DNA from: Phycisphaerales bacterium
GTDB lineage: Bacteria; Planctomycetota; Phycisphaerae; Phycisphaerales; UBA1924
Assembly: GCA_029260555.1 (NCBI GenBank)
Contig: JAJDCZ010000009.1
Location: forward strand, 1-64,000
DNA: 64,000 bases
Direction: 5' to 3'
The position numbers were made by a program, and so were the translations under genes. Position 1 is the first letter of the stretch, and every line of letters begins with the position of its first letter. Below are positions 1-64,000 of the stretch, piece after piece. The notes beneath the pieces are model-generated. The model searched no databases, was not told where the DNA came from, and worked only from the letters and a program-made list of their open reading frames with translations.

Positions 1-167
1 GCCTCGTCGATCTCAACGCCGACGGCAGCGTTGATGTGCTCGACTTCTTCGCCTTCATCACCCTCTTCGCCACCAGCGACCCCGCAGCCGACCTTAACAC
101 CGACGGCAACATCGATGTGCTGGACTTCTTCGAGTTCGTCACGCTCTTTGCAGCTGGGTGTCCGTGA
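1..167 (+). CDS. C-terminal end of a dockerin-anchored protein (5' partial)
   Basis: The open frame enters from the left edge (first full codon at base 3) and stops at TGA 165-167. The visible 54 residues hold two calcium-loop repeats of dockerin type, DLNADGSVDVLDFFAFITLF and DLNTDGNIDVLDFFEFVTLF, each with the D-x-N-x-D-G-x-x-D pattern. The chain ends AAGCP. This tail matches the dockerin-like C termini common on secreted proteins of Phycisphaerae. The family suggests a protein carried outside the cytoplasm and held by the dockerin; the catalytic or binding part lies outside the window and cannot be named. Confidence 0.85.
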   Translation, partial: LVDLNADGSVDVLDFFAFITLFATSDPAADLNTDGNIDVLDFFEFVTLFAAGCP

Positions 168-173
168 TTGGCC

Positions 174-199
174 TGAGATCCCTTTTTTGAGGGATCTCA
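174..199. terminator. Hairpin between convergent genes
   Basis: A perfect 9-bp stem TGAGATCCC/GGGATCTCA with an 8-base loop (TTTTTTGA) lies between the dockerin stop and the nuoI stop. It directly abuts the nuoI stop, so it could end transcripts from both sides. No T-run follows the stem on either strand, so intrinsic termination is only probable. Confidence 0.55.
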
Positions 200-745
200 T
201 CACATGGGCTTTTTCGAGATGGTCACATCGTACATGTTGAGCAGCTTTTCTTTGTCGAAGATCATTTCCTGCCGGGACAGACCCACCAGCTCATACTCGG
301 GTGTGAGTTCGATAGCATCGACGGGGCAGGCTTCTTCGCACATGCCACAGAAAATGCAGCGCAGCTCATCAATCTCGAATTTCTTGGGATATTTTTCTCG
401 ATCGTCCCAAGGCGACTCCTCCGAGACAATGTGAATGCAATTGGCTGGGCAAATTGTCGGACACATCATGCACGCGACGCATCGCACTCGGCCTGATTCA
501 TCACGATTGAGCCGATGTACACCACGATAGTTGCTGGGCTCAAGCCCGCCATCTTCAGGCTTGTAATCCTCGCGACGCTGCTCGGGGTATTGAATCGTTC
601 GACTGGTTCGGCCTTGACCAAATGAGGTAAAAAAGTGCCTCATGGTGGTGCCGAAACCTCGAAACACCTCCGGCAGATAAACACTCTCAGGACGATTAAT
701 GGACCTGGGTGTGATGGTGACGATTTCTTCTGGGCGTATGGTCAT
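200..745 (-). CDS. nuoI: NADH-quinone oxidoreductase subunit I (NuoI)
   Basis: This 181-residue protein has two 4Fe-4S ferredoxin motifs, CVACMMCPTICP and CIFCGMCEEACP, followed by the ELTPEYEL stretch typical of NuoI. In complex I, NuoI carries clusters N6a and N6b and passes electrons toward quinone at the membrane. Length fits the family. I chose ATG at 745 rather than 769 because a TATACT box lies at 759-754, overlapping the longer version and leaving almost no leader. No other nuo gene is visible; the upstream neighbour is divergent and the downstream side ends in a hairpin, so the gene appears monocistronic. A related ferredoxin-type subunit is possible but less likely. Confidence 0.9.
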   Translation of the reverse strand: MTIRPEEIVTITPRSINRPESVYLPEVFRGFGTTMRHFFTSFGQGRTSRTIQYPEQRREDYKPEDGGLEPSNYRGVHRLNRDESGRVRCVACMMCPTICPANCIHIVSEESPWDDREKYPKKFEIDELRCIFCGMCEEACPVDAIELTPEYELVGLSRQEMIFDKEKLLNMYDVTISKKPM

Positions 746-753
746 GACCCGGC

Positions 754-759
754 AGTATA
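754..759 (-). promoter_or_regulatory. Putative -10 box of nuoI
   Basis: TATACT on the minus strand lies 8 bases before the nuoI ATG. With usual -10 to start-site spacing, transcription would begin at or within about two bases of the start codon. No clear -35 hexamer is seen. Confidence 0.45.
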
Positions 760-836
760 AAGCCATCAACCCGGCTTGGCATGAACATTCAAAGAATTGC
801 GTTGCAACCCGCGTTTAGGTGAGCAAGAATACAGGC

Positions 837-1628
837 ATGGCACGACGACGGTCATCCCCCGCTCTCTTTGAGCTGCTTGCAGATCCATCTGCCCAGGCTC
901 AGCCCGCCCAGACCCAGCCTCAGACAGGCGAAGCTGGCGAAAAGCCCGCAGCACAATCCCTCAACAAAACGCCCAATGTGATCAACCAGACTGAAGCTGA
1001 TGCGGACGAATCGCAGACACTGACGATTCGAACCATCTGGGTGCCCTTTATTGTCTTTGGCATGCTCTTGCTGGTGCTGGGCACCTGGTCTATCGCCTGG
1101 CAGCGTGGCAAGGCTGCTGCCGAGAGCGAATGGCGCCAACTCACCTCCGGCATGAATACAGCTCAAAACCCCATCCACGACCCCCTGACACAGCTACCTG
1201 GTGAATCTGAGACTGATTCAAATACGAACAGGCAGCCAAACACAACACAAACGATTCCAGCCAATAGTGTGGACCAGATCCTGCTGCCAGATGGCAGTGT
1301 CGGGGCAGACCCCCGAATCCAGGGGAATAACTATCTGGCACTGGCCAATCTCAAGCGGGATCAGGCTGCTGCTGCGATCGAGTTTCTGCGTTCACGGGGG
1401 GTGCAAGCGATTGGTGTACCCATTGATCGTCGAGCCAAGCGTGCCAACAATCGGGCGTCGTACCGGATATATACGCTGGTGGGCATCTCTGGTGAGGCGT
1501 TTAGTCGATCCAGAGCTTTGCGGGATCGCCATGTGAGCGAAGTTGCAAGGCTGGGACAGATCTGGGTTCGCGAGGCAGGTGGCGCATCTGATTTTGCAAA
1601 GACCCAGTGGGAAAAATACACGCCTTGA
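837..1628 (+). CDS. Membrane protein with SPOR-like C-terminal domain
   Basis: The 263-residue product starts MARRRSSPALFELL, has a Gln/Pro-rich linker, one membrane segment near residues 67-88 (WVPFIVFGMLLLVLGTWSIAW), then a low-complexity stretch and a C-terminal alpha/beta domain of about 100 residues (NNYLALANLKRDQAAAAIEF and on). Single-pass topology with a small soluble domain outside the membrane resembles planctomycete SPOR-domain proteins, which bind denuded peptidoglycan in other bacteria; this fit is by general shape only. A GTG at 819 would add six residues; the ATG at 837 gives a more usual N terminus. Divergent from nuoI. Confidence 0.6.
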   Translation: MARRRSSPALFELLADPSAQAQPAQTQPQTGEAGEKPAAQSLNKTPNVINQTEADADESQTLTIRTIWVPFIVFGMLLLVLGTWSIAWQRGKAAAESEWRQLTSGMNTAQNPIHDPLTQLPGESETDSNTNRQPNTTQTIPANSVDQILLPDGSVGADPRIQGNNYLALANLKRDQAAAAIEFLRSRGVQAIGVPIDRRAKRANNRASYRIYTLVGISGEAFSRSRALRDRHVSEVARLGQIWVREAGGASDFAKTQWEKYTP

Positions 1629-1723
1629 TCGGTTTGTGCAGGATTTTGCACCGATCAGGCATAAACCAATCAAAGACGCAGCGCTGGTTGCGTTTGGCTG
1701 AATCAAGAAGAGGTGTTTACGCC

Positions 1724-1885
1724 ATGAGCATGGACCGATCACTCAAGACCAAAGGTAATCTGACAGAAAAGCGCAGCGTCATGAAGCGTGAAGAGCGGAT
1801 TGCCAAACTCGTCGCTGACAAAAAGATGGATATGGCCAAGGACGCTCCTACAGGCCTGCCCAAGACCAAGGTCATCGAATCCTGA
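1724..1885 (+). CDS. Small basic protein of PVC-group type
   Basis: A 53-residue, Lys/Arg-rich protein, MSMDRSLKTKGNLTEKRS at the N terminus and GLPKTKVIES at the end. The pattern RSLK..GNL....V..R.ERI.KL..(D)K....(D)..GLPK matches a short conserved protein family that I recall from Verrucomicrobia, Chlamydiae and Planctomycetes; its function is unknown and its charge suggests nucleic-acid or ribosome binding. The start is supported by a purine-rich ribosome site (AAGAAGAGG, 1705-1713). It stands alone between the SPOR-like protein and the aminotransferase. Confidence 0.7.
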   Translation: MSMDRSLKTKGNLTEKRSVMKREERIAKLVADKKMDMAKDAPTGLPKTKVIES

Positions 1886-2006
1886 AAACGCCCAAGGCGT
1901 GGGTTTGGTGGTTGTCGATCGATGCCTTTGAACAGGGCATGGGTTGCAAGGTGCGTTAAGAGCGTTTTGTAAACATGCCAGGTGGGGGTTGGGGTGAGAG
2001 CGAGAC

Positions 2007-2030
2007 GGGGAGGGGAACAGGGGAGGGGGG
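2007..2030 (+). other. G-quadruplex-forming motif in the aminotransferase leader
   Basis: GGGG-A-GGGG-AACA-GGGG-A-GGGGGG lies on the coding strand, two bases before the GGAG ribosome site (2032-2035) of the gene starting at 2043. Four G-runs with loops of 1, 4 and 1 bases meet the standard quadruplex pattern, so the mRNA leader could fold next to the ribosome site. Confidence 0.6.
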
Positions 2031-2042
2031 TGGAGCTTTGTG

Positions 2043-3242
2043 ATGCTGGATCTGGATCGTCTGCTTTGTGATCGTGCACGACAGGTTGATGCTTCTGGCA
2101 TCCGCCGGGTCTTTGAACTCGGAGCAAAGCTCAGCAATCCCATTAATCTTTCAATCGGTCAGCCTGATTTTCCGGTGCCGGATGCAATTAAGCAGGCCGC
2201 CATCGAAGCAATCAAATCTGATCACAACGGCTACACACTGACGCAAGGCATTGGTGCGTTGATCGATCGCCTGACGCAGTTGATCAAACTGGATGTCGGG
2301 TGGGATGTGTCAGGCCTGGCGACGGACAGCAAGACGCCTGTGATGGTGACCTCGGGAACATCAGGCGGGCTGCTGCTTGCATTCATGTCGCTGCTCGGTC
2401 CTTGTGATGAGGTGATAATTCCTGATCCGTACTTTGTGATGTATCCGCATCTTGCAACGATGTGTGACGCACGGGCGGTATTGTGTGATACCTATCCGGA
2501 AATGCGCATGACAGCGGATCTGGTTGAGCCTTTGATCACGGATCGAACCAAAATCGTGCTGATCAACTCGCCTTCGAACCCAGCAGGTGCAGTGCTTTCG
2601 CGTCAAGAGTGCAGCGATCTTCTGGATTTGTGCCGAGCCAAAGGTCTTTTGCTCATCAGTGATGAGATTTACGATGTGTTTACCTACAGCGAATCGCGCA
2701 GCGATGTTGCCAGAGGCGATCAATCGCTCAAGCGGTGTCCCAGCCCGGCACGGTTTGATGGAGCTGAGGATTGCGTGCTTCTGGTGCGCGGGTTTGGCAA
2801 GACTTATGGCGTGACAGGGTGGCGGATGGGATATGTTGCAGGTCCAAGACCGATTCTTGAAGCGATGTCACGATTTCAGCAGTACACCTTTGTTTGTGCG
2901 CCGGCACCTGCACAATGGGGTGCATTGGCTGCGCTTGATGTGGATATGGCTGACCATGTTGGCGATTATGAACGCCGGCGTGATCTGGTGGTTGATCAGC
3001 TTTCGCAGGTGACAGAAGTTCCCATGCCCGGGGGAGCGTTTTATGCGTTTGCCAAGGTGCCTGAGCATCTGGGGATCACAGCCAGCGAGTTTGTTGAGCG
3101 ATGCGTAGAGAAGAGTGTGCTGGTGATTCCAGGCTCGGTGTTTTCGAGCAGAGACACCCACATTCGGCTGAGCTATGCGACGGATGAAGCATCGCTGATG
3201 CGCGGATTGAGCATTGTTTGTGAACTGATGAGCGAAGGCTGA
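2043..3242 (+). CDS. Class I/II PLP-dependent aminotransferase
   Basis: This 399-residue protein has the landmarks of fold-type I aminotransferases: GQPDFPVP near residues 40-46, the NSPSNPAG loop near 175-182, SDEIYD near 206-211 that binds the pyridine ring, and GFGKTYGVTGWRMGY with the Schiff-base lysine near 253. The family moves an amino group between an amino acid and a 2-oxo acid, usually aspartate or an aromatic/branched substrate; the substrate cannot be read from sequence. ATG 2043 is favoured over GTG 2040 because GGAG at 2032-2035 is then seven bases away. A G-rich leader precedes it. Convergent with flgH. Confidence 0.9.
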   Translation: MLDLDRLLCDRARQVDASGIRRVFELGAKLSNPINLSIGQPDFPVPDAIKQAAIEAIKSDHNGYTLTQGIGALIDRLTQLIKLDVGWDVSGLATDSKTPVMVTSGTSGGLLLAFMSLLGPCDEVIIPDPYFVMYPHLATMCDARAVLCDTYPEMRMTADLVEPLITDRTKIVLINSPSNPAGAVLSRQECSDLLDLCRAKGLLLISDEIYDVFTYSESRSDVARGDQSLKRCPSPARFDGAEDCVLLVRGFGKTYGVTGWRMGYVAGPRPILEAMSRFQQYTFVCAPAPAQWGALAALDVDMADHVGDYERRRDLVVDQLSQVTEVPMPGGAFYAFAKVPEHLGITASEFVERCVEKSVLVIPGSVFSSRDTHIRLSYATDEASLMRGLSIVCELMSEG

Positions 3243-3321
3243 ACATCTTGATGCACGATTGTGTAGCAAGCTGCACATTGCGCTCCCTTGACGATTACTC
3301 TCTATTGCAAGAATGCATGAT

Positions 3322-4005
3322 TCAGAAGTTAAAGACCGTTTCAAGGACTTTGGTGATGTAGCCTTTGCTGGCTGATTTTTTAACTTCGCCTTCCTGATGA
3401 AAATCGATAGACAGGTTATAGAGCTGGCTTGACTGGACGGTGTTCTGTGCGGTGATATCTTCTTGTCGGCATGAGCCGCTGAGGATGACGGTCTGAACTT
3501 CGTCGTCGGTTTTCCGGGTGGTTTTTGCTTCAAGAACGAGTACGCCGTTGGGTTTGACATCGATGATCTCCGCGGTGAGGCGGTCCGTCAGGCGGTCTTT
3601 TCGCTCATAGGTTCCGTCAGCTTCGTACTTGTTTTTGAGCTTTGAATCCACGCCTGCCAGCGGGTTGGAGTCGCCCTGAACGAGTTGGAGTTCCAGGAGG
3701 TGTCTGAGGCTGGGAAAACGCTTTAGTTCAGCATTGGCACTCCACTTTTTTTCAGAATCGATGGATTGTTCCCGGGTGGCCTGGCTTATTTCGTTGACGA
3801 TGATGGTGACAAGATCATGGGTCTTGAACAAGCGAGGCTCGGGTGGCCTGATGACCATCATGCTGATGCCATACAGGGCGCGTGCAGGGTTCTGGTTTGT
3901 CAGGATCTCGGGTTGAGGCTCTGCGAGCTTGCGATAGAGGCTTTGAGCGCACGCTGTGTGCGTCATGCTTGTCAAAATAAGTAATGTAAGTGCATACCTG
4001 ATCAT
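3322..4005 (-). CDS. flgH: Flagellar L-ring protein FlgH
   Basis: A 227-residue protein with an N-terminal export signal (MIRYALTLLILTSMTHTACA) and the FlgH core: DLVTIIVNEISQATREQ, LTAEIIDVKPNGVLVLEA, and the NTVQSSQLYNLSI segment near the C terminus. FlgH forms the L ring in the outer membrane around the flagellar rod. The Cys at residue 19 could be a lipid-attachment site as in other FlgH proteins, although the residues before it are not a strong lipobox. Its ATG overlaps the flgA stop by four bases, so it is the last gene of the flgF-flgG-flgA-flgH operon. No flgI follows. Confidence 0.92.
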   Translation of the reverse strand: MIRYALTLLILTSMTHTACAQSLYRKLAEPQPEILTNQNPARALYGISMMVIRPPEPRLFKTHDLVTIIVNEISQATREQSIDSEKKWSANAELKRFPSLRHLLELQLVQGDSNPLAGVDSKLKNKYEADGTYERKDRLTDRLTAEIIDVKPNGVLVLEAKTTRKTDDEVQTVILSGSCRQEDITAQNTVQSSQLYNLSIDFHQEGEVKKSASKGYITKVLETVFNF

Positions 4006-5057
4006 GATGGATTCTCGATGGTGATGTGTCTGTTTGACTGGTTGTTCTCAGCCATGACCGCGTGCCCGAGACTTGTCATTCGAGCGTAGAAGGTTTTTCT
4101 GGAAGTCAGCGACTGGAACTGAATGCGCTCGTCTTTGCGACCAGCCTGAAGTGCGCGAGCCTGGGCTTTGACGATGACCGAGCCTTGTAGGCAGTGGATG
4201 CGAACCAGATCGCCTCGCTTGACGATGATGGGAGGTTCGATGTGATCTGCGAGGATCGGGGCTGCGATTTTAAGGCGTGTTCTGGCGATTGAGCCGACGA
4301 TTTGTTCGAGAATTGCGGGGGACTGATGTGCCTTGAGCCAGATCGCCTGCTCGTGAAGATCAGATTGATTGATGAGCGAACCTTTTTTAATCTCGGCGAT
4401 GGGTGTGAAGACTTTTTTTCTCACCTGAATTTCGACATCAAGGTTTTCTTTAAGAACGATGGAGTCGTTTTTGTAGATAGTGATGGCAAGGGGTGTGCGC
4501 TGAGATGAGCCCAGCATGCGGACTTCCACTCGACGGCTGGCTGTGGCTTTTGCCAGCAGCGCAGCATCACGAGTGCGAAAACTCAGACGAAGGTCTTGAG
4601 GCTTGATGGCGAGGGTGCTTGCAATCTGCCTGGCGATGTCAGCCCGGAGCGTATTCTGCGTAATGATTTGATCAGCCTGGAGCGTATTTTGAAAGCCGCG
4701 GGTGTATTTTCTTTGCACGCGGGTTTGGGAAGCGGGACGATTTTGGACACCGACCTTGCAAGCACGGCCTGAGAGGGTGAGTCTGGCCCAAGGCACACGA
4801 AACTGAGAACTCAAAGCGGCACGGATGTCCTGAGGAAGCACCATGAGATTGGGCTGGTCAGCAGCACTTGCGGGGATGATGACCATATCTGCGTATTGCT
4901 TTGCTTCAGGGCCTGAGAGCGTCGCGACATCTGCAAGCACGATGGGCTGACCCGGCGTGTGGGTGGCGTGAGGCTTGAGCGTGATTGAGCTGTCAGCATG
5001 TGCGTTAAAGGCGAAGCCAAGTGTGATCAGCAGCAGGATGAGCCATTTTGGGAGCAT
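4002..5057 (-). CDS. flgA: Flagellar P-ring assembly chaperone FlgA
   Basis: The 351-residue product has a signal peptide (MLPKWLILLLITLGFAFNAHA) and a C-terminal SAF-type half with KRGDLVRIHCLQGSVIVKAQARAL-like sequence (positions about 280-310), the hallmark of FlgA. FlgA assists P-ring assembly in the periplasm. It is longer than the Escherichia coli protein because of an N-terminal region of about 130 residues. ATG 5057 gives a clean signal peptide; a TTG at 5075 that abuts the flgG stop would add six residues. It lies between flgG and flgH, overlapping flgH by four bases. Confidence 0.88.
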   Translation of the reverse strand: MLPKWLILLLITLGFAFNAHADSSITLKPHATHTPGQPIVLADVATLSGPEAKQYADMVIIPASAADQPNLMVLPQDIRAALSSQFRVPWARLTLSGRACKVGVQNRPASQTRVQRKYTRGFQNTLQADQIITQNTLRADIARQIASTLAIKPQDLRLSFRTRDAALLAKATASRRVEVRMLGSSQRTPLAITIYKNDSIVLKENLDVEIQVRKKVFTPIAEIKKGSLINQSDLHEQAIWLKAHQSPAILEQIVGSIARTRLKIAAPILADHIEPPIIVKRGDLVRIHCLQGSVIVKAQARALQAGRKDERIQFQSLTSRKTFYARMTSLGHAVMAENNQSNRHITIENPS

Positions 5058-5075
5058 TTTACGGATTCGGATCAA

Positions 5076-5882
5076 TCATCGACGGAGCTGGGCAACGGAA
5101 CGGAGGGTTTCGTCAGCAGCGCGGATGGCCTGGCTGTTCATTTCAAAGGCACGCTGGGTACGGATCATTTCGACGAGTTCGATGGTGGGATCGACATTGG
5201 AGGATTCGAGCGCACCCTGGAGGAGTGTGCCTCGGCCATCGACACCGGGGTTGCCGGTGATGGGAGGACCAGAAGCTGCAGATTCAGTGAAGAGGTTTTC
5301 ACCTTCTTGTCTGAGGCCTGCAGGATTAACAAAGGAGGCGGTCTGGATCTGCCCAATTTCAGAGGGTTCGGTATCGCCTGGGAGAAATGCGAAGACTCTG
5401 CCTTGAGAATCGATGTCGATGCGTCGAGCATCTTGGGGGACGGTGATGGCCGGCTCGATGCGTCGCCCCTGATCGGATGCGAGGACGAGTTCGCTGTCGG
5501 AGTTGATGGCAAAGTTCCCAGCACGGGTGTATGCGATGCCGCCGCCTTTGTCAGTTTCGACGGTGACCTGAAAGAAGCCTCGCCCCTGGATCATGAGATC
5601 CAGCTCGCGGTTGGTTGTGTGAGGTGCGCCCTGGGAGAAATCGACCTGTGTTCCTGAGATTTTGACACCCAGGCCGACATAGAGGCCTGTGGGGCGCTGG
5701 TCGCCATTGGCATTTTCGATGCCAGGCTGGGCGCGTTCGATGTAGAGGAGATCCTGGAAGTTGGCCCGGCTGGACTTGAAGCCATCGGTGTTGACATTGG
5801 CCAGGTTGTTTGCGATGACATCGAGGCGCGTATTGAGGGCACTGAGGCCTGATGAAGCTGACTGGAGCGCGATGTTAGCCAT
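5076..5882 (-). CDS. flgG: Flagellar distal rod protein FlgG
   Basis: A 268-residue rod/hook-family protein. The N terminus (ALQSASSGLSALNTRLDVIA, NNLANVNTDGFKSSRANFQD) and the C terminus (VDPTIELVEMIRTQRAFEMN, SQAIRAADETLR) are the conserved coiled-coil ends of FlgG, and length matches the usual 260. FlgG builds the distal rod that passes through the P and L rings. The gene follows flgF after 22 bases and is directly followed by flgA. Confidence 0.95.
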   Translation of the reverse strand: MANIALQSASSGLSALNTRLDVIANNLANVNTDGFKSSRANFQDLLYIERAQPGIENANGDQRPTGLYVGLGVKISGTQVDFSQGAPHTTNRELDLMIQGRGFFQVTVETDKGGGIAYTRAGNFAINSDSELVLASDQGRRIEPAITVPQDARRIDIDSQGRVFAFLPGDTEPSEIGQIQTASFVNPAGLRQEGENLFTESAASGPPITGNPGVDGRGTLLQGALESSNVDPTIELVEMIRTQRAFEMNSQAIRAADETLRSVAQLRR

Positions 5883-5904
5883 GATTGGTCCTTCTTTGGT
5901 GAAA

Positions 5905-6684
5905 TCAACTCACGCGGCCGAGGGTGTTGATGGCGCGTTCCATCATGCGATTCTGATATGAGATCATGCCCATGTTTGACGCGACGGCTTTGGACGCTGC
6001 GGTGATAGACATGAGCATGGCGATTTCGTTTGCAGCGGAGCCTTCCAGTGAGCCCTGGATGAGATTGGCGCTTGCAGGAAAGCGTGATTCCATGATATTG
6101 CCGGGTGCTTCAAAGAGGCTCTGGCCAAGTTTTTTGAGTTGATCGGAATCGGGCAGATCCACGACCTGGATCTGTGCAATCTGATTGCCGTTCTGGATGA
6201 TCATGCCATCGGAGGAAATGGTGATGGGCGCGCCGGGGGGGATCGTGATGGGCCTGTTGTTGGTATCAAGGATGGGCAAGCCCTGGCCTTGCATGACGAG
6301 GCGGCCTCGCGAGTCCATGTCGAATCGGCCATCGCGTGTAAAGCGGATGCGCTGGGTGTTGCCATCGGATGCGTCTGAGACTGCAAAGAAGCCCTTGCCC
6401 TGAATCGCAACATCCAGAGGCTGTTTGGTGATCTGAAGAGGACCCTGATTAAACGCGATGCGATTGGTTCGCATGAGCGGGCCTGCGCCCAGAGCTTCGA
6501 GCAGGTCATTGGAAGGGAGATAGCCCAGTGCATCTTCCTGAGAAGCGACGGGGCGTTGGCGAGTGAAGGGAACATCGGGCTTGAAGCCGATGGTGGTGGC
6601 ATTAGCCAGATTGTTGGTCAAGACATTCTGGCGGTACATGCTGGTGAGGGCACCGCTGGTTGAGATGGTGATGCCATAGTTCAT
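5905..6684 (-). CDS. flgF: Flagellar rod protein, FlgF-like
   Basis: This 259-residue protein shares the FlgF/FlgG plan: YGITISTSGALTSMYRQNVL and TNNLANATTIGFKPD at the N terminus, a central GKGFFAV...IRFTRDGRFDMDSRGRL block, and a C terminus ending in the NRMMERAINTLGRVS helix. Position before flgG and divergence from canonical FlgG motifs favour FlgF, the proximal rod protein. Its ATG overlaps the stop of the small upstream gene by four bases, implying translational coupling. Confidence 0.85.
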   Translation of the reverse strand: MNYGITISTSGALTSMYRQNVLTNNLANATTIGFKPDVPFTRQRPVASQEDALGYLPSNDLLEALGAGPLMRTNRIAFNQGPLQITKQPLDVAIQGKGFFAVSDASDGNTQRIRFTRDGRFDMDSRGRLVMQGQGLPILDTNNRPITIPPGAPITISSDGMIIQNGNQIAQIQVVDLPDSDQLKKLGQSLFEAPGNIMESRFPASANLIQGSLEGSAANEIAMLMSITAASKAVASNMGMISYQNRMMERAINTLGRVS

Positions 6685-6932
6685 GAGACAGCTTTGATGG
6701 GTTGAGGGGGGTGGGGTGGGTGGGGTGGGTGGGATAGGTGATTCGTGGGTGCCTGTGATCGAGGCGTCTGGTGTGACTGGGTCGCCTGGGCAGCGAGTTT
6801 GACGAGAGCTGAGCCCAGATCGCCAGAAGCCAGCAGGGCACTGGGTGATGGTTTAGAAGCGGGTTGGGCAGAATCACTGGTGGGGATCGTGTCAAGTTTG
6901 TGGCGAAGATACAGTGCAGGCTGAGCGATCAT
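6681..6932 (-). CDS. Small protein of unknown function leading the flagellar operon
   Basis: This 83-residue reading frame starts MIAQPALYLRHKLDTIPTSD, has an Ala/Leu-rich centre (LLASGDLGSALVKLAAQAT) and ends in a proline-rich tail with three HPP repeats. The start is supported by a strong GGAGGA ribosome site four bases upstream of the ATG, and the stop overlaps flgF by four bases, so I regard it as a real gene. I recognise no family. Position suggests a flagellar role; the proline-histidine tail results from a G-rich repeat on the other strand and may be a recent expansion. Confidence 0.6.
   Translation of the reverse strand: MIAQPALYLRHKLDTIPTSDSAQPASKPSPSALLASGDLGSALVKLAAQATQSHQTPRSQAPTNHLSHPPHPPHPPQPIKAVS
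6706..6733 (+). repeat. G-run repeat with quadruplex potential
   Basis: Six runs of three to six G are separated by single T bases on the plus strand. The tract encodes the HPP repeats of the small flagellar gene on the minus strand, so the G-rich strand is the template. Short tandem units of this kind are prone to slippage; a length change would alter or shift the protein end that is coupled to flgF. Confidence 0.65.
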
Positions 6933-7172
6933 GGGGTCCTCCGGTGTCGTGACTGGTGAATATCGCAAGCGGTATGCCAGCGTTGTGAGGGTTCAGACAG
7001 CGCGTGATCTGGAGGGGGACTGTGGGAATATGGATGAGTAGACAGGCAAGGTGATATTTTTGCGCGTGAGCGCAGGGTTGAGCATGGATTGCGAGGGCCA
7101 GAACCAAGTTTGTGAAAAAAGATGAGGTGAGGCAATTCGACAAGCTGGGGGGTGATGGGGTACAACAGTGGT

Positions 7173-8126
7173 ATGAAAAACAATCGAAATACTCTGGTTC
7201 TGGGGCTGACGCTGGTGATGGTGGGCGGGATGGGGCCTTGCGCTCTGGCCCAGACCGATGATGCTGGGGAAGATGGGCTGAACTCGCCCAATGAGCGGGA
7301 GATCTCGTACACGCTGGATGTTTATGGGCGGGTGGCGTTTGAGACGGATCTTGGCGATGGGCCTAGTGATGTGGGTGTGCAGCGGATTGGGACAGCATTC
7401 ACGGTTGGTGTGCCAATTGAGGAGAATATGACGCTGATCCTGTCACCTTCGTTTGAGTATTCGCACTATGACTTTGACAAAGCGACAGGTCTGATTGCTG
7501 GGACAGCTGACCCGTTTGAAGATTTGACCAGTTCGAGCATGACAGCCCGGCTTGAAGTCAAGCAGGATGACACCTGGGGATGGTTTGTCGGTGCGATGGT
7601 GATCTCATCACTTGAAAGCGGCGCTGACTTTGGAGACTCACTGACTGCAGGAGCTGGCGCGGGGGTTTCATATCAGATCAACGATCGGTCCTCGATCGGC
7701 TTTGGTGTGGGGATGCGAACAAGGCTTGAAGATGATGTGATTGTCTACCCCGTGATCTATGGCCGACATGAGTTCAACGATCAGTGGGCACTGACATCCA
7801 GCGGCAGTGCTGCAACCGGAGGCGGGATGGCACTGGTGTATGACTACTCTGAAACGCTGGCCTTCGCGCTGAGTGGTACATGGGAGTTTCGCGAGTATCG
7901 GCTGGACGATGGCGGAGCTCTGCCAGATGGTGTAATGACTGATCAGAGGATTCCCGTCGGGCTTGGTGTACGCTGGAAAGCTGAGCCGAACCTGACGATT
8001 AATGCTGAGGTGGGCGTGTTTGCCTGGCAGGAGTTTCAGATCGACAACTCGTCAGGGGATGAAATCAGCGATGACAATCCCGATGCGACAGCGTATGTGT
8101 CGTTTGGGGTGTCGTACAAGTTCTGA
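7173..8126 (+). CDS. Outer-membrane beta-barrel-like protein
   Basis: A 317-residue secreted protein with signal peptide MKNNRNTLVLGLTLVMVGGM...ALAQ and a body of alternating hydrophobic/polar strands (for example LTLVMVGG is followed later by AYVSFGVSYKF). The C-terminal residue is Phe, the usual signal for beta-barrel assembly in Gram-negative outer membranes. The family cannot be named; a porin-like or DUF-type barrel is likely. I chose ATG 7173, which directly precedes the Lys-rich signal sequence; GTG/ATG at 7152-7155 would add a non-typical leader. It is divergent from the flagellar operon and ends before a clear terminator at 8249. Confidence 0.7.
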   Translation: MKNNRNTLVLGLTLVMVGGMGPCALAQTDDAGEDGLNSPNEREISYTLDVYGRVAFETDLGDGPSDVGVQRIGTAFTVGVPIEENMTLILSPSFEYSHYDFDKATGLIAGTADPFEDLTSSSMTARLEVKQDDTWGWFVGAMVISSLESGADFGDSLTAGAGAGVSYQINDRSSIGFGVGMRTRLEDDVIVYPVIYGRHEFNDQWALTSSGSAATGGGMALVYDYSETLAFALSGTWEFREYRLDDGGALPDGVMTDQRIPVGLGVRWKAEPNLTINAEVGVFAWQEFQIDNSSGDEISDDNPDATAYVSFGVSYKF

Positions 8127-8198
8127 GACCCCCCACTGCTTCCAGCACAATCAAGGGTCATTTTCTTACGAGCCGTCAAAAGTCGATACCCGAAGCAT

Positions 8199-8222
8199 CG
8201 CTCCCTTACGGTCGCGGCTTGT
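8199..8222 (+). repeat. 24-base dispersed repeat, copy 1
   Basis: CGCTCCCTTACGGTCGCG followed by GCTTGT. It differs by two bases from copy 2 at 56271. It lies in the 3' spacer between the barrel protein and the convergent cyclophilin gene. It is not a hairpin. Confidence 0.7.
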
Positions 8223-8248
8223 TCGTGTACAAAATCAGTCTTGTGGTG

Positions 8249-8278
8249 CAATCAACGGCCGGTGGGTTGATTGTTTTT
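8249..8278 (+). terminator. Intrinsic terminator after the barrel protein gene
   Basis: An 8-bp perfect stem CAATCAAC/GTTGATTG with a 9-base loop is followed by five T bases on the plus strand. It overlaps the last codons of the convergent cyclophilin gene, so the DNA serves as both terminator and coding sequence. Confidence 0.75.
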
Positions 8279-9322
8279 CTGATGATTGAGTTCTGCGAGG
8301 GAGGGGGGTTCCTGGCTGATAGGGGGGGCGTCGACGAGGATTGCCTGTTTGATGCGAGGGGGATTGCGAGGCGTGCCAGAGCGGGGGTCCAGGAGAGGGG
8401 TGTTGGCGATTTTATTGATGGCATCAAGCCCTGAGACGGATTCACCGAAGGCGGTGTAAAGGCCATCGAGGGCCTGAGTGGCTCTGCGGGTGAGGCAGAT
8501 GAAGACCTGAGAGCCATTGGAGTTTGGATCACCCGAGCGAGCCATGGAGAGGACGCCAAGATCGTGCAGGAGAGAAGATTTTTCCAGATCGATGAGGTAG
8601 CCTGGACCACCTGTACCCTGGCCTGTGGGGTCGCCAACCTGTATGACAAAGTCAGGTACAACGCGGTGGAAGATGATGTCGGTGTAGAAGCCTTGCTCTG
8701 CAAGAGTGCGGAAGTTCCACGCGGTGTTGGGAGCGACTGCGGGATTGAGTCTGAACTGGATGTCGCCTTCGGTGGTCTGGAAGACAATGTGCTTGTTGAT
8801 GTAGGCGCGGATGCCAGAGTTGATTGTGGGTCGTGCAGGAGGCACGCCCTGGTTGGTGCCGGTCTGTTGAGCGCGTCTTTGCCAGGTTTCTTTGATACGG
8901 TCGTCTTCAAACATGGGTCTGCCAGTTTGAGTGTTGAGCGTTGCATCGAGCGTGCGCGGGTTGATCAGATGAGCGATGTTTGGTGTGAGCAGGGGTTGCA
9001 GGACGACGGGCGGGCCGACCTGTTTTTCACCAATGACGAGTTGGGCGTAGAGGAGCGAAGGGGAGGCTTCAGACCAGAGCCTGGGAAAGAGAGCTGCCAG
9101 ATCGACCTTGCCTGCAACCACAGCAGCAGCAGCGACTTCTTTTGAGTCGGGGGTAAAGAGTTTGATTTGCATTTCACCTGTCGCATCAGCGGGCTTGTCG
9201 ACCGTCAAGGGGATGGGGCGGGAAACGCCAAAGTATGTGCGGGCAGGGACAAGTTGAGCGTTGGCAATGGTTGCAAGTGTGAGCAAGAGGCCGGCAGCCA
9301 GGAAAGTCAGTGGCGTATTCAA
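8252..9322 (-). CDS. Secreted cyclophilin-type peptidyl-prolyl isomerase
   Basis: A 356-residue protein with signal peptide (MNTPLTFLAAGLLLTLATIA) and a C-terminal cyclophilin domain from about residue 178: FHRVVPDFVIQVGDPTG with the catalytic Arg, GTGGPGY, GSQVFICL, and FGESVSGLDAI. These enzymes turn prolyl bonds cis-trans during folding in the periplasm. The first 170 residues are an extra domain of unknown type. The start is TTG at 9322, preceded by AAGGA nine bases upstream, with no better ATG in frame. Monocistronic and convergent with the barrel protein. Confidence 0.9.
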   Translation of the reverse strand: MNTPLTFLAAGLLLTLATIANAQLVPARTYFGVSRPIPLTVDKPADATGEMQIKLFTPDSKEVAAAAVVAGKVDLAALFPRLWSEASPSLLYAQLVIGEKQVGPPVVLQPLLTPNIAHLINPRTLDATLNTQTGRPMFEDDRIKETWQRRAQQTGTNQGVPPARPTINSGIRAYINKHIVFQTTEGDIQFRLNPAVAPNTAWNFRTLAEQGFYTDIIFHRVVPDFVIQVGDPTGQGTGGPGYLIDLEKSSLLHDLGVLSMARSGDPNSNGSQVFICLTRRATQALDGLYTAFGESVSGLDAINKIANTPLLDPRSGTPRNPPRIKQAILVDAPPISQEPPSLAELNHQKNNQPTGR

Positions 9323-9506
9323 AGCAAAGCATCCTTTGAAAAGAGGAAAACGGATCTATGATTTGAAGATGGTAGGTCTGCACAGGCAGGTGCGCAGGGG
9401 CAGGGTCAAAGCTGGGAAGATGCCCACTTGCTAGATAGATACAGAGCAACAGCGTGCTGATTTTATGGCATTATGGACAATGTAAGGGGTGCGAAACGCT
9501 GCTGGA

Positions 9507-10298
9507 TTACTCGTCGTTGTGGAAGATGCTTCCGAGATCGATCTGGTCCCAGAGGGAGTCCATGTTTGTGCTCCCGTCATCGCCGGAACCGAGAGCTGCA
9601 GAAACTGTGCCCAGATCGTTGAACCAGAAGACCGCCAGATCAGCGCGAAGAACATTGGTGCCGACTTTGTGGCTGTAATCTTCAAAGGTTCGCAAGCCAT
9701 CAGTGATGAGGGCGGTGCGGCCGGGGTTGATCATGGTGAGGTCAGTTGAGCCATGGGGGCCTTTCCCGCGATACTGGTAGTTGCTGACGATTTCGCCAGT
9801 GCCGGATTTCCATTCTTCTGAATACCGGCTCAGTGGGTGTAGACCCCTGTGAGAGGGGCAATAGAAGATGCCAGGCGTTGGAAGATATTCTGCACTATAG
9901 AGCAGACCCAGCCCATCCCAGGAGGCGGGAATATCAGAGCGTCGCCCGGAAAGATCAGAGAAGGAGAAAGAAGCGAATCTGATGGTCATGGAGTCTTGGG
10001 GAGCATTCAGATCATCTGATTCAAACTCATTATTGAAGATGGTGTTCGGGATGGTGTCTCGATTGGCATCTGCATAGAGGGCAATGCCGATGCCTTGCTG
10101 ACGGATGTTTGAGCTACAGACGACGCGATTTGCGGTTTCGTTGACTGCAGCAAGACCGGGGATCAGCAGGCTGATAAGAACAGCTATGACGGAGATAGAG
10201 ACGAGGACATCAATCAGGCTGAAGGCTCTTTTGCGGGTTTGCGCAGAACTCTTCAGTGTGCAACTGAGATTGTTGGTTGATAGTGTTTTACGAACCAC
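9507..10298 (-). CDS. Type II secretion/type IV pseudopilin-like protein
   Basis: The N terminus carries a prepilin signal: a basic leader ending TRKRAFSLIDVLVSISVIAV and a hydrophobic helix (residues about 21-42), with Asp in place of the usual Glu at position +5. The rest is a globular domain with YCPSHRGLHPLSRYSEEW and TALITDGLRTF, like the planctomycete pseudopilin family. Such proteins are exported and processed by prepilin peptidase. The C-terminal H-X9-DG motif common in the family is not seen here. I chose GTG 10298 because CGAGG precedes it at good spacing; upstream in-frame ATG codons would give an implausibly long leader. Confidence 0.75.
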   Translation of the reverse strand: MVRKTLSTNNLSCTLKSSAQTRKRAFSLIDVLVSISVIAVLISLLIPGLAAVNETANRVVCSSNIRQQGIGIALYADANRDTIPNTIFNNEFESDDLNAPQDSMTIRFASFSFSDLSGRRSDIPASWDGLGLLYSAEYLPTPGIFYCPSHRGLHPLSRYSEEWKSGTGEIVSNYQYRGKGPHGSTDLTMINPGRTALITDGLRTFEDYSHKVGTNVLRADLAVFWFNDLGTVSAALGSGDDGSTNMDSLWDQIDLGSIFHNDE

Positions 10299-10620
10299 GA
10301 TCGAACCTCGGTTGTGGTCGTGAACAGATTGGGCTGAACACGACCAGTCCATGTGAATCTCTGTATGTCTACCCCGCATCGATTACCCTCCGCAACGGGC
10401 CCCCACAGTTATGCAGGGCTTGCACTAAGGTTAACGGATCTGCCAGTCGATTGCAAGTATAATTTTCAACTGCCCGAACGCAAGCCGAACCCGCAACGGT
10501 TGAGGGGTTATGATATGATAAAACGAGTGGATCCGACCGGTGTGATCATGCGTACATGCGTGGTACGGTCGGAGAATTTCATTTCTCAAGGGGCAGGCAT
10601 TTTTGTGCTTTGTGTAGGGT
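10299..10620. promoter_or_regulatory. Divergent spacer before the ECF sigma gene
   Basis: This 322-base spacer holds no convincing gene. It contains TATAAT at 10457-10462, overlapping AT-rich TATGAT boxes near 10509-10519, and an 8-bp stem TCCGACCG/CGGTCGGA (10532-10539 and 10566-10573) with a 26-base loop containing the tandem CATGCGTACATGCGT. The stem lies about 50 bases before the sigma gene and could be an operator or a leader structure. Confidence 0.4.
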
Positions 10621-11193
10621 ATGCGATCAAAGGCTGGTGAGAATGCCGACCGTTCTTTGATGAGTCGCGTCGCTCAGGATGAGGAGGCGGCTATCGAGGA
10701 GTTGTACGACCGTTTCGGGTCGCTGGTATACCGCATGGCTTATCAGACCATGCCAACAAGAGCCGATACAGACGATGCGGTTCAGGAAATTTTTGTCAGA
10801 CTTTGGAGAACTTCACACAGATACGACACAACGCGAGCAGCACTGGTGACATGGGTGATGTTAATCACAAGGCGTCACTTGGTGGATCGGCTTCGGCGTG
10901 CTCAAGCGCGCGTCAGAGCTTCGTCAATGAACGACGACACGCTCTCTAAACAGACTGAATCTGTAGAAGATCTTGGGGGATTGGAACACGACGAGCGTTT
11001 CGCTCATTTGATCGAAAGAATAGAGGACTTGCCCGAACTACAAAAGACGGTCATCATCAGGGCGTACCTGGGGGGTCAAACGCTTCGGCAAATCAGCCAG
11101 GAGCTTAGTACCCCGATTGGCACCGTCAAGTCAGCATTGAGCCGGGCACTTGCCAGGCTCAGAGAACGGGTTGGTGAGGAAACAATAATATGA
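10621..11193 (+). CDS. ECF-family RNA polymerase sigma factor
   Basis: A 190-residue sigma-70 family protein with region 2 (ELYDRFGSLVYRMAYQTMPT...DDAVQEIFVRLWR) and region 4 (LPELQKTVIIRAYLGGQTLR, ISQELSTPIGTVKSALSRAL helix-turn-helix) and no region 3, as in ECF factors. It directs polymerase to a stress or envelope regulon. The next gene, overlapping by four bases, is an RskA-like anti-sigma factor, as in SigK-type pairs. An upstream stem-loop may mark autoregulation. The target promoters cannot be read from this window. Confidence 0.93.
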   Translation: MRSKAGENADRSLMSRVAQDEEAAIEELYDRFGSLVYRMAYQTMPTRADTDDAVQEIFVRLWRTSHRYDTTRAALVTWVMLITRRHLVDRLRRAQARVRASSMNDDTLSKQTESVEDLGGLEHDERFAHLIERIEDLPELQKTVIIRAYLGGQTLRQISQELSTPIGTVKSALSRALARLRERVGEETII

Positions 11194-12092
11194 AACACCG
11201 CAGGGATCACAACAAAGACAATGGCACAGCTGGCCGAATCATCACACCTATGGGTGTGAAGGAACTTCTGGAGCTGGCAGCATTTGATGTGCTGGGGATT
11301 CTGGAAGAAAACGAGCGAGAAGCGTTTGATGCTGGCTTTGCCTCAGCCCCAGCTGATGTGCAGGCGCAGATCCGCCGAGAGCAGAGGCGTATTGCCACTT
11401 TGGACATTCATTTGCCGGATGTATCGCCTCAGGAGAATCTGCGTGAGCAGGTGATGGCAACGGTTCGGCATGCGATTCAGTCAGAGCGGGTTTCTGAGCC
11501 TGTGCTTCTTTCGATGCGTATTGCAACGGACAAGGGTGATGAGCATGTCCCTGAAGTTCGCACGAGCCGTCGGGTGAACTCGATGTGGCGTGCTGCAGCA
11601 CTGGGGTTTATGGCTGCATCGATCGTATTTGGCGTGACCACGCTTCAAATGCGTACCGAATACACCCAGTTGGAGTTGGCGCTACAGGATGAGCAGTTTG
11701 CCGAGCAGCTGCTGGGGATGTTTGGCTTAGAGTTTGAGAATGTTCTGTTCAACTCGCAGATTCGCCATGCCAGTTTTACGCCTGGTACGGGCAGTACACG
11801 CGGGCAGGCAGTGGTGCTGTTTGATCCTGAGTCTGACAAGGCATGGCTGGTTTCACGCGGGCTTCCGATCACGGACAATGGGCAGAGATATCGCCTGGCA
11901 GTGGTTGATGAGCAAGGCAATATTGTGCGCGAGCTGACGAGTTTTTCTCCTACGGGTCAACTGGTGGGAGCTGCGGTTGAGCTTGATGTGCCGATTGATG
12001 CAAGGCTGGCAATCTTTGGTCCTGACAGCAATGTTTCTGGTGATGCTGAGCCGATGATGCAGACAAAACCCCTGAGTTCATACCCGCTCTAA
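11190..12092 (+). CDS. Anti-sigma factor, RskA-like
   Basis: This 300-residue protein has a cytoplasmic N-terminal helical part (ELAAFDVLGILEENEREAFD) resembling the anti-sigma domain of RskA without zinc-binding Cys, one membrane segment at about 132-152 (MWRAAALGFMAASIVFGVTT), and an external C-terminal domain (VVLFDPESDKAWLVSRGLPI and AVELDVPIDARLAIFG) typical of RskA. It should hold the partner sigma factor at the membrane until a signal leads to its proteolysis. Start and sigma stop overlap as ATGA, supporting equal co-expression. Confidence 0.85.
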   Translation: MKHRRDHNKDNGTAGRIITPMGVKELLELAAFDVLGILEENEREAFDAGFASAPADVQAQIRREQRRIATLDIHLPDVSPQENLREQVMATVRHAIQSERVSEPVLLSMRIATDKGDEHVPEVRTSRRVNSMWRAAALGFMAASIVFGVTTLQMRTEYTQLELALQDEQFAEQLLGMFGLEFENVLFNSQIRHASFTPGTGSTRGQAVVLFDPESDKAWLVSRGLPITDNGQRYRLAVVDEQGNIVRELTSFSPTGQLVGAAVELDVPIDARLAIFGPDSNVSGDAEPMMQTKPLSSYPL

Positions 12093-12137
12093 TGCGAGCT
12101 CTGTAAGTGCTGATGAGATATTTGTGCGATCCCTCTC

Positions 12138-12170
12138 AAACGCTGTGGCTTTGATGCTGCAGCGTTTTTT
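12138..12170 (+). terminator. Intrinsic terminator of the sigma/anti-sigma operon
   Basis: Perfect 8-bp stem AAACGCTG/CAGCGTTT with a 14-base loop, continued by a T-run (TTTTTT). It lies 46 bases after the anti-sigma stop. Confidence 0.85.
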
Positions 12171-12229
12171 CAGCACGAGCAGTGAATCCAGGATCTGAGA
12201 GTCACAGCTCGATGGTTTGCTTCGCAAGG

Positions 12230-14560
12230 TTATGCTTTGAGCTGACTTTTCCAGGCTTCTTCATCAAGCAGGCTTGAGATGGCAGCATCTTTTTCAAACT
12301 CAACTTTGGCCTTTGCGAGCCTTCCCCAAAGCAAAGCACCCATGAGGATGGTGATGAGTGAACTGCTGCCTAGGCCTAACCCAGCGTATTTGAGCCGATT
12401 GTCTGCGATGGGTTCGGAGCTGACCTTGGTGTCTTTTTTGACGATGGTGCCTGCGCCATCGACGCGCTGGTCTCTGGATGCGTTGGCATGGCTGACGAGG
12501 GCGGCGGCGTAGGTTTCGAGGATTCGGCGGGTGCGTTCTGAGCCGAGGCCTTGCAGTTCGACAGAGAGTTCACCGAGCTGGGTTGACTGGGACGAGAGGT
12601 TGGTATCAAGGAAGGCTTTAAGCATGCCCGGTGTGCTGAGAGTTTTGATGCCTCTTCGTTCCATGCGTTCAGCTGCTATTTCTATAAGCACAGGATCTGT
12701 AAGCAAGGATTCGTGGTAGCTCTGCCATTCCTGGAGCTGGGATTGATCGAGCTGAGCATGGGAAGCTTTGGCTTTGATAACAACGCTGGCTGCATATGTG
12801 GCGGGGTAGATCTGACCTGCGACAACCCAGCTCAGACCAGCGAGCAACGCCAGCGTGGCCCAGAAGTAGAAGAAGACCGCAAAGGTCCTCTTGCGTTTGG
12901 TTTGGAACTCAAGCTTCTGCTGTACCGCGGAGATGGTCCGGGCGGCTTCTGCCAGCTGGGCACGACGCGCAAAGACCTGTTCACATTGCTCATAGCGAGT
13001 CTGCAGAACTTCACTTGCCAGGCGAACTTTGTTGGTTTGCTCGCGGAGGAGTTCCTTGAGCGTGCGCAGGCGGCTGCGTCTTAGGGTCATAGCCTGATCA
13101 GGCGTCCAGCTTGCCGAGGGCTCGGGCTGAGCCTTGATGGTTTGCTCTAGCTCCTGGATATGCTCCTGCTGAGCTTTGATCTCTTGCGTGAGCAGATCTT
13201 TTTGTGAAGCGGATTGTTTGAGTTGTTCCTGAAGAGCTTTCACACGGCTGGTGAGTTCGCTGAACTGCTTTTGATTGCTCGCTGATTGAGCATCACGATC
13301 GTCGTTCATGCGTTTGTTCAGTGAATCCAGTTTGTTCTGAAGCTCATCCCGGGATTGCCTGAGCTGCTTTGAACAGAGCTTTTCATGCTCCAGAGCCTTC
13401 TCAAGCAACCTGGCGTTTGATTGAGATTCACTGAACTGATGCGCGAGTTGATCAGCATTGCGTTGATGCTCTTTGAGAGTTTTCGCAGCATTGTTCGCCC
13501 GGTCTGACTGCTGATGAGCCTGGGTACGGGAGTCTTCAAGCTCGCGCATGAGCGAATCAAGGCGGGATTTTGCTTTGGTCAGCTCAGTCTTGATGCCAGC
13601 AAGTGACTGGGCATCACTCCCATGACGACGCTGAGCTTGATCTTCGCGTTGCCGGGCCTGGTTCAGTTCGTTGCGTGCAGATTGAAGCTCCTGAATCAAC
13701 TTATTATGCTGAGCCGAGGCTTGATCCAGAGCTTGTTTTTGATCATCAAGTTGATCTGTGAGGCTTTGGATCTGTTGAGCTGATGCTTTGATTTGTGATT
13801 GGAACTCATTGCGCTCAGACTGAAGTTGCGACAGATTGGTGCGTAAGTGATCAATCGCTTGCAAGGCATGAGCAAGTTCTTCAGCCTGCTGATTTTGGCC
13901 TTGCGTTGCGTTGCGGAGTTCCAGAAGCTCTTCTTCCTGTTCCGCAGCCAGGCGTAGAGCCTGCTCTGTTTCTTCAGCTTTACTCCGGGCAAGCTGGGCT
14001 TGTTCCTGTGCGTGCCTGTGAGCCGCTTTGAGCTTCTGAGAGGCTTGTTGCTGACGGGCATTGGCCTGAGCAATTTCCTTGTGGATCTGCTGTTGCTCAT
14101 GGCGAAGGGTTTGCTGAGTTTGATCCAGTGCCTGCTGTTGCTGGGCAAGGGTCTGCTCTTTTTGAGCAAAGGCCTGAGCCTGGGATTTGATGTGCTGGGT
14201 TTGTCTTTCCTGTGCGTGCTGACGATTGGCCAGCTCAGCTTCAGCATCAGAGAGATGCTGTTGTTTTTCGTTGAGTTGACGAGCTTGATCAGACAGCGAG
14301 TTTTTTTGCTCAAGGATCTGGTCTTCAAGATCTTTTTGCCTGTGGCGGGCATCCTGAAGATCCTGATGCTGCGTGCGGACCTGCTGAAGCTGAGTCTGAA
14401 TCTGATCAAGGATGACAGTGAGATCAAGCTCGGGTTGATCGCTCCCGGGCTGGGGCTGATCTTGAGACTGAGGCTGATTGGCGGTGTCGTGTGGCTGATC
14501 TGAAGTGGATTCGTGTGGGATGTTGGAGACCGGGTTGGTCATTTTTTTGTTTCGGTGCAT
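12230..14560 (-). CDS. Long coiled-coil protein with Wzz-like membrane module
   Basis: The 776-residue product starts with a Gln/Pro-rich segment, then about 490 residues (roughly 50-540) of Gln/Glu/Ala-rich heptads that should form a very long coiled coil. Two membrane helices follow, near 560-582 (AVFFYFWATLALLAGLSWVV) and 724-746, enclosing about 140 external residues with a Wzz-type pattern (YAASVVIKAKASH...LTDPVLIEIA...LSVELQG). The last 30 residues are cytoplasmic. Wzz proteins set polymer length, but normally their coiled coil lies between the helices outside the cytoplasm; here it precedes them. The ATG at 14560 has GGTGGAGAG upstream. The role is unknown; it may be a cytoplasmic scaffold tied to surface polymer export. 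Confidence 0.65.
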   Translation of the reverse strand: MHRNKKMTNPVSNIPHESTSDQPHDTANQPQSQDQPQPGSDQPELDLTVILDQIQTQLQQVRTQHQDLQDARHRQKDLEDQILEQKNSLSDQARQLNEKQQHLSDAEAELANRQHAQERQTQHIKSQAQAFAQKEQTLAQQQQALDQTQQTLRHEQQQIHKEIAQANARQQQASQKLKAAHRHAQEQAQLARSKAEETEQALRLAAEQEEELLELRNATQGQNQQAEELAHALQAIDHLRTNLSQLQSERNEFQSQIKASAQQIQSLTDQLDDQKQALDQASAQHNKLIQELQSARNELNQARQREDQAQRRHGSDAQSLAGIKTELTKAKSRLDSLMRELEDSRTQAHQQSDRANNAAKTLKEHQRNADQLAHQFSESQSNARLLEKALEHEKLCSKQLRQSRDELQNKLDSLNKRMNDDRDAQSASNQKQFSELTSRVKALQEQLKQSASQKDLLTQEIKAQQEHIQELEQTIKAQPEPSASWTPDQAMTLRRSRLRTLKELLREQTNKVRLASEVLQTRYEQCEQVFARRAQLAEAARTISAVQQKLEFQTKRKRTFAVFFYFWATLALLAGLSWVVAGQIYPATYAASVVIKAKASHAQLDQSQLQEWQSYHESLLTDPVLIEIAAERMERRGIKTLSTPGMLKAFLDTNLSSQSTQLGELSVELQGLGSERTRRILETYAAALVSHANASRDQRVDGAGTIVKKDTKVSSEPIADNRLKYAGLGLGSSSLITILMGALLWGRLAKAKVEFEKDAAISSLLDEEAWKSQLKA

Positions 14561-14763
14561 ACGAATCTCTCCACCTGCGCATGGCTTTGCAAGCCTGGTC
14601 AGGTCTGGAACTACCTATCGGTCGCAATGGCTTGTGGCTGAACCAGATAGGGGCAAGATTCAGGCGTGCTGATTCCGTCTGGATGAACTGAACGAAGTGT
14701 AAACTTTGCGGAAAACAGAGGCTGCCTGGGTGTATGAAGGGGGAGGGGGAATGGGTGTGTTGA

Positions 14764-14769
14764 TATGCT
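14764..14769 (+). promoter_or_regulatory. Putative extended -10 box of the EVE gene
   Basis: TGA-TATGCT ends five bases before the ATG at 14775, the layout expected for a leaderless transcript. The GAGGG between them is too close to the ATG to act as a normal ribosome site. Confidence 0.45.
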
Positions 14770-14774
14770 GAGGG

Positions 14775-15230
14775 ATGACGATATTTCTACTCAAGACGGA
14801 GCCTGGGGATTATTCATTTGCGGATCTGGTTCGTGACGGGGTTGAGCCTTGGGATGGTGTGCGAAATCCCACAGCTCAAATCCATATGCGGACGGTACGC
14901 AAAGGCGATGCGGCCCTGATTTATCACACGGGCAAAGAGCGAGCCATCGTGGGGCTGGCCAAGGTCGTGAGTGATGTGTATGAAGATCCTTCAGCACCGG
15001 GTTTCAACGCAAGAGACGAGATCAGGCATCCGCTCTTTGATGTGCAGGCTGTGTGTCCGGTAAAGACGAAGGTAACGCTGGAGCAGATCAAAGCTGATGC
15101 TCGTCTTGAGGGGATTGACCTGGTGAGGCTGCCTCGCCTGAGTGTGATGCGACTGGATAAGGCTGTTGCAAAGATTCTGGTGCAGGAAGCAGGGTTGGCC
15201 GCTCACAAGTTTTTGGCAAATCAAACCTGA
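14775..15230 (+). CDS. EVE domain protein
   Basis: A 151-residue single-domain protein with the EVE (PUA-like) pattern: FLLKTEPGDYSFADLVRDG, WDGVRNPTAQIHMRTVRKGD, AALIYHTGKERAIVGLAKVV. Related proteins bind modified bases in RNA or DNA (the YTH/EVE/ASCH group). Length is typical for the full family. It stands alone, is convergent with the PEP-CTERM-like gene, and no restriction or RNA-modification genes lie next to it, so its substrate is open. Confidence 0.92.
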   Translation: MTIFLLKTEPGDYSFADLVRDGVEPWDGVRNPTAQIHMRTVRKGDAALIYHTGKERAIVGLAKVVSDVYEDPSAPGFNARDEIRHPLFDVQAVCPVKTKVTLEQIKADARLEGIDLVRLPRLSVMRLDKAVAKILVQEAGLAAHKFLANQT

Positions 15231-15306
15231 GTGTGATGAGAACTGGGGGGAAAATAATACGAGCGGGCAGCTTGATGCTACGAGCTTGGGTAAGGCTCAA
15301 TGCGAA

Positions 15307-15340
15307 ACACCTGCCCGCTCAATGCGCAACGGGCAGGTGT
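15307..15340. terminator. Strong stem-loop between convergent genes
   Basis: An 11-bp perfect stem ACACCTGCCCG/CGGGCAGGTGT with a 12-base loop sits between the EVE gene and the convergent PEP-CTERM-like gene. No T-run follows; it could still stop or stabilise transcripts from either side. Confidence 0.6.
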
Positions 15341-15386
15341 CGGAGACATGGTCTCAAGATGATTGGAGAGTATTACCTGACAGAGA

Positions 15387-16085
15387 TCAACGACGACGGC
15401 GTTGGATGCCAACGCACCCAGTCAATGCGATGAGAGCCAGAGTGCCGGGTGCTGGTACAGGAGGGGGAATATGTTGACGGAAGGTGATAGTGGCCATGTC
15501 GTTTACAAACTTGGACTCGGGGATCTTCCATGCGAGCCAGAAGTCTGCAACATCACCCGGTGCCATACCGGGAGGGCCTTCGAACCAGATCTGGGTCGGC
15601 ATGGTCGGCTTGTTCTGCGTGATATTCGGAAACCGACCAAGCAACTCGTTTGGCGGGAACGCACTCGTGAGCCCTTTAAAAGCCAGCCCGTTGAACTCGC
15701 CGAAGTTGTTGCCCAGACCCATACCGATTTCAAAGTGCATGCTCGCCCAGTGCTGATTGGTGTTGTTGGTGATGTCGATATCGGTTGCGACCATCTCTTC
15801 ACCGATTGACCCTGCACTGCGTGTTATCTTGATCTCCAACTCGATCCAGGCCCCGTTGTTATTCAATGTAGAAATGACATGTGTCAAGCCCATCCCCGCG
15901 AGACCTTGATGGAAGTTGGGATTAAAGGTTGCATCGGTTGCTGGATCGAAGTTGGGATCGCCGCTCACGCTGAGCACTTCCATGCCGATGATGTTTGCGT
16001 TGGCCTGCACAGCAACGACAGCTGTAGCTCCCATGGCAAGGGCTGTGAACCATTTGACGCTCGAGGTGCTATGTTTCTGATTCAT
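15387..16085 (-). CDS. Secreted protein with PEP-CTERM-like sorting signal
   Basis: This 232-residue protein has a signal peptide (KWFTALAMGATAVVAVQANA), a beta-rich body without a recognised domain, and a C-terminal tripartite signal: PVPAPGTLALI, a hydrophobic stretch ending VGI, and QRRRR. This is the PEP-CTERM plan with PAPGT in place of PEP, as often seen in Planctomycetes. Exosortase is expected to cut and anchor it at the surface; one is encoded 3.7 kb away. ATG 16085 was chosen because it starts directly before the signal peptide, with GAAAGG upstream. It has a long structured leader. Confidence 0.75.
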   Translation of the reverse strand: MNQKHSTSSVKWFTALAMGATAVVAVQANANIIGMEVLSVSGDPNFDPATDATFNPNFHQGLAGMGLTHVISTLNNNGAWIELEIKITRSAGSIGEEMVATDIDITNNTNQHWASMHFEIGMGLGNNFGEFNGLAFKGLTSAFPPNELLGRFPNITQNKPTMPTQIWFEGPPGMAPGDVADFWLAWKIPESKFVNDMATITFRQHIPPPVPAPGTLALIALTGCVGIQRRRR

Positions 16086-16507
16086 GATGGTGTGCCTTTC
16101 TCTTTCTGTATGTACCATCTGACCATCGCCCGGCTACATCGCCGGGCTCTCCAATAAAACACATAACACTTCTCCCCTGGAATCCCAGGTGCTCTTCTCT
16201 TGCTGCAACAGGATTGGACAGAAACCGTCTCTTCAGAATCGGTTGTCTCTCGATCTCCCAAGTCCGAACAGCCACTCAGGCTGATCGTGCCAGTAAGTTG
16301 TCGCACGAACTGCTTCCGGCACCGCCAAGTATTTGCAACTATTTCCTAAGAAACTTGCAAAATTCCGTATTTATTATTCGCAAAATATTAAATCATGAAC
16401 TGGCCTGCTTGCCGGTACGATCGACAGCCAATCCGGCGGATTATGGACCGATCAGTGCTCAATACAGGCTTTGTGATATTGGATGTTAATATCCGGTCTG
16501 AGCCAGA
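16086..16507 (-). promoter_or_regulatory. Long structured upstream region of the PEP-CTERM-like gene
   Basis: No gene is apparent in these 422 bases. Read on the minus strand, an AT-rich block (about 16330-16395) is followed by a likely leader with several hairpins, including GCCCGGC/GCCGGGC around a six-base loop (16128-16147) and a CCTGGGATTCCAGG hairpin near 16180-16195. No known riboswitch core was recognised. Confidence 0.4.
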
Positions 16508-17629
16508 TCACTTGTTGCCTGGTTTACTTAGAAGATCTGAGATTGAACTTTGTGAACAGCCTTGTGAATCTGCAGGATTCAGAGCACCCGCCTGTTCGTC
16601 TGCGTGGTAGCTTGAGCGGACAAGTGGGCCTGATTCGACGACTTTGAAGCCTCGGGCGAGGCCTTGCTCTTTAAACATGGCGAAGGTATCAGGGTGGACC
16701 CAGCGATCAATCGGCAGGTGGTTTCGTGTGGGCTGAAGGTACTGACCAATGGTAAGAATATCGCAGGGGTCGCTTGGTTTTGGACCTTTGTGGTCTGCGG
16801 TGAGTCTCATGACATCGTCGATGAGTGCGAGGACTTCGTCATCGTGTTCGCCGATGCCAACCATGATGCCGGTTTTTGCGATGCAGCCTTGCTCTTTGAC
16901 TCTTTTGAGCAGCTCGATGGAGCGGAGGTATTTGGCGCTGGGTCTGACAGCGGGATACATGCGCTGGACGCACTCAATGTTGTGATTGATGATGTCAGGC
17001 TTGGCATCAATAACCATTTGCAAAGATGCTGAATCACCCAGGAAATCGGGAATGAGGACCTCGATGGACAAATCAGGACAGGATTCTCGTGTGCGAATGA
17101 TGGTTTCAGCCCAGATTCCCGCACCGCCATCGGGGAGTTCGTCGCGATCAACCGAAGTGATGACGACATGCTTGAGGTTCATGAGGGCCAGTGAGCGAGC
17201 AACGCGTTTGGGTTCATCGCGATCGAGAGTTGCTGGTCGACCGGTTTTGACATTGCAAAAACCACAGGCTCGGGTGCAGGTGTCGCCGAGGATCATGATG
17301 GTGGCGACGCCTCTGGCCCAGCATTCACCCATGTTGGGGCAGTTTGCTTCTTCGCAGACGGTGTTCAGCGAGTGCGAATCCATGATTTTGCGAAGGTGTT
17401 GATAGCCTTGACCTCCGGGAACACGAGCCTTGAGCCATTTTGGTTTTCGTTTGGTTGAGAGGTGGTTTGCCTGATCTGATTTGTTATTCAGGACCATGGA
17501 AGCAAGGCTGACAGCGGGTTTTTCGATTCGGCGCATGGGATCGCCACCAGCAGGTCTGGGATGCCTGGCGATGGTCCGCGCATAAGCTGCGGAGGAGATG
17601 GGTCGATTTGTTCCATTTTCGTCAGGCAT
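16508..17629 (-). CDS. lipA: Lipoyl synthase LipA
   Basis: The 373-residue enzyme shows both iron-sulfur motifs of LipA: CEEANCPNMGEC (Cys 92, 97, 103) for the auxiliary cluster and CTRACGFC (Cys 118, 122, 125) for the radical-SAM cluster, plus GPLVRSSYHA near the C terminus. It inserts two sulfur atoms into the octanoyl group on lipoate-dependent proteins such as GcvH and pyruvate dehydrogenase E2. The N terminus is about 40 residues longer than usual; ATG at 17536 (MRRIEKPAV) is an alternative start. A TAAACT box seven bases before the ATG would give a leaderless mRNA for the long form. No lipB is next to it. Confidence 0.93.
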   Translation of the reverse strand: MPDENGTNRPISSAAYARTIARHPRPAGGDPMRRIEKPAVSLASMVLNNKSDQANHLSTKRKPKWLKARVPGGQGYQHLRKIMDSHSLNTVCEEANCPNMGECWARGVATIMILGDTCTRACGFCNVKTGRPATLDRDEPKRVARSLALMNLKHVVITSVDRDELPDGGAGIWAETIIRTRESCPDLSIEVLIPDFLGDSASLQMVIDAKPDIINHNIECVQRMYPAVRPSAKYLRSIELLKRVKEQGCIAKTGIMVGIGEHDDEVLALIDDVMRLTADHKGPKPSDPCDILTIGQYLQPTRNHLPIDRWVHPDTFAMFKEQGLARGFKVVESGPLVRSSYHADEQAGALNPADSQGCSQSSISDLLSKPGNK

Positions 17630-17974
17630 TGGTGTAAGTTTAGCCTTATATAGGTAGGATCATCGGCGAACTGGGGGTGAAATTGGTCGTAAAAGTGCAA
17701 AAGTGCGTTTTGTTGAGCTGAGAAGTCAAACTATCGGCCCAACATTTGTCAACATAGGAAAGCTTGTTTAACACAAGTGCCTGAAACGGTCGATTACCGG
17801 GTTGAGAGCAGCCTTGATTGGTGCCTTCAGATGCATGTTTGACTGCACTGAAGCTGGTGCTACCGTGATCGCCACAGGCATTCTTGTGGCATCCACGATA
17901 TGCTCTGGATGAAAGCATCCCGGATTCATCTGGGAAGGCGGGTTTTGTGAGGGAAGTGCAAGGAGTTATCCGCA
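17630..17974. promoter_or_regulatory. Divergent spacer between lipA and the polysaccharide export gene
   Basis: These 345 bases hold no clear gene. On the minus side TAAACT (17642-17637) may be the lipA -10 box. On the plus side TTGTCA (17746-17751) with TTTAAC (17767-17772) is a possible promoter, overlapped by the hairpin CTTGT-TTAAC-ACAAG (17763-17777). Further inverted repeats CTTCAG/CTGAAG (17825-17853) and GCCAC/GTGGC (17871-17890) lie in what would be the leader. Confidence 0.35.
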
Positions 17975-19555
17975 ATGCAGCAGTTGTTGAAGAGGCCGAT
18001 GGACAGACAATCCGTGAACGGCAGAAGTATTTTTTCTGCATCGTCAGGCCGATGCATGGCGCTTGGTGCGAGCGTGCTGCTTGCGCTCTTGAGTACAGGT
18101 TGTGAAGTTGATTCGTTTATGGATCCAACGGTGATAGGCCGCTGGGAGCAGACCCCCACTGCAGTGCCGATTCTGGATCGGATCGCGAGCCTGGAAGGCG
18201 ATGCGGATGATGTGATTTTGACATCAGAGGTCAGTGCTGATGATCTGATTCCAGAGATCATTGCATATCGCATCAGCCAGGGCGATGAACTCGAGTTGAT
18301 CACCTTTGATCTACCGAGCCTTGGAACAGCGACACCTTATCGCCGAACTGTTGGACCGCAAGGCACAATCGAACTGCCTCAGCTGGGACCGATCGTGGTT
18401 TCAGGATTAACTGTTGAGGAAGCCCAACAAGCGATCAGCAACACGATTGTCCAGAAGGGACTCATGCAGTCCAACCCGCTGATAAGTGTGGAAGCGGTTG
18501 GTCAGCGCGAGCAGCTTTTTCATGTGATGGGTGCGGTGCGCGGGCCGGGTGCGTATCAGATTCCTGAGCCGAACTATCGTCTGCTTGAAGCGCTCACAGC
18601 TGCGGGCGGTTTTGACGAGACGATAGAAGAAGTTCTGGTGATTCGTCAGGTGCCTTTGACAGACTCAGCAGCAGGTATACCTGTTTCGCTACCCTTCACA
18701 CCCAGTCAATCTGAACCAGCCCAGAGCGGCGAGGATTTGATCGACCTGATCGATGAACTTGCTGGACCCGAGGCTGAGAACGCAGACCCCAGCCCGTCAA
18801 TGATGGGGCGAAACAGGACGGATGTGTATCGGCCGGTTATAAACCTGACCAACTCGGATGATGATCGTCAGCCTGCGATTGATCTGGTTGAAGCACCGCC
18901 TCAGACACCTTCAAGTGTTGTTGAGGGAGCTGGTTTTGAGGAATCGCTTGATCAGCCAACTTCGTGGGTGTTTCTCAATGGTCAGTGGGTACCGATTTCT
19001 CAGGGTTCTTCAGGTGAGAGGTCTGTCTCAGCAACGGGTGAAATATCCGCGGGCAGCAGAAAGCTGTTTACGCAGCGGATTATTTCAGTTCCTGTCAGGC
19101 CATTGATTGCAGGGGATCCCAAGTACAACATTGTGATTCGACCCAGTGATTTGATCCGTGTGCCTCAGCCACCAACTGGGAACATTTATCTGGCGGGTCA
19201 GGTTGCTCGCCCTGGTGTGTATTCGCTGGCTCAGGGTTTGACGCTGATGCGTGCGGTGGATGCTGCAGGGGGATTGTCTGCGATCGGGATTCCCGAGCGC
19301 GTCGATCTGACGCGTGAGCTTTATCACGGCAGGCAGGCGACGATTCGCCTGGATCTACGAGCGATTAACGAGCAGACTCAACCTGACATATATCTGAAGC
19401 CAAACGATCGAATCAATATTGGGACCAATGTCTGGGCATTGCCACTTGCTGTGATCCGCAATGGCTTTCGGATGAGTTATGGCTTTGGATTCCTGCTTGA
19501 CAGGAACTTTGGCGCAGATGTGTTTGGACCTCCGCCTTCAAGTATCTTCAGGTGA
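17975..19555 (+). CDS. Polysaccharide export lipoprotein with SLBB domains (Wza-like)
   Basis: The 526-residue product has a lipoprotein signal ending LLALLSTGC (Cys near 43), a polysaccharide-export domain (YRISQGDELELITFDLP, GPQGTIELPQLGPIVVSGLT, VEEAQQAI), and two SLBB-like domains (FHVMGAVRGPGAYQIPEPNY and GNIYLAGQVARPGVYSLAQG). Wza-type proteins form the outer-membrane channel for polymer export. An Asp/Pro/Ser-rich insert of about 130 residues separates the two SLBB parts. AAGGAG is placed before the ATG. It opens the exosortase/polysaccharide locus and is the likely partner of the Wzc-like protein at 26352. Confidence 0.88.
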   Translation: MQQLLKRPMDRQSVNGRSIFSASSGRCMALGASVLLALLSTGCEVDSFMDPTVIGRWEQTPTAVPILDRIASLEGDADDVILTSEVSADDLIPEIIAYRISQGDELELITFDLPSLGTATPYRRTVGPQGTIELPQLGPIVVSGLTVEEAQQAISNTIVQKGLMQSNPLISVEAVGQREQLFHVMGAVRGPGAYQIPEPNYRLLEALTAAGGFDETIEEVLVIRQVPLTDSAAGIPVSLPFTPSQSEPAQSGEDLIDLIDELAGPEAENADPSPSMMGRNRTDVYRPVINLTNSDDDRQPAIDLVEAPPQTPSSVVEGAGFEESLDQPTSWVFLNGQWVPISQGSSGERSVSATGEISAGSRKLFTQRIISVPVRPLIAGDPKYNIVIRPSDLIRVPQPPTGNIYLAGQVARPGVYSLAQGLTLMRAVDAAGGLSAIGIPERVDLTRELYHGRQATIRLDLRAINEQTQPDIYLKPNDRINIGTNVWALPLAVIRNGFRMSYGFGFLLDRNFGADVFGPPPSSIFR

Positions 19556-19557
19556 TC

Positions 19558-19586
19558 TATGGCTTAGGATTCCTGTTTGGCAGGAA
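19558..19586 (+). repeat. Degenerate copy of the end of the upstream gene
   Basis: The 29 bases starting TATGGCTTAGGATTCCTG match 26 of 29 bases at 19478-19506 inside the export gene, 80 bases upstream. The copy starts three bases after that gene's stop, so it looks like a decayed short tandem duplication of its 3' end. Confidence 0.65.
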
Positions 19587-19735
19587 ATGTAAAATGATGT
19601 GTTGGGAGCTGTGCCTCCGAATTTCGACTAGATGAGTCTGGCAGCAGGTTATCACGAACCCAGACAAGGGTGAGGCGTAGATGTGAGTTGGGCCTGTCTA
19701 CAGGCTGAGGAAGGACCAATTGTGAGAGTTCGTTC

Positions 19736-20680
19736 GTGAAGACTACCGGAGCCAGTCAGGCTACATCACCCGCGGGGGGTGTGGTTGATGATGCGCTAGG
19801 GCGGCTTTTATGCCCGCGCGGACTGGTGATGGCTGGTATTCTGACCAGTGCGATCGGGTTTTTGTTTCACACATGGCTTTACAAACAACATCTCTGGAGT
19901 TGGACCAAGCCTGCGGATTGGGGACATGCCTATTTCATTCCACTGATTAGTCTGTACATGATTTACCAGCACCGGGATGAGCTTCGCAAGGTCAAGCCTG
20001 AGGTGTACTGGCCCGGGATTGCACCACTTTTGACGGGGGTGATGAGCTACTTTATCTTCAGCGTGGGCGCCATGGGCAACCACATGTTCCAGGGGTTTTC
20101 ACTGATATTGACGATCTTTGGGGTGGTTTTGCTTCTGGCTGGGCCTGGAGTGATGAGGCATGTGTTTGTGCCGATCGCATATCTGGTGTTTGCGATCACG
20201 ATCTCTGAGAAGATCATGCTCCTGATCACCTTTCCGCTTCAACTCGTCGCATCGCAAGGAGCCTGGGTGCTGTTGAATGTGGTGGGATTGCCGTTTGGTT
20301 TTAGTGCGGATGTTGCAGGGAACACACTCAGCGTGATCAGCTCACAAGGCGAAGTGCATCCCTTGAATGTGGCTGAGGCGTGCTCGGGGATGCGTATGGT
20401 GATTGCGTTTGTAGCCCTAGCAGGGGCGGTGGCGTTGATCGCATGCCGACAATGGTGGCAGCGAGTGTCGCTATTGATGCTCTCGGTGCCTGTGGCGTTG
20501 CTGATGAACATCATCCGAGTCACAGTGCTGGGCGTGCTCGTACTGATTGACCCGAATCTCACTGCAGGCAATGCACATACTGCAATCGGAACGCTGCTTT
20601 TGATACCAGCATTGGGTCTTTTCATGCTGGTGATCTGGCTATTGAACAATCTGGTTTCAGATCCTGAGGTTTCCACATGA
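19736..20680 (+). CDS. Exosortase
   Basis: A 314-residue multi-pass membrane protein. The exosortase triad is visible: Cys216 in AEACSGMRMVIAF, Arg261 in MNIIRVTVLGVL, and His281 in GNAHTAIGTLL, in the expected order and membrane setting. Exosortases act as transpeptidase-like sorting enzymes on PEP-CTERM tails at the outer face of the inner membrane and usually lie in exopolysaccharide loci, as here. The start is GTG at 19736, which overlaps the stop of a possible five-codon frame (GTG 19722) that has GAGGAAGG upstream. Its stop overlaps the next gene by four bases. Confidence 0.92.
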   Translation: MKTTGASQATSPAGGVVDDALGRLLCPRGLVMAGILTSAIGFLFHTWLYKQHLWSWTKPADWGHAYFIPLISLYMIYQHRDELRKVKPEVYWPGIAPLLTGVMSYFIFSVGAMGNHMFQGFSLILTIFGVVLLLAGPGVMRHVFVPIAYLVFAITISEKIMLLITFPLQLVASQGAWVLLNVVGLPFGFSADVAGNTLSVISSQGEVHPLNVAEACSGMRMVIAFVALAGAVALIACRQWWQRVSLLMLSVPVALLMNIIRVTVLGVLVLIDPNLTAGNAHTAIGTLLLIPALGLFMLVIWLLNNLVSDPEVST

Positions 20681-21564
20681 AGGCTCTGAGCAGCATAAAA
20701 AACCTGCTGGACAAGATCGGAGGCCCGGCGTTTGTTCTGGCCCTGGTGGTGCTGGTGGGTTCTGCTCTGGGTATGCAAAGTGCGATTCGAGCCTATGGCC
20801 TGCATCTCAAGAAGTTGCCGATCTACGCGAAAGGCGGCCGAACACTCCTGGCGTTACCGAATGAAACCGAGTCGTGGAAGCAGTATGGCCCGGATCGTAT
20901 TGAATCTGCCGAGGTTGAAGAGACACTGGGTACAAAGAACTATGTATCACGGACCTATGTTCAAAAAGTGAGTGATGTAAACGCCAAGCCTCTGGCGATG
21001 GAGTTTCATGCTGCGTATTACACGGGGATGATCGATACGGTGCCTCATGTTCCGGATCGATGCTTTGTGGGTGGTGGCTGGGAGTTGGGTTCGAGTCCGA
21101 CGAATGTGCCGTTGCCTTTGGACCGTACCCGGTGGACACTTGACAAGAAAGCCTCTGAGGAATTGGCGAGCCAGGTTTACCGGACAAGGTTGTCCAATGA
21201 ATATGGAAGCAGGCCTGGAGTCCGAGTGAGGCTGCCGTTTGATCCGCAGAACATCAAGATCAGGGTGACGAGTTTTTTAACCCCTGAAGGCGGGGAGCTT
21301 TTCGCAGGATATTTCTTTGTTGCCAACGGCGGAGCTGTCGCCAGCCCTGAGGGGGTTCGCCTTTTGGCATATGACCTGAAGAGCAGCTACGCGTACTATC
21401 TGAAGATACAGGTAACGAGCGCTCGTGTGGGTTCCAATGAAGAACTCGCAAAGATGGCTGCATCACTTCTCGATGAGCTTCTGGGCGAGATTATGCTTTG
21501 TGTTCCAGATTGGGTTCGTGTTGAGCAGGGGTCATACCCCCCACCGACAAAGGGCAAGTTGTAG
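20677..21564 (+). CDS. EpsI-like exosortase-associated protein
   Basis: The 295-residue protein has one N-terminal membrane segment (residues about 17-36, AFVLALVVLVGSALGM) and an external domain with HVPDRCFVGGGW at 124-135, which matches the H-x-P-x-x-C-x-x-G-x-G-W signature of EpsI-type partners of exosortase. In many systems this domain is fused to exosortase; here it is separate and overlaps the exosortase gene by four bases (ATGA). Its biochemical role is unknown in the family. Confidence 0.82.
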   Translation: MKALSSIKNLLDKIGGPAFVLALVVLVGSALGMQSAIRAYGLHLKKLPIYAKGGRTLLALPNETESWKQYGPDRIESAEVEETLGTKNYVSRTYVQKVSDVNAKPLAMEFHAAYYTGMIDTVPHVPDRCFVGGGWELGSSPTNVPLPLDRTRWTLDKKASEELASQVYRTRLSNEYGSRPGVRVRLPFDPQNIKIRVTSFLTPEGGELFAGYFFVANGGAVASPEGVRLLAYDLKSSYAYYLKIQVTSARVGSNEELAKMAASLLDELLGEIMLCVPDWVRVEQGSYPPPTKGKL

Positions 21565-21659
21565 ATTGAGCAATGAATTGAATCACCTGCAGCAGGCAGG
21601 GCGTGTGGATGAGCCACAGCTTGCTGCGTGCTCGCTGATGATTGAAAGGGCGTTGAAAG

Positions 21660-24600
21660 ATGGCATCTCGGATTAAAGTTAAGACACTGGTCGGCCTGAT
21701 TCTCGGGATCATCATTGTCATGGGCGGCGTGGTTGGGGCAACCCTGTATGTGATGAACAAGAGTGGAGAGGATTACGAGAAGAAGGGCGATGCATTCGCT
21801 GCTGTAGGGGACTGGGAAGAGGCAGCGCGGATGTATGGGCAGGCAGTCGGCCACGACAAGATGAACCTGGTCTGGCTTGAGAAGTGGCGTGATGCCAAGC
21901 TTCAGTTCACATTTGAAACTCAGACCGAATACGACAATGCATACCAGGAGTATGTGAGCATCCTGAGCCAGATTGCAACGAGTGCACCTCAGAATGTGGA
22001 GTTTCAGCATGACATCCTGTCAAATCTGGAGTTTCGGCTTAAGGTTTTGCCGTTCAGACGCGACCGGTGGGAGCAACTGATTACTGAAACCGAGAGTTCA
22101 TTGCGTACTTTTGAAGACTCTGAGATGGGTGAAAATGCGTGGCATTCTCTCAAACGATATCGCGGTATGGCTTTGGTCCGGTTCATGATTCATGACCTGC
22201 CGATGGAAAGGGACCAGGTGCAGCTTGCCCGGCAGGATCTGGAAGATGCACTTGCAGTACGCCCTGAAGATGCAGATGTTGCGGTTGCACTGGCTCAATG
22301 GCACACAATCAAAGCAATGGATCTGGAAGAACAGCTTGACTCTGAGGGTGCCAAAGTTGACCGTGATGAAGCTCTTAGAATTCTTGGCGAATTCCATGCT
22401 GCAAATCCCAATGATGTCATCAGTCAGGTCATGCTCTTTGAGATCAGCATGGATAGTGCTGTCCTGAGAATTGACCCCACTATGGCAGTTTTAGAGCGTT
22501 TGAAACAAAACAAGAGAATTGTTGAGGGTCTCAAGCCCAAGCTGAGGGAACTGATGGCATCCATCAGTAAAATCCCGCCAGCGGATCTAACAATTGATGG
22601 CGTGAATCGTCTATACAGTTCAGCCCGCCGAGTTGACAATGACTACGCCAGTGAGCAAGCCAGAGAACTCTGTCGCAAGGTGCTTGATGAAAAGCCTGCG
22701 GACATTTTCTTTCTGAACTTTCTGGGTTCGCTACTGAACGATTCGGGCAACTATGAGGAAGCGGAGGATGTGTATGGACGCATCAGATCTCTTGAGATTC
22801 CATCTTTGAGCTTTGAGGGCCTCATCCTATTTGGCCTCAAGACTGATGCGATTTACTCTCAGGCGAGATCCGTGATCGGGCAATACAGCTCATCTGATGA
22901 TGATTCCACGAAGCAGAAGCTTCTGGATCGCCTTAAGAGTTATCTGGTTGAAATGACTGAAAAGCTTCCAGAGCGTGATCCTCGTCTTTTGATAACCGAA
23001 GCACGGATTAAGCTCATGGAGAATGAGCGTGGCGCTGCAATGCGGCTTTTAACCGAATACAACGAGTTGACCAAAGACAGTGATTTGGAAGCGGTGCTTT
23101 TGTTGGGTCGGGTGGCTCGCGAGATGAACCAGCCAGGCACAGCCATTGAGCAGTTCCGCAAATTGGCACAGGCGCTTCCAAATAATGTGATTGTGCTTGA
23201 ATCACTGGCTGATCTTGAACATGAAATGAAAAATACGCTGCAGGCGATCAGCCTTTACGAGGCACTTGTTCTGCTTGAGCCTGAGAACGAGCGATATAAT
23301 GAAAGACTCGCATTTCTTAGAGCCATCACAGGGCAGGGAAAAGCAAAGGATCCTGTAGAGCAGATCTTGATCGAAGCACAAAGGATCTCTACGGGCATCG
23401 AAGGCGGTCTTCCAGACCAGACCGGCGCAATAGAACACCTGAAGGCGTCACTTGAATCAGCAGGACACTCTGCTCGTATTTATGACCTGCTTGTTCGTCT
23501 TGAATACAGCCAGAATCCTGCGGAAGCACGCAATCTGCTGGCTGAGGGATTAAAACATTCACCTGATGACGAGATTCTTTTATCGCTGCAGCGCAGACTG
23601 GTCAGCGATGATCCGGTCGATGCAATGCTTGCAACAATCGACGAAAGCCCCATTCCTGAGATGGAAAAGTTGATGAACAAGTATGCAGTGTTGCAAAACG
23701 CTGATCGTGAAGAGGATGCAAAGGCATTGCTGGGGCGAGCGATCGAGATTGATCCTGAGGAGCCTCGCGTGCTTGAGCTTCGTTTTCAGGATTTGCTTCG
23801 TGATGACAAGATCGACGAAGCCAAGGCACTTGCAAATCGAGCTGCCGAGCTTGATGTGGACCAGGCAGATGGCTTGACTTTTTTGGCTCGAATTGAAATT
23901 GCAAACGAAGAATATGAAAAAGCGATGGAGACTCTCCAGCTTGCTACCCGCCAGGGAACTGTTAATGCTCAGACATGGCGACTGCTAGGCTCGCTTCAGG
24001 TCAACCGGGGATATCCGGCAGACGCGATTGCATCGTTCCGTAAATCACTCGAAATTAAACCTGATGACCTGCGAACCATCGTTACTTATGTTGATGCGCT
24101 CGTGAGCATGAACCGAATGGATGAAGCGTTGGCGATCGCAAGGGGTTCTCAGCAGTATGGACGGAACAGTCGGGGGTTCATGTTCCGCTGGCTTGATCTT
24201 GAGGCGAACTATGGCGATAAGCAACTGGCATTGTCGCTGCGAAAGTCAATGTATGAACGCAGTCCCAGTGATAGCGAAAACCGTATCTCGCTTATATCAC
24301 TGCTGATTAACCTTCGACAGTTTAAAGAAGCAGGCGAGCATATCGATGCCATGCGAGCAGATAATGACTCGCTACAACTGGTGATGCTGGATGCTCAAAG
24401 GCATGCCGACCGGGGTGGGTTGGGTGATGCCAGGAGCATCTTCCTTGAATACATCACCAAGCTGGATCGAGATACCATGACGGTTGATCCTTACATCGCA
24501 TTTGGGCGATTCATGATCGATCGAGGTGAAAGCAGTAACAACGATGATGCTGTCAAAACGGGTCTTTCTGCATTGATCCAGGCGGTCCAGTATCAGGATG

Positions 24601-26234
24601 AAGATTCTCGCATTGCAGAACGGGTGCTTGCTGACAGCTACTTCAAGCTCAACATGAACGAAGATGCAATCAAGATATATCAACAATTGATTGAATCGGG
24701 AACCCCGGATGAAAACGGCATCATCACCAAGAGGATCACCGAAAGCTTTATTCGTACTGGCAGGTACCAGGAAGCCAAGCAGCGTGCTGAGGCAGATCCC
24801 AATGCTGATACAGACCTGACGCTTTTGCTTTTGCGTGCTGAAGCTGCAAAGGGCATGGGCAATATTGATGAAGCTCGTGAGATTCTCGATCGAACGATCA
24901 CAGCATTCCCCAAAGAGGCATTGCCGTTCCTGAAGCGTGCTGAAACAATGCAGGGTGATCCCTCGCTTCTTCGTGATGCACTTGCGGATATTGACGCAGC
25001 GATGAGGCTTCGCCCGAACTTCTGGCAGGCACTCAGGCTTCGCGCCAATCTGCTGGCACTTGCTGGCCGAACCGATGATGCTGTCGATGATTTACGCAAG
25101 GCTGCACAAGCTGCACCTGACATCGATGAACTTCGAGTTGGCGTCATGCGAGAGTTGCTCAGACGAGACTTGGTTACCGAAGCTGTGGAAGTTGCAAACC
25201 GAGCGATAGCGCGCAGGCCAAGTGATATTACAAGGATTCTGTCGTGTGGCGATCTGTTTGCCATGGCAGAGCAATGGCGCCATGCCACAAAATATTACGC
25301 TCTGGCGTGGGAACAGGGTGCAGATCCTGCGATCGCACATCGTTATGCGGGTGCCCTGCTGCGCATGTCTACGCCAGATCTGGCCCGAGCAATTTCAATT
25401 CTCTCAGCTCCTGAAATTGGAGTTGAGAAAGAACCCCTGCTGCGCATGCTTCGGGCGCTCTATCACCGGAAGCGTGGCGACATACAGGCTTCAGCAAACG
25501 ATGCTACAGCATCATTTGACATCGTTCGCGACGAGCCTCCCCGTCTTGTGCGCTGGTATCGTGACCTGCACGAAGTCTTCGATGATGATGCGCAGTTCCA
25601 GTTGTATATGGAGCAGATTGCCAAGACCCGAGGCGAGCCTGACTGGCTGATCTTCCTGCATGGCAGAGACCTGCTGGAAGACAGTTCACAAGCGTCGCAG
25701 GTCGTGGAACGACTCAAGTCACTGGCTGAGAAGACTGAGGATCAAACCCTTAAGCTGGCAATCTACAAGTCGATTTCTTCATCGCTTTATGCGAGTGGGC
25801 AGTATGAGCAATCCGCAGCGATGATGAAAAAGGGGCTGGGAGCATTTGCGTCCGATACAGAGTTGAACAACAACCTGGCGTATACGCTGGCGGTGCATCT
25901 TGATCGGGCTGACGAAGCGCTCTCTTATGCTGAGCTGGCTGTCAGGAGCGATTCGGGAACATCAACGATTTATGACACCCTGGGGACGATTCAGCTCAAG
26001 TTAGGCAAGTTGGATGCTGCTCAGCAAACGCTTCGGGAGGCTCTTAACTTGCCAACGACACCAGCCGATAAAGTGTTGATATCTGTTCATTTGGGTAAGG
26101 TTTTGCTGGCAATGGGTCTGCAAGCGGATGCTCAGAAGCTGGCTGATGATGCTCAGCAGATATTTGAGTATCTCAGTGATGATGAGAAACAGCGTGTAGA
26201 AACTGAGCTTAAGGAGTTTCAGAGCCAGTTGTAA
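21660..26234 (+). CDS. Very large membrane-anchored TPR protein of the exosortase locus
   Basis: At 1524 residues this is the largest gene in the window. One N-terminal membrane helix (residues about 10-31, LVGLILGIIIVMGGVVGATL) is followed by tandem TPR-type helical pairs to the end, for example GDWEEAARMYGQAVGHD, QVNRGYPADAIASFRKSLEI and LGKLDAAQQTLREAL. The topology places the repeats in the periplasm. Exosortase/polysaccharide loci often encode a TPR protein of the PrsT kind, usually about 900 residues; this one is far longer. It probably scaffolds the export complex. ATG 21660 directly precedes the helix. Confidence 0.8.
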   Translation: MASRIKVKTLVGLILGIIIVMGGVVGATLYVMNKSGEDYEKKGDAFAAVGDWEEAARMYGQAVGHDKMNLVWLEKWRDAKLQFTFETQTEYDNAYQEYVSILSQIATSAPQNVEFQHDILSNLEFRLKVLPFRRDRWEQLITETESSLRTFEDSEMGENAWHSLKRYRGMALVRFMIHDLPMERDQVQLARQDLEDALAVRPEDADVAVALAQWHTIKAMDLEEQLDSEGAKVDRDEALRILGEFHAANPNDVISQVMLFEISMDSAVLRIDPTMAVLERLKQNKRIVEGLKPKLRELMASISKIPPADLTIDGVNRLYSSARRVDNDYASEQARELCRKVLDEKPADIFFLNFLGSLLNDSGNYEEAEDVYGRIRSLEIPSLSFEGLILFGLKTDAIYSQARSVIGQYSSSDDDSTKQKLLDRLKSYLVEMTEKLPERDPRLLITEARIKLMENERGAAMRLLTEYNELTKDSDLEAVLLLGRVAREMNQPGTAIEQFRKLAQALPNNVIVLESLADLEHEMKNTLQAISLYEALVLLEPENERYNERLAFLRAITGQGKAKDPVEQILIEAQRISTGIEGGLPDQTGAIEHLKASLESAGHSARIYDLLVRLEYSQNPAEARNLLAEGLKHSPDDEILLSLQRRLVSDDPVDAMLATIDESPIPEMEKLMNKYAVLQNADREEDAKALLGRAIEIDPEEPRVLELRFQDLLRDDKIDEAKALANRAAELDVDQADGLTFLARIEIANEEYEKAMETLQLATRQGTVNAQTWRLLGSLQVNRGYPADAIASFRKSLEIKPDDLRTIVTYVDALVSMNRMDEALAIARGSQQYGRNSRGFMFRWLDLEANYGDKQLALSLRKSMYERSPSDSENRISLISLLINLRQFKEAGEHIDAMRADNDSLQLVMLDAQRHADRGGLGDARSIFLEYITKLDRDTMTVDPYIAFGRFMIDRGESSNNDDAVKTGLSALIQAVQYQDEDSRIAERVLADSYFKLNMNEDAIKIYQQLIESGTPDENGIITKRITESFIRTGRYQEAKQRAEADPNADTDLTLLLLRAEAAKGMGNIDEAREILDRTITAFPKEALPFLKRAETMQGDPSLLRDALADIDAAMRLRPNFWQALRLRANLLALAGRTDDAVDDLRKAAQAAPDIDELRVGVMRELLRRDLVTEAVEVANRAIARRPSDITRILSCGDLFAMAEQWRHATKYYALAWEQGADPAIAHRYAGALLRMSTPDLARAISILSAPEIGVEKEPLLRMLRALYHRKRGDIQASANDATASFDIVRDEPPRLVRWYRDLHEVFDDDAQFQLYMEQIAKTRGEPDWLIFLHGRDLLEDSSQASQVVERLKSLAEKTEDQTLKLAIYKSISSSLYASGQYEQSAAMMKKGLGAFASDTELNNNLAYTLAVHLDRADEALSYAELAVRSDSGTSTIYDTLGTIQLKLGKLDAAQQTLREALNLPTTPADKVLISVHLGKVLLAMGLQADAQKLADDAQQIFEYLSDDEKQRVETELKEFQSQL

Positions 26235-26351
26235 GGCTGACAGGTAAAACAAAGAGTCGCTACGGATCTACATGCATGATCGCGAGCGATGCAGAGAAGA
26301 GTTTTGATAGCCGGGCAAATGTCCGTGCGCCCCCAGGGCAGGAATGTAGCA

Positions 26352-28571
26352 ATGAGCAACCCAACATCTTCACCCAGACCAACGGGACCAACTGGCCCCA
26401 TGCCACCTCGCATGCCACAGGCTGCTGCTGGAGGAGCACCGGTACTGGACCCGGTCAAGCTTCTCAAGAAGTACAAATACCTTGTGGTTGCATCAGTGGT
26501 GCTTGGAGTATTCGTGGGGGTGGCGGGTCACTTTGCATTGTTGCGGTTTTTCCCGATCTACACAGCACGCGCCATCTTCCAGGTAACCAGAGCCCAGCAG
26601 GATATCGGCGAAGTGCTCGAAGCCAACATCGGCTCAGAAAAGTCGCTGGAACGATTCATGGCAACCGAGGCACAGAAGATGAACTCGGACTCTGTGCTTG
26701 CTTCTGCAGCCAGCGATCCCCGCCTGAGGCGTGAAGCAGTTAAATGGGCTGAGCATTTTATGTCCGACGGCCGACTGGACCCTGTCGAAGCAATGCTGGA
26801 CCTGAAAGACCGTGTAAAATCCCGGCCGATTCCCAAGACCGAGTTCATTGAGTTGTCTGCAAGATGGCATGACCCGGTTGAGACTCAGGTGATTGTGCGC
26901 ACAGTTCGCGATGCCTATCAGGCTGCCCTGCGCAGGCAGGTAACCAGTGTGTCCAACAAGCAGCGCGATGCGTTGCAGTCTCAGATCACCAAGATTGAAC
27001 AGCTTATTGTGCGTAAACAGGGCAATCGCGATGCCTTGATCGGCACCAACGATATCGAAAGTCTCGATCAGAAGATCTCCGAAGCTGGCCAGGGTTCAAA
27101 TCTGGTTCAGCAGCAACTCGCAGAACTCAGACTTTTGCAAGAGGCAATGATTGTTTCGCTTCAACGGATGGAAGATGAGCTTTCACTTAAGGACACGCCT
27201 GCGGGCATAACCTTCAGCGACCTGATCAAAGCCCAAGCTGAGCAAGATCCTATTGTTGCCGGTCTGAAGAACCAGATCACGGGTCTGGAAGCCGAACTGC
27301 AGGCCATGCGTTTGCGAGGCGTTGGCACCGAGCACATGGACTACATAAAGCTCACGCAGACAGTGCGAGGCTACAAGCAGCACCTCCAGGAAGTCAAAGA
27401 GCAGAGCATGCTCATGGTTTTTCAGTCAGAGCTTGAAGGTGCCCGCCAGATGTTGGCTCAGTACCGTGCACAAGAAGCAGATGCAATGGACCGGGCACAG
27501 AAGTTCAAGCAGGAAATGGTGGCGCTTCACCAGGTCGAAGCCAAGGTGAAGGATCTGAATAGCGAGATCTCTTCTCTGACTGAAACCAAAAGCATGTATG
27601 AATCAAAGCTTCAGAACCTCCAGGCACTTGCTGAGCTTGACACGATCTATCGTGTGAGCACCTGGCAGGATGAGGAAAAGCCTGAGAAAGTCTCTTTTCC
27701 CAAGTTGGAGATCATGATCCCTGTAGGTGTGGTTCTGGTTGTGGGTGCTATCGGTGGCGTCGTGGTCCTCCGCGAAGTGCTTGACCAGCGCGTCAAGGGG
27801 CCTGCTGATGTCGCGATGATTCCCAGAACGCGCGTCTTGGGTGTGATTCCGCACATGTGCGAAGATCCGAGTCATCCTGATGCTGCTGAATCTGCATTCA
27901 TCGATTCAGGGCGAGGGGTGATCGCAGAGTCTTTCAGACATATGCGAAGCCCCATTCTCAAAAAAATGCAACAGGCAGGGCACAAAAGCCTTCTGGTCAT
28001 CGCGGGTCAGCCTCAAAGCGGGGCGACAACGGTGGTCACAAATCTGGCAGCTGCGTGCGCTTCAGTCGGACAACGCGTGTTGATTATCGATGCGAACTTC
28101 CGCAGACCTGCGCTTCATCGCGTGATGGGTGTGGAGGACAATCCGGGGCTGGCAGAAGTGCTGGATGATCGGACTCCAATGGAACAGGCCGTGATTGAGA
28201 CCAAGGTTGCCAATCTGAGTCTCCTTCCTGCAGGCTCTGCGGTTAATCGCCTTCCTGAAAGGCTGAGTTCTGAAGCCATGAGTAAAATTCTGGCCCAGGC
28301 ATCCGCTGCGTATGATCTTGTACTGGTGGACATTGCCCCAGCGATTGTTTCTGGTGATGCCATGGCACTAGCCAATCGTTGTGACGCTTCGATTCTGGTT
28401 TGTCGTGCCCTTTCTGAGAAGCGAGGCTTGATTGCCAGACTCCGAAACGAAATCGGTGATTCTCGATCTGATTTCCTGGGTGTGCTGGTCAATGCTGTTC
28501 GCTCAGCATCTGGCGGGTACTTTGCCCGGAATATTCAGGCGACTCACGCGTACCACAATGACGCAGCCTGA
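26352..28571 (+). CDS. Wzc-like chain-length/P-loop protein with altered Walker A
   Basis: The 739-residue product has the Wzc/BY-kinase plan: proline-rich N terminus, first membrane helix near 43-63, external Wzz domain with coiled coil, second helix near 454-475, then a cytoplasmic P-loop domain with Walker A-prime VLIIDANFRRP (576-586) and Walker B DLVLVDIAP. The Walker A site reads GQPQSGATT (552-560): Ala replaces the invariant Lys. Only two Tyr are near the C terminus, not a cluster. The protein may therefore regulate chain length without normal ATP turnover. ATG 26352 has AGGA upstream; the longer frame from 26289 lacks support. Confidence 0.85.
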   Translation: MSNPTSSPRPTGPTGPMPPRMPQAAAGGAPVLDPVKLLKKYKYLVVASVVLGVFVGVAGHFALLRFFPIYTARAIFQVTRAQQDIGEVLEANIGSEKSLERFMATEAQKMNSDSVLASAASDPRLRREAVKWAEHFMSDGRLDPVEAMLDLKDRVKSRPIPKTEFIELSARWHDPVETQVIVRTVRDAYQAALRRQVTSVSNKQRDALQSQITKIEQLIVRKQGNRDALIGTNDIESLDQKISEAGQGSNLVQQQLAELRLLQEAMIVSLQRMEDELSLKDTPAGITFSDLIKAQAEQDPIVAGLKNQITGLEAELQAMRLRGVGTEHMDYIKLTQTVRGYKQHLQEVKEQSMLMVFQSELEGARQMLAQYRAQEADAMDRAQKFKQEMVALHQVEAKVKDLNSEISSLTETKSMYESKLQNLQALAELDTIYRVSTWQDEEKPEKVSFPKLEIMIPVGVVLVVGAIGGVVVLREVLDQRVKGPADVAMIPRTRVLGVIPHMCEDPSHPDAAESAFIDSGRGVIAESFRHMRSPILKKMQQAGHKSLLVIAGQPQSGATTVVTNLAAACASVGQRVLIIDANFRRPALHRVMGVEDNPGLAEVLDDRTPMEQAVIETKVANLSLLPAGSAVNRLPERLSSEAMSKILAQASAAYDLVLVDIAPAIVSGDAMALANRCDASILVCRALSEKRGLIARLRNEIGDSRSDFLGVLVNAVRSASGGYFARNIQATHAYHNDAA

Positions 28572-28618
28572 TTCCTGCTTCACGATTTGGAATCGCAACC
28601 TATGGGTGTCTCATCGCG

Positions 28619-29653
28619 GTGACCGACGACGCAATGCAACCAGTGACCCACGCTGATGCCTCTCGCAAGGCTCCGCGTGTTCTGGTGACTGGTGGAGCGG
28701 GTTTCATAGGCTCGCATCTGGTCGATGCCTTGCTTGAGCAAGGATGCGATGTGACGGTCATTGATGACCTCTCAACAGGCAAACGATCAAACCTGCCTGC
28801 ACATCATGAGCGACTCCGGTTTATCGAAGCAGACCTGACCCACGCCCTTGAAGCGTTCGGCCCCGGCGAGCGCTTCGAACAGATTTATCATCTGGCTGCT
28901 GCAGTGGGTGTCAGGCTCGTGGTCCAGAAACCGGCTCAGAGTATCGAAACCAATGTCAACCAGGCCGCAGCACTGCTCCGCTTTGCCCTGAACCGATCAC
29001 AAGATGGCAGCCCCGTACCCACACTGATCGCATCAAGTTCTGAAGTCTATGGCAAGGGCATCAGAACACCCTTCAGCGAAGATGACGATGTGCTCTATGG
29101 CCCCACCACCGTCTCACGATGGTCCTATGCCTGTTCCAAAGCGATCGATGAATATCTGGCCCTGGCCCATCACCATGAAGATGGACTGGGCGTGGTCGTT
29201 GCACGATTTTTCAACACCATCGGCCCAAGACAGATTGGACGCTATGGCATGGTGGTGCCTCGGTTTGTTGAATCAGCCCTGGCGGGTAAAGACCTTGAGG
29301 TGCATGGCGATGGCGAGCAGTCGCGCTGTTTTTGTCATGTGGCTGACATTGTGGATGTACTTCCCAAGCTGCTGGGGAATAAGGCCTGTCATGGCCGGGT
29401 GTTCAATCTCGGGTCTGCAAAGTCTGTGACAATTATTGAGCTTGCCCGCCGGGTGATAGAGCAAACCCAAAGCAGTGCCGGGATCAGGCGGGTGGAGTAT
29501 GAGGAGGTTTTTGGTCCGGGCTTTGAAGATCTGCGCAGGCGTGAGCCTGATCTTTCGCGTGTGTGCAATGCGACGGGCTGGAAACCGTTGCGTACGCTCG
29601 ATGAGTCGATTCGTGATATTGCAGCGTGGATGAGAGAGGGCAACAGGGAATGA
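28619..29653 (+). CDS. NAD-dependent nucleotide-sugar epimerase/dehydratase
   Basis: An extended short-chain dehydrogenase of 344 residues: TGGAGFIG (24-31) for NAD binding, SSSEVYG (139-145), catalytic Tyr170 and Lys174 in SYACSKAIDEY, and a late sugar-binding region (EVHGDGEQSRCFCHVADIVD). The closest pattern is UDP-glucose 4-epimerase/UDP-glucuronate decarboxylase. It would supply an activated sugar for the polymer made by this locus. Start GTG 28619 is chosen to keep the full N terminus; ATG 28634 is possible. Its stop overlaps the next gene by four bases. Confidence 0.88.
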   Translation: MTDDAMQPVTHADASRKAPRVLVTGGAGFIGSHLVDALLEQGCDVTVIDDLSTGKRSNLPAHHERLRFIEADLTHALEAFGPGERFEQIYHLAAAVGVRLVVQKPAQSIETNVNQAAALLRFALNRSQDGSPVPTLIASSSEVYGKGIRTPFSEDDDVLYGPTTVSRWSYACSKAIDEYLALAHHHEDGLGVVVARFFNTIGPRQIGRYGMVVPRFVESALAGKDLEVHGDGEQSRCFCHVADIVDVLPKLLGNKACHGRVFNLGSAKSVTIIELARRVIEQTQSSAGIRRVEYEEVFGPGFEDLRRREPDLSRVCNATGWKPLRTLDESIRDIAAWMREGNRE

Positions 29654-31086
29654 GCCTGAGCCAATTATTGCCATCATCGGTGGGTGTTGATTCACAGATT
29701 GTGAATCAGGTCGAGTCGCTAGGCCGAGATTTGAGTGAGATCGGTGCGCGTTTTGATTCGCTTGCTGGGGCTGTGCGTCTGCATGAGACTTCCGGGGGTG
29801 TTCAGACGCGCCTGGAGATCTTTCATGGGTATGTGGGGGTGTTCATTGTTGCATTTTTGATCACAATAATCATGACGCCTTTGATGCGGAGGGTCGCTGT
29901 ATCCAATGGGATTATCGATGCACCTACAGACCCTCGCAAGATCCACCGGATGCCCATTGCATATCTCGGCGGACTGGCGGTGTACCTGGGACTGATGGGT
30001 GGGATTCTTTACAGCATCCTGGCGACGCGCTCGGACTGGCTGATCAGTTTTCACACTTCGCCCAAGGGTTTCCCCGTGGGAGATGTAACCAGTGCGGTTC
30101 CGATTTCGATTATTCTGGGGATCTCGCTGATCACATTGATTGGTTTACTGGATGATGTGGTGGGCGTGAGCCCCCGGCTGAAGATCGTCGGCCAGCTCAT
30201 GGCAGCAGCCGCACTGGCATATCAGGATGTTGGTGTCAAGGTGGCTGCGGGTCTGATGCTGCCTCTGGCTGAAACTTTCCATATCCCGCTGACGATGATG
30301 AACGGTGCCGAGACAATCGGCATGGTCCTGACCCTGCCCAACACGGATTTTTCAATCGCGGTGGATTTTGTTTACTGGACAGGCACCGCGATCATCGCAA
30401 TCTTCGTTCTCAGTGCGTGCAATGCATCCAATCTCATCGATGGTCTGGACGGGCTTTTGACGGGTGTAACGACAATCTGCACCGCGGGGCTTTTGTTCAT
30501 CGCCTTGACGCTTGCCATGATGGACGATGGCATGCGCGACGGCCAGCGGATCATCCTCAGCATGGCCCTACTGGGAGCGTGTTTGGGATTTTTGCCTCAC
30601 AACTTTAATCCCGCGACGATTTTCCTGGGTGACTGCGGCTCAATGCTCATGGGATTTACGACTATCGTGATCGTCCTGATGCTGGGCGATACGGGCAAGA
30701 CTCACCTGGTGATGGCGGGGCTGATCATCTATGGCATCCCGATCGTTGATACTTCGCTGGCGATTGTTCGCCGCAAGCTGGCGGGGCAATCGATCTCCGA
30801 TGCCGACGCCAACCACCTGCACCACATGCTGAAACGAGCATTAGGGGTCAAGGGAGCGGTGTTCAGCTTGTATGGGATCGGGATCATGTTCGCGGTACTG
30901 GGCGTGGCGACCTCGCTGGGGCGGGCACGGGTGACCTATGCACTGACGCTGATCTTTGCATCATATATTGGCGTGACAGCCATCAAAATTGCCCGGCGGG
31001 AGCATATCGACAGCCAGGCCCTGAACCGAGCACGCCGGGATCCCTCGGGTTCCAAGGCATCTGGATCAGACGACGAGGCGGCTTGA
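29650..31086 (+). CDS. WecA/MraY-family sugar-1-phosphate transferase
   Basis: A 478-residue polytopic protein with the family motifs: KIHRMPIAYLGGLAVY, LIGLLDDVVGVSPRLKIVGQ with the Asp pair, NASNLIDGLDGLL, FLGDCGSMLMGF, and ANHLHHMLKRALG, the His motif of the WecA subgroup. It joins a sugar phosphate to undecaprenyl phosphate, the first step of a surface polymer. An extra N-terminal cytoplasmic stretch of about 55 residues precedes the first helix. Start overlaps the epimerase stop as ATGA, so the two steps are coupled. Confidence 0.9.
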   Translation: MSLSQLLPSSVGVDSQIVNQVESLGRDLSEIGARFDSLAGAVRLHETSGGVQTRLEIFHGYVGVFIVAFLITIIMTPLMRRVAVSNGIIDAPTDPRKIHRMPIAYLGGLAVYLGLMGGILYSILATRSDWLISFHTSPKGFPVGDVTSAVPISIILGISLITLIGLLDDVVGVSPRLKIVGQLMAAAALAYQDVGVKVAAGLMLPLAETFHIPLTMMNGAETIGMVLTLPNTDFSIAVDFVYWTGTAIIAIFVLSACNASNLIDGLDGLLTGVTTICTAGLLFIALTLAMMDDGMRDGQRIILSMALLGACLGFLPHNFNPATIFLGDCGSMLMGFTTIVIVLMLGDTGKTHLVMAGLIIYGIPIVDTSLAIVRRKLAGQSISDADANHLHHMLKRALGVKGAVFSLYGIGIMFAVLGVATSLGRARVTYALTLIFASYIGVTAIKIARREHIDSQALNRARRDPSGSKASGSDDEAA

Positions 31087-31100
31087 GGCATCGGGGCTTG

Positions 31101-31106
31101 TATACT
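31101..31106 (+). promoter_or_regulatory. Putative -10 box of the ParA-like gene
   Basis: TATACT ends six bases before the ATG at 31113, so the mRNA would begin at or next to the start codon. It lies between the transferase gene and the ATPase gene, giving the latter its own transcript. A -35 hexamer at normal spacing is not clear. Confidence 0.5.
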
Positions 31107-31112
31107 GAACCC

Positions 31113-32054
31113 ATGAGTGATGCGTCTATCAAACCGGTGCGATCAATCGCATTGATGAATCAAAAGGGTGGCGTGGGTAAAACCACGACCGCGGTGAGTC
31201 TGGCTGCAGGAATTGCCCGGGCAGGCCGATCTGTACTACTGGTGGATCTGGACCCCCAGTCTCATTCGAGCCTGCATCTTGGGGTTCAGAAGCAGGATGC
31301 CACTGCGTATGACCTTTTGCTGGACCCGGCGATGGACCCGGATCAAGTGATTGTGAACGCGAGGGAGCATCTGGATCTGTTGCCCAGTGAAACGGATCTG
31401 GCAGCTGTCGAAAGCGAACTCGCCAGCGAGCCGGATCGCCAGAGCAGGCTTGGGCATGTGCTTGACAAAGTGCGGGATCGATATGAGTTTGTGATTGTGG
31501 ATTGTCCACCTTCGCTTGGCGTGCTGACGATCAACGGGCTGGCTGCGGTTCGTGAGGTCATTATTCCCATGCAGGCGCAGTTCCTGGCGCTGCAAGGCGT
31601 GGGCAAACTGCTGGAGACAGTTCAACTGGTGGGGCTGAGCGTTAATCCCAAGCTTCGCGTCAGCGGAATCGTACTTTGCATGTTTGATTCACAGACAACC
31701 CACGCCAAAGAAGTTGTGACGGATCTGAGCGAGTTCTTTGAGCGGAGCCGAGACGCCGATGTGCCTTGGCGTTCAGCACGAGTGTTGATGCCTCCGATTC
31801 GCCGGAATATCAAGCTGGCTGAGTGCCCTAGCTTTGGACAGACGATCTTTGAGTATGCTCCGCAGGCGCCGGGTGCTGAAGACTATGGCAAGTTGGCAGA
31901 GCGACTCATCGCTGAATGGGATGCACTTCAAGAACGCCGATCACGCGATGAATCTGAAGCCAACTCTCTGGAAGTTGATCCCGGCCAGCAAGATCAGCCT
32001 GTGCCTGAAATCATCACGCGAAGTTCCCCTTCAGCACTTGAGCCTGCTGAGTGA
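31113..32054 (+). CDS. ParA/Soj-family ATPase
   Basis: The 313-residue protein has the deviant Walker A motif MNQKGGVGKTTTAVSLAAG with both Lys, Walker A-prime VDLDPQSHSS, and Walker B FVIVDCPPSLG, all intact. ParA-type ATPases segregate DNA or place protein complexes on the nucleoid or poles. No parB gene or parS-like palindrome is next to it, so it may be an orphan that positions a cargo rather than the chromosome copy. ATG 31113 is preferred, as the longer frame would start at a TTG upstream of the TATACT box. The C-terminal 50 residues are charged and probably unstructured. Confidence 0.9.
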   Translation: MSDASIKPVRSIALMNQKGGVGKTTTAVSLAAGIARAGRSVLLVDLDPQSHSSLHLGVQKQDATAYDLLLDPAMDPDQVIVNAREHLDLLPSETDLAAVESELASEPDRQSRLGHVLDKVRDRYEFVIVDCPPSLGVLTINGLAAVREVIIPMQAQFLALQGVGKLLETVQLVGLSVNPKLRVSGIVLCMFDSQTTHAKEVVTDLSEFFERSRDADVPWRSARVLMPPIRRNIKLAECPSFGQTIFEYAPQAPGAEDYGKLAERLIAEWDALQERRSRDESEANSLEVDPGQQDQPVPEIITRSSPSALEPAE

Positions 32055-32464
32055 AAAGCCTGGCTGGATTGCCAAGTCTGAGAGTCCGTCGCAAAGCGCT
32101 CATCGTCTATGGCCTGGTGTTGACACTTGCAACGCACTGGCCAAGCCTTGCAATTCAAGGCCCAATTTCACGACCTGATCTGTACGCTCATTTCATCGCT
32201 TTCAGCTTGTTGATGGTTTTTGTCATTGGCGCGGAGTTGTTTGGTCCGCTGCTGAGCAAACACAACCTGCTGATCTCATTCGTGCTGGGGATTGTCTGGG
32301 CAGGGGTTGATGAACTGACGCAGGGGATACCTGTGCTGCATCGGCATGTGACATTTGAAGATTTTCTGGCAAACCTGGGCGGGCTGGTGCTGGGCGTGTT
32401 GATTTGGGTGCTGGGGAGGCGTTTAACCCGCATCTGGGGAAATCAGGCCCGGAACGGCCGATAA
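32051..32464 (+). CDS. VanZ-like membrane protein
   Basis: A 137-residue protein with four hydrophobic segments and the VanZ-type pattern: DLYAHFIAFSLLMVFVIGAE, FVLGIVWAGVDELTQ, and HVTFEDFLANLGGLVLGVL. VanZ-like proteins are small membrane proteins of mostly unknown role. The start is GTG at 32051, which overlaps the stop of the ParA-like gene (GTGA), so it should be co-translated with it. Confidence 0.8.
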   Translation: MKSLAGLPSLRVRRKALIVYGLVLTLATHWPSLAIQGPISRPDLYAHFIAFSLLMVFVIGAELFGPLLSKHNLLISFVLGIVWAGVDELTQGIPVLHRHVTFEDFLANLGGLVLGVLIWVLGRRLTRIWGNQARNGR

Positions 32465-32571
32465 TCTGACGCTGAACAGAGCGAAAGACCCAGGATCTCT
32501 TATATACATCGTGACTTGGACCGATACCCTTTGAGTCAATTGTTTGAAACTCCAGATTCAGGATTTGAACC

Positions 32572-34251
32572 GTGAGCGATACACATCATGCATCTCGTTT
32601 TTCAGGGCCAAAGTGCTGGGTAGCTACAGCACTTGTCGGACTTCTTGTTGGAGGCGTGCTCTCACAGTTTGTTGATCCCTATCCGGATCATGCTTCGAAC
32701 TCCAGCTCGGATGTCACAACTGCAACCCACAGCGAAGACGCGTCAGCAACTGACCTGATTGATGAGCCTCACGGCGAAACCATCCGGCTTGCAGGGGTTG
32801 ATGACGGCGGGGACATCGAAGAACTTCCAGCTATGCACAAGAGCGAGCCAGCTGAAACCCAGCATGGGTCATCTGAAGCTGCTGAGCATGGAACTCCAGA
32901 AGCGAGCCATGGCTCTGAGCACGGTCAGTCGCCAGTGATTGCCCTCTGGATGGTGATTCCATTTGCAATGTTACTGGGCTCGATTGCCCTCATGCCATTC
33001 ATCAGCGAGCGTTTCTGGCATAATCATTTTCCGGATTTTGCATTCTTTCTGGGTGGGATCATGGTGGCGTTTTATCTGCTGGCGTTTGGCCGAGACTACA
33101 CGCATGGTTTGAGCTATGGCCAATACCAGATGATGCACGCCGGGCTTGAATACTACGCTTTTATGGCTCTGGTTGGCGGGTTGTTTGTCGCATCGGGCGG
33201 AGTGTTGATCGAGGTGAAGGGCAAGGGTGGACCCTGGATCAACACAGCGATACTGGCGTTTGGTGCGGTGCTGGCAAACATCGTGGGAACGACGGGCGCA
33301 TCAGTGCTTTTGATTCAGCCTTTCATGCGTGTGAACAAGGGCCGACTCCGTCCCATTCACATCGTCATGTTCATCTTCATCGTAAGCAACTGTGGCGGAA
33401 GTCTGACACCGATCGGCGATCCGCCGTTGTATCTTGGGTTTCTCAAAGGCGTACCCTTCCAGTGGACGCTGTTGCATCTGTGGCCGATGTGGGCGACCGC
33501 GATTGGTCTGCTCCTGGCAATGTTCTTCTTCATCGACTGGAAGATCGGCCCTGCAAAAGGTCTGGATCTTGCTCAACAAACACGAACATCTGTCCGCATC
33601 AAGGGAACCAGTGGCCTCATCGCGCTGGCATTGATCATTGCGGGTGTGTTTATCGATCCGTTCTTGAAATCTCAAGGGATGACATGGGCAGAGGGCAAAC
33701 CCATCGGTGCGACTTTCCAGATAGCTGTAGCCATCGGGGCGTATATGCTGGCATCACGAGAGATTCAAAAAGCCAATGATTTCAGCTTCTTTCCAGTTAA
33801 AGAAGTGGGACTGTTGTTTGCTGGCATCTTCGCGACCATGGCACCTGCCCTTGGCTTCCTCTCAACCCATGGCTCACAACTCGGGCTGAACACTCCGACC
33901 AGGCTTTATTTCGGTACCGGTGCGCTTTCAGGCGTTCTTGACAATGCCCCGACCTATCTGAACTTCCTGCAGGTGGCACTGGCAGGGCATGAGCCTCCAC
34001 TTCCCATGGACTCTGCAGGAATACATGAGTTCATTTCAACGCCTCTGGGCGTGCATGAGCTTGCAGCGATCAGTCTGGGAGCGGTGTTCTTTGGCGCCAT
34101 GACATACATCGGCAATGGGCCAAACTTCATGATTCGAGCCATCGCCACCGCTGGGGGCGTGAAGATGCCTTCCTTCTTTGGCTATGCTGCCAGAGCGGTT
34201 GTACTGCTCCTGCCCGTGCTGATCGTGGTCTGGTTCACCTTTATCCGGTAA
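32572..34251 (+). CDS. NhaD-like sodium/proton antiporter (ArsB/NhaD superfamily)
   Basis: The 559-residue protein has about 12 membrane segments and ion-transporter motifs: NIVGTTGASVLLIQPFMRVN, NCGGSLTPIGDPPLYLGFLK and LSGVLDNAPTYLNFLQ. Homologues exchange sodium and protons. Unusual is a loop of some 85 residues (about 37-120) between the first and second helix, rich in Asp/Glu and with eight His. Its place near the cell exterior suggests metal or pH sensing, which is inference. Start GTG 32572 is preceded by AGGA at nine bases. Stands alone between VanZ-like and MurJ genes. Confidence 0.85.
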   Translation: MSDTHHASRFSGPKCWVATALVGLLVGGVLSQFVDPYPDHASNSSSDVTTATHSEDASATDLIDEPHGETIRLAGVDDGGDIEELPAMHKSEPAETQHGSSEAAEHGTPEASHGSEHGQSPVIALWMVIPFAMLLGSIALMPFISERFWHNHFPDFAFFLGGIMVAFYLLAFGRDYTHGLSYGQYQMMHAGLEYYAFMALVGGLFVASGGVLIEVKGKGGPWINTAILAFGAVLANIVGTTGASVLLIQPFMRVNKGRLRPIHIVMFIFIVSNCGGSLTPIGDPPLYLGFLKGVPFQWTLLHLWPMWATAIGLLLAMFFFIDWKIGPAKGLDLAQQTRTSVRIKGTSGLIALALIIAGVFIDPFLKSQGMTWAEGKPIGATFQIAVAIGAYMLASREIQKANDFSFFPVKEVGLLFAGIFATMAPALGFLSTHGSQLGLNTPTRLYFGTGALSGVLDNAPTYLNFLQVALAGHEPPLPMDSAGIHEFISTPLGVHELAAISLGAVFFGAMTYIGNGPNFMIRAIATAGGVKMPSFFGYAARAVVLLLPVLIVVWFTFIR

Positions 34252-34335
34252 TACAATCAGCATTCAGAGCGAGTGGTCGTAGTTGATGATCATGATTAGC
34301 AGGCAGCTTTGGGCTAGCTGGCATACCCTTGGTTC

Positions 34336-35949
34336 TTGGAAACCCCAGGCGACCAAACTTCAAAGCATTCATCACTCAGCACGCTGGCAGGGGCGATCCG
34401 TGTCGTCGCATCACTCACGCTCCTCTCCCGATTCTGTGGCCTGGCTCGAGATCTGGTCACCGTACGCGTTTTTGGTGATTCAGCCATCGGCTCAGCCTTC
34501 ACCGCAGCACTGGTGATTCCCAATCTCTTTCGCAGGCTCTTCGGCGAAGGTGCCCTGGCAGCAGCGTTCCTGCCCGAGTATGAACGAGCAGTACGCACAA
34601 ATCGCCAGATAGCAGATCAACTGGCAACACGAGTAATCCTCCTGGTTGCATTGGGCACAGGGCTGATCATGCTGATCGGCGAGCTGGCCCTCCTGCTGGC
34701 GGTGGTATTGATTGATGATGTAGGTACCCGGGCGTTTAGTCTCAGACTTTTGATGGTGACTTTGCCCTTCATGCCTTTGGTGTGTACTTCAGCGATGCTT
34801 GGAGCCATGCTTCAGGTTCACAATCGGTTTGCCCCCACCGCAGCGGCTCCAATCATTCTCAATGTTCTGATCATCGCAGCGGCCAGCTGGACATTCTTCA
34901 TCAAAGACACCGACCAGCAAACCGCAGCGTATGCAATCGGAGTTGCAACTGTGCTGGCGGGAGTGATCCAGGTTTTGTGGAGTGTACACGCCCTCAAGAA
35001 ACACGCACGATGGCAAATGCACCAGGCAGGGCAAGATGTGCTGACCGAACCAATGGGCAGGGTCAAGAAACGGTTTTTACCTGTCCTGATCGGATCAGGG
35101 ACCATTCAGATCAACACGCTGCTGGACACCATCATTGCAATGTGGCCTTTGTGGATCGGGGTCACGGTCTTTGGTGTGGCATTTCCGCTTGATGAGCGAT
35201 CCAATGCGATTCTGGGCTATACACAGCGGCTCTACCAGTTTCCGTTGGGTGTCTTTGGGATCGCAGTGGCGACCGCTGCCTTTCCGCTACTCTCAAAATC
35301 AGCAGATGATCCAGGCAAGTTTGCCAGCACATTGATGCGTTCAATACGCCTTTCACTCTTCATAGGCATCCCTGCCAGCGTGGGGCTGGCGCTGGTTCGG
35401 CGCGATCTTGTCACTGTGATGTTCACAGGCTCAGAGCACGCCTTTTCAGCTGCAGGAGCTGAGCGAAGCAGTGCTGTCTTGATCGGTTACGCCACGGCAG
35501 TCTGGGCTTATTCGCTCAACCAGGTGCTGACACGCAGCTTTTATGCCCGAGGCGATACACGCACACCCATGCGCATCGCCCTGTGGAGTGTTGTTGTAAA
35601 CCTCAGTTTAAACCTGGCCTTGATCTGGTGGCTCGCTGAGGCAGGGCTCGCCTGGGCGACCGCGACATCTGCAATCTTCCAGACCGTCGTGCTCATCATC
35701 TGCACACGCGACAAGCTTGATGCTGATGCACCGGGGATATTGACATTCAGCATGCTGCGCGTGCTGGCGTGTACGCTGATCATGAGTGTGTGTGTTGTGA
35801 GTGTGCAACATTTTTGGCCTGATTCTGTACGCTGGGTTGATCATCTTTACAGACTAATTGTTTCAGCGGGGCTGGGCATGGTGGTGTATATCGCGTCGTC
35901 AAGGGTGTTGCGTGCTCCAGAGTTTTCCTGGTTGCTGCTGCGGAAATAG
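34336..35949 (+). CDS. murJ: Lipid II flippase MurJ
   Basis: A 537-residue polytopic protein with about 14 helices and MurJ/MviN signatures: LLSRFCGLARDLVTVRVFG, SAFTAALVIPNLFRRLFGEG, ALAAAFLPEYERA, YTQRLYQFPLGVFGIAVATA and SFYARGDTRTPM. MurJ moves lipid II across the inner membrane for peptidoglycan synthesis, although it can also serve related polymers. The start is uncertain: the only start-like codon before the conserved N terminus is TTG at 34336, without a ribosome site. Confidence 0.9.
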   Translation: METPGDQTSKHSSLSTLAGAIRVVASLTLLSRFCGLARDLVTVRVFGDSAIGSAFTAALVIPNLFRRLFGEGALAAAFLPEYERAVRTNRQIADQLATRVILLVALGTGLIMLIGELALLLAVVLIDDVGTRAFSLRLLMVTLPFMPLVCTSAMLGAMLQVHNRFAPTAAAPIILNVLIIAAASWTFFIKDTDQQTAAYAIGVATVLAGVIQVLWSVHALKKHARWQMHQAGQDVLTEPMGRVKKRFLPVLIGSGTIQINTLLDTIIAMWPLWIGVTVFGVAFPLDERSNAILGYTQRLYQFPLGVFGIAVATAAFPLLSKSADDPGKFASTLMRSIRLSLFIGIPASVGLALVRRDLVTVMFTGSEHAFSAAGAERSSAVLIGYATAVWAYSLNQVLTRSFYARGDTRTPMRIALWSVVVNLSLNLALIWWLAEAGLAWATATSAIFQTVVLIICTRDKLDADAPGILTFSMLRVLACTLIMSVCVVSVQHFWPDSVRWVDHLYRLIVSAGLGMVVYIASSRVLRAPEFSWLLLRK

Positions 35950-36006
35950 ATCGCCCTGGCATTTGCGTGGACTGACTTTCAGGTTCGTGGTTGATGGAGA
36001 AATTGC

Positions 36007-36837
36007 ATGGCGCGTGTTGATCTAAAAGGAAAGCCCATCGTAATCGCCGGTGCCAGCAGCGGCATTGGGTGGGAGACGGCTCTCTGGTGCGCCCGTGCCG
36101 GCATGCCTGTAGCACTTGGAGCCAGGCGGCTGGACAAAATCTCTGAGCTTGCTGAACGCATCCAGTCCAGCGGCGGCAAGGCGATCGCGGTGCAAACCGA
36201 TGTCACTGAAAAAGACCAGTGCTGTGCGCTGATCGACCAGACACTCAAGGCGTTTGGATCGATCCATGCTGTTTATGCCAACGCAGGCTATGGCCAGGAA
36301 ATGCGGTTCCTCGACATGACCGACGAGCAGATCCGCGCCATCTTTGAAACCAACTTCTTTGGCACCATCAACACCATCAGGCCCGCACTCATCCCCATGA
36401 AAAAGCAAGGCTCAGGGCATGTCCTGATCTGCTCCTCATGTCTGGCACGGTTCCCGATGCCCTTGTTTGGTGCGTATTCTGCCAGCAAGGCTGCCCAGCA
36501 TCATCTCGGGCGGGCGATGGATCTTGAGCTTCGCTCTACAGGAATCTCTATATCAACTGTCATGCCCATCGCAACGCGAACAGAGTTCTTTGATGTCAGT
36601 GCCTCTATCAGCGGCGGGGGAATGAGCCAGCATGTGCCTCAAGAGTTCATGCAGCCCGCCCATCGCGTCTCCAAGGCAATCGTTCGATGCCTCAAAAAAC
36701 CCAAGCCCGAAGTCTGGACAAGCTGGCCCGTTCGACTCGGCATGATATTCAGTGCAGCAACACCCAGACTTGCAAACATGGGTGTTAAACACATGGTCAA
36801 GGCCTATGACAAACTGCACCCCAATGAGCCTTCGTAA
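36007..36837 (+). CDS. Short-chain dehydrogenase/reductase
   Basis: A 276-residue classical SDR enzyme: AGASSGIG (14-21) for NAD(P) binding, NAG (92-94), Ser143-144, and YSASK (157-161) with catalytic Tyr and Lys. The basic residues after strand two (GARRLDK) favour NADPH. Substrate unknown. GGAG lies before the ATG at 36007. Convergent with ispF, 37 bases apart. Confidence 0.9.
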   Translation: MARVDLKGKPIVIAGASSGIGWETALWCARAGMPVALGARRLDKISELAERIQSSGGKAIAVQTDVTEKDQCCALIDQTLKAFGSIHAVYANAGYGQEMRFLDMTDEQIRAIFETNFFGTINTIRPALIPMKKQGSGHVLICSSCLARFPMPLFGAYSASKAAQHHLGRAMDLELRSTGISISTVMPIATRTEFFDVSASISGGGMSQHVPQEFMQPAHRVSKAIVRCLKKPKPEVWTSWPVRLGMIFSAATPRLANMGVKHMVKAYDKLHPNEPS

Positions 36838-36874
36838 CAGACTCATTTAGCACACTATCAATCGACATGAACTT

Positions 36875-37393
36875 TCAAAGCACGCGCACAAGGAGCGCGA
36901 CTGCATGGGCTTCTATAGCAAGACCCTGCCCCACTGCATCCACACCTTCATGGGTTTTGCCTTTCACATTAACCCTGCTGTGGGCAATGTTGAGAAGCTG
37001 AGCGATGTTGTTGCGGATGACTTCTTTGTGAGGGCTGAGCCTGGGTTTTTCCAGGATGACCGTAGTATCAAGGTTGGCGACCACCCAGCCATCTTCGCGG
37101 GCCAAAAGAACCGCTTCTTTGAGAAAGACCGAAGAGTCTTCACCTTTGTATCTTTGATCATCATCTGGAAAGTGCTGACCAATATCTGGCAGAGCCAGAG
37201 CACCAAGCAAAGCATCAGTGATGGCATGATAAAGGACATCGCCATCTGAATGCCCCACGGGTCCTGTGGGGTGATCCAGAAGCACGCCTCCGACGATCAT
37301 GGGTCTGCCCATGCCCTCGGGCGGCGGAGATTCCAGCCTGTGCAAGTCATACCCATGCCCGATCCGAAACTGTTCCCAGACATGTTCGCTCAT
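36875..37393 (-). CDS. ispF: 2-C-methyl-D-erythritol 2,4-cyclodiphosphate synthase IspF
   Basis: The 172-residue enzyme has GHGYDLHRLE (metal Asp and His), VGHSDGDVLYHAITDALLGA, IGQHFPD, and NVKGKTHEGVDAVGQG-AIEAHAVALL. IspF closes the cyclic diphosphate in the MEP isoprenoid pathway; ispG is also in this window at 57644. Length is slightly above the usual 157-160. The ATG has a TAGACT box five bases upstream, implying a leaderless transcript. Confidence 0.96.
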   Translation of the reverse strand: MSEHVWEQFRIGHGYDLHRLESPPPEGMGRPMIVGGVLLDHPTGPVGHSDGDVLYHAITDALLGALALPDIGQHFPDDDQRYKGEDSSVFLKEAVLLAREDGWVVANLDTTVILEKPRLSPHKEVIRNNIAQLLNIAHSRVNVKGKTHEGVDAVGQGLAIEAHAVALLVRVL

Positions 37394-37398
37394 ACCAG

Positions 37399-37404
37399 AG
37401 TCTA
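37399..37404 (-). promoter_or_regulatory. Putative -10 box of ispF
   Basis: TAGACT on the minus strand ends five bases before the ispF ATG (37393). No -35 hexamer is evident. Confidence 0.4.
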
Positions 37405-37479
37405 GGTCCGGTATTTCGGATCATATGGATCGTGCTGTGCTGAGTTGTACTGCGATACACCTGTCAAAACCCTGTCAAA

Positions 37480-37752
37480 TCAGCCATTGATTTTGTGATC
37501 AGGTCCATAGCCGGCGCGCTCAAGAAAATGGCGGATAGCCACGATCTGGTCTTTGCTGCCAAGTGCTTTGCCATGAGGGATATGGAAGGTTTCTTCCTGA
37601 CCATTGAGCGCGACCTTCTCGCGGCCGCCATGCACAATCTCAACTGTCGCGCCCAGTGATTTGAACAGATGAACCACCTGCATCCACTTGAGATTCATGT
37701 TCATGGGGTGATGGAACAGCTGTTCTAATATCCGCTCGTCTTTATGGCTCAT
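37480..37752 (-). CDS. Small protein, HicA-like double-stranded RNA-binding fold (tentative)
   Basis: A 90-residue protein, MSHKDERILEQLFHHPMNMN at the start. The pattern of a basic helix, LFKSLGATVEIVHGGREKVA, then a HIPHGKALG loop and a final helix (VAIRHFLERAGYGPD) resembles solitary HicA-related proteins. No HicB antitoxin gene is adjacent, so a toxin role should not be assumed. The start at 37752 is favoured by GGGTGG upstream; 37767 is the alternative. It lies before ispF on the same strand. Confidence 0.55.
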   Translation of the reverse strand: MSHKDERILEQLFHHPMNMNLKWMQVVHLFKSLGATVEIVHGGREKVALNGQEETFHIPHGKALGSKDQIVAIRHFLERAGYGPDHKING

Positions 37753-37895
37753 CACACCACCCTTCATAAAAGACTACGCACTCCATCATATACAACCGGA
37801 TCACACTTTGGCTGTCTCGCGTAATCCTGTAAGCTACAAGCTGGTTTGTGGATGTTCAGCCTGCCTGTTTGGAATTATACATGCTTTCAATTGAG

Positions 37896-38393
37896 ATGAG
37901 ACCAACCTTTGATTTGATCGTGCCTGCCAAGAGCGATTGGGTGGTGCAACAACTCAAACAGATCATGCAACACGAGACCAGTCGATTCACTGGTCAGGCT
38001 GTGGGACACCACATTACCATCGCTGTCGTGCCTGAAGACCGTCATTTCTGGTCTCCCTGGCTCACGATGGAAGTCTTCGCAGAGGTTGACGAAAACGAGC
38101 CCGGCACCATGGTCCATGGCCGATTCCACCCCAACCCAAGTATCTGGTCCGGGTACATGCTTGGCTATCTGGCGCTGGGCACACTGATGTCGTTCGCTGC
38201 GGTGCTGGGACTCTCACAGATGATCGCAGAATCTTCCCCATGGGGGTTCATTGCGGTCCCTGTCTGCATGCTCCTGGCTGGTTTTATGTGGTGGACAGCA
38301 AAGGTCGGCCAGCGGCTTGCCAAAAAACAAATGCGCATCATCGGAGATGCTGTAGAAAACGCGCTAAACCGGGATGAAACTGTTGCCAACTAG
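37896..38393 (+). CDS. Membrane protein of unknown function
   Basis: The 165-residue product has a soluble N-terminal domain of about 85 residues (MRPTFDLIVPAKSDWVVQQL onward, with FWSPWLTMEVF) and two membrane helices near 91-110 and 117-135, then a basic-acid C terminus. I recognise no named family, though the layout is seen in planctomycete conserved hypotheticals. The start is uncertain: ATG 37896 lies 14 bases after a TATACA box, whereas ATG 37881 overlaps that box. Its TAG shares the palindrome CTAG with the convergent flagellin stop. Confidence 0.6.
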   Translation: MRPTFDLIVPAKSDWVVQQLKQIMQHETSRFTGQAVGHHITIAVVPEDRHFWSPWLTMEVFAEVDENEPGTMVHGRFHPNPSIWSGYMLGYLALGTLMSFAAVLGLSQMIAESSPWGFIAVPVCMLLAGFMWWTAKVGQRLAKKQMRIIGDAVENALNRDETVAN

Positions 38394-39217
38394 GAACGAG
38401 CAAACGCGCTGGCATTTTCCAGCAGGCTCAGAACCTGTTTCGCGCTTTGTCGTTTGATCACAATCGCCTGGATCGATGCCTGCTGAAGAATCTGCTGACG
38501 GACCAGTGCGCCCGTTTCCTTGGCAAAGTCCGTGTCCTGAATCTGTGACAACGCCCCCTGAGTGTTGATGTACTCTTCACTCAACACACGCCTCATTGAT
38601 TCGTTTTCCCGCTCTTGCACACCGATTGCTGCCCGACGGCTTGTGATCTCTTCCAAAGCTGCATCAGCAACCTGCTGGGCAACTTCGGGATCATCTTCAA
38701 TCAGCTGCTGCAGATCCGCAAGCGAATAACTATCTGACACAAGCTGGCCCTGATCATCAAACTTGGTGATGGTGATATTGCCAAGATTATGGGTTTCAAA
38801 CCCGCTCAGAAGCTGTTGACCAGCAAAGGATGCTGACCCCGCGATGAGGTCAATGCCCTCAAGCACGCTCCCAACTTGAAGCGCGATCGCATCCAGCTCG
38901 CCTTCGCCCAGCCCGCCGGTATTTGCAGCACTGACAACCAGCCCCTGAAGCTCAATCGCAAAGTCATTGACAACACTCAGCGATCCATCCATTGCACCGA
39001 GTCTGGAGTTTTTACGATCCAGCGACTCAATCTGCTTTTCAAGTTCCGCTGCGCGTCTGCTCAGGTCTGTTGCTGCGATCAGCCCAGCAGGATCATCGCT
39101 CCCGCGATTAATACGCTTGCCGGTTGAGAGCCTTTCCAGAGTCTTGCCGATTTCCAGGCCATGATTCTGCAGCGAGTTGAGCCCAAACGAAAACAAGTTG
39201 ATTGAAATTCGTGACAT
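38390..39217 (-). CDS. fliC: Flagellin
   Basis: This 275-residue protein has both conserved flagellin ends: LNSLQNHGLEIGKTLERLST, GKRINRGSDDPAGLIAATDL at the N terminus, and SQIQDTDFAKETGALVRQQI, LQQASIQAIVIKRQSAKQVL at the C terminus. The variable surface domain is very short, so the filament subunit is small. It is the main filament protein or one of several. It stands alone, far from the flg operon at 3.3-6.9 kb, and its stop overlaps the convergent gene. ATG 39217 follows a TTG that could add one residue. Confidence 0.93.
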   Translation of the reverse strand: MSRISINLFSFGLNSLQNHGLEIGKTLERLSTGKRINRGSDDPAGLIAATDLSRRAAELEKQIESLDRKNSRLGAMDGSLSVVNDFAIELQGLVVSAANTGGLGEGELDAIALQVGSVLEGIDLIAGSASFAGQQLLSGFETHNLGNITITKFDDQGQLVSDSYSLADLQQLIEDDPEVAQQVADAALEEITSRRAAIGVQERENESMRRVLSEEYINTQGALSQIQDTDFAKETGALVRQQILQQASIQAIVIKRQSAKQVLSLLENASAFARS

Positions 39218-39358
39218 CAATCAATTTATCGACTCTCTCTTGAGCACGCATAAACAATATCGATAAATACTCCCCACACAGACCCGGATAACTGCACCAG
39301 ACCATACAAAAGTGGTCTGAGAAAGCCCACTCCACCCAGAACCGGGTTCAAAACTCAA

Positions 39359-39382
39359 ACGAGCCATGACCGTGAGGGAGTG
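39359..39382 (-). repeat. 24-base dispersed repeat, copy 4 (inverted, degenerate)
   Basis: On the plus strand ACGAGCCATGACCGTGAGGG continues with AGTG. This is the reverse complement of the repeat at 56271 with three mismatches. It lies in the spacer upstream of the flagellin gene and downstream of the pseudopilin gene. Confidence 0.55.
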
Positions 39383-39450
39383 ATCCTCGCAATATATTTC
39401 TATGATTTACACACCCATACGGTCACAGCTCATCAATCATGCAACAAAAC

Positions 39451-40302
39451 CTAGTTCCGTTCGTAGTCGCCATCATCCCAGGTATTGATATCCGTTAACA
39501 CATTATCGCGGACATGACTTGCATGGCCATCAAGAAAGAGTCCGTTGGCACCATTGCCGTGACGATTGGGTGCGATGCGCATGCGCAAGTCGGGGCGTGT
39601 TGCAGGTGAAGGGCGAACATGAGGCCTGCGGAACATGTCATACCACACCGCCAGCCCGATGTTGGTTGAGTTCGCACGATACCACGAACTTGATTGAGAT
39701 AAATCTGGATCTTCCGCAAAGCATGTCAAATACAACACCGAAACGGGTCTTGGATAACGCTGCATCGGCGTTGCAGGCTTGCCTCTGGAACCAACCACAT
39801 CATCCTTGCCTCGGAATGTAAAACCGTTATTCACATAATGAATTTTGTGATGATCTGTTCGCCTGGCAGGGTCATGGTAATACGGCGCTCTTTCATACAG
39901 GTCTGCATTGTCATCCGTATCGTAATAGCCGCCATTGAAACCCTGGAGCGTGGCGTTGTCATCAAGCAAAGGCCGAAGCACAAATGCCCAGCGCGGATGA
40001 GACCGTTCGCCGGGTCTTTCAGAACTGCCAGACTCTCGCGGAATGTACTCATCATTCTGGTCCGAGTACATCATCAGTGCCATGCCGATCTGTTTTTGAT
40101 TGGACAGACACACAACTGCTCTTGAAGCATCACGAGCCTTGCCCAGTGATGGCAGCAGGATCCCGATCAGAAGTGCAATGATCGCAATCACCACCAGAAG
40201 CTCAATCAGTGTAAATGCACCTCTGGCCCGCCTTCCCCCCCACTTGCCACCAGGCTGAACAACCTGCCCCGCAGATAGATTGATCACAGGACCCTCATCC
40301 AT
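39451..40302 (-). CDS. Pseudopilin-like protein with H-X9-DG motif
   Basis: A 283-residue protein with a prepilin signal [20 protein letters not shown] (residues 28-47), where processing is expected just before Phe30, and a C-terminal globular domain carrying His248-X9-Asp258-Gly259, the motif of the planctomycete prepilin-type family. Genomes of this phylum encode many such proteins, probably exported by a type II-like system; their individual roles are unknown. GAGG precedes the ATG. A palindrome lies in the upstream region. Monocistronic. Confidence 0.85.
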
Positions 40303-40343
40303 TGCATTACCTCAGCTGTATGAAATCACCACAAGAACTCTAA

Positions 40344-40360
40344 TACAGCAAAATGCTGTA
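40344..40360. promoter_or_regulatory. Palindrome upstream of the pseudopilin gene
   Basis: TACAGCA-AAA-TGCTGTA is a perfect 7-bp inverted repeat with a 3-base centre, 42 bases before the ATG at 40302. It could be an operator or a small hairpin. The rest of the 270-base spacer (40303-40572) shows no gene. Confidence 0.4.
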
Positions 40361-40572
40361 GCTGTAGTGTACCAGAACATCGACACTCCACCAAAGACTT
40401 CTGTATTCTGATGCCTGTCAAGTACACAACGGTTCAACAAAACGCTGCAACACCCCCCATCAAACCCCTCTGGCCCATTGATTATTCCACTATTAACAAA
40501 AACAAGATCCATCTAAATCAGATGGACATGTCCCTTGCTGTCAAGGCATGGAAGTCTGTTTGTCCGCAAAAC

Positions 40573-41145
40573 TCAGCCCGGAGGCAGGTCAACCGGTGGC
40601 TCGTCGCTGGGTACATCCGCTGGCATCGGTTCTTCAACTGTCTCAGCAGGCTCCTCAGCAGCCTCTGGACTGGGCACATCTGTGCTCTCTAGTTCAACAG
40701 CCGGGCTGGGTTCAGGCGCCCGAACATAAGGCTCATCAAAAACCTCAACCACTGGCTCTGCACTGGTGAGTGCTGGCATCTCAGGAACAGATCGCAGCGT
40801 CATGTCTAACCTGCGAGCAATGCGCCCGGGCACGGGCATGGCATTGGGAAGCCCTGCAATGACTCGACCGTTGGGCATGATGCCCCATTTCATCGTGTCC
40901 GTGTAGTAATCCATCTTGTTGGCATTGCCATAAAACCGCACCACCAACTGCTGACCCACAGGCACATCTGCTGTCCAGATCGCCTCTCCCGTCCGGGTGT
41001 CCACCAGCGTGAGAGTCTTAGGCTGCTGAGAGGTGCTCTTGTAGGTATACAAATCCAGCGAGATACCCTTGCCACCTTCTTTGTAGCATCCAGTAGCGGA
41101 TAACAAAGCTGCTGATATCAGGCACAGACTCAGGATTTTTGTCAT
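40573..41145 (-). CDS. Lipoprotein of unknown function
   Basis: A 190-residue product with lipoprotein signal MTKILSLCLISAALLSATGC (Cys20). The next 100 residues form a small beta-rich domain (LTLVDTRTGEAIWTADVPVG, QQLVVRFYGNANKMDYYTD). The C-terminal third is rich in Pro, Glu, Ala and Ser and should be flexible. No family recognised. The mature protein is expected to sit on a membrane by its lipid. ATG 41145 is chosen because it places the lipobox at usual distance. Confidence 0.65.
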   Translation of the reverse strand: MTKILSLCLISAALLSATGCYKEGGKGISLDLYTYKSTSQQPKTLTLVDTRTGEAIWTADVPVGQQLVVRFYGNANKMDYYTDTMKWGIMPNGRVIAGLPNAMPVPGRIARRLDMTLRSVPEMPALTSAEPVVEVFDEPYVRAPEPSPAVELESTDVPSPEAAEEPAETVEEPMPADVPSDEPPVDLPPG

Positions 41146-41346
41146 CACGGTTGATCCAGTATCAATGGCATGTATCTTGGCCATGGGTCTATCTCCGGTT
41201 CACAATGGGTGCGATAAAGCACGATCAGCAAAGTCTATCGGCATCCAGAGCTGGAATCCTGACCAGATTGGCCCAGATCCTGCAACAAGGGTGATCTTCT
41301 CGGACACCTCTGCTACACCATGCTCTCAGTGCCTGCTCAAAGAGGT

Positions 41347-42288
41347 TCAGCCACCACCGCCGCCGAGGATGCCCTTGATCGCATCCTCAGCTTTGTCTTT
41401 GGCATCATCGACAGCGTCCTTGGCTTTATCAGTTGCATCTTCCACAGCACCCTCCGCGGCCTTTTGAGCATCTGCTGCCACATCACCCACCTCATCAGTA
41501 ATCTGCCCCGCAATATCGCCCAGTTCTTCCGCAGCCTGTGCTGCCATGCCAATACCCATATCACCCAGGCTGGTCAGCTGACCAAGCCCACCCGTAAGAT
41601 CCCCCAGCATGTCCGCTGGCAACAGCCCCCCTGCCTTTTCAACGACCGCTGAGAAGACCGCCTTGACAATAATGGCTGCCAGTTTGCCCATAGGCACGCC
41701 GCCGCCATCTGCTCCTGAGCCAACATCAGTCAAAATGATCTCAGGCACTTTCAGATCAAGCTTGGTCGCATCACCACCGATGGGCAAGAGTGCTGCATGA
41801 ACGACAATGTTGGTGATCGTCACTTTCTTGATGATAAACTTTTTTCCCTCGCTGTCTTTAGAAGCAGCGTCATCACCCTCTGATTCGAATCGTTTAAGAT
41901 TCTCAAGGATTACGCCATAGTTTGAGCCGTTGCCAGTCTTCTGAAGATTCACATCGATTCCATCAAGCGTGAGCGAAGGCAACTCCACCACATCTTTGGA
42001 GAGCGACTCAAAGGAGACCGCCACACCCGCAGAATCAAGGTTCATGAAGTGTGGCGTGTCAAACCCTTCAGGATTCGCGACATTAAGCCCCTCCATGTCA
42101 AATGAACCCGTGGTGATACCAACATCAGCCCTCTGGAGCGTGGTCGGGACAGCCAGAGCATACGAAGTGCCCTTTTCTATACCTTGCTTTGCCAGCGAGT
42201 CCACGAAAACAAAAATGCCGATGACCGTGACAATCAACAACACACCGACAACAACGACCAGCCCTATCAGCGCCTTGATGATTTTCAT
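41347..42288 (-). CDS. AsmA-like membrane-anchored protein with alanine-rich C terminus
   Basis: The 313-residue protein has an N-terminal membrane helix (residues 5-30, ALIGLVVVVGVLLIVTVIGI) and a beta-rich external domain with AsmA-like pieces (ADVGITTGSFDMEGLNVANP, LPSLTLDGIDVNLQK, NIVVHAALLP). The last 75 residues are amphipathic repeats of Ala, Asp and Lys (DATDKAKDAVDDAKDKAEDA) ending in five Gly. AsmA relatives take part in outer-membrane lipid homeostasis, but this copy is short and the link is weak. ATG 42288 has GAGGA upstream. Confidence 0.6.
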   Translation of the reverse strand: MKIIKALIGLVVVVGVLLIVTVIGIFVFVDSLAKQGIEKGTSYALAVPTTLQRADVGITTGSFDMEGLNVANPEGFDTPHFMNLDSAGVAVSFESLSKDVVELPSLTLDGIDVNLQKTGNGSNYGVILENLKRFESEGDDAASKDSEGKKFIIKKVTITNIVVHAALLPIGGDATKLDLKVPEIILTDVGSGADGGGVPMGKLAAIIVKAVFSAVVEKAGGLLPADMLGDLTGGLGQLTSLGDMGIGMAAQAAEELGDIAGQITDEVGDVAADAQKAAEGAVEDATDKAKDAVDDAKDKAEDAIKGILGGGGG

Positions 42289-42547
42289 GCTTTGGAATCC
42301 TCTTCTCATGAGTTAAAGGCTTGCCGAATCTCTCAGCGCCCAGACCAAGCATATCACGAAGGATCCATGACATCATGCCCCGACGCTCAGAGGTTTTGAC
42401 AATATCTTTGGATCCCGAGGCTGAAAATTGGCCAAATGCAGATGATTGCTTTACGATGGAAGCTGGTGAACCATGAGGTTTGCAAACGAATCCTGATCGA
42501 GCTGATGCCGGACGCTATGGCTCGTGAGCTGAAAAAAGAGCAACGAT

Positions 42548-43261
42548 ATGATGCGGATTGCTATTGCTGGTGTGATGATCGTGATCGCAATTATCATCTT
42601 CCTGGTTGCCTTCATGCTCGACAAGGGATTGCAAGTCTCGGATCTGCTCTTGAATCTGGGTACAGAAGTCGTCGGCATCGCCATGGTCGTAGCGATTGTG
42701 GACTGGCTCATCGAACGCTCCAAGCTGGCAGAAGAAGCTCAGCGAATCGCCTGGAACATCCTGCATGATCTTGACCATGCCGTGTGGGTCTGGCAGGGAG
42801 GTCGCCGGGAGTTTCATCTTGATGAACTGGCAGCACTCCTTGAACTGGTAAAAGAAAACGATGTCATCACACCCTCGACCCGCGTGCTGCTGGCCAATCT
42901 GGGAGTGCGGGCATCAGACATGTTGCGTCTTCAGGGCAAGGTGTTTCGCATCCACAAACAACTTCGCCATGGCCTGGTATGTCTGTCAGACCTTGCCCAG
43001 ATACGCGAACTGGGTGCCGTGATGAACGCCCGCGCTGTGTGTGAGTCACTTCGAGTTGCGATTCATGACCTTTCCAGTGCCACTGGGCAGCCGATTCATA
43101 CCGGCGAGTTTGGTGTGGTACAAAAGTTTCGCGATGCCTCTGCTGAAGCCCAGGAAAAACGCTACCACGGAGCTCAGGAAGATTCCATGGCTGGGCAGGT
43201 GATCTGGCCCGCTGAAAGCACCGGCGCAGTGCCAGGAAGTGCCCCTCGACCAAAAGGGTAA
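42548..43261 (+). CDS. Two-helix membrane protein of unknown function
   Basis: The 237-residue product begins with a hydrophobic helix (MRIAIAGVMIVIAIIIFLVA), a second one near residues 40-55 (VVGIAMVVAIVDWLIE), then a helical soluble domain containing ERSKLAEEAQRIAWNILHDL and a disordered Gly/Pro C terminus. No family recognised. Convergent with the sulfotransferase gene, with only 11 bases between stops. Confidence 0.6.
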   Translation: MMRIAIAGVMIVIAIIIFLVAFMLDKGLQVSDLLLNLGTEVVGIAMVVAIVDWLIERSKLAEEAQRIAWNILHDLDHAVWVWQGGRREFHLDELAALLELVKENDVITPSTRVLLANLGVRASDMLRLQGKVFRIHKQLRHGLVCLSDLAQIRELGAVMNARAVCESLRVAIHDLSSATGQPIHTGEFGVVQKFRDASAEAQEKRYHGAQEDSMAGQVIWPAESTGAVPGSAPRPKG

Positions 43262-43272
43262 ATATTCTTTGA

Positions 43273-45246
43273 TCAGAGCAGCCCTCTGAGCGATCCATAG
43301 AGATCTGCAGCTTCAGGAGGCGTATGCCCAGAATCAATCAAAGGTTGAAGCACTGCCAGCGCCTCAGTAACCCGCTTGGTCGCTGCCAACACATGCGCCT
43401 TTGCCAGAATCAAAGGCAAAGCCTCAGGCCATTGACTCAACCCTTCTTCCAGCAATAACTCAGCCTTTTCAACTTCCCGCCCAGAAAGATGCGCAATCGC
43501 CAGATTCCGTCTGGCATCATGATCGCCTGGGTCTGCCAAAACGATCGGCCCAAGCACATTGGCAGCATCGCTCAGTCGTGATGCACGCAGATAACTCAAG
43601 CCAAGCAGCTTGCCTGCCTGAGTGTTCTCAGCTTCATCACGACAGATTGGTTCAAGCACAAGAATCGCCTGATCAAGCTGTTCGCTGGCGATCAGAGCTT
43701 CAGCCTGACCAAGCTTGTCATCCGTAGTGGCCCCAGGCCCAGCAAAAGGTATGGCAGAAATAGTAGATTGTGAGTCCGGTATCTGCTGCCACGCCATCGC
43801 CTGACTTTCCTGCCCTTTGAGCGCATCGGTCAGCTCAATAATGAATGAGCCGTACAGTTTACCCCGGCCTACGGATTTGGTGTCGACTGGTTCATTGACA
43901 CGAGTGGTGCTCCCTGTCACCTGACGCCTCGTCGATTTCTCAGGAGCAAGGCACGCCTCGTCAAACTCGAGCTCCAGAAAATCCAGCAGCTGCCGAACAG
44001 TGCCCTCAGGATTTTGCACAAGCTCTTCATACGACACATCAAGCATGGAAATCGATAGCACACTCTTCCAATGGTTCATCAGCTTCTGGTACTGCCTGTG
44101 CATATGCCCCATGTGTTCCATGCGATGCGCGTAAGGCACCGCATTCGTAAACGGCTGAAAGTAACACGACAGGCATGTATCAACAGGCTCGCGCGTGCAG
44201 TGAATCACACGCGCCTTGGGGAACATCAGTTGTATCAGTCCAAGCCGTTCATAGTTGAACAGCAGCTTGTCAGTAATACGATCTGCCTCAGGTGCTAACT
44301 CTGCAAGTGAACTGATATATTTCCCCGTGGCTTCATCAAGTGTCCACGCATTGAGCTGAGCATCTGTACCCATAGCCTTGGATACCAGCACCACCGCTTC
44401 GTTCATATAAGGCAACTCACCCCCAGCATGCACACCAGGATGACACGACAAAATCTGTTCCAGCAGCAACGAGCCAGATCGAGGCATGCCCACAATAAAC
44501 ACGGGTCTTTGCTCATCAGCATGGGCACTTGAAGTTGGAGCAGACTCAAGTGCTTCAGCAGACCACGATGCGATAATCTGATCGATCGCCTGTTCACGCG
44601 CTGCCGGGTCATAGCTGGGAGTAATCATGCGATTGGCAGCGTCAACGCAGGCAAAAGCCCGGTCGCATTGACCAAGTCGATCATAAAGATGTCCAAGCCT
44701 GAACATGGCGATGCGACGCTGAGCTGGGGGAATCTGCTGTTCCGCCAGGTGTGGCTCAATCGCAGCAATACCCTGGGCTTCGATGCCAAACTGTGGACAC
44801 AGCTCCGCCAATGCCATCGCAAGCCTGAGCGAGATCGGCCCTGCTTTGAGCTTGGGCTCAAGTTGTGCCATTGCCTGCTCGTGCTCGCCTGCCAATGTAA
44901 AAAGTTCGACACTCATGGCAAGCGCAGGCTCAGCATCGGGGTTAAGACTCATCGCATGATCAATAATCTTTCGAGCTTCTGGCAGGTCTTCTTCCTGGAT
45001 ATAGGTTCTTGCCAGATCACAGTGAAACTCAACCGCGGTGGGTTGCATCTGGATGGCTTTGCGAAAGCAGCTTCGGGCATCCGTGATCCTGCCAAGGTTT
45101 GCCCGGCAAATTCCCAGGCGATAGTGCAGGACCGCGATGCCGGGCTCCTGATCAAGCAATGCCTGGATCGCAGGCTCAGCAGCTGCAAAGTTGCCCTGCT
45201 GATATGCCTCCTGGGCCTGTTGGATAAGCTCTTGAGTTTGTGCCAT
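43273..45246 (-). CDS. TPR-sulfotransferase-TPR protein
   Basis: The 657-residue protein has N-terminal TPR repeats (about 1-205), a sulfotransferase domain starting PVFIVGMPRSGS (248-259), the 5'-phosphosulfate loop for PAPS, with TREPVDTCLSCYFQPF further on, and a second TPR block (about 505-657). Sulfotransferases of this type move sulfate from PAPS to sugars or proteins; planctomycetes encode many. The TPR arms may bind the acceptor protein. No partner gene is apparent in the immediate area. Confidence 0.88.
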   Translation of the reverse strand: MAQTQELIQQAQEAYQQGNFAAAEPAIQALLDQEPGIAVLHYRLGICRANLGRITDARSCFRKAIQMQPTAVEFHCDLARTYIQEEDLPEARKIIDHAMSLNPDAEPALAMSVELFTLAGEHEQAMAQLEPKLKAGPISLRLAMALAELCPQFGIEAQGIAAIEPHLAEQQIPPAQRRIAMFRLGHLYDRLGQCDRAFACVDAANRMITPSYDPAAREQAIDQIIASWSAEALESAPTSSAHADEQRPVFIVGMPRSGSLLLEQILSCHPGVHAGGELPYMNEAVVLVSKAMGTDAQLNAWTLDEATGKYISSLAELAPEADRITDKLLFNYERLGLIQLMFPKARVIHCTREPVDTCLSCYFQPFTNAVPYAHRMEHMGHMHRQYQKLMNHWKSVLSISMLDVSYEELVQNPEGTVRQLLDFLELEFDEACLAPEKSTRRQVTGSTTRVNEPVDTKSVGRGKLYGSFIIELTDALKGQESQAMAWQQIPDSQSTISAIPFAGPGATTDDKLGQAEALIASEQLDQAILVLEPICRDEAENTQAGKLLGLSYLRASRLSDAANVLGPIVLADPGDHDARRNLAIAHLSGREVEKAELLLEEGLSQWPEALPLILAKAHVLAATKRVTEALAVLQPLIDSGHTPPEAADLYGSLRGLL

Positions 45247-45393
45247 GGAATCTCTGCTCCGAAATGAATGCGCTGTATTGAACGCCAGTATAGGATGATT
45301 GAGCCTTGCTGGGGTCTATAGACTCTCAGGCAGGCTCAACATCCATGAACACGCTGCCGAACGCTCAGGCTCAGCTTCAAATCGGAACACACC

Positions 45394-45933
45394 ATGCGCA
45401 TGATCACACTCATCACGACCGGAGGCACCATCGAAAAAACCTACGATGAACGCTCCGGCTCACTGGAAAACCGAGGCTCAATCGTCCAGCACATGCTCAG
45501 CAGCCTCCGCCTGGTCGATACACGAATCAGCACCATGGAACTGATGAGCATGGACAGCCTGGACATGACCGAACACGACCGCCATCGCATCGTGGATGCA
45601 GTACTTCTGGCAGGCGGCGCATCGGGACACATTGACAGTGCTGACAGGTCATCTGGCATCATCATTTTGCATGGCACCGATACACTCTGCCAGACAGGAG
45701 ACCTGCTCGTAGAGAAGGTCGTGAATCCTCGTGTACCCATCGTGCTCACCGGTGCCATGCGCCCCTATGAAATGAAACGCTCAGACGCGCTGCAAAACCT
45801 CACCGAATCAATCTTCTCGACCGATGTGCTTTCACCCGGCGTATATGTTGTTGCACACGGCCGCTGCCTGCCCTTCCCGGGTGTGCAAAAAGATCGACAA
45901 CTGGGCACATTTGTGCGCGCTGGCAACCAATAA
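45394..45933 (+). CDS. Single-domain asparaginase-like protein
   Basis: A 179-residue protein with the N-terminal asparaginase domain only: TTGGTIEKTYDE with the nucleophile Thr, ILHGTDTLCQTG with the second Thr and Asp, and IVLTGAMRPYEMKRSDAL with the Lys-containing motif region. Typical type I/II enzymes are about 330 residues with a second domain; short one-domain members exist in many bacteria. Activity cannot be assumed. Convergent with pyrD, 14 bases apart. Confidence 0.85.
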   Translation: MRMITLITTGGTIEKTYDERSGSLENRGSIVQHMLSSLRLVDTRISTMELMSMDSLDMTEHDRHRIVDAVLLAGGASGHIDSADRSSGIIILHGTDTLCQTGDLLVEKVVNPRVPIVLTGAMRPYEMKRSDALQNLTESIFSTDVLSPGVYVVAHGRCLPFPGVQKDRQLGTFVRAGNQ

Positions 45934-45947
45934 TTGAACCTCAATAA

Positions 45948-46964
45948 TCAATCCAGCTTGACTGCGCCAACCAACTCGGAAATCTGCTGAGCCCCCTGGC
46001 GTGTGACCCAGCGACCAAGCCCCTTGCTCACCCGGTTTGGAATACGCGGATCAACAAAAAGACCTGTTCCAATACCCACCGCAGAAGCCCCCGCCAGCAC
46101 AAACTCCGCAGCATCTTTCCAACTCATCACCCCACCCACCCCGATGATCGGCGTACTCGAATCTCGCGCAATCTCGCGATAAACACGATGAATCAGCCGA
46201 ACCACAACAGGATGAATCGCTGGACCTGACAACCCCCCCATAGCGTTGGCAAGCACCGGCTTTCTGGTTTTTACATCGATCTGCATCGCAGGCATGGTGT
46301 TGGTCAAAGTCAGAGCATCAGCACCCGGACGCTGATTTGGCCCAGCAGTTTGATTGCCCGGCGCGATCGCAGCTCGCGCGATATCCACAATATCAGGCAT
46401 CCCCACCGCGATCGGGCTGAGTTTGACGATCATGATTTTTCGTGAAAGCACAGGCCGCAGCGCACAGACAAGTTCTGCCAGGGCTTTGGGATCTGAGCCA
46501 AACTCGGTGCCGCCTTGAACATTGGGGCACGAAACATTGATCTCAACACCAGCAAGGGCATCGACTTCGTCCATCTGGCTGGCCACACGAACATAATCAT
46601 CAATACGATGGCCCGCAATCGATCCAATGATCGGCGTTGGGCATTCCGCGATCCCAAGCGACAAATGCTCCATCCAGTAATCAATGCCCACATTGGCCAA
46701 TCCGATAGCATTGAGCATCCCCACACCCGCACCCCGGCAACCCACGATCCGAGGCACCCCGTTGCCCTCGCGAGGCTCCGCAGTGATCGACTTGCCCACG
46801 ACCGCACCAACCCCACCAACCCTTCCCCCCCGAGCACCAGACAGATCAATCACCTCTGCAAGTTCGTCAATGGTCCCTGCAGTACCTGCTGCCAACAGCA
46901 CCGGGCTGATCAGTTCCAGACCAGCCAGGTTCGTTTTCAGGATCGAATCGCTGACATCTTGCAC
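45948..46964 (-). CDS. pyrD: Dihydroorotate dehydrogenase (class 1)
   Basis: The 338-residue enzyme has the FMN barrel motifs: ISPVLLAAGTAG, NVSCPNVQGGTEFG with the catalytic Cys of class 1 enzymes, IVKLSPIAVGMPDIV, NAMGGLSGPAIHPVVVRLIH and IIGVGGVMSWKDAAEFVLAG. It oxidises dihydroorotate to orotate in pyrimidine synthesis. Class 1B enzymes pair with PyrK, which is not present here. A Gly-rich insert (ARGGRVGGVGAVVG) lies in the N-terminal part. Start is GTG 46964, with TACGCT six bases before it. Confidence 0.92.
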   Translation of the reverse strand: MQDVSDSILKTNLAGLELISPVLLAAGTAGTIDELAEVIDLSGARGGRVGGVGAVVGKSITAEPREGNGVPRIVGCRGAGVGMLNAIGLANVGIDYWMEHLSLGIAECPTPIIGSIAGHRIDDYVRVASQMDEVDALAGVEINVSCPNVQGGTEFGSDPKALAELVCALRPVLSRKIMIVKLSPIAVGMPDIVDIARAAIAPGNQTAGPNQRPGADALTLTNTMPAMQIDVKTRKPVLANAMGGLSGPAIHPVVVRLIHRVYREIARDSSTPIIGVGGVMSWKDAAEFVLAGASAVGIGTGLFVDPRIPNRVSKGLGRWVTRQGAQQISELVGAVKLD

Positions 46965-47019
46965 AATATGAGCGTATGTCGCCTACAAACGATCGACAAA
47001 GCGCATGCCCGTGCAGAAC

Positions 47020-48075
47020 TCAGTTCGAGCTGGTCGTTGATGCGTCGTCTTCTGCATCTTCAACCTTTTGAATCGCACTCTCAGGCACAATTTTTGTCAA
47101 TGGGTGGTAGCCAGCCCAGCTGTGGTAGAAGGTCTGGATCACTGAAACGCCTTCAGGCGATTGATCAACACGCACGCCTGCCGGTCCAGCTTCGACAACC
47201 ACTGCCCCTTGAGAGGTTTGCACCGTAATTGGCCCATCAAAGGCAGCCTCAGCCAGCACAAACCAGGTATCCTTGCCATCAAAGATGCCCAGCCCTAATG
47301 CCTTTGCAGGCAGACGATGATCAAACTTGAAATCCTGAAAGATGCGATCGCTGGTGAAGTAGCCTCTCTCTGCGTAGATATTGCGGTCATAGGGGCGATC
47401 AGGATATCCCGTGTCCCGGCTCACAACCTCGCCATCGGGATGAGCCTTCTTGAAATCTGCAAAGCTGATGACACGAACCGGCAAATGTGTCAGCGATTTA
47501 CCCGCATTCGGGCCTGTGACCGCCTGCATCAACACCTGTGACCACAAGGTGTTGGAGTTTCGCTCATACATGACAACATTCGAGTTGTAGAGAAAACCAG
47601 AGACACCAAACTCGAGGATCGTGGTTTTGCCTTGCCCCAGATCCAGGCGCCGATCCAGCACCGACACCGAATCGCACAATGGGCAGTAGGTAGCAGCGAT
47701 AGGCACACCTGCCAGCTCATCATTGATGATTTCGTGATAGTTGAGGATGCCCAGGGGGTAAGCGACCGCATCGCCATTGATCTGAACCTCAATCACGCGC
47801 CCGTCATCTTTGGGATAGCCTGCTCCACTTGCCTTGATGCGCTTTGGTTTTGTTAGTGCTGGAATGCCATCCTTGGGCACTCCCGGTGCCATGAGAAGCT
47901 CAAGGTCGATACGGGGGTCTGAAAGGTCATACTCCGCCAGGAGTTTTTCCTTCATGGTGGCTCGCATCTGGTTCATGCGTTTTTTCATGTCCTCTTGTGA
48001 ATGGTCCTGAGCCAGAACGGGGCTTGTCAGCACCAGTGCGGTGCACACAGCGAGTAAAGTATGACTGATTTTCAT
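47020..48075 (-). CDS. Secreted DUF3179-family protein
   Basis: The 351-residue product has a signal peptide (MKISHTLLAVCTALVLTSPVLAQ) and the DUF3179 core: GDAVAYPLGILNYHEIINDE, VPIAATYCPLCDSVSVLDRR (with a C-x-x-C pair), VSGFLYNSNVVMYERNSNTL, and SGKSLTHLPV-like sequence. The function of the family is unknown; the Cys pair and conserved His could bind a metal or heme. ATG 48075 is selected since GGGAG lies eight bases upstream; 48081 and 48090 are alternatives. Confidence 0.85.
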   Translation of the reverse strand: MKISHTLLAVCTALVLTSPVLAQDHSQEDMKKRMNQMRATMKEKLLAEYDLSDPRIDLELLMAPGVPKDGIPALTKPKRIKASGAGYPKDDGRVIEVQINGDAVAYPLGILNYHEIINDELAGVPIAATYCPLCDSVSVLDRRLDLGQGKTTILEFGVSGFLYNSNVVMYERNSNTLWSQVLMQAVTGPNAGKSLTHLPVRVISFADFKKAHPDGEVVSRDTGYPDRPYDRNIYAERGYFTSDRIFQDFKFDHRLPAKALGLGIFDGKDTWFVLAEAAFDGPITVQTSQGAVVVEAGPAGVRVDQSPEGVSVIQTFYHSWAGYHPLTKIVPESAIQKVEDAEDDASTTSSN

Positions 48076-48238
48076 GCGCATTTCTCCCAATAATGAGTGT
48101 CTGAGCCTAACACCTGTATGTAGAGCGATATTCCCGGTTGCGTCAAGAATTTTTTTGATTTTCGAGTCTCGCGGTTGCGCTGGCTATGGTTTGAGTAAAA
48201 TACAGTTCTGAATAAACCACGATTCTGGAGATACCGCG

Positions 48239-48874
48239 ATGGATATCAACCAACGGATAGCCCAGTTTGAAAACATGTGCCGAGAGGACCAGGAAAACGA
48301 CATGGCCTGGTTCAGTCTGGGCGGAGCATACAACCAGGCTGCCCGATATGCCGAAGCTGCTGAAGCCTACACAAAGTGCATCGCTCACAACCAGACCATG
48401 TCCAAAGCCTACCAACTCGCAGGCGTTGCATACATGGCCTGTCAGGAAGAAGATCGTGCCATAGACATTCTGACCAAAGGCTATCTGGTGGCTGCACAAT
48501 TAGGCAATATGCTGCCCAGGAACGAAATTGCTGTCCTTCTGGAACAACTTGGCGCTGACCTGCCTCAGATCGATGAAAAACAGGTCCAGGCATCCTCTGC
48601 TGGAGGCGGTTCATTTGTCTGCCAGCGAACGGGCAAGGCTGGCACGAAAATGGACAGCCCTCCATTTCGAGGTGCTGTGGGTGAGTGGATCGCCCAGAAC
48701 ATTTCAAAGGAAACCTTTGATGCCTGGATTGCCCAAGGCACAAAGGTCATCAATGAGCTGCGCCTGGATCTCTCGCGTGATGAAGACAACGCCATGTACG
48801 ACCAACACATGTACGAATACCTCGGCATCGACGAACAACTGCTCGAATCACTCCAGACCAAAGCCAACACTTGA
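48239..48874 (+). CDS. TPR protein fused to a YggX-like Fe(2+)-trafficking domain
   Basis: The 211-residue protein has TPR repeats in the first 85 residues (MAWFSLGGAYNQAARYAEAA and AYQLAGVAYMACQEEDRAID) and a C-terminal domain (about 126-197) with FVCQRTGKAGTKMDSPPFRG, GEWIAQNISKETFDAWIAQG and TKVINELRLDLSRDED. This follows the YggX pattern C...PP..G..G..I...ISKE.W..W...T..INE.RL. YggX is normally a separate 90-residue protein that protects iron-sulfur enzymes from oxidation. GGAG precedes the ATG. TatD follows 12 bases later. Confidence 0.85.
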   Translation: MDINQRIAQFENMCREDQENDMAWFSLGGAYNQAARYAEAAEAYTKCIAHNQTMSKAYQLAGVAYMACQEEDRAIDILTKGYLVAAQLGNMLPRNEIAVLLEQLGADLPQIDEKQVQASSAGGGSFVCQRTGKAGTKMDSPPFRGAVGEWIAQNISKETFDAWIAQGTKVINELRLDLSRDEDNAMYDQHMYEYLGIDEQLLESLQTKANT

Positions 48875-48886
48875 GATTCGCACCCG

Positions 48887-49705
48887 GTGATTGACACACA
48901 CTGCCATCTGACATTTCCTGATTTTCAAGGGAAAATCGGTGCGACTCTGGACGCGTGCGCTCAGAATCATGTCACAGGCGTCATCACGATCTCCACAACT
49001 TCACAAGACTGCACCAAAGCACTGGAACTTGCCAAAAGTGATGAGCGGATCTGGTGCTCTGCAGGGGTTCATCCGTGTTATGCGGATCAGGAGCCTCACA
49101 ATTGGAATGAAGTTATCCGTGTGGGTCAGCACGAGCGGTGTGTAGCCTGGGGCGAGCTTGGGCTGGATCGGCATTATGATGAGCCGTCACAGGAGATTCA
49201 AATCAGGGTTCTGCACGATCAGCTGGAAATGATCCGCGATCAGGCAACCAAAGGCCAGGATCTGCCAATCATCGTGCATTGTCGCAAGGCATTTGACGCA
49301 TTGATTCCAATCTTTAAATCATCGGGGATCAATCCGGGCAAGTTTGTGTTTCATTGTTTCACAGGAACGCCAGATGATGCCAGGCATGTGCTGGACTTTG
49401 GAGCCATGATCTCGTTTACGGGTGTGGTGACATACAAAAACGCCGCTGAGGTTGCAGAAGCTGCCAAGCTGGTGCCTTTGGACCGGATCATGGTCGAGAC
49501 AGATTCGCCATACCTGGCACCCGTGCCTCACCGAGGTGAAAGGCCATGTCAACCCGCCTGGGCCTGGCACACCGCAGAGTTTCTGGCACATCTTCGCGGC
49601 GAACCCATGGACGGCGATGATGGCTTTCATGCAGCGATCAATCGTAACACGCATCGATTCTTCAATATTGACGCGCAGAGTCAGCTTCAAGGGACCAATG
49701 CCTGA
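48887..49705 (+). CDS. tatD: TatD-family metal-dependent hydrolase
   Basis: A 272-residue TIM-barrel enzyme: MIDTHCHLTFPDF with the metal-binding HxH, CSAGVHPC, WGELGLDRHY with the bridging Glu, IIVHCRKAFD, FHCFTGTPDDA, and ETDSPYLAPVPHRGERPCQP. TatD proteins are 3'-5' DNases/RNases linked to DNA repair. Start GTG 48887 is the only one that keeps the first His motif. Its stop overlaps the lgt start by one base (TGATG), and the TPR-YggX gene lies just upstream, so these three probably form one transcript. Confidence 0.93.
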   Translation: MIDTHCHLTFPDFQGKIGATLDACAQNHVTGVITISTTSQDCTKALELAKSDERIWCSAGVHPCYADQEPHNWNEVIRVGQHERCVAWGELGLDRHYDEPSQEIQIRVLHDQLEMIRDQATKGQDLPIIVHCRKAFDALIPIFKSSGINPGKFVFHCFTGTPDDARHVLDFGAMISFTGVVTYKNAAEVAEAAKLVPLDRIMVETDSPYLAPVPHRGERPCQPAWAWHTAEFLAHLRGEPMDGDDGFHAAINRNTHRFFNIDAQSQLQGTNA

Positions 49706-50778
49706 TGTCCATGTCACCCATCGCAGGGGATCATGCATACCTCCACGCAATTGATCCCGCGGTCTTTTCCATCGGGCCGTTGGCCATCCGGTGGTATGGC
49801 TTGTCATACATCACAGCGTTTGCAGCAGCCTGGCTCTGGCTCAACTGGCTTGCCCGCCGAAAAGCTCTGGCGATCGTGCCTGTTCGCATTGGCGATGCCA
49901 TGCTGCTGTTGATGGTCGGCGTGGTGGTTGGGGGAAGGCTCGGATATGTGCTGCTCTATGAGCCTTCCTTGCTCTGGACATTCTTCGACACCCCGCCCTG
50001 GTGGGGTGTGTTTGCGATCAATCGCGGCGGCATGGCCAGCCATGGCGGGCTGCTGGGGGTCATGATCGCAGCATGGTTTATTGCGCGAGGCCCCAAGGAT
50101 GAATCGGGAGCTCGACCTGGCAAGGTTCCCGCGCTGCATGTCCTTGATGCACTGGCACTGGTGACACCCATCGGCCTGATGCTGGGACGAATCGCCAACT
50201 TTATCAATGGCGAGCTGCTCGGCAAGATTGTTGCCATGCCCGGAAAACCCGGCCCATGGTGGTCAGTGCGTTTCCCACAAGAAATCCTTTCTGGCCACGC
50301 CCCGCAGCTCAATACCGATCAACAGATCAGCCTTGACAACCTGATCCTTGGTTCGATGAGGCAGGGTGATCGTTTTGGCACTGCCTATGAGCGCGTGATG
50401 AGCCGAGTGTGGGCTCATGATCAAACCATTATCGATCAACTTGCCCCATTACTCAGCGCCAGGCATCCTTCACAGCTTTATCAGGCATTTGCCGAGGGTG
50501 TGGTGCTTGGGTGTGTATTGGTGTGGTTCTGGCGCAAGCCTCGCAAGCCGGGGCTGGCAAGTGCGCTCTTTTTGATGGTCTATGGCGTGCTCCGCATCAC
50601 CACCGAGTACTGGCGTTTGCCAGATGCGTATCTGGCTCATCAGAAGTTCATCGGGCTGAGCCGGGGACAGTGGTTCAGTGCGATCATGGTCGTCGGAGGC
50701 ATATTGCTTGCCTGGCGTATTTCACGCTCAAGTGCCCAACTCATGGGCGGATGGATGACCAAAAAGCAAGCACACTAA
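49705..50778 (+). CDS. lgt: Prolipoprotein diacylglyceryl transferase Lgt
   Basis: The 357-residue polytopic enzyme shows Lgt signatures: AIRWYGLSYITAFAAAWLWL, GGRLGYVLLYEP, RGGMASHGGLLGVMIAAWF, IGLMLGRIANFINGELLGKI and HPSQLYQAFAEGVVL. Lgt adds diacylglycerol to the lipobox Cys, the first step of lipoprotein maturation, which the lipoproteins in this window need. It is longer than usual because of a 60-residue insert (about 195-255) in a periplasmic loop. Overlaps tatD by one base. Confidence 0.94.
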   Translation: MSMSPIAGDHAYLHAIDPAVFSIGPLAIRWYGLSYITAFAAAWLWLNWLARRKALAIVPVRIGDAMLLLMVGVVVGGRLGYVLLYEPSLLWTFFDTPPWWGVFAINRGGMASHGGLLGVMIAAWFIARGPKDESGARPGKVPALHVLDALALVTPIGLMLGRIANFINGELLGKIVAMPGKPGPWWSVRFPQEILSGHAPQLNTDQQISLDNLILGSMRQGDRFGTAYERVMSRVWAHDQTIIDQLAPLLSARHPSQLYQAFAEGVVLGCVLVWFWRKPRKPGLASALFLMVYGVLRITTEYWRLPDAYLAHQKFIGLSRGQWFSAIMVVGGILLAWRISRSSAQLMGGWMTKKQAH

Positions 50779-50803
50779 ACCGGCAACTTACCTCGCCATG
50801 CGC

Positions 50804-50898
50804 GGGTGCCACTACTCGATGCGCAGCAGCGCAGTAGTGTCTTGCCTAGTTCTTGTTCACCCGCACTACTGCGCCGAAGAAGGCGAGTAGTGGCACCC
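50804..50898. repeat. Nested inverted-repeat (MITE- or REP-like) element
   Basis: Outer arms GGGTGCCACTACTCG (50804-50818) and CGAGTAGTGGCACCC (50884-50898) pair perfectly over 15 bp. Inner arms GCGCAGTAGTG (50829-50839) and CACTACTGCGC (50864-50874) pair over 11 bp. Both arm types share the CACTACT core. The 95-base unit sits between the convergent lgt and gcvPB genes and encodes nothing. No T-run or target-site duplication is seen. Confidence 0.75.
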
Positions 50899-50936
50899 CC
50901 ACTCACTGAAAATTAGCCACAGCAAACTCTAACTGA

Positions 50937-52472
50937 TCAACCCTCGGGCCAGACCAGAACGGGCTTGCGAGCAGCACCGACTTCATCAGCCCTGCAGATT
51001 GTTGCATCTTCTGGTGCATTTTTGATCGATTCAGGATCGGATTCGATTTCTTGTGCAATCGCCAGCATGGCATCGCAGAAATGATCCAGAACCTGCAACG
51101 ATTCGGTTTCGGTCGGTTCAGCCATCAGGCAATCATGCACAGGCCAGTGCATTGTGGGCGGGTGGATGCCATAGTCGATCAGGCGTTTGACGATGTCCAG
51201 AAGCGAAACTCCCTGATCCAGCAGCCTGCGAGGCACAGTGACAAACTCATGGGCACAGAACTTGCCCAAAGCTGCATCAAAGTAAGGCATTTCGTACACA
51301 TCACAGAGCTTTGCTGCGATGTAGTTGGCGTTGAGCACCGCTTGCTCTGCGATGTTTGTCAAACCATCCGGACCACACGCTCGGATATAGGTGTAGCAGC
51401 GCACAGCCACGCCGATCTGCCCGATGAACGAACGCACCTTGCCGATGCTCCTGGGGTGATCGGTACTGAGTGAAAATGAGCCATCGTCGTTTTTGATAAC
51501 GCGGGGTGTGGGCAGGTAAGGCTCGAGGAAATCTGCGACCGCGATCGGTCCCCATCCCGGTCCGCCACAGCCATGGGGTGTGGAGAAGGTTTTGTGTGTG
51601 TTGTAGTGCATGGCATCAGCACCAAAATCACCGGGTCTGGTTTTGCCAAGCACTGCATTCATGTTGGCACCATCGAGGTACACCAGAGCGCCGATGGCGT
51701 GAATGACCTCAGCGATTTTGGTGATCTCCGCATCGAAAAGGCCTGCGGTGTTGGGATTGGTGATCATGAAGGCTGCGATATTGTCCGGACCTTGTTCAGC
51801 AATGATGCGTTTGAGATCCGCGATGTCGGTGTAGCCTTGGGTGGTTTTGACCGCAACGACACTGGCGCCACACATGGCGCACGATGCTGGGTTGGTGCCA
51901 TGGGCGGTATCTGGAGCCAGCACAACGGTGCGCTGGGATTGCCCGTGGTCTTTGAAATAGGCACAGATGACCTTGAGCGCGGTATATTCGCCATGGGCAC
52001 CTGCAGCGGGCTGGCATGAAACTGCGGGGAGGCCTCCGATTTCTGCAAGGAACTGTTGGGTATTCCATACAAGTTCGAGCAGGCCCTGGATATCGCGATC
52101 GTTTTGCAGGGGATGTGCATGAAGGAACCCTGGCAGGCTGGCAGCCCACTCGTTGATGCGCGGGTTGTATTTCATGGTGCACGAGCCAAGCGGATAAAAC
52201 TCGCCATCAAGACCAAAGTTGCGCTGGCTGAGATGGGTGTAGTGCCTGACAACCTGTAGCTGACCAATCGCGGGCCAGCTGGGACCCTTGCCAAGCAAAT
52301 CTTCAGGCAGTTCAGATCGAGGCACATCAAGCGCAGGCAGGTCAATAGCGCGAAGACCCGGCGAGTCTTTTTCAAAGATGGTGGGTTCAACCGGGCGATC
52401 GCTGCGACGGGCGATGTTGGACTTTTGATCGGTGGTTTTTGACATCCCTGGTTCCATGAAAGTCTGAGTCAT
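50937..52472 (-). CDS. gcvPB: Glycine dehydrogenase (decarboxylating) subunit 2
   Basis: The 511-residue protein is the C-terminal half of glycine decarboxylase P-protein: YPLGSCTMKYNPRINE, QPAAGAHGEYTALKVICAYF, PDTAHGTNPASCAMCG, and HYNTHKTFSTPHGCGGPG with the PLP-binding Lys. With subunit 1 it decarboxylates glycine and passes the aminomethyl group to lipoyl-GcvH. Its ATG overlaps the gcvPA stop by four bases. gcvT and gcvH are not in the window. The N-terminal 30 residues before the conserved part are polar and variable; ATG 52445 is an alternative start. Confidence 0.95.
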   Translation of the reverse strand: MTQTFMEPGMSKTTDQKSNIARRSDRPVEPTIFEKDSPGLRAIDLPALDVPRSELPEDLLGKGPSWPAIGQLQVVRHYTHLSQRNFGLDGEFYPLGSCTMKYNPRINEWAASLPGFLHAHPLQNDRDIQGLLELVWNTQQFLAEIGGLPAVSCQPAAGAHGEYTALKVICAYFKDHGQSQRTVVLAPDTAHGTNPASCAMCGASVVAVKTTQGYTDIADLKRIIAEQGPDNIAAFMITNPNTAGLFDAEITKIAEVIHAIGALVYLDGANMNAVLGKTRPGDFGADAMHYNTHKTFSTPHGCGGPGWGPIAVADFLEPYLPTPRVIKNDDGSFSLSTDHPRSIGKVRSFIGQIGVAVRCYTYIRACGPDGLTNIAEQAVLNANYIAAKLCDVYEMPYFDAALGKFCAHEFVTVPRRLLDQGVSLLDIVKRLIDYGIHPPTMHWPVHDCLMAEPTETESLQVLDHFCDAMLAIAQEIESDPESIKNAPEDATICRADEVGAARKPVLVWPEG

Positions 52473-53884
52473 GCGTTGCTCCCACCCGTTTTTTGCGTGA
52501 TTTGTGCGAAGACCTGGACAAGTTGGTCCATCTCCTGACGAGTGCGTTTTTCAGTGACCGCGATGAGCAGCCCATGATCACAACCAACACTGCCCAGTCT
52601 GGGGTTGTTCAGAGCGACGCCTGCCAGGAAGCCTTGCTCTGCTGCCAAATCAAGCAACTGGCTGGCTGGAAAGGGGCATCGCACAGCAAACTCGTTAAAG
52701 AAGGGTGCATCTGGATGGGCCAGTGAAAAACCGGGAAGCTGGGCGATTTGATCTGCGAGATAGTGGGCTTTGTGTGTGCAAAGTTCTGCAACTTCTTGCA
52801 AACCTTCAGGGCCCATTGCGGTCATGTACATGGTAGCGCGGAGAGCGAAAAGCCCCTGATTGGTGCAGATATTGCTGGTGGCTTTGGCTCCACGAATGTG
52901 CTGTTCACGGGTTTGAAGTGTGAGGCAAAATGCAGCTCGGCCATCTTTGTCGTGCGTCATCCCGACGAGCCTGCCGGGCATTTTACGAGCGAAGGCTTTT
53001 TTGGCAGCAAACAGCCCGAGGTAAGGCCCGCCAAACTGCAGGGGTGAACCCAGAGGCTGCCCCTCGCCCACAGCGATGTCTGCACCACACTCACCGGGTG
53101 AACGCAAAAGCCCCAAGCTGATCGGATTGAAAATCGAGATAGCAATGGGTTGTTTGCCGGGTCTTTTGGTTTGTGAAGGATCGGGTTCTTTTGCTGCGTG
53201 GAAGAGGTCTTTGATGGGCTCGATGATGCCGAAGATGTTGGGTGACTGCACGATAATGCAGGCGGTATCGTCATCAACAAGTTCACGAACCGTGTCGGGA
53301 TTCAGCCTGCCCGCGCCTTTTGCAGGCTGGGGAATCATGATAAGATCCACAGCCAGATCCTCGGTGTAGGTTTTTAGAACCGCCAGGGTATCGGGGTGAA
53401 TGGTCTCAGCGACCAGAACACGCCGTTTGGAGGTGTGGTTGACCGCCAGCAGGACCGCTTCTGCAGCTGCGGTTGCACCTTCGTACATGCTGGCGTTGGC
53501 AAGATCCATGCCTGTGAGTCTGGCGATCTGGGTCTGGAACTCGAAGAAAGCCTGAAGTGAGCCTTGGGACGCCTCTGCCTGGTATGGGGTGTAGGCAGTG
53601 AGAAACTCGCCTCGGGAGATCATGGGGTCGATGAATGCCGGGATGAAATGGTCATAGGCTCCCGCGCCCATGAAGCAGGCGCGGTCCTGAGCGGTGTGGT
53701 TCTGGCTGGCCAGATGGGTCAGTTCCTGCTGAAGCTCAAGCTCTGAAGCAGCCTGGGGCAGATCAAGCTGACCCTTGAAGCGGATAGGCTCGGGAATGAC
53801 CTCAAACAGACGATCGATCGAATCCACACCCACCGTTGCGAGCATGTGATCCTGCTGGTCTTTGGTGACCTGGGTGTAATCCAT
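52469..53884 (-). CDS. gcvPA: Glycine dehydrogenase (decarboxylating) subunit 1
   Basis: This 471-residue protein is the N-terminal half of the split P-protein: FMGAGAYDHFIPAFIDPMIS, RGEFLTAYTPYQAEASQGSL, MDLANASMYEGATAAAEAVL, and GGPYLGLFAAKKAFARKMPG. Split GcvP is known in Thermotoga, Firmicutes and several other phyla. The frame stays open far upstream, but ATG 53884 (MDYTQVTKDQQDHML) matches family N termini; GATACT lies four bases upstream, so a leaderless mRNA is possible. Divergent from the M28 peptidase gene. Confidence 0.95.
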   Translation of the reverse strand: MDYTQVTKDQQDHMLATVGVDSIDRLFEVIPEPIRFKGQLDLPQAASELELQQELTHLASQNHTAQDRACFMGAGAYDHFIPAFIDPMISRGEFLTAYTPYQAEASQGSLQAFFEFQTQIARLTGMDLANASMYEGATAAAEAVLLAVNHTSKRRVLVAETIHPDTLAVLKTYTEDLAVDLIMIPQPAKGAGRLNPDTVRELVDDDTACIIVQSPNIFGIIEPIKDLFHAAKEPDPSQTKRPGKQPIAISIFNPISLGLLRSPGECGADIAVGEGQPLGSPLQFGGPYLGLFAAKKAFARKMPGRLVGMTHDKDGRAAFCLTLQTREQHIRGAKATSNICTNQGLFALRATMYMTAMGPEGLQEVAELCTHKAHYLADQIAQLPGFSLAHPDAPFFNEFAVRCPFPASQLLDLAAEQGFLAGVALNNPRLGSVGCDHGLLIAVTEKRTRQEMDQLVQVFAQITQKTGGSNA

Positions 53885-54186
53885 GTGCAGTATCCGAGTT
53901 GGGAGGCGTTTTGTACGGGTCAAGACGATGCTCAACCCGTGATTTGAAGCGTCGATCCGTCCCAATCCCGATCGACGCTGATAGTTTAGACGCCCAGACG
54001 AGCGGTTTTCCAGACAAGATAGTCCGCCCTTCAAAACTGGACCCCTCACAAAACCCCTCGCAGTTGATATCCTGCTATCGCAACCAGAGCCAAGTTGCAA
54101 AGGTACACTTCGATCTCAGGCAGATGGAATACCCGTCTGCCCAAAACCGCCTGCCAGATCATGCAGGCTCATCACGGAATCATCCA

Positions 54187-56151
54187 ATGAATAAACCTTA
54201 CCGATTGTGCCTTTCTATGCGGACTTGTAGCGTTGCAGGGCTTTCGCTTTGGCTGGGCCTGGCATCAGGTGTGCAAGCTGGAGAAGACGACCCCATCAAC
54301 GCGGCGAGCTCCGCTCCGGTTGCGGAGCTTCTGGGCCAGCTTGATGAAGATGTTCGTCAGTATGACGCGCACATCATGACGCTTTCCAACCCGTTCTTTG
54401 AAGGCCGAGCCCCGGGCACGCGAGGCAACGAACTGGCTGCGGAATATATTGAGTTCTGGTATCGAAAGATCGGGCTTGCACCTGCTTTTCCTGATGCTGA
54501 CGACACACCAAACGCATCGTATCGACAGAGCTTCTCAGCACCATCTGAACTTAAGGTGACACAGGAGAGGCTGACGATTGGTGTTGACGGGCGCATGCTT
54601 GAACTGACGCCGGGCGTGGATTTCAACACGCTTGGGTATGCTGGCAACGGCGAAGCCTCTGGCAGCCTGGCGTTTGTGGGGTATTCCATCGACGAGGGTG
54701 GCGATGGGTATTCCAGCTATGACGAGGACACTGATCTGGAAGGCAAGATTGTAATCATGCTGCGGTTTGAGCCTTTCAATGAGCAAGGGACCAGCCAGTG
54801 GACGGATGCCAGTGGCCCAAAGTGGTCGCCCAATGCTGGGCTGATGGGCAAGTTCAAAGCAGCTGCGGCTCGCGGCGCTTCAGCGATTATTTTCGTGTGC
54901 CCACCCGGTGTTGATGATGATCGTTGTGGCAGGCTTGAAGATGCGCGATCAACACGGGCACGCGGTCCGATGCGCCAGGAAATTCCTGTGGTGATGATCT
55001 CACAGGACGCTGCGGACGAGCTGCTCAAATCAGCTGATGCCAAGGGCCGATCTCTGGCTGATCTGACTTCACTGGCCAATGAGAATGGCGGAGTGATTGA
55101 TCTGCCCGGCGCGAGTGTTGAAGTTGTAACCAGAATAGAGAAGCTGGAGGTTCTCACCGACAACATCGGCGGGATTCTCGCAGGCAAGGGCAATCTGGCT
55201 GATGAATATGTCATCGTCGGAGGCCATTACGACCATGTGGGGTATGGATATTTCGGAAGTGTCTCAGGCAGCGTCGGTCAATTGCACCCAGGCGGTGATG
55301 ACAACGCATCGGGCACTTCGGGCGTCATCATGGCTGCCCAGTGGCTCAAGCAAAGGTACGACAACCTGCCAGACGGTGCCAACGCACGCAGCATTTTGTT
55401 CATGGGGTTCAGTGCTGAGGAATCAGGGCTTAATGGCTCAAAGTATTACACTCAGCACCCAACCCTTCAGCCTTCAGAAATTGCCTTGATGATCAACATG
55501 GACATGATCGGCAGACTCCGTGAGGGTCATGTTCAACTGGGTGGCGTGGGCACAGCAGACGGGCTTGAAACCTGGCTTGAGCCGATGTTGGCGGATTCAG
55601 GGCTTGATATCGGCATGCAGAAATCTGGGACAGGTCCAAGTGATCACGCATCGTTTTATCGCTATGGCGTGCCTGTGTTGTTTTTCTTTACGGGGACTCA
55701 TGACGATTACCACACACCTGGCGATATGGGCTGGAAGGTCAATCGAGTGGGCGCGATTCAGGTTGCCAGGCTCGTTACGCGTGTTGCTGAGGCTGCTGCG
55801 GATCGAACTGAAGGGTTTGACTTCACACCCACGAGTGATCCTCAGGCAAGGCGAGGTCCGGGCCGGGGGTCGATCAAGGTTCGCTTTGGTATCAGGCCCG
55901 GCAGCTACGACGATGAATCCGGAGGCGTGCTGGTCGAAGGTGTTTCAGAAGATGGATCAGCAGACCTTGCAGGGATTCAGGATGGCGATGTTCTTCTCAA
56001 GTGGAATGGCAAAACCATTGGGTCTGTTCAGGCGTGGATGCCCATGCTGGCTGCTCACAAGCCAGGCGATGAGGTCGTTGTGACCATCCTCCACGATGGC
56101 AAGAAAATCGACAAAACCGTCACGCTTCAGGCACCCAAGGGAACCCGCTAA
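54187..56151 (+). CDS. Secreted M28-family metallopeptidase with PDZ domain
   Basis: The 654-residue product has a signal peptide (MNKPYRLCLSMRTCSVAGLS...VQAG), a protease-associated region, and an M28 catalytic domain with the zinc ligands in order: GGHYDHVG, GGDDNASG, MGFSAEESGL, NMDMIGRL and HDDYHTPGD. A PDZ domain follows (GVLVEGVSEDGSADLAGIQD, GDVLLKWNGKTIG). Such enzymes are aminopeptidases of the periplasm or surface. ATG 54187 is used because the upstream open frame lacks signal-peptide character. A strong terminator lies 33 bases after the stop. Confidence 0.92.
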   Translation: MNKPYRLCLSMRTCSVAGLSLWLGLASGVQAGEDDPINAASSAPVAELLGQLDEDVRQYDAHIMTLSNPFFEGRAPGTRGNELAAEYIEFWYRKIGLAPAFPDADDTPNASYRQSFSAPSELKVTQERLTIGVDGRMLELTPGVDFNTLGYAGNGEASGSLAFVGYSIDEGGDGYSSYDEDTDLEGKIVIMLRFEPFNEQGTSQWTDASGPKWSPNAGLMGKFKAAAARGASAIIFVCPPGVDDDRCGRLEDARSTRARGPMRQEIPVVMISQDAADELLKSADAKGRSLADLTSLANENGGVIDLPGASVEVVTRIEKLEVLTDNIGGILAGKGNLADEYVIVGGHYDHVGYGYFGSVSGSVGQLHPGGDDNASGTSGVIMAAQWLKQRYDNLPDGANARSILFMGFSAEESGLNGSKYYTQHPTLQPSEIALMINMDMIGRLREGHVQLGGVGTADGLETWLEPMLADSGLDIGMQKSGTGPSDHASFYRYGVPVLFFFTGTHDDYHTPGDMGWKVNRVGAIQVARLVTRVAEAAADRTEGFDFTPTSDPQARRGPGRGSIKVRFGIRPGSYDDESGGVLVEGVSEDGSADLAGIQDGDVLLKWNGKTIGSVQAWMPMLAAHKPGDEVVVTILHDGKKIDKTVTLQAPKGTR

Positions 56152-56184
56152 AATCCAGAGCTGGGAAAATTGAGCATGACCACG

Positions 56185-56216
56185 ACGGAGCTGATGCACT
56201 CAGCTCCGTTTTTTTT
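56185..56216 (+). terminator. Intrinsic terminator after the M28 peptidase gene
   Basis: Perfect 10-bp stem ACGGAGCTGA/TCAGCTCCGT with a 5-base loop, followed by at least seven T bases. A textbook rho-independent terminator. Confidence 0.95.
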
Positions 56217-56270
56217 ACGCATTTTTACTCTGCCACGGGTATCCATGAGATTGTGGGCAATCGGCAAAAC

Positions 56271-56294
56271 CGCTCCCTCACGGTCGCGGCTCGT
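56271..56294 (+). repeat. 24-base dispersed repeat, copy 2
   Basis: CGCTCCCTCACGGTCGCG followed by GCTCGT. It lies in the convergent spacer between the peptidase and the Fur-family gene. It matches copy 3 with one mismatch, copy 1 with two and the inverted copy 4 with three. Confidence 0.75.
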
Positions 56295-56358
56295 ATTTTT
56301 TCATTAGGGAATAAATGCTGCGAGGGAAAGCGGCCTGCGAACCCCCCCATATCCGGGA

Positions 56359-56796
56359 TTAATCCGGCTCTGGCTCGCTGGCGGGTTCGGTGATGAGCTG
56401 AATGACCATGCCTTTGATGCGAACACCCAGCCGATCTTCGATGTCCTGCATGGCACCATTGGGGATCTGGTTGACAATGGAATCGCTCAGATCCTCAGGC
56501 ACATCAACCACTTGACCATCGGGCAGGATCATGTGGACATGATCGTGCAGACATGCGTCATAGCGAGAAGCACCATGTGCGTTGGGTATTTTTCGGCAAA
56601 GTCCTGAATCTGCAAAGGCTTCCAGCGCGTTATAGACGGTTGCCAGGCTCAATCCACAGCAACAATCCCGGACCAGATGGTAGATCTCGTCTGCGGTGGG
56701 ATGGGCATTGGAGGCACTCAGTACGCTGAAGATATGTTCACGCTGCTTGGTGCAGCGCAGGCCATGAGCTTCAAAGAGCAGTCTTGGGCTTTGCAC
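56359..56796 (-). CDS. Fur-family transcriptional regulator
   Basis: The 145-residue protein has the Fur winged helix (LRCTKQREHIFSVLSASNAH, PTADEIYHLVRD, LSLATVYNALEAF) and a metal site like that of the family (CLHDHVHMILPDGQVVDV). The CxxC structural zinc pairs of typical Fur/PerR are absent. Three adjacent Cys (45-47) stand just before the recognition helix. Fur-type proteins repress iron, zinc or peroxide genes; the sensed signal is open. I propose GTG 56796, with GGAAGG upstream, because it gives the usual length; the frame is open to an ATG at 56892. Confidence 0.85.
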   Translation of the reverse strand: MQSPRLLFEAHGLRCTKQREHIFSVLSASNAHPTADEIYHLVRDCCCGLSLATVYNALEAFADSGLCRKIPNAHGASRYDACLHDHVHMILPDGQVVDVPEDLSDSIVNQIPNGAMQDIEDRLGVRIKGMVIQLITEPASEPEPD

Positions 56797-57030
56797 GATC
56801 TGGAACCCTTCCAAGCACTCCCGCGTTCGCTCTAAGCATAAGAAGGTCCTGAGGAGCGATCCACACTGAAAGTTTTGTGTGAAGATAGGCAATCTGAGCC
56901 AATCTGACAGCTTCGGGTGGTCAACATCTTGCCAATTTGCGTCTGGGAGGTCACGAACCTCGAATTGAGAGTACCCTCGATTGCAAACTTGCCGAGATTT
57001 CAGGGTTTTCCATGAGAGTGTTGGCTGAAC

Positions 57031-57516
57031 TCAGGAGATGCCGGGCTCGAGAACGCCCGCGTTGATGCCCATCTTCTGATGTTCGATGCCGACTTCATCA
57101 AATCGGTCGCCGATGGGGTTCCAGCCCAGAGCCTGGTAAAAGTCGATGGCTTCCCCACGGGCGTGACAGACCAGATCGGTCAGTTTCAGAGTGCCAAATG
57201 CACGAGCTTCAACCGCTACGACCAGTTTGCGACCAATGCCTTCGCCTTGCCTTTGCGGGTCCACAGCCATCTGCATGAGCTTGCCAACGCCCTTTTCAGG
57301 TTCATCGCAGAGCAGACTGGCACACCCCACCACACGAGGACCATTGGGATGATCAAAGACCGCAACGAAATGCTCGAATCGTTCTTCGACGCCTGGGAAG
57401 GCGGCTTTGAACTTGGCCATGGTCAGCCCGACCTGCTCCAGCAAAGCCCGCTCGCGCAAAGCGCAAGCCTGCTCATAGAGAGGATCGTTCATTGAGATGC
57501 GTTGAACCTTGATCAT
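57031..57516 (-). CDS. GNAT-family N-acetyltransferase
   Basis: The 161-residue protein has the acetyl-CoA-binding GNAT motif VDPQRQGEGIGRKLVVAVEA and the following C-terminal strand (DFYQALGWNPIGDRFDEVGI). It transfers an acetyl group to an unknown amine. GGTGA seven bases before the ATG supports the start. It lies before the Fur-family gene on the same strand and is divergent from ispG. Confidence 0.88.
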   Translation of the reverse strand: MIKVQRISMNDPLYEQACALRERALLEQVGLTMAKFKAAFPGVEERFEHFVAVFDHPNGPRVVGCASLLCDEPEKGVGKLMQMAVDPQRQGEGIGRKLVVAVEARAFGTLKLTDLVCHARGEAIDFYQALGWNPIGDRFDEVGIEHQKMGINAGVLEPGIS

Positions 57517-57629
57517 GTCGTCACCGTGAACATCTTATCGGTGTTCGATGCCCGTCAGACAAGTGGATCCGCAAAGAAAATGCCAATGTTCGAGCACATC
57601 GCAGGCTCTTCTAGCATAAAACGCCCTTC

Positions 57630-57635
57630 TACAAT
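57630..57635 (+). promoter_or_regulatory. Putative -10 box of ispG
   Basis: TACAAT ends eight bases before the ispG ATG at 57644, leaving at most one or two untranslated bases. No ribosome site is present. Confidence 0.45.
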
Positions 57636-57643
57636 CAATAACT

Positions 57644-58945
57644 ATGAACCCACGCCAAAAGACCAGGCCCATATTCGTCGGCGACAAGCGGACCGGCATC
57701 GTCCAAATCGGTGGCGGGCTGGCTGATTCCAAAGGTCAGCCTGGCGAACCTGCGCCGGTCGTCGTCCAGACCATGACAGCGGGCTACACCCACGAGATCG
57801 ATCGTTGCATCACCGAGATCAACAGGCTCGCAGCTGCAGGTGCCCATGTGGTTCGCGTCGCGGTTCCTGAGCGAAAAGACACCGAGGCACTCAAAGAGAT
57901 CATCCCTGCGGTTGGTGTGCCGATCGTGGCAGATGTGCATTTTCATTTCAAGCGGGCGATCGAGGCTGTGGAAGCTGGCGTACACAAGATCCGCCTGAAT
58001 CCGGGCAATATCTCAGATGGCGGTCAAGTGAATGCGGTGATTGATGCATGCAAGGATGCGGGTATTCCTATCCGCATCGGCGTTAACGAGGGCTCGATCG
58101 TCGAGCGCAAGGACAAGCAGCAGCGCATGAAGGAGTTGGGGCATGTGTTCTCTGAGCACAAGCATGGTGCCATGCTCTCGATCATGATCGCCAAGCTTGA
58201 AGAATATCTGGACATCTTTGCTCAGCGGGATTTTTTTGATATCTGCATCAGTGCCAAAAGCATGGATGCGACGCTAGCCATTGACGCTTACGCTGAGATT
58301 TCCAAACGCTTTGACCACCCACTGCACCTTGGTGTGACCCATGCAGGCCCCAGAGAGACCGGGGCGATTCGATCCATCGCAGCGTTGTCAGGTCTTCTGG
58401 TCAATGGCATCGGCGACACCATCCGTATCAGCTACGCCAGCGATCCTGTGTTTGAAGTTGAAGACGGGCTTGAGCTTTTGTACAGTCTGGGCATGCGTGA
58501 GCGTGTGGGAGCAGAGCTTATCGCCTGCCCGACCTGTGGCCGAATCCAGGTGGATCTGTTCACACTTGTTCAGGAAGTCCGTGAGAAACTTCAGAGCCAG
58601 ATTCAGCTTCCCATCAAGGTGGCGGTGATGGGGTGCGTTGTGAATGGACCGGGTGAGGCTGAGGGAGCTGATGTGGCGGTGTTTGCCGGCAACAAGCGAG
58701 GCATCATCTATGTCCAGGGCGAGAAGGTCGCCAATATTCCAGAAGAGGAAATCCTGGAACGCCTGCTGAGCGAGTGCGAGACTTTTCAAGATCGTGTGAA
58801 CAGGGGCGAGGTCAAACTTGGCGAGAAAAAGGTGGACATTATCCCGCCAGATCCCATCGGCGAACTTGGCTCGGGCTTTGACAAGATCGCTGCGGGCGAT
58901 GTTGAGCCTGCACCAACAGAAGTCACCATCGGGAAAACTTCATAA
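57644..58945 (+). CDS. ispG: 4-hydroxy-3-methylbut-2-enyl diphosphate synthase IspG
   Basis: A 433-residue enzyme with VVVQTMTAGYTHEIDRCITE, ADVHFHFKRAIEAVEAGVHK, IRLNPGNISDG, LGVTHAGPRETGAIRSIAAL, and the iron-sulfur cluster Cys in CPTCGRIQVDL and AVMGCVVNGPGEAEGADVAV. It carries out the penultimate step of the MEP isoprenoid pathway. Length fits the short bacterial class. The first 25 residues are an extension that includes KRTGIVQIGGGL, close to typical N termini. TACAAT eight bases upstream implies a leaderless mRNA. Confidence 0.96.
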   Translation: MNPRQKTRPIFVGDKRTGIVQIGGGLADSKGQPGEPAPVVVQTMTAGYTHEIDRCITEINRLAAAGAHVVRVAVPERKDTEALKEIIPAVGVPIVADVHFHFKRAIEAVEAGVHKIRLNPGNISDGGQVNAVIDACKDAGIPIRIGVNEGSIVERKDKQQRMKELGHVFSEHKHGAMLSIMIAKLEEYLDIFAQRDFFDICISAKSMDATLAIDAYAEISKRFDHPLHLGVTHAGPRETGAIRSIAALSGLLVNGIGDTIRISYASDPVFEVEDGLELLYSLGMRERVGAELIACPTCGRIQVDLFTLVQEVREKLQSQIQLPIKVAVMGCVVNGPGEAEGADVAVFAGNKRGIIYVQGEKVANIPEEEILERLLSECETFQDRVNRGEVKLGEKKVDIIPPDPIGELGSGFDKIAAGDVEPAPTEVTIGKTS

Positions 58946-58968
58946 GAAGCTGACCCCGGGCGATGGGC

Positions 58969-60279
58969 TTATTTGTCCATCATCTTCATCATTTTGATCT
59001 GCTGTTCGATCATGCGGTTGAAGGTTGTTCGCACCATGCGAAGCGTGGCTTCATGCTCACCCATTTCTGAAAGATCCACGCTGATCGCAGGCACCCAGGT
59101 TATGCCATCAGGCTTGTAACCAAGATCATCGACAAGCTGCTTTTCCATGGCTTGCAGATGACCAGCACCGTACCAGATCGCGATGGACTTGACCTCAGGC
59201 TCAAACCGATCGACCAGATCAAGATCGTAAAGCACCGCCTGATTGCGATCGTTGATAATCACATCCATCAGTTTGGCAGCATCACCAGGCATCATCGTCA
59301 TCAACTCATCCGCCTGCGCCAGCATGTCCATCAGCAAGACCTTGACGACGGTCTGGCCCACCGAGCTTCGTTTGATAAATGTGAACATGAGTTTCATGAT
59401 CTTGGCAGATACGCCGCCGCCCTGGAGCATCTCAAAGAGTTCGTGTTCTTCACCCTTGTTCTCTTGTTTGAAGCTCACCGGGCCGCTGCCCAGAAGGTCC
59501 ATAACCTGGTCGATGGAGAGGTCGCTGTTGCGCCATCGTGGGCGATTCCAGTCCACGCCATCAAGCTGAAATGTGAGACCCATCGCCTGGCCCATCTCTT
59601 CTTGAAGGCTTCGCACTTCAGAGAGGCCCAGTTCATTGATGTCAGGCCGGGCCTGATCTGAAAAGCGCAGGTCAGCATTGTCGCCGATGCCTCCGGGTTT
59701 GTTGTCTGCACCGAGACTGACGATATCAAACGCCCAGAAGCCGTCGCCTTTCTCGCGCTTGTAGATCAACTCATGGCCCCAGGCATCTGTGCGGTTTGAA
59801 TGGACCAGCCAGCTGATGCGTTGTTCTGCGTTAGCCACGAAATCATTGATTGAATCGGGGTAGGCATCTTCGGTGCGTCGGTTCGCTTCGATCATGGTTG
59901 CCAGGAAGCGCAGCCGACGACTGGTTGCCACTATGGGATCGATCGCATGACCCATGACGACCTCTCCCTGAGCAAGGTCACCTGCGCCCATGGGTTTAAC
60001 GCCTTCAAAGAGCACGAGGTCGTGGGTATCGAGCTGGTCCTGGATCATGGTATAAAACGAGGGGTCTGCCAGATGTACCGCGCCCACCAGATCAACCGTG
60101 GGGGCAGCCTCATCGCTGGGCACAAAGTGCTTGGAAGCGACCTCAAGGCGAATCTGGCTGCCTTGCTCGACCACACGGATGTAGGAGGTGGTGTCCTGAG
60201 AAGCCTGTGCGTGTGAAAATGCCAGGCTGGAAAGAGCGATGAAGGTACCAGCGATGCTTGAAAATCGTTTGATCAACAC
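58969..60279 (-). CDS. TraB-like protein with a GspG-like insert
   Basis: The 436-residue secreted protein starts with a signal peptide (RFSSIAGTFIALSSLAFSHAQA). TraB-type motifs flank the chain: VDLVGAVHLADPSFYTMIQD (His69) with DLVLFEGVKP near 87-96, and IAIWYGAGHLQAMEKQL with His374. Between them, residues about 120-206 match the C-terminal domain of GspG pseudopilins: YPDSINDF, DAWGHELIYKREKGDG, FDIVSLGADNKPGGIGDNAD. The prepilin helix is missing, so the insert is not a pilin itself. TraB relatives are proposed metallopeptidases. Start is GTG 60279 with AGGAG six bases upstream. Convergent with ispG. Confidence 0.8.
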   Translation of the reverse strand: MLIKRFSSIAGTFIALSSLAFSHAQASQDTTSYIRVVEQGSQIRLEVASKHFVPSDEAAPTVDLVGAVHLADPSFYTMIQDQLDTHDLVLFEGVKPMGAGDLAQGEVVMGHAIDPIVATSRRLRFLATMIEANRRTEDAYPDSINDFVANAEQRISWLVHSNRTDAWGHELIYKREKGDGFWAFDIVSLGADNKPGGIGDNADLRFSDQARPDINELGLSEVRSLQEEMGQAMGLTFQLDGVDWNRPRWRNSDLSIDQVMDLLGSGPVSFKQENKGEEHELFEMLQGGGVSAKIMKLMFTFIKRSSVGQTVVKVLLMDMLAQADELMTMMPGDAAKLMDVIINDRNQAVLYDLDLVDRFEPEVKSIAIWYGAGHLQAMEKQLVDDLGYKPDGITWVPAISVDLSEMGEHEATLRMVRTTFNRMIEQQIKMMKMMDK

Positions 60280-60333
60280 AGCGGACTCCTGTTCGAGCAG
60301 ATTCGGTTACGGACACATCCCTGGCATCCACAC

Positions 60334-60339
60334 TATCAT
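60334..60339 (+). promoter_or_regulatory. Putative -10 box of the lipase-like gene
   Basis: TATCAT ends five bases before the ATG at 60345; no ribosome site separates them. It lies in the 65-base divergent spacer shared with the TraB-like gene. Confidence 0.4.
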
Positions 60340-60344
60340 TCGGC

Positions 60345-61202
60345 ATGATCCAAGGCCGATTGCATCAATCCTGCAAGCTGACCCGTCAGTTTGTACCGCT
60401 CAAGGGGGCAACTTGTTTCGGTTTTGTGTGTTTGCATGTCATTCTGGGCGTTTTCGTGCTGAATGCAGGGGGGTGTTCTTCAGCTCAAACTATCGGTTTG
60501 ACACTTGATATGCCTATGGACCGGGTCCGGCAGATCCAGAACCGCATGCAGGCAGAGCCTGTGGATCCTGCCCGGCCGATCGTTGTGCTGGGAGGCTGGC
60601 GTGCATGGCGACCCTCAGCAGGCGGGCTTGCACGCCGAATCCGAAAGAATGTCGGTGGGCCGCATTCAAAGATCATTGATATATCATTTCCTTTTTATAA
60701 CGACCTGGATGCCATGGCTGAGCATGTGATTGCTGAAATCGATCGGCGCTGGCCCAGTGATGATCCTGAGCGAACCACACAGGTCGATGTGATCGGAGTA
60801 TCCATGGGCGGGCTGGTCGCGCGTCGGGCTGCGATGCTTGAGGGAAGAAAACTCAATATCAAAAGGCTCTTTACAATCGGCACGCCTCACCGGGGCGCCA
60901 AACTCGCCCGGTTCATCACAGTGGACAAGCCAAGTGCAGATATGAAACCGGGATCGGTGTTTCTGGGCTTGCTCGATCAAGGACTTGAGGGGAAAGATTA
61001 CGAGTTGATTTGTTATGCCAGAGACACCGACGACTGGGTGGGAACAACAAACTCAGCACCAGTCGGATTTGATCTGATTGTGACACCGGGACCGATGTTA
61101 TTGAGTCATCAGACCATCACGACGGATGCCAGAATGATCACAGACATTGCCAGTAGACTTCGAGGCGAATTTCCCTTGTTAGCAAGGACCAAGCCGGATT
61201 GA
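60345..61202 (+). CDS. Lipase-like alpha/beta hydrolase lipoprotein
   Basis: A 285-residue protein with a lipobox-like sequence VFVLNAGGC (Cys near 44) after a hydrophobic stretch, although the N-terminal region before it is unusually long (about 25 residues). The hydrolase fold shows VVLGGWRAWRPSAGGLARRI, the nucleophile elbow DVIGVSMGGLVARRAAM and IGTPHRGAKLARF, typical of PGAP1/lipase-class proteins. The catalytic Asp and His are likely in DTDDWVGT and LLSHQTIT. It probably acts on lipids or esters at the envelope. Confidence 0.8.
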   Translation: MIQGRLHQSCKLTRQFVPLKGATCFGFVCLHVILGVFVLNAGGCSSAQTIGLTLDMPMDRVRQIQNRMQAEPVDPARPIVVLGGWRAWRPSAGGLARRIRKNVGGPHSKIIDISFPFYNDLDAMAEHVIAEIDRRWPSDDPERTTQVDVIGVSMGGLVARRAAMLEGRKLNIKRLFTIGTPHRGAKLARFITVDKPSADMKPGSVFLGLLDQGLEGKDYELICYARDTDDWVGTTNSAPVGFDLIVTPGPMLLSHQTITTDARMITDIASRLRGEFPLLARTKPD

Positions 61203-61319
61203 GCACGGTGAGCCATCGGGATTGCGTGGTTTTTGCTGATTCATCGGGCTGAGACTGGAGTATCTATACTTGCACTGAAGTTGTTCTGATAATCAAAGCT
61301 GAGTTGAGAAGGGCGTTTC

Positions 61320-62573
61320 ATGGCTGATACATCTACCAGGTCAAAGGTGCTGCTGCCGGGCGAGCCGATCGAGGTTCATACTGGACAGGCAGATGGCACT
61401 GTTGAATGTGCTAAGGGAGAAGGCGCTGAGATTGAGCTTTCTGTGGTGATGCCTTGTTTGAATGAGGCTGAGACGCTGGAGATTTGCATCAACAAGGCTC
61501 TGGACTGCTTCAAGCGGTCGGGGATTATCGGCGAAGTCATCATCGCAGACAACGGCTCAACCGATGGCTCACAAGACATCGCCAGACGGTGCGGCGCTCG
61601 CGTAGCGGATGTGCCAACCCGGGGATACGGTGCTGCGATCATGGGTGGAATCAAAGCAGCCCGGGGTACATACATCATCATGGGGGATGCGGATGACAGT
61701 TATGATTTTTGTACTTTGATGCCTTATGTTGAAAAACTGAGGCAGGGGTATGAGCTGGTGGTGGGTAATCGCTTTGCAGGGGGCATTGAACCCGGCGCGA
61801 TGCCTGTGCTGCACCGTTATCTGGGCACGCCTGTGATCTCCTGGCTGGGCAGGCGTTTTTTTGCAGCGCCATTTAATGATTACAACTGTGGTCTGCGAGG
61901 CTTCTCCCGGGCTGCTGCGGACCGCATGGATCTTCGCACGACAGGCATGGAGTTTGCCAGCGAGATGGTGATCAAGGCATCGCTTCTGGACATGAAAACC
62001 ATTGAGGTACCTACGACACTGAGCGTGGATGGGCGAACACGCGGGCCTCATCTGCGCACTTGGCGTGATGGTTGGCGACATCTTCGCTTCATGCTTTTGT
62101 ATAGCCCGCGCTGGCTGTTCTTTTATCCCGGGCTAGTGCTGACAGCATTGGGGTTGATATTGAGTCTGTGGCTTCTGGGCAGCCCCCGGGCGGTCTTTGG
62201 TGTGACGCTTGATGTTCATACGCTGGTGGTGGGAGCTGCTGCTATCACCATTGGTGTACAAGCGATGATGTTCGCAGCATTCACCGAGACCTTTGCCCGT
62301 GCAGAGGGGCTTGCGCCGCGGACTTATCGTCTTGGTGCGTTGGCCCAGCGTGTGCCTCTGGAAGCGGGCGTTGTGCTTGGCTTGTTCATGGGACTTTCTG
62401 GTGTGGGGCTGGTGCTGGCTGCAGCACTGGGCTGGCGGGCGGGGGGGTTTGGTGATCTTGATTACCAGCGCACGCTTCGCTGGGTGATTCCGGGTGTGAC
62501 GCTGATGGTGCTGGGATGCCAGGCACTTTTGGGCAGTTTCTTCCTGGGCATTCTTTCAGTTCGCAGACGCTGA
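61320..62573 (+). CDS. Family 2 glycosyltransferase with C-terminal membrane domain
   Basis: The 417-residue protein has a GT-A domain: LSVVMPCLNEAETLEICINK, VIIADNGSTDGSQDIARRCG, YIIMGDADDSYDF with the metal-binding DADD (123-126), and a DPM1-like region (RGYGAAIMGGIKAARG, FNDYNCGLRGFSR). Four membrane helices follow from about residue 255. Such enzymes transfer a sugar from a nucleotide or to polyprenyl phosphate. The next gene encodes a GT-C-like membrane enzyme that may use the lipid-linked sugar. GAAGGG precedes the ATG. Confidence 0.9.
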   Translation: MADTSTRSKVLLPGEPIEVHTGQADGTVECAKGEGAEIELSVVMPCLNEAETLEICINKALDCFKRSGIIGEVIIADNGSTDGSQDIARRCGARVADVPTRGYGAAIMGGIKAARGTYIIMGDADDSYDFCTLMPYVEKLRQGYELVVGNRFAGGIEPGAMPVLHRYLGTPVISWLGRRFFAAPFNDYNCGLRGFSRAAADRMDLRTTGMEFASEMVIKASLLDMKTIEVPTTLSVDGRTRGPHLRTWRDGWRHLRFMLLYSPRWLFFYPGLVLTALGLILSLWLLGSPRAVFGVTLDVHTLVVGAAAITIGVQAMMFAAFTETFARAEGLAPRTYRLGALAQRVPLEAGVVLGLFMGLSGVGLVLAAALGWRAGGFGDLDYQRTLRWVIPGVTLMVLGCQALLGSFFLGILSVRRR

Positions 62574-62611
62574 GGTTTTTTCAAAGCCTTGATCAGGTAT
62601 CACGCATCAGC

Positions 62612-64000
62612 ATGATTTCCAAAGACCCACTTCTCACGCTGTTGTTGATGCTTGTGATCATCGAGTTGATCGCATCGGGCGTGTTTTTGTTGGTGCTTGT
62701 GTTGTTTCGCAATCGGCTGTTGATGCTGGGTTGCAGTTGCTGGAAGCTGTTGCGAAAGCTTTGCCGATCACACTATGCATTGCTCGTGACAGGGCTCACC
62801 AGTCTCACCGGAATGATGCTGCTTGTGCTCGCGATCATCAGGCCTGCCATCCCGCGAATACATGATGAGTTTTCGTATCTGCTGGCTTCAGACACCTTTG
62901 CTTCAGGCAGGCTGGCCAATCCGTCGTCATTGCTCTGGCGGTTTTTTGAGACTGAGCATGTGCTGATGATCCCAGCGTATATCTCGAAGTATCCACCGGG
63001 ACAAGGGCTGGTGCTGGCGCTGGGACAGGTGCTGGGTCATCCACTGATCGGCGTGATCCTGAGCACCATGCTTCTGGTGCCTGCAGCGATCTGGATGGCC
63101 CGCGCATGGATGCCTCGACATTGGGCATTTATTTGCGGGCTTCTGGTCGCTACACACCCGGGCATCCTGGCGTGGTGGGGCAACACCTACTGGGGAGGCT
63201 CAGCAGCAGCTCTGGGCGGGATGCTTCTCTTTGGCAGCGTCGCCAGACTGGTCAAAAAACCACTCTGCCCCAGATATTCACTCATCGCGGGCATCGGCCT
63301 GGTGATCCTTGCCAATACCAGGCCGTTTGAAGGGCTCGTAGTGAGTCTTCCCGCAACACTCTGGCTGGGCTGGGGTTGCCTTGTCAAACCGGTCTTGCGA
63401 GCACAATCTCATGGTGCATTGACCCCTGGGCCATGCAACGGGCCTGGGGCAGAATCAAAGACCGCTCCCTCACGGTCGCGACTCGTTTGGGACAATCTCA
63501 ATAAATCAGCCTGGCTGGTTGGGCTTCCTATTATGGCGGTCTTGCTGGTCGCGGGGCTCTGGATGGCGTTATACAACTTTAGAACCACGGGTTCGCCAGC
63601 GACCTTTGCGTATCAGGCTCATGGTGAGCAGTATTCCACAGCACCGACATTTATCTTTGAATCCAAACACGAGCCGCCGCAATACAACAATCGCAAGCTG
63701 GAAGATTTTTATGGCCATTGGGAACGCCGAAAGGCCAAACGATATACAAAAAACCAGCAGATCCTCTCGCGATCGTTTGAAAAACTCATCGTGTACCTGG
63801 GGTTTTACATCTTCCCAGCCATGGCGATTCCGCTGGTGCTGATGTTGATTAAAAAGAAGTTTCAGTTGATAAAAACAATCGACTGGACGCTGGGCTTGAG
63901 AGACGATGCGATTGGTTTTTCACTGGCCACGATTGGCGTTGTGTTGTTGGCATCAGGGTTTGTGATCTGGTTTCACCCGCATTACATCGCGCCCGCGACG
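62612..64000 (+). CDS. GT-C-type membrane glycosyltransferase-like protein (3' partial)
   Basis: An open frame of 463 codons runs from ATG 62612 to the right edge without a stop. The product has many membrane helices and a GT-C-like first loop, IHDEFSYLLASDTFASGRLA, with Asp-Glu at the expected catalytic place, followed by YISKYPPGQGLVLALGQVLG, WWGNTYWGGSAAALGGMLLF and ANTRPFEGLVV. These fit a common bacterial family of ArnT/PMT-like membrane proteins. It lies 38 bases after the family 2 transferase gene, so the two could act together on a lipid-linked sugar. A copy of the 24-base repeat falls inside codons 284-292. Confidence 0.8.
   Translation, partial: MISKDPLLTLLLMLVIIELIASGVFLLVLVLFRNRLLMLGCSCWKLLRKLCRSHYALLVTGLTSLTGMMLLVLAIIRPAIPRIHDEFSYLLASDTFASGRLANPSSLLWRFFETEHVLMIPAYISKYPPGQGLVLALGQVLGHPLIGVILSTMLLVPAAIWMARAWMPRHWAFICGLLVATHPGILAWWGNTYWGGSAAALGGMLLFGSVARLVKKPLCPRYSLIAGIGLVILANTRPFEGLVVSLPATLWLGWGCLVKPVLRAQSHGALTPGPCNGPGAESKTAPSRSRLVWDNLNKSAWLVGLPIMAVLLVAGLWMALYNFRTTGSPATFAYQAHGEQYSTAPTFIFESKHEPPQYNNRKLEDFYGHWERRKAKRYTKNQQILSRSFEKLIVYLGFYIFPAMAIPLVLMLIKKKFQLIKTIDWTLGLRDDAIGFSLATIGVVLLASGFVIWFHPHYIAPAT
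63461..63486 (+). repeat. 24-base dispersed repeat, copy 3, inside a coding region
   Basis: ACCGCTCCCTCACGGTCGCG followed by ACTCGT matches copy 2 with one mismatch over the 24-base core (63463-63486). It is read in frame as TAPSRSRLV in a polar loop of the GT-C-like protein and does not break the gene. Confidence 0.75.

Follow-up and report, generated by a model that had tools for sequence, protein, structure and literature searches.

The window analysed here, a stretch of 64,000 nucleotides at the start of contig JAJDCZ010000009.1 of a Phycisphaerales bacterium, carries a dispersed repeat between and within genes (Table 1). Its core, CGCTCCCTCACGGTCGCG, is matched four times in the window at up to three mismatches, against an expectation of 0.11, and none of 100 shuffles reached four. 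The core is exact at 56271 and 63463, has one mismatch at 8199, and is found inverted with three mismatches at 39365-39382. An earlier note on this DNA had reported the core followed by GCTCGT at 8199, 56271 and 63463. The three cores are there, 8199 with its mismatch, but only the copy at 56271 matches the full 24-mer exactly, the tail reading GCTTGT at 8217 and ACTCGT at 63481. The inverted copy that it placed at 39359 was recovered, as were the gene contexts it described, with two copies between convergent genes, one upstream of flagellin and one in frame; it had overlooked the degenerate partner of the flagellin copy at 39410-39433. The genome-wide count it proposed gave 101 core matches at up to two mismatches in the 3.18 Mb genome and none for a reversed-pattern control, so that its claim of far more copies than chance holds for window and genome alike. 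A text search of the open-licence literature for the motif found no paper on the motif itself.

Table 1. Repeat copies and the open reading frame that reads through one of them, in window coordinates.
Feature	Position	Strand	Remarks
REP copy between convergent genes for a DUF6268 protein and a cyclophilin	8199..8222	+	1 core mismatch; neighbours by Pfam
Left REPIN arm, a REP copy lying upstream of flagellin	39359..39382	-	3 core mismatches
Degenerate right arm of the flagellin-upstream REPIN, CACACCCATACGGTCACAGCTCAT	39410..39433	+	6 mismatches over the 23-nt unit
REP copy between convergent genes for an M28 peptidase and a Fur family regulator	56271..56294	+	exact 24-mer; neighbours by Pfam
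Membrane-protein ORF reading through the 63463 REP copy	62612..64000, continues beyond the window	+	no Pfam match
REP copy GACCGCTCCCTCACGGTCGCGACTCGT	63460..63486	+	exact core, tail 1 mismatch; in frame in the 62612 ORF

The copy at 63463 is translated as TAPSRSRLV, residues 284-292 of the 62612 ORF. Two orthologues were found among 150 genomes of the family, and in both the loop that ends in the REP copy is about 28 residues shorter. Because both lack these loop residues, the copy lies in a lineage-specific insertion, the exact boundaries of which are uncertain. The earlier note had expected residues 284-292 to be an insertion, and the alignment agrees, the segment being conserved in neither orthologue. 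A genome-wide count near chance, or conservation of this segment as protein, would have spoken against its proposal of a mobile unit; neither was found, as the count is far above chance and the segment is unconserved in the two orthologues.

Read on the opposite strand, the repeat unit is ACGAG-CCGCGACCGTNAGGGAGCGG, with the consensus (YNNA)CGAG-CC-R-CGACCGT-V-AGGGAG-Y-GG. This unit is an imperfect hairpin, CC(G)C-GA-CC-GTNA-GG-GA-G(C)GG, with a conserved tandem G.A mismatch. The pairing CCGC-GA-CC-GTNA-GG-GA-GCGG follows from compensatory changes, analysed in units re-gathered from all loci with the position pair 7-22 left free. In distinct units this pair is G-C in 86, C-G in 19, A-T in 11 and G-T in 18, and is unpaired in 12. 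Three Watson-Crick pair types at one position, in several genomes, are hard to obtain without a hairpin. Pairs 5-24, 11-18 and 12-17 also pair above the level of shuffles that preserve column composition, not relatedness, while positions 9.20 and 10.19 are mostly G.A and A.G and form standard pairs less often than expected. Within the window, two of the three core mismatches of the copy at 39359 form a compensated stem pair (CACTCCC..GTCATG). The minimum-energy DNA fold of the unit is the same hairpin, with a folding energy no better than that of shuffled sequences (z -0.4 to -0.8).

Copies lying no more than 150 bp apart are divergent in 17 of 22 cases and never convergent, mostly at a spacing of 44–48 bp, and this inverted-pair layout is the architecture of a REPIN. 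The arms of the flagellin-upstream pair likewise have opposite orientations and lie 45 bp apart, start to start, which is the modal spacing of the genome. Most copies are intergenic; by a rough codon-usage score, about two of 30 sampled copies lie in convincing coding frames, the window copy among them. The 24-base repeat makes up one arm in a family of small non-autonomous elements of the REP/REPIN kind. The family shows the general properties of its kind: short, dispersed, high-copy units, a hairpin, inverted pairs at fixed spacing and a linked RAYT (below). The earlier note held that the core forms no hairpin and in this differs from usual REP elements; this view is contradicted by the tandem-G.A hairpin with its compensatory changes, and the REPIN pairs and their layout around a RAYT transposase also contradict the supposed unlikeness. 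The family resembles the GTAG- and CGTC-tagged REPs (BMC Genomics 2013, PMC3733652), members of which are reported in Planctomycetes, and REPINs in its short high-copy hairpins, inverted pairs and link to a RAYT. It differs from the tagged REPs in its tag, ACGAG, and its internal tandem G.A mismatch; neither the canonical 5′ tag GTAG/GTGG nor CGTC is present, the 5′ flank being YNNA followed by CGAG. Separately, a tandem array of a 72-bp unit, each with one REP copy, was seen at positions 69709-69997 of another contig of the source genome (G000:C30, L021), and other genomes have species-specific variants, CGCTCCCTNCCGGTCGCG (44 matches, G008) and GGCTCCCTNACGGTCGCG (several of 51 matches, G406).

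A PF01797 profile search of the source genome identified a Y1 transposase at C52:116958-117170, flanked by REP copies at 116644 and 116722 on the minus strand and 117292 on the plus strand, in the outward orientation of a REPIN. Its motifs NHVH, WT and YTLEEQ correspond to the HUH, W[TA] and Y....Q signature of the class 3 TnpA_REP-like proteins. The accessible text of the description of that class (BMC Genomics 2018, PMC6006769) presents it as rare and planctomycete-rich, with atypical flanking structures. The RAYT family studied here matches that text in its NHVH, WT and Y....Q motifs, in being planctomycete-rich with acidobacterial and proteobacterial members, and in hairpins that are atypical around the gene and high-copy genome-wide. 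The foot given there is CnGA, and the flank here is YNNA in 43 of 52 and CNGA in 9; the accessible text makes no mention of nesting in host genes. The HxH and tyrosine catalytic residues are invariant in 42 relatives. An AlphaFold2 model of the RAYT domain of a nested relative (pLDDT 86) has as its best fold match 4er8, a RAYT-REP hairpin complex, followed by IS200-type transposases. A sequence search of the PDB with the RAYT profile had given only marginal transposase matches, which the fold search resolved. The source genome also has a second, stand-alone Y1_Tnp gene of another RAYT group (L032:1438-1989; G000:C33:59539-59901) and a weak third match at C22:85524-85901.

In a set of 392 genomes from the phylum, a class 3 RAYT is present in 9 of the 11 genomes with at least ten REPs and in 43 of the other 381 (Fisher p = 3e-7, which is only indicative because related genomes are not independent). 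No class 3 RAYT was found in the remaining two REP-rich genomes, G323 and G328, which are 77–86% complete. REP copy number in related genomes ranges from 0 to 371, and of 47 nested class 3 loci, counted with duplicates, 43 are bracketed by an inverted REP pair of at least 14 bp. The mobiliser of the REPs is probably this class 3 Y1/HUH transposase (RAYT, TnpA_REP-like).

The source-genome RAYT lies in frame inside valS. The 1328-residue ORF (L033:1207-5193, contig C52) is a single open frame with tRNA-synt_1, Y1_Tnp and Anticodon_1 domains and with ValRS sequence on both sides of the RAYT; translation therefore adds the RAYT to valyl-tRNA synthetase as a further domain. The REP copies at its borders are read as NEPRPSGSG and PLPHGRGS. 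Together with the 63463 copy they bear out the suggestion in the earlier note of a small, mobile-looking dispersed unit that can end up in frame. A ValRS search gave a single match in the source genome and likewise one in each nested genome. In the order, no fewer than 21 of 146 ValRS genes have a RAYT inserted in this one linker: class A (class 3) accounts for 12 and the distinct class B for 9. The total is a lower bound, since about half of the linkers were read directly and the rest judged by frame length. The insertion point falls between residues 363 and 376 of Thermus ValRS (1gax); it was taken from a sequence alignment. The full-length ValRS-RAYT model was mediocre (pLDDT 64, pTM 0.49), so domain packing is not claimed. 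In this linker the chain passes back from the editing domain into the catalytic core. ValRS and AlaRS proteins of nested relatives, one each, pass the curated valS and alaS models; for the source genome a partial ORF was scanned. Two valS peculiarities were seen in passing: an extra in-frame REP copy (RAATVRERS) within the RAYT domain, directly before WTRHGSTRYLN, in L249 (G481 valS) and in L165, and some 70 additional residues matching neither RAYT class in the linker of G049 (L138).

Two distinct RAYT classes recur at the same valS site, arising repeatedly among relatives. Four species of genus g40 have, respectively, a class A RAYT, a class A RAYT at only 50% identity (ValRS flanks 79%), a class B RAYT and a linker with no RAYT, and ValRS linkers of genus g313 are likewise A, B and empty. 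This mixture within genera points to turnover rather than simple descent. In G498 and G039 the class B inserts have hairpins with a GTGG tag, a likeness to GTAG/GTGG REPs within the same ValRS linker. On a RAYT tree of 158 columns the ValRS-nested members cluster (5 label changes against 16 when shuffled); the tree is weakly supported and compatible with one or several origins of class 3 nesting in ValRS.

Nesting extends to other host genes. Class 3 RAYTs with in-frame REP borders occur in alaS at three or more sites, and in DUF1156 genes of bins labelled Planctomycetota, Chloroflexota and Deltaproteobacteria. One AlaRS ORF from a Phycisphaerae bin (L176:1203-6260) holds two in-frame class 3 RAYT domains at different sites, and the BREX-2 pglX gene, encoding a defence methylase, of the single-contig genome G342 (L066) has an in-frame class 3 RAYT insert with REP borders. 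No Pfam intein splicing domain was found in the nested ORFs.

These observations are very probably explained as a whole by a REP/REPIN family with a class 3 RAYT nested in valS as its probable mobiliser. The repeat might instead be a conserved protein-binding or regulatory site that does not move, such as a nucleoid, replication or transcription motif, as its high sequence conservation and the positions of the window copies, two where convergent genes meet and one ahead of flagellin, would allow. Such a site would hardly covary in both arms as a hairpin, pair as REPINs around a transposase, vary from 0 to 371 copies between related genomes or be read in frame within ValRS, AlaRS and further proteins, and we regard this as very improbable. 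That the cassette is an ordinary IS200/IS605-type insertion sequence, with the repeats as its ends and the dispersed copies as remnants, is unlikely in a lesser degree. An inverted REP pair does bracket the RAYT gene, class 3 is described as resembling both insertion sequences and REPtrons (accessible text of PMC6006769), and the class A domain scores slightly higher with the IS200 model NF033573 (38.7 bits) than with the class 2 RAYT model REP_Tyr_transpos, NF047646 (30.6 bits). Both scores miss their curated cut-offs, of 55 and 80 respectively, while class B (G039) passes the latter at 92.6. The cassette has no tnpB, about 100 short copies stand against one cognate transposase gene, and the fold is matched best by 4er8, a REP transposase.

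A RAYT within an essential synthetase could also be a domesticated fusion, its nuclease fold serving the enzyme in tRNA or nucleic-acid binding or in regulation and not acting on REPs. Nested RAYTs have a low dN/dS (0.08–0.3, with dS mostly saturated), retain their catalytic residues and, when in ValRS, cluster on the tree. Yet a RAYT is present in just ~14% of ValRS genes and within one genus is replaced by the other class or absent, and these natural empty-linker relatives already point to ValRS activity being unaffected by removal of the insert. The same RAYTs occur in AlaRS, DUF1156 proteins and PglX; REP copies always lie nearby, and their number tracks the RAYT. Domestication is thus an improbable account. 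Most of the genomes are metagenome assemblies, in which assembly or binning could join a RAYT contig to valS, but the frame stays open across both junctions in every case and the same site is used in independent genomes, including the single-contig G412, G454 and G460 (and G342 for pglX), so that we give an artefact practically no weight.

With a REP/REPIN family mobilised by a nested RAYT, the REPINs would be non-autonomous and depend on the class 3 RAYT, whose own copy would be an inverted REP pair enclosing the transposase frame. Either as part of ValRS or once released, the RAYT domain may recognise the hairpin together with the 5′ flank when the DNA is single-stranded, as in the lagging-strand template, and copy or move REPINs. 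Only one of the six frames of the REP consensus meets a stop (TGA or TAA), at a variable loop base, and is open if that base is C; with so few stops, insertions of suitable length can be read through. The few in-frame copies tolerated in loops, such as that at 63463, would then persist. A RAYT in an essential gene is hard to lose because imprecise removal would kill the host; only precise in-frame removal would be viable, and residence there may shield the RAYT.

Inteins with homing endonucleases are selfish enzymes hosted in frame in conserved essential genes, and the nested RAYTs are like them in this respect. They differ in that no Pfam splicing domain was found and in that the insert sits in a variable linker, not in an active-site motif. 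The Rickettsia palindromic elements (PMC10969869) offer an analogy, not a membership: these ~150 bp elements of Rickettsia are in-frame palindromes in unrelated protein genes, for which that paper names no transposase of their own. Here, element size differs and the mobiliser gene itself lies in frame in essential genes. We found no description of a RAYT or transposase nested in ValRS, AlaRS or another aminoacyl-tRNA synthetase in the open-licence literature, outside which most subscription journals fall. REPs, REPINs, RAYTs, class 3 proteins and in-frame Rickettsia palindromes are already known.

Some planctomycete valine--tRNA ligase entries hide a transposase domain, and the peptides PLPHGRGS, SRDREGA and EPRPSGSG recur in these proteins because they are translated REPs. 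More broadly, we see an even chance that different classes of RAYT-REP cassette settle again and again, in frame, in those linkers of aminoacyl-tRNA synthetases and large methylases that tolerate them, the host gene acting as refuge and expression vehicle, in a splicing-free counterpart of inteins that sustains genome-wide REPIN populations. A RAYT carried in frame by a sole valS or alaS gene offers a concrete account, open to testing, of how the single-copy RAYTs on which REPIN populations depend may persist. Natural within-genus series of class A, class B and empty linkers are at hand.
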